A stretch of DNA of 12,578 bases from Diplocarpon mali (Eukaryota > Ascomycota > Leotiomycetes > Helotiales > Drepanopezizaceae): assembly GCA_024741835.1 (NCBI GenBank), contig JAENRP010000602.1, positions 1 to 12,578 on the forward strand, in the 5' to 3' direction. Position numbers and translations under genes: made by a program. Below are positions 1-12,578 of this stretch, one piece after another. The notes beneath the pieces were generated by a model. It was not told the DNA's origin. It ran no database searches and worked only from the letters and a program-made list of their open reading frames with translations. Numbering within the stretch: the first letter of the stretch is position 1; each line of letters begins with the position of its first letter.

Positions 1-259
1 AATCTTTTATTTATTTTTAAAAAGGAAAATTCGGACCGTTTTATAGGATTTAATAAAAAAGGAAAGAAGTAGAGAAGTATAGTACTAGCTAATATTCGAA
101 CTATATATAAAAGCAAGGCTAATAAAATACAACTAGTAGATTGGGGAATCTCTGACGGCTCAAAGCCTAAAGGACTGGATAATTGGTTTGAATAAGACGA
201 GAAGCTTCGACCTTTAAAGCTAGGGTAGTAAATTCGATAAGTTTATTATAAGTAGATTT
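1..259 (+). other. Upstream part of the gypsy element, not resolved
   Basis: This stretch should hold the protease/RT linker or the start of pol. I could not match it to a protease: no D-S/T-G motif is visible. From about 233 the pol frame is readable. Between about 120 and 230 another frame (frame 3) reads more protein-like, with D-W-G, W-F-E and D-E-K-L-R-P-L, so a small indel or an old frameshift may lie near 230-260. This is weak evidence. Confidence 0.3.
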
Positions 260-1000
260 TCTAATAAACCTATCGGATATCGGCTAATAAAAGAACGTTT
301 CGATATGCTGAAAATTGGAAAAGACTTAATAGAGTAAGAATGCGAACTACTTTATAAAACCTTAATAAATCGAAAGGACGCCTTAGCTTTTGACTAGATA
401 AAACTTGGCCAGATTTGAGAAGAGGTCATACCTTATATTAAGATTAAGATAATACTTTATAAAGCCTAGTAAGAGAAAACATTTAAGGTCCTTAAAGCTC
501 TTTAAGAAAAGGTAATCGAAATGTTAAAGGATAGGCTGAAGTAAGGTATTCTCGAGTTCTGTAATAGCCTTTATAAGAATAAATGGTTCTTAATTGCTAA
601 GAAAGAGAAAGGAACTTATAGATTAATAATAGCAATAGTAGAGATGAACCGAGTAACTATTAGGAACGCTAATATTCCTCCGAATATGGATAAGTTCTTA
701 AATGAATTCGTAAGATTAACCTATAGCTCTCTTATTAACTTCTTCTTTAGATATAACCAATTTATTCTTAATATTAAATCAAGAGATATAATAGCAATTC
801 AAACCCCTCTTAAGCTACTTCAGATGATAAGATTACTTTAAAAGGCTATAAATTCGATTACTTAATTTGTTTAAGTAATCTATAAGATACTAATAGATTA
901 TATACTTAATATTACGCTCCTTTATATAAATGATATAAGAGTAAAAGGATCAAGATTATTTTATAATTATAAAGAAGTTCTCCTTAGTATACGGTGATTT
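260..1000 (+). pseudogene. Gypsy reverse transcriptase domain, inactivated
   Basis: The RNA-dependent DNA polymerase part of the gypsy pol. Readable landmarks are K-P-I-G-Y-R (266-283), a K-x-L-I-E linker (320-334), the entry segment K-N-K-W-F-L-I-A-K-K-E-K-G-T-Y-R-L-I (about 578-628), M-N-R-V-T-I-R (644-664), the L-I-N-F-F block standing where gypsy enzymes have L-I-D-F-F-S-G-Y, and F/I-Q-T-P-L-x-L-L. The catalytic Y/F-x-D-D box is at 923-934 and reads Y-I-N-D, so its first Asp is lost by a G-to-A change. The Gln of L-P-Q-G is TAA at 839. The only stretch here open for 65 codons, 644-841, is just a gap between RIP stops. The enzyme cannot be functional. Confidence 0.88.
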
Positions 1001-1369
1001 ATAATAGAATACATTTAAAACCTGGATTAGGTACTTATACGATTCGAAAGGGTAAGAGCAACAGTCGGTCTAAAGTTATAATACTATCTTCTATTAATAG
1101 AAATTATTAGTTTTATTACTAATTCTAATAGCCGAAGTCCTTAAAGGGCTAAAGTACTTAAAATCGATAAATAGAAGAGGTATAATAATGTAGTAGAAGC
1201 TCGCGCGTTTATTAGTATTATAGTATACTATCGCATTTAAATTAAGGATTTCGCTAAAAAGGCAGTACCTATTTACTCCTTATTTTGAAAAGGGGCTGAG
1301 TTTTAATAAGAGGAACCTTAAATAGAGGCTATAAAACAACTGAAGCAAGCATTGCTTAAGGCGCTATAT

Positions 1370-1790
1370 CTGATTAAAATAGACTATAGAGCCGACGCTA
1401 GGCTAATAATACTAATAGTTGATATAAGTTTAATTAAATAGAATGCTATCCTTTAATAAGCTAATAGCTAATAGAAAAGACATTTAGCTTACTTTAAAAG
1501 TAGTCTTTAGAATCTAGCAAAGATAAAGTATAATACTATTAAATAAGAATATAAAGGAGCTTTAAAAGCAATGAAAAAGATAAGAAGCGACCTTTATAGC
1601 ACTTACTTTATCTTTAAAACTAATACTAAAGTGCTAGTAGAATAATTGAATAAAGCTATAAGCGACTTACCTAAAGCCTTACTAATGAAATGGATTGCTT
1701 AAATAAGACTAATGGACTTTAAAGTCAAATATATTTCAAAAATGAAAAACACTACTATAGATAGCCTTTTAAAAAGAACTCGCCTCTACC
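1370..1790 (+). pseudogene. Gypsy RNase H domain, inactivated
   Basis: Would have degraded the RNA strand of the RNA:DNA hybrid during reverse transcription. It follows RT in the same frame. The first catalytic Asp survives at 1421 (I-V-D-I-S, family form V-D-A-S), followed by TAG where the family has the Trp of G-W-G-A. The catalytic Glu survives at 1547 (E-Y-K-G-A-L-K-A, family form E-C-R/K-G). The third Asp position, in T-D-A-x-V-L, is now Asn (about 1619-1636, T-N-T-K-V-L). The C-terminal landmark T-x-D-x-L-L-K-R-T-R is at about 1753-1785, where the family has T-A-D-G-L-S-R-R. Several TAA/TAG interrupt it. Confidence 0.82.
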
Positions 1791-1881
1791 CCTTTGATTT
1801 AATTAAAGAAGATAAAATAGATATTAATAAGTAGGTAAAGAACGAAGTTAGTTATCTATTAATATATTACCTTAAAGGGAC

Positions 1882-1910
1882 TCGACTCCTGGTCCTAGCC
1901 CGCGAGTCAA
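1882..1910. repeat. Palindromic repeat copy 1 (inside gypsy pol)
   Basis: GACTC at 1884-1888 pairs with GAGTC at 1904-1908 around a GGTCCTAGCC core. It sits between the RNase H and integrase domains. Here the host frame reads through the repeat one base out of phase with copies 2-7 and gives R-L-L-V-L-A-R-E-S, still without a stop. The half-site GACTC also occurs directly before it, at 1879-1883. It is a GC-rich island in strongly AT-rich sequence. Confidence 0.75.
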
Positions 1911-2041
1911 ATAAAAGAATTTTATTACCTAACTACTTAAGTAACTTTAAAGAAATCGCGAAATTTTTAGTTATACTTAGATAACTAAAGATAGTTACTC
2001 TTAAGGATTTTCAGAAATTCAAAGCTAAAGCTCTAATTTAT

Positions 2042-3200
2042 CTAGTATAAGGAAAACGATTATTTAAAAGAAGTAATAACTTATACCTTATATAACTCTG
2101 CTTAAATAATAAAAAACTAAAGGCTAAGGCTATCTAGGATATTTATAAGGAAACTGGCTATTAAGGAGCTAAGTCTACTTACTACTAACTCTTAAGGAAA
2201 TTCTTTTAAAAGGGTTCTTTTAAGGACTGTAAAGCTTTTGTAAAAAGTTGTATCCCTTATTAAAAACGAAAACCTAATTATAAAGAGAATCTCCTATTCC
2301 TAACTTAGCTATTAGGCCTTTTTTATAAAGTCAGTCTTAATATTATATAAGTACTAATAATTAAAAATAGGATTATATATTTTATTTTAGTAAAGGAAGA
2401 CCTATTAAGATGGCTTAAAGGACGACCTTTAAAATCTGCTAACTTTAAATCTATTATAAAGTTCCTTTAGGAAGACGTAGTCTATTGCTATAGACTTTTT
2501 AGCAGACTAACTATTAATAAGGGCCTTGAAAATAAAGGAGTAGTTAAAGCTTTTTTATAAAAATATAGTATTAAATAGGTTCAAATCTTAGCGTATAACT
2601 TAAAAGCTAATAAAGTAGTAGAGCGAGGATATTGCGATATTTTTAATAGGCTATCTAAAGTTACTTATAAAGGATTTAAGAATTAGATAAAATACTTTTA
2701 TAAAATACTCTTTGCTTATCGAATGATAATCTATAAACCAATTAGAGTTATACTATTTTTCCTTATTTATAATAGAAAGGCATAGCTTCCTTTTAAATCC
2801 CGATAGCCTATTTAGAGATTGTTCGACTATAATCAAATTTAGAACTATTCCGATTTACTTATAATAAGATGCTAACAACTTAAGCTTTAAGATATAGATA
2901 TAAAGGAAATTATTCTATAAGAGAAACGATATTAGGAAAAAGCTAAGGAAGCATAGGCTGCTTTTAAAGTACTTAAAACGCACCCTATTTGAAAAGATGA
3001 TCTTATTTTAATTTATAATATTATAAGAAGTATTAATATATTAATAGATACTAAACTTAACTATTAATAGCTTAGTCTATTTAAGGTTAAGTTTAAGTAG
3101 AAAGAAAAGGGATACTATTCTCTTTAGGAATTTAATAAAGTTAATATTAAAGGAACCTTTATAGCTAACTAATTGAAGTACTTTTATTAATGCGATTAGA
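2042..3200 (+). pseudogene. Gypsy integrase, inactivated
   Basis: Would have joined the element's DNA ends to the host chromosome. The frame is the same as RT. G-K-R-L-F-K-R-S-N (about 2051-2077) precedes the HHCC zinc region, whose two His positions are now Tyr (K-E-T-G-Y) and whose last Cys is Tyr (C-I-P-Y). The core carries N-K-G-L-E-N-K-G at 2516-2539, where active family members have D-G-G-P-E-N, so a catalytic Asp is lost. The third acidic residue, Glu, survives in V-V-E-R-G-Y at 2615-2632, where the family has V-E-R-G-H. A C-terminal region with K-E-K-G-Y-Y-S-L and G-T-F-I-A-N-x-L-K-Y-F follows (about 3100-3185). Every loss I checked fits C-to-T or G-to-A. Confidence 0.85.
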
Positions 3201-3424
3201 CCTTATTCCCTTTAGAAGACGAATTAGAAATTGATATAACCTCCGAATCTTCTATAAGAACCGATAGCAATATAAGCAATTTTAAACCCTTAGATGAAAA
3301 CTAAGATTTTTCCAACTTAACCTATAAGCCGGTCTTATAAGTAAAGAATATTAAAATACTTAACTAATTGCAACCTTAAGTTATTATTCTTAAAATATCT
3401 AAAGAACGCAAATAGGAATACTAA

Positions 3425-3736
3425 ACGATTTCCTAGCCTATTAATTATCCTACTTTCCTTTAATCCTTATTTTTATATTTTCAGCAGGGTCGCCTCCTTT
3501 ATTATTTAAGATATAGATCTTTTAAGATCACTTTAAATTCTTACTTACTTTGACTTATTTTGCATTTTTGATATTAGCCTTTAATTATAGCATTCCTATT
3601 ACTTTCCTTAAATAATAAATAAAAAGTCCAATTTCCTTAATATATATATAGTAAACCTATTATAGCTTATATACCTTTTTAATTCTTATACCCTATTAAA
3701 CTTTTTTATTTATACTCCCTATCTTTTATAAGTAAT
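3425..3736. other. Spacer between gypsy pol and ORF A; possible 3' LTR remnant
   Basis: AT-rich with alternating pyrimidine tracts and a TATATATATA run near 3641-3650. By position it could hold the gypsy 3' LTR or the ORF A promoter. I could not identify a polypurine tract, LTR ends or a second LTR copy in the window, so both remain guesses. No coding signal was seen. Confidence 0.35.
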
Positions 3737-5965
3737 ATGCCTTTAAAGAATTTACAAATGGTTTTATCTATTGCAATAAAGGATAAATAAGCATTAGTTA
3801 TAAACTTCTCTTAAGATAGTAGAGCTATTGCATTATTAGAGAACTTTAAATCGACTTATATAGCCTTAAGAGATATAAAGTAATAAAAACTCCTTTTAGC
3901 TTATGCGAATGCTATTAATAACCTTTTAACCTAAGTAGCCCTTAGAATTCTCTAATTTAACAACTCCTTAACTAAAGAATTAAGATTAAAGGGAATCTCT
4001 AAAGAGGAATTCTTAGCTAATATAGATTAATATATAACCTTAGCCGATACTTTCAAAATAGATTAAGATAAAAGAGAAGAATCTATTTAATAATTAGATA
4101 ATTTAGCTACTAATAAGAGAGGACTCTTATTTCATTTGCGCTTTTTAATAAATATTAATTCTAATAATAGAAGATAAGTATTATTAAAAATTCTTAAGGA
4201 AAATACTCCTATTATTAAAGCTATTTAGATTCTCAATTTCTTTATTATTTAAGAAGGAGTAGTAAAATTTTAAAGCAATCGAATTCGCAATCGCAGATTT
4301 ATAGGCCTATCTAATGCAGTACTTATAGTAGCTAATAAGGCTATAAAAAGATCAAATTAAGCTATAGATATTACCCTACCTAATAGTATTATTATTAATA
4401 TGCTAAGGCTTTGCGCTTTTACTTATAGTTTGCTTATTTTAAAAGAGAATTAGACTCCTATAATAGGGTTTAGATAAAATTTCTTTAATAATAAAGAAGG
4501 GAATTAGTTATTTATAGTTAAGCTTACTTTAAAATTCGCTTCTTAACTTAAAGATATAATAAGTGCTAAACTATATAATTTAACTTATAGTCTTAGATTA
4601 AGAGTTAGAAATAAGAATTTTAAAACTAGACCTAACTTGCCTTTTATTAAAATAATTCTAAAAACCGCTACTAAATAAACTGCCTAAACGCTTAGCGTAG
4701 TCTCTTTAGAATTTTCAGAATCTTTAAAAGACTCTCCTTTAATTAAACGACCTATTTTAGCTCAACCTTTAAAAAGGATAGATCGTTCGATAGCTACTTT
4801 AGCTAATTTACAATTTAAAACTAAAGGATTATGCGCTCGCTTAGACTCCTTCCTTAATAACTTAAAGGAGCTAGTTCTTAACTTCTTTATATTTATATAT
4901 AACTATTTTAAAAACAATAATATAAGGAAAGACCTTATTCCTACTACTTTAAAGATAATTAAAAGAGCTATTAAATAGATTTAATAGCTTATTTTAAATA
5001 AGTTCGCCTTTATAAATATTATTTAATTCTTTAATAATTATAAAAGTTAAGAACTTAGTCTCTTAGATACTAAGCGAGACTATTTTATCTTATAAAAAAG
5101 AGAATGCAAAGAGGAATCTATTAATTAGGATATTTATAATTATAGCAATATGCCTTAATCGGTCATTTTTAACCTTAAGCTTAAAGAATAATATAATATT
5201 TAAGTGTCCTTTATAATAAAGACTTACTTTTAATAGTATCTTTTTAGCGTAGGAATCGAAGGGAGAAGACTTTGCGACCTTTATAATTGCTCTCTTTCAG
5301 TTTACTATAGTCTTAATTATAAAGGATTTAATATTAATAAAACTATTAAATACCTTAAACTTCTCTATATAATAGAAGATATTGATCTTTTTCTAATCTA
5401 CCTTAATAATTAGTTCTTTATCTCTTTAAGGATATGCAAATCTAACCTTTTAATAATAGAGGCATCTTTAAGTGCTATAAAATTTAAGGCTAATCCTAAA
5501 GCCTTAAAGGCGTTAGAGCCGATTGAATGGAATAATTCTTTCTTTTCAATATTATTAAGTAATAAATAATAAGAGGAAATAGAGAAAGAAGGGTCAATTG
5601 TAATACTTAAACCCTTCGGATACCGCTTCCTAACCGACAATTTTACTACTAATAATAGTACTTTTATAAGTATATTCCTCTCTATTATAAGATAAGAAGT
5701 AGAAATATACCTTTATCACTTCTACCCTATAGATAACGTAACCTCTATACCTTTTTATTTTCTTTATAATATAATATTTAGCCTTACTTAATAAGTCCTT
5801 TGGATATATTATAGACTTTACCTCTTAATTATAATAGTAAAAAGTAGAAGAGCCTATTAGCTTATGGCCTACCCTAAACCTTCCTAATTGATTAGCCTTA
5901 GTTTTTATAATTAAGTCGTTTTAATAAAGAGAGATATAAGTATTATTAATAAAGAAATTCCGATT

Positions 5966-5994
5966 TTTACTTATAGTCCTAGCCTATGAGTCAA
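5966..5994. repeat. Palindromic repeat copy 2 (in ORF A)
   Basis: The right half TATGAGTCAA is clean; the left half TTTACTTATA is decayed. The core is GTCCTAGCC. It begins on a codon boundary of ORF A and reads F-T-Y-S-P-S-L-stop-V-N, the same phase as copies 3-7. The stop here is TGA, which would derive from CGA rather than from CAA. Confidence 0.7.
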
Positions 5995-6850
5995 TTTTAT
6001 TAAAAAGTAAGTCTTAGATTATTAGATCTTATTAATCAGATAAAGGCCAGCTTCTAAAAGCCTTAATAGGTAGGTCGGCTCTTAATCAAATATAAAACTC
6101 ACTCTATCTATAAAGAAGATAAGTCGATAGACTTCTTAAGCACTTAGCTTAAAATCTTAACTAGCTTATATAATTGTAAAAATAAAGTAAAAAGAGATCT
6201 TATAGCCTATTATTAATAATAGTAATCCTATTATAATAATAATAAAATAAGGGCACTTTTTTAAAATGCGCTTAAATAAACTTTATAGAATTAGAGGCTT
6301 TATAGCCTTTTATAATAATTATATAGCTATTTGCAATAAGAATACCTTAGAAAATAAGACTCAAATCTCCGATCTTATCTTTTCAATCTTTACTTTAAAG
6401 TAACCTCTAGTGCCTTAATAGATTAATATAAGTAGAACTACTGCACCTTTTAAGGTAGCTTTTTATCTTAAGAACTGCGGTAGCCTCTTTAAAGCTATTA
6501 TTAGTCGGCGCTCTTAGACGGATCCTTCTATTATAACTAAAGTATAAGAGTTATTCCTTTTTAATAAAGACAAATTAAAAATCCACCTTATAAAATATAA
6601 TTAAAAACTCTTTAATGCCCTTATTAAGGCCTAGACAAATGTTATAAATACTAAGTCGCTTCTTTATAAACTTAAGTCTTAGGAATAGCGCGATAAAGTA
6701 AATACTATCTAAGAGCCTAATATACTAATTGATAAAAGTATTATTATAAGAAAATTCGGAAAAGAAATAAATTAAGACGCTAGTATAGTATTAGATCCTG
6801 ATTTAGGAACTAATCTCCTATTTTTACCCTTAAGTTTAGAAACGCCAAGA

Positions 6851-6879
6851 CTGACTCGCAAGCCCGGCCCGCGAGTGAG
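6851..6879. repeat. Palindromic repeat copy 3 (in ORF A)
   Basis: The best preserved and most GC-rich copy. GACTCGC (6853-6859) pairs with GCGAGT (6871-6876) around AAGCCCGGCCC. In the ORF A frame it gives L-T-R-K-P-G-P-R-V-R with no stop. It retains CpG sites, in contrast to the AT-rich flanks. Confidence 0.85.
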
Positions 6880-7129
6880 GTTAGACTCAGCTGGCTTAAG
6901 CCTATAAGATAGTTCAGATAAACCTCGATCACTAAATCTAAGGGTATTAATAGAAGATCCTTTAAGAGAAGTCCTTAAAGCTAAGAAATCGCTAAGAAAT
7001 AAGAACTAATACAAGAGAAGAAGACTCCGAAGTGATAATAGAATTAACAATTAAGTCGACTCGATCTAGAGAATTATAAGCTATCTCCTCTTTAAAAACC
7101 ATTTGAAGAGATTGCAAATTAGATATTGA

Positions 7130-7692
7130 ATTTTTTTTTAAGATTATCTACTTTCTATATACTTACACCTCTTTATTCTTAACCTATTATTCTATTCTAT
7201 ATATATTCTTTATTTACTTTGCTCTTTATATGATTTATTCTTTGATTATTCCCTTTATATGCAACTTTCTAACGCTTACCTTTGAAATATCGTCCTTACC
7301 TTTGATAATGGTCATTTACTAATTATAAGTCCTTATATGCGTCATACCCCACTTTTATTCCTACTTCCAGCCTTTTTATACCTACTTTTTCTTTATGCAC
7401 TAGTACGATTCTATCTTTATAAATAAACCTCTCCTTATACTATAATCATACTTTTTTTTTACCTTTTCTATAACCCTACTAAACCCTAGTACTAATAATA
7501 CCACTACTACTATCTTCTGTTATCAATTCTTTCTTAGTATAAGCTTACCGTCTTATTAATCTGCTTTAAATAAGCTTCTACAAGTTCTATTATCCTATCC
7601 CTAATAAATAATTTATTATAGCACTACTAAGCTTAAGTAAAAAGGCCATACTTAAGAAAAATATATTAATTATTACCTTAGGCAGCCAGTCA
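7130..7692. other. T-rich spacer between ORF A and ORF B
   Basis: 563 bases without a coding signal. On the + strand it is dominated by T and pyrimidine runs: T9 at 7131-7139 directly after the ORF A stop, and another T run near 7450-7459. This fits a terminator of ORF A followed by a fungal-type pyrimidine-rich promoter of ORF B, but no specific element can be named. The last bases before the ORF B start (C-C-T-T-A-G-G-C-A-G near 7676-7685) resemble a splice acceptor; no donor was confirmed. Confidence 0.4.
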
Positions 7693-8502
7693 ATGAATAC
7701 CGCTAGTAATAAACTAATGCTAAAGGGTAGCTTTTCATAGGATAGAAAAGCTCTAAGATCATTAGAAGATGTTATAACTACTTATAAAACGTTAGGTGAA
7801 ACGGAGTAATAAGTATTCTTGAATTTGTCTATTGAAGTACTAAACTATAGAATTTCTACTATTGAAGAAGGATTTTTAGGGTTTGATGATTTTCTTAAGA
7901 AAGAGCTTAAGATTAAGGGAATCGATTAGGAGAAGTTTCTATAAGAATATCAGAGGTATGCTAATTCAATTGATTTATTTCAGAAGAATCGAGATAAGAA
8001 AAATGAGTATATGAAAAGACTGATACAGTTTACAAATAGAATATATAAAACGCTCTTTTAAAGCCACTTTATAAATAATATTATAGCTAATAATGCTCTG
8101 CAGGGACTTAGCAAGATTTTTGAGATATACTAACCTATAGCAAGAGCGATATAGGTATTAAATCATTTTATTATATAAGAAGGAATGAAAAAGCTATAAG
8201 GAAATAATATCAGAAGTAGGAAATTTATAAGGTTCTTGAGTACTATTATATACTCTACTATTCAGACTATAAAAGACGATCCCTTATAGTATGATAATTT
8301 TGCACTCCTTAATTAGACCATTTTAAACACCCTCAGCCTATAATAGTTATAATATAGTCTACTTATAGTAAGGGAGAAGATAGTCTATCTAGCTAAGTAT
8401 ATTATAAACTACTTCGATAATAAGACAGAAAGATAGGAGTTTATTATACCTGCCGCTTAGAAAATGCTACTACCCTTAGCAGATTCAACTGATAAGCCAA
8501 AT

Positions 8503-8531
8503 TTGACTCATAGGCCCGGCCTATAAGTGGA
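8503..8531. repeat. Palindromic repeat copy 4 (in ORF B)
   Basis: The half-site TTGACTCATA pairs imperfectly with TATAAGTGGA around a GGCCCGGCC core. It begins on a codon boundary and reads L-T-H-R-P-G-L-stop-V-E. The TAA replaces the CGA or CAA of better copies. Confidence 0.85.
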
Positions 8532-8679
8532 AGCGCTATATGATAAAGATGCCCTTGAGTATAAGTTGCCTATAATACCTTATATATAAATAATAGACTA
8601 CCTCGACCGCCAATCAGCCGAGTTAGACAACTTTGATTCCTTATCTCTTGAAATCCTCCGAATACCTATAGTGATAAAA

Positions 8680-8708
8680 TTGACTTGCGAGCCTGGCCTA
8701 CGGGTTAA
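8680..8708. repeat. Palindromic repeat copy 5 (in ORF B)
   Basis: TTGACTTGCG opposite TACGGGTTAA around AGCCTGGCC. In the ORF B frame it reads L-T-C-E-P-G-L-R-V-N and is fully open. It lies only 148 bases after the end of copy 4. Confidence 0.85.
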
Positions 8709-9906
8709 TATATATAATATTATTAACTCAGATAGTGATTTGATAGATAAAGAGAATAACCCTATTACTAATATATTAGAAGTTTTTAATAAAACTAAGA
8801 AGGATATATTCGATATTATATAGACTTTGCCTAAAGACTTGCAAAGGTTTGTTTTGAAATTTTACAAGTCTATAATAAAGCGTTTGAAAAAGGAAGACTA
8901 AGAAGTTTTATTAGCATAGGAAGAGATAGCAAGAGCTATTAAACAAATTATAAAGCTTCGAGAAGATGGATTTTCCGCTAATAACATTATGCAGTTTTTC
9001 ATTAAGTATAAAAAGCTAAAGGGTGATTATTATATTCTTAAAGAAAAATCAGACAATAGTATAACAACTATCTCTATAGAGTGCTATAAAGTCCCCTTTA
9101 ATATTAAGATGATACTATAGCATGGCGATAGATTTAAGATTATAGTGACATTAGAAATGAAGATACGACTAGGCAGATTTGTGGTAGGAATTTCTGAAGA
9201 TACTAATAATGAAAAATTTTGTACTCTTTATAAAAGATAATATGCGCAGTACTATGGGTTGGCATTAATAGGCTTTAATAATAAAGATATATCATCTAAT
9301 ATCTATAAATTTTATATAGCTCTAAACTTAAAATTGTTCTTACTGCATCTTAGAAATTATGCTATTATAGCTACTAGTAATAGAATAGCGAACTAAGTTA
9401 AAAAGGATATATCGCTAGGCTTTTCTAAGTTTAGAGTAGCACCTGAAGCCCTTAAATTGTTTTATAATATCGCCTGGACCTCGGCCTAATACAACGCTAT
9501 ACTAACTAATAATAGCTTAATATCGCTTTATAGCAAAGGCTTCTTGAATATGCCTAAGTTGCTTAGCTATGCCTTTTTAGGCACTATGCGTACGTATGGT
9601 TATAGTAATCGTAGAAAGAATTCATTTTTGATATTAGTATAAGAGGAGCTAAAAATGTACCGATACTATTTCCGGACCTTAGATAAGAAGCTAAGCCCCC
9701 CCTTTGCCTTCCTTTATAATATGACTTATAGCTTGATATAGTAGACCTTAAGAATATACTATAGTCTGTATCTTAGTGCTCTATTGACTTATTATAATTC
9801 TTTATATAAGCTAGTAGCGTATCTTAAGCCTATATAGTTTATAGGCATTAACTACTATTTGCGAATTGTTTCTACTAAAATTAACGCTAACTCGAGATTC
9901 GTAAGG

Positions 9907-9935
9907 TTGACTCCTAGGCCTAGCTCGTAGGTCAA
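9907..9935. repeat. Palindromic repeat copy 6 (in ORF B)
   Basis: TTGACTCCTA opposite CGTAGGTCAA around GGCCTAGCT. In frame it reads L-T-P-R-P-S-S-stop-V-N. The outer seven-base arms, TTGACTC and AGGTCAA, are nearly complementary. Confidence 0.85.
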
Positions 9936-10728
9936 TTCTCCTAATAGTAGAACTATTGACTATTATATAATTCCTACTACTAAACAATTGACTAAGGAAT
10001 TTGCTATATAGGAAAAGTCTTATAAGTCATTTATACTTATATCTTATCGCCTTAAAAACTCTTAATGAATCTTATTAAACTTAGCATAAAGCGCAGCTTA
10101 ATAAAAAGAATTAAATACTAAGGATAGAACAATTCTAAAGGAGTATATCTTTAATAAGACTACTCTATTCTTTATATTTATAAGATAAGGCACTTTTATT
10201 AACCTAGATTCTGATAGAGAGCCTGGGAAGGGTGGTTTTCTTACTATTAGTAATAACTATATAGAAGTTGTTAATAATAATACGCTTAAGAATAGAGCTG
10301 ATTTGGAAGATTTCCTTATCGACTCTATTAATATGAAAAAGCCTTAATTATTAAGATAGGGTATAGTCTATGAATCTTTTGCAAGATTCTAAGCAATAAT
10401 CGAAATGACAAAAGGTAGTCTGTTATTAGAAGCCCTTATAGGCAGAAGATTATAGAATAATCTATTAATAGTAATAACTATAAAAGATTTATTTATAAAA
10501 GATATATCTTAGCTAATAGTATATCTAAAGAAGTATAAATAAGAACTTTTTAAAGATTTTACTAGTACTTAGAAGCTAGTTTAATAACTGGAGCTATAGT
10601 TATATAGCGATAAGTCTTAGATAAAGACTAAAGATATAGAAGATAATATTAAGGCTGATAATATAATTAATAAGACGATTCTGTTTAAGAAGTATAGCAC
10701 TAAGAAACCCTATGTAAAGACACCTGAT

Positions 10729-10757
10729 ATAACTCCTAGGCCTGGCTTGCAACTTGA
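10729..10757. repeat. Palindromic repeat copy 7 (in ORF B)
   Basis: The left half ATAACTCCTA and the GGCCTGGCT core are clear; the right half (TGCAACTTGA) is decayed. In frame it reads I-T-P-R-P-G-L-Q-L-D. It sits at the edge of the low-complexity C-terminal tail of ORF B. Confidence 0.7.
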
Positions 10758-11143
10758 TTTAGCAAAAGGTAAGGCTAAGGAAGTAGTATCTGTAGAATCT
10801 CTTGCCTCTCCTTCCTCTATTACCGACAATTCCCTTAAGGATAATAACGATAATGATAATAATGATGCTATTATATAAGTCTCTCTTCCTATTAGTAGAA
10901 GCCGCTAAAGCATACTAGCATTTGCCCGAACTACTAAAGCTCTAGTTATACTAAGACCTGTCTTATCAGATACTAATAGCAATACTATAAGAAGAAGTGG
11001 TCGTTCGGCAAAGAGAGTATTATCTAGTAATAGTTCTTCCTATCCTTTAAAGAGAACTAAGGAAAACTGATACCTAGGTTAGTTCTATTTTAATTGTTTT
11101 TGCGATTCTATAGTTTGTTTGTTTATTTTGCTGGTTTTGTTTT

Positions 11144-11172
11144 CTAACTCCTAGGCCTGGCCTATAGGTAAA
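11144..11172. repeat. Palindromic repeat copy 8 (downstream of ORF B)
   Basis: AACTCCTA (11146-11153), a GGCCTGGCC core and TATAGGTAAA. It lies 73 bases after the ORF B stop, so the repeat is not confined to reading frames. Confidence 0.75.
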
Positions 11173-11180
11173 AAGCGTAT

Positions 11181-11201
11181 AAAAAAAAAAAAAAAAAAAA
11201 A
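11181..11201. repeat. Homopolymer A21 tract
   Basis: Twenty-one uninterrupted A residues follow nine bases after repeat copy 8 and are followed at once by a pyrimidine tract. It may be a 3' tail left by retroposition, a slippage-expanded microsatellite, or part of the boundary with the copia fragment. Confidence 0.9.
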
Positions 11202-11204
11202 TTC

Positions 11205-11665
11205 TTCTTTTTTTCTTTTACCTTTAATAATAATATAGCCCTAGTTTAGGCCTTTTAATATATTAGTTTTCTTACACTTAGGGTTTGCTAGTAATTGATA
11301 TGCTATTGCCTTAACCTATATTATTTTGTATTCTTTACTAATAGTAGTAAGGGCTACTACTTTTATTATTTAGGATATATATAGAGACCTAAGATAGATA
11401 GGTCTTATAATAAATACTATATAATCGGCGTAAGACGGTAGGAGGATAAAAGGGCTATCTTCTATATATAGAGATAGCGCGCGTTGCTATAAGTACTAAA
11501 TATACCCTATACTTGGGACTTATTCCTAATATCTTGTCCAAGAGAGCCCGCTTGTGGTGCTTCCTCCTCTTGTTTTAGGTCTTCCCTTAGGCCTATTCTT
11601 GTGTTGTCCCCCTTCTGTTTTATACTAAGAACTATCGCAAAAGCTATAAGCAAAAGGCAAGATTA
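11205..11665 (-). mobile_element. Degenerate Ty1/copia pol fragment, reverse orientation (left arm of inverted repeat)
   Basis: Read on the - strand, this fragment is homologous to the right-hand copia copy (12140-12530). Shared perfect blocks are AGAGATAGCGCG (11470-11481 against 12319-12330), AGAGAGCCCGCTT (11541-11553 against 12250-12262) and TAGGCCTATTCT (11588-11599 against 12202-12213). Both copies can encode a similar peptide: V-V-A-L-T-T-I-S-K-E-Y-K here (11360 down to 11325) and V-A-A-L-A-T-I-N-K-E-Y-K in the right copy. By position it corresponds to the part of copia pol after the RT palm, towards RNase H; that part is inferred from the neighbouring RT rather than from its own motifs. 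No catalytic residues were identified. The left end near 11205 is uncertain. Confidence 0.6.
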
Positions 11666-11679
11666 CTATTCTTAAGCGC

Positions 11680-12578
11680 CCTTTTTAGCAATTTCGCCTA
11701 AAGGAGTACTAAGGGCCAATGAATTAGGGAGTATTTATGCCGATAAATCAAAATGACCTTATAGTAAAAGGCAAGAGGATCTTCAAATCGAGAATAGCTA
11801 ATAAGATAAAGGGGAAAGAAATAGATCACCTATTTAAGAACTCACGCCTAATTATATAGGCTTAAAACAATACTAGTAAGAAGGAGGAAGGTATAATTAC
11901 GCAATTTCCAACTATTTAATAAGTAAGCTAACGCCTTTTAGTATTATTTTTAGTATTAATTTAAGAATACTTTAAAGAATAGGGTAAAAAGGGCATTCTC
12001 GGCCTATAGGATATTATATAAGCATATACTTAGGCAGCTTTAAAGCTACTATGCGATATATTTATATTTCCTTTATAAGATATCGCTAAGCTATTCCCTA
12101 TAGGTATAGTCTTTTAAGTAGTACTACTACTCTATAGCATTCCCGAATTAGGAAATCACTAGTTTAGCACTTACTATAAGAGGGAGTAGGAACAACACCT
12201 GAGAATAGGCCTACGTAAAGACCAAAGACAAAGAGGGAGGAAGTACTATAAGCGGGCTCTCTAAAGACAGGAACTAGGACAATTCACTAGTTAAGGGTAG
12301 AATAGGTAATTAGCATTACGCGCTATCTCTAAGTATAATAGTAGTCCTATATATACCCCTTTCTTAGTCCTTATTTAACCATATGATTTATATTATAAAA
12401 TCCTCTACTTTTAAGTCTTTATATATGCCTTAATTAACTTAAGTAGCGGCCCTTGCTACTATTAATAAAGAATATAAGACTCTTATAGGTTGAGAATACT
12501 AATTCCTATTTGTAAAAATAATAAGTGCAAGTAAGGTTAGTACTTAAAGTTATAAAGGTAAGGAGAGGAGAGAGGGTT
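11680..12578 (+). mobile_element. Degenerate Ty1/copia reverse transcriptase fragment (runs off window)
   Basis: A broken copia-type pol. The frame containing 11737 reads through TAA/TAG as a recognisable fungal copia RT. It has G-V-F (11728-11736), K-R-I-F-K-S-R-I-A (about 11773-11800, family form T-R-V-F-G-S-R-F/W), N-S-R-L-I-I (11839-11856, family K-S-R-L-V-V-Q-A), T-Q-F-P-T-I with V-S-x-R-L (about 11899-11940, family T-Q-S-P-T-I-Q-R-V-S-Q-R-L), D-I-I-x-A-Y-T (12010-12030, family R-D-I-x-Q-A-Y) and S-I-P-E-L-G-N-H (12136-12159, family G-I-P-E-A-G-N-H-W, with TAG for Trp next). After about 12200 the readable frame shifts (frame 2), consistent with a one- or two-base indel relative to the left copy. 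The first catalytic Asp (12010) survives; the second catalytic box is not seen. No LTR is in the window. Confidence 0.75.

Follow-up and report, generated by a model that had tools for sequence, protein, structure and literature searches.

The window, i.e. the whole stretch of 12 578 nucleotides of Diplocarpon mali contig JAENRP010000602.1 that was analysed, contains copies of a 29-bp GC-rich palindrome which recurs at non-homologous places in several LTR retrotransposons of the same genome. The sites share a DNA sequence, not a peptide. We propose, with about even confidence, that this palindromic module was copied among co-resident LTR retrotransposons, that harmless in-frame copies were kept and that they were amplified with the elements. 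Mobile palindromes that lie in frame in genes are already known from Rickettsia.

Window and parent element

The window has a GC content of 0.285 and a TA/AT ratio of 1.41, is depleted in CpA and TpG and contains an excess of TpA. It is a RIP-type relic. Downstream of a decayed gypsy pol lie two paralogous proteins, A and B, without a named family (Table 1). The initial annotation had treated A and B as open reading frames; a six-frame scan across the window found no open frame of at least 100 aa, and both are relics. A less mutated copy (L046, contig C12, GC 0.387) was aligned with window positions 2029-11192 (81 percent, 9.2 kb). Gypsy pol, A and B thus form a single repeated unit. In a second less mutated copy (L012), Pfam identified RT_RNaseH (5.7e-13) and Integrase_H2C2 (1.5e-13), and the integrase core was matched only below the curated cut-off (E 0.01).

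The A and B proteins are about 30 percent identical. At least 40 copies of B are present in the genome, and all 40 that were scored are relics with 31 to 61 stops each, nearly all TAG and TAA. Relatives of B in the protein collection were four intact Diplocarpon coronariae proteins (P0002 to P0005; 7995 candidates scored). The structure of B predicted from four sequences had a mean pLDDT of 28.9, too low to map peptides onto it. Assemblies of D. coronariae are given as 50 to 54 Mb with 44 to 45 percent GC in PMC11527701.

Table 1. Position of the palindromes and of the element relics in the window; peptides are those read in less mutated copies.
Feature	Position	Strand	Remarks
Gypsy-type pol relic (RNase H, integrase zinc finger, weakly integrase core)	1..3430	+	right end approximate
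Palindrome in gypsy pol between RNase H and integrase zinc finger, other codon phase	1882..1910	+	RLASPACESN in L012
Decayed palindrome, gypsy C-terminal part	3317..3345	+	8 mismatches in window, 5 in L046:1289; LTYKPVLRVKN in L012
Protein A relic, about 1130 codons, without Pfam family	3737..7129	+	ends from reading the sequence
Decayed palindrome in A, counterpart of B 8503	4580..4608	+	9 mismatches in window, 5 in L046:2556
Palindrome in A, counterpart of B 9907	5966..5994	+	FTRGPGPRVN in L046
Palindrome near A C-terminus	6851..6879	+	LTREPGPRVR in L046
Protein B relic, 1125 codons and stop, without Pfam family	7693..11070	+	ends from reading the sequence
Palindrome in B	8503..8531	+	LTRRPGPRVE in L046
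Palindrome in B, without counterpart in A	8680..8708	+	MTCEPGLRVN in L046
Palindrome in B	9907..9935	+	LTPGPGLRVN in L046
Palindrome in B	10729..10757	+	TTPGPGPQLD in L046
Palindrome downstream of B stop codon, non-coding	11144..11172	+	stop counts give no clear frame

Palindrome copies in the window

The consensus TTGACTCNNNGGCCNGGCCNNNGAGTCAA (29 bp with 22 fixed positions) was used for scoring. All eight palindromes of the initial annotation were recovered with 3 to 7 mismatches at the 22 fixed positions. At up to eight mismatches the window contains 10 matches, whereas 200 permuted consensuses gave 0.26 on average and 3 at most. Two weaker copies, at 3317 and 4580, were absent from the earlier list and are clearer in L046.

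The six copies listed earlier for A and B all start on a codon boundary, four with the start of B at 7693 and two (5966 and 6851) with the start of A at 3737. The claim that all eight copies lie in frame in coding sequence thus holds for A and B; it does not hold for 1882, which lies in gypsy pol in the other phase, or for 11144, which lies past the B stop. The copies in B had also been said to sit where A has none. In the A/B protein alignment, 8503 corresponds to 4580 and 9907 to 5966, and these two sites therefore look older than the A/B duplication. The copy at 8680 has no counterpart in A, and 6851 and 10729 do not align to each other. As two sites are common to A and B, insertions restricted to B were dropped as a proof of mobility.

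Abundance and locations in the genome

The 49.37 Mb host genome was searched with the consensus. This gave 904 places at up to three mismatches and none for the reversed pattern. Since the pattern is its own complement, the two strands gave identical places. All 22 fixed positions were matched nowhere in the genome. Copies are numerous and occur in more than one protein family, so that the initial annotation in part survives the outcomes that it had regarded as contrary to its reading.

Chance, or a by-product of RIP and of AT-richness, could be suspected in a window of RIP-like composition (TA/AT 1.41) where GC islands are conspicuous. This explanation has a negligible probability and was rejected: the reversed pattern gave no place, copies are found in less mutated stretches (GC 0.38 to 0.48) and the motif occurs in intact proteins.

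Thirty-four distinct places were read for the palindrome: the 15 best matches and 20 places, one of them a repeat, chosen mainly as unusual variants from the tops of the lists. All 20 of the chosen places match loci already in the collection. The 34 places belong to nine clusters of flanks, each assigned to a retroelement (for five places by eye): copia-1 (clusters 2 and 24), gypsy (7), B (0, 1 and 4), A (9) and copia-2 (10, by eye, and 12). No copy in a host gene was found in this sample, which is small and biased because the places were taken from best matches and from the tops of lists.

A larger collection, 251.6 kb of partly selected sequence including the flanks of 30 B copies, contained 234 palindromes (up to six mismatches) in 25 flank clusters. 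These were merged into 17 separate locations, arrays being counted once and tandem units and split clusters being joined. Fourteen locations lie in three LTR-retrotransposon families, the gypsy element with A and B and two copias: two in gypsy pol, three in A, four in B, one downstream of B, two in copia-1 and two in copia-2. The other three (L017, L018 and L021) lie in contexts for which Pfam named no family.

The copia-1 locations are a stretch between gag and protease and a stretch between integrase and RT. Assignment to this family was based on RVT_2 and other domains in P0001 and on SH3_retrovirus in L001; of 1495 candidates, one D. coronariae protein was a match to the copia region of L001. 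Arrays in copia-1 contain 2 to 4 units per copy in the copies read, in multiples of three. In copia-2, the location before the integrase rests on a reading by eye of L036 and of L047 to L051 (Pfam is blank in L036). The 3′ location is a three-unit array behind the RT/RNase H end in L014, L055 and L056, with RVT_2 in L014. The two types of copia-2 location are found in C41 at a distance of 3.55 kb on one strand, as expected for parts of one element. An element may contain up to ten palindromes, scattered across its coding sequence.

Peptides of the T[RP]xPGxxV type recur in the intact proteins P0001 to P0005. The motif T[RP]xPGx[RG]V was found in one of the 120 copia proteins listed from 2490 matches, and this is a Diplocarpon protein. 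A looser form of the motif also matches P0072, which was judged unrelated. Scans with the exact pattern gave no match in prokaryote genomes and none in viral contigs. In the literature searched, no title or opening of an abstract was found that describes the present repeat.

Palindromy and sequence constraint

Single copies are imperfect palindromes, with 7 to 13 Watson-Crick pairs of 14 in 21 representative units. Conservation is symmetric (ACTC..CC.GG..GAGT), the correlation of information between the arms being 0.62, and beyond the 29 bp the information does not exceed 0.6 bits. Over the 21 units, 229 of the 294 arm positions pair when G-T is allowed; shuffled composition gives 112. No covariation was detected between the arms, as re-dealing the right arms of the 21 units left 229.9 of the 294 positions paired. 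Folding of seven copies as RNA, compared with shuffles, gave z values of -3.0, -2.7 (below nearly all shuffles) and -2.3, and -1.3 or weaker for the other four; no Rfam family was found in the window. As the arms show no compensatory changes, a maintained RNA hairpin is unlikely and was rejected. The palindromy fits with a symmetric ancestral sequence or with a dimeric DNA site.

Constraint was measured on an alignment of 31 copies of the B region, 30 of which had not been picked for their palindrome (L046 had been); the result was weaker than the one from clusters gathered by resemblance to the consensus. The transversion rate is under the local median at all six palindrome sites; five of them are in the lowest 7 to 13 percent of all windows, and 8680 is at the median. 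Third codon positions of B show a rate of 0.0036 in the palindromes and 0.0626 outside (p 0.0016 with random windows, 0.0002 with nearby windows). The comparison at codon positions 1 and 2 is not significant. The effect is weaker when only four-fold sites are counted: permutation gave a p of about 0.047; transversions affect 1 of 23 four-fold columns in palindromes against 86 of 365 elsewhere (p 0.036) and 20 of 100 nearby (p 0.12). These data, weak when set against the nearby controls, are suggestive of a constraint on synonymous sites inside the B palindromes.

The gypsy site behaves in the opposite way. Its transversion rate is 0.033 in the palindrome and 0.002 to 0.005 in the flanks (8 copies), rates that are biased because the clusters were gathered by resemblance to the consensus. 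Six of these eight copies had been fetched for their palindrome, and a flank-only search of the collected loci gave the identical eight. Among gypsy copies with alike flanks, inner half-sites are swapped as blocks.

A cis-acting site kept by selection, such as a dimeric DNA-binding site or a packaging or dimerisation signal, would account for the symmetric conservation and for the few transversions in the B palindromes. The arms contain TGACTC, the core recognized by bZIP factors of the Gcn4/CPC1 type. Such a site is nevertheless quite unlikely to be the explanation: the arms do not covary, as many as ten copies are scattered in the coding sequence of an element and the gypsy palindrome exceeds its flanks in transversions.

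Reading phase

Read in phase 0, the unit gives LTxxPGPRVN, and this is the phase of the majority of coding sites. Stop counts in the flanks favour it at 10 clusters (0, 1, 2, 3, 4, 6, 10 and 16, and, on single copies, 8 and 24). For clusters 9 and 15, stops are undecided and phase 0 rests on the reading of L046 and L012. About nine independent contexts use phase 0 and none the third open phase, which would read DSRARPASQ (2^-9 = 0.002, with A/B counterparts and arrays counted once and independence being a matter of judgement). Short-peptide searches for the other two phases gave 0 and 3 matches.

Phase 1 has the fewest stops at the gypsy site 1882 (56 in 1328 codons; 153 and 190 for the other two phases) and is favoured there. 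The second base is C in four of the eight copies, which changes the TGA of phase 1 into CGA, or into CAA when the next base is also changed; the remaining four copies read TGA or TAA. Two of the eight match the form found at A 6851 at 25 of 29 bases, yet they encode another peptide. Four of the 21 representative units are non-coding and lie behind a stop, the copia-2 stop being deduced from a TAG common to three copies. Given the phase-1 gypsy site and the non-coding copies, the sites descend from a common DNA ancestor, on which coding then acts as a filter. What stands of the spreading palindromic element claimed initially is this: one DNA unit occupies non-homologous coding sites of unrelated proteins, mostly in one phase.

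In 16 phase-0 units, of which three have an unproven coding context, the least constrained bases are at third codon positions (nt 15 and 27 have 0.02 bits), although others have 0.8 to 1.7 bits. As the first two codon positions are overall more conserved at phase-0 sites, selection on the peptide also acts. Protein-level selection could thus be imagined as the whole explanation, the LTxxPGPRVN peptide having spread or converged in retrotransposon linkers and the palindrome being incidental. The strong bias to one phase, the free third codon positions and the peptides that recur in P0001 to P0005 agree with this, which we still hold to be very unlikely. It is contradicted by the other phase in gypsy pol and by the copies behind stop codons, which rule out a peptide-only origin as sole cause. 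Moreover, no peptide demands the observed pairing of the arms, and the Thr codon is ACT in 20 of 21 units.

Evidence for and against insertion

Of 40 pairs of close neighbours, 37 are spaced by a multiple of 3. The three exceptions all belong to the non-coding array at the copia-2 3′ end, where 3 of 6 pairs keep this spacing; elsewhere all 34 pairs do. Spread by in-frame insertion, as first suggested, agrees with this spacing; a genome-wide habit of this kind received no support, and the argument drawn from A and B fails. No true empty site was found among the loci and relatives compared, so that no clean insertion of a multiple of three bases could be demonstrated. Target duplications of 3, 4 or 5 bases were found at none of the 21 units, in a test limited by old, RIP-mutated flanks and by tandem units. 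Duplications of 2 bases flank 5 of the 21 units, against 3.3 expected.

Linker lengths were compared in eight copia proteins. The gag-protease linker is 111 residues long in the Diplocarpon copia and 81 and 84 residues long in its two nearest relatives, the difference that two inserted units would give; another relative has 133 residues and the rest 68 to 90. The integrase-RT linker shows no net gain (98 residues against 108 and 102 in the nearest relatives). As the two linkers vary widely, from 68 to 133 and from 86 to 138 residues, no net gain can be claimed.

The palindrome could instead be a mobile sequence of the RPE or MITE type that a recombinase, of the host or of viral type, moves in trans. 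It would insert anywhere, and its presence in retroelements would reflect their abundance and tolerance. A shared DNA unit at 17 locations, in two phases and in non-coding copies, would be explained in this way, and three contexts (L017, L018 and L021) are not named by Pfam. In addition, unusual variants at A 4580 and L017:5806 are alike at 28 of 29 bases although their flanks are unlike. This alternative is unlikely, as there is neither a target duplication nor a conserved sequence beyond 29 bp and as none of the 34 places read, in a biased sample, lies outside the retroelement clusters.

Proposed origin

For the copying between retrotransposons that we favour, the following steps may be envisaged. 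The GC-rich 29-bp module would have reached, by copying, numerous non-homologous places in two copia families and in a gypsy element that carries two additional proteins. Copies would be retained downstream of a stop codon or in tolerant protein stretches, where LTxxPGPRVN is nearly always the phase used, since other outcomes would be destructive for the element. In-frame tandem arrays would then have arisen from some of the copies, and the elements would have been amplified and later decayed by RIP. Every named location is in an element that replicates via RNA, which suggests copying during reverse transcription or gene conversion. The mover would most likely be reverse transcription, with template switching at the palindrome between co-packaged RNAs, or gene conversion, rather than a dedicated transposase. 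We infer that copying took place between co-resident retroelements and that the places where copies were kept are the tolerant ones.

A more specific version is tentative and rather unlikely. The palindrome would be a passenger without a gene of its own, carried from gypsy to copia via the reverse transcription of its hosts, accumulating in frame in protein linkers and spread by its carriers. If the palindrome is a eukaryotic counterpart, in retrotransposon proteins, of the in-frame elements of bacteria, very small DNA units are able to pass from one mobile element to an unrelated one and to equip its proteins with linkers. The 29-mer at known sites could serve as a marker for recombination between co-resident retrotransposons, datable against RIP.

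Comparison with known systems

Rickettsia palindromic elements (RPE) are described as about 150 bp long (PMC10969869). Like them, the Diplocarpon unit is a short palindromic repeat that lies in frame in unrelated proteins and is read as a conserved peptide (6 of 6 copies in A and B, 10 phase-0 clusters). The Rickettsia-like behaviour that had been claimed is thus retained for in-frame fusion, and not for length, which is only 29 bp, or for targets, which are eukaryotic retrotransposons and not bacterial metabolic genes. A protein may also contain several copies and tandem arrays, which is a further difference from RPE. As to uninterrupted orthologues, motif-free copia relatives exist, and the 34 places read are all in retroelement clusters.

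MITEs and bacterial REP/REPIN sequences are tiny palindromes present in hundreds of copies and without coding capacity for a mover. The Diplocarpon unit is also tiny, palindromic, present in hundreds of copies and without a mover gene. It differs from them in that it has no separable terminal repeats and no target-site duplication was seen (0 of 21 units at 3, 4 or 5 bases), and in that it is located mostly within coding sequence, where REP/REPIN are extragenic.

GC clusters and double-hairpin elements of fungal mitochondrial DNA are GC-rich palindromes in AT-rich DNA, sometimes within genes. The Diplocarpon palindrome is likewise GC-rich, within genes and in AT-rich fungal DNA; unlike these clusters, it is a single defined 29-bp unit in RIP-mutated LTR retrotransposons. 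Tandem repeat (VNTR) linkers occur in retrotransposon proteins, and the copia-1 arrays, with their 2 to 4 units in multiples of three, resemble them. What sets the palindrome apart from VNTR linkers is that one and the same unit is common to families that are not related, and that it also occurs in another phase and in non-coding DNA.

Palindrome variation between copies

At the gypsy site, where the palindrome lies between RNase H and the integrase zinc finger of pol, the inner half-sites were found to vary blockwise (GCGAGCC, GCGGTCC, CTGGTCC and CTTAGTC) among window positions 1882-1910 and seven other copies of this site in the host genome (L004, L012, L037, L060, L061, L063 and L065). In the same copies, transversions at the palindrome far exceeded those of its flanks. 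The blockwise pattern looks as if the palindrome, or one of its arms, were undergoing replacement.

Nearly identical unusual variants of the palindrome (28/29 bases) were also recovered at two sites with dissimilar flanks: L017:5806-5834, in a flank context that Pfam did not identify, and L046:2556-2584, the counterpart in a less mutated gypsy-A-B copy of the decayed palindrome at window 4580. A direct copy event is possible.

Proteins A and B and the 3′ regions

Proteins encoded downstream of the gypsy pol
Protein	Window positions	Length	Relationship
A	3737-7129	~1130 residues	Paralogue of B
B	7693-11070	~1130 residues	Paralogue of A

No Pfam family was matched by A or B. Among the matches listed, intact relatives of B were Diplocarpon coronariae entries only. 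The first two B palindromes (8503 and 8680) are 177 bases apart in the window, L017 to L021 and L024 and 186 in others, an in-frame difference of 9 bases. A 97-base inverted repeat (11326-11422/12381-12477; complementarity 72 percent) lies 3′ of B.

Behind the putative copia-2 stop codon (L014, L055 and L056), three successive palindromes, spaced by 61 and 66 bases, form a non-coding array, in which units are trailed by a common GTCAyrTGGTCTT-like stretch.
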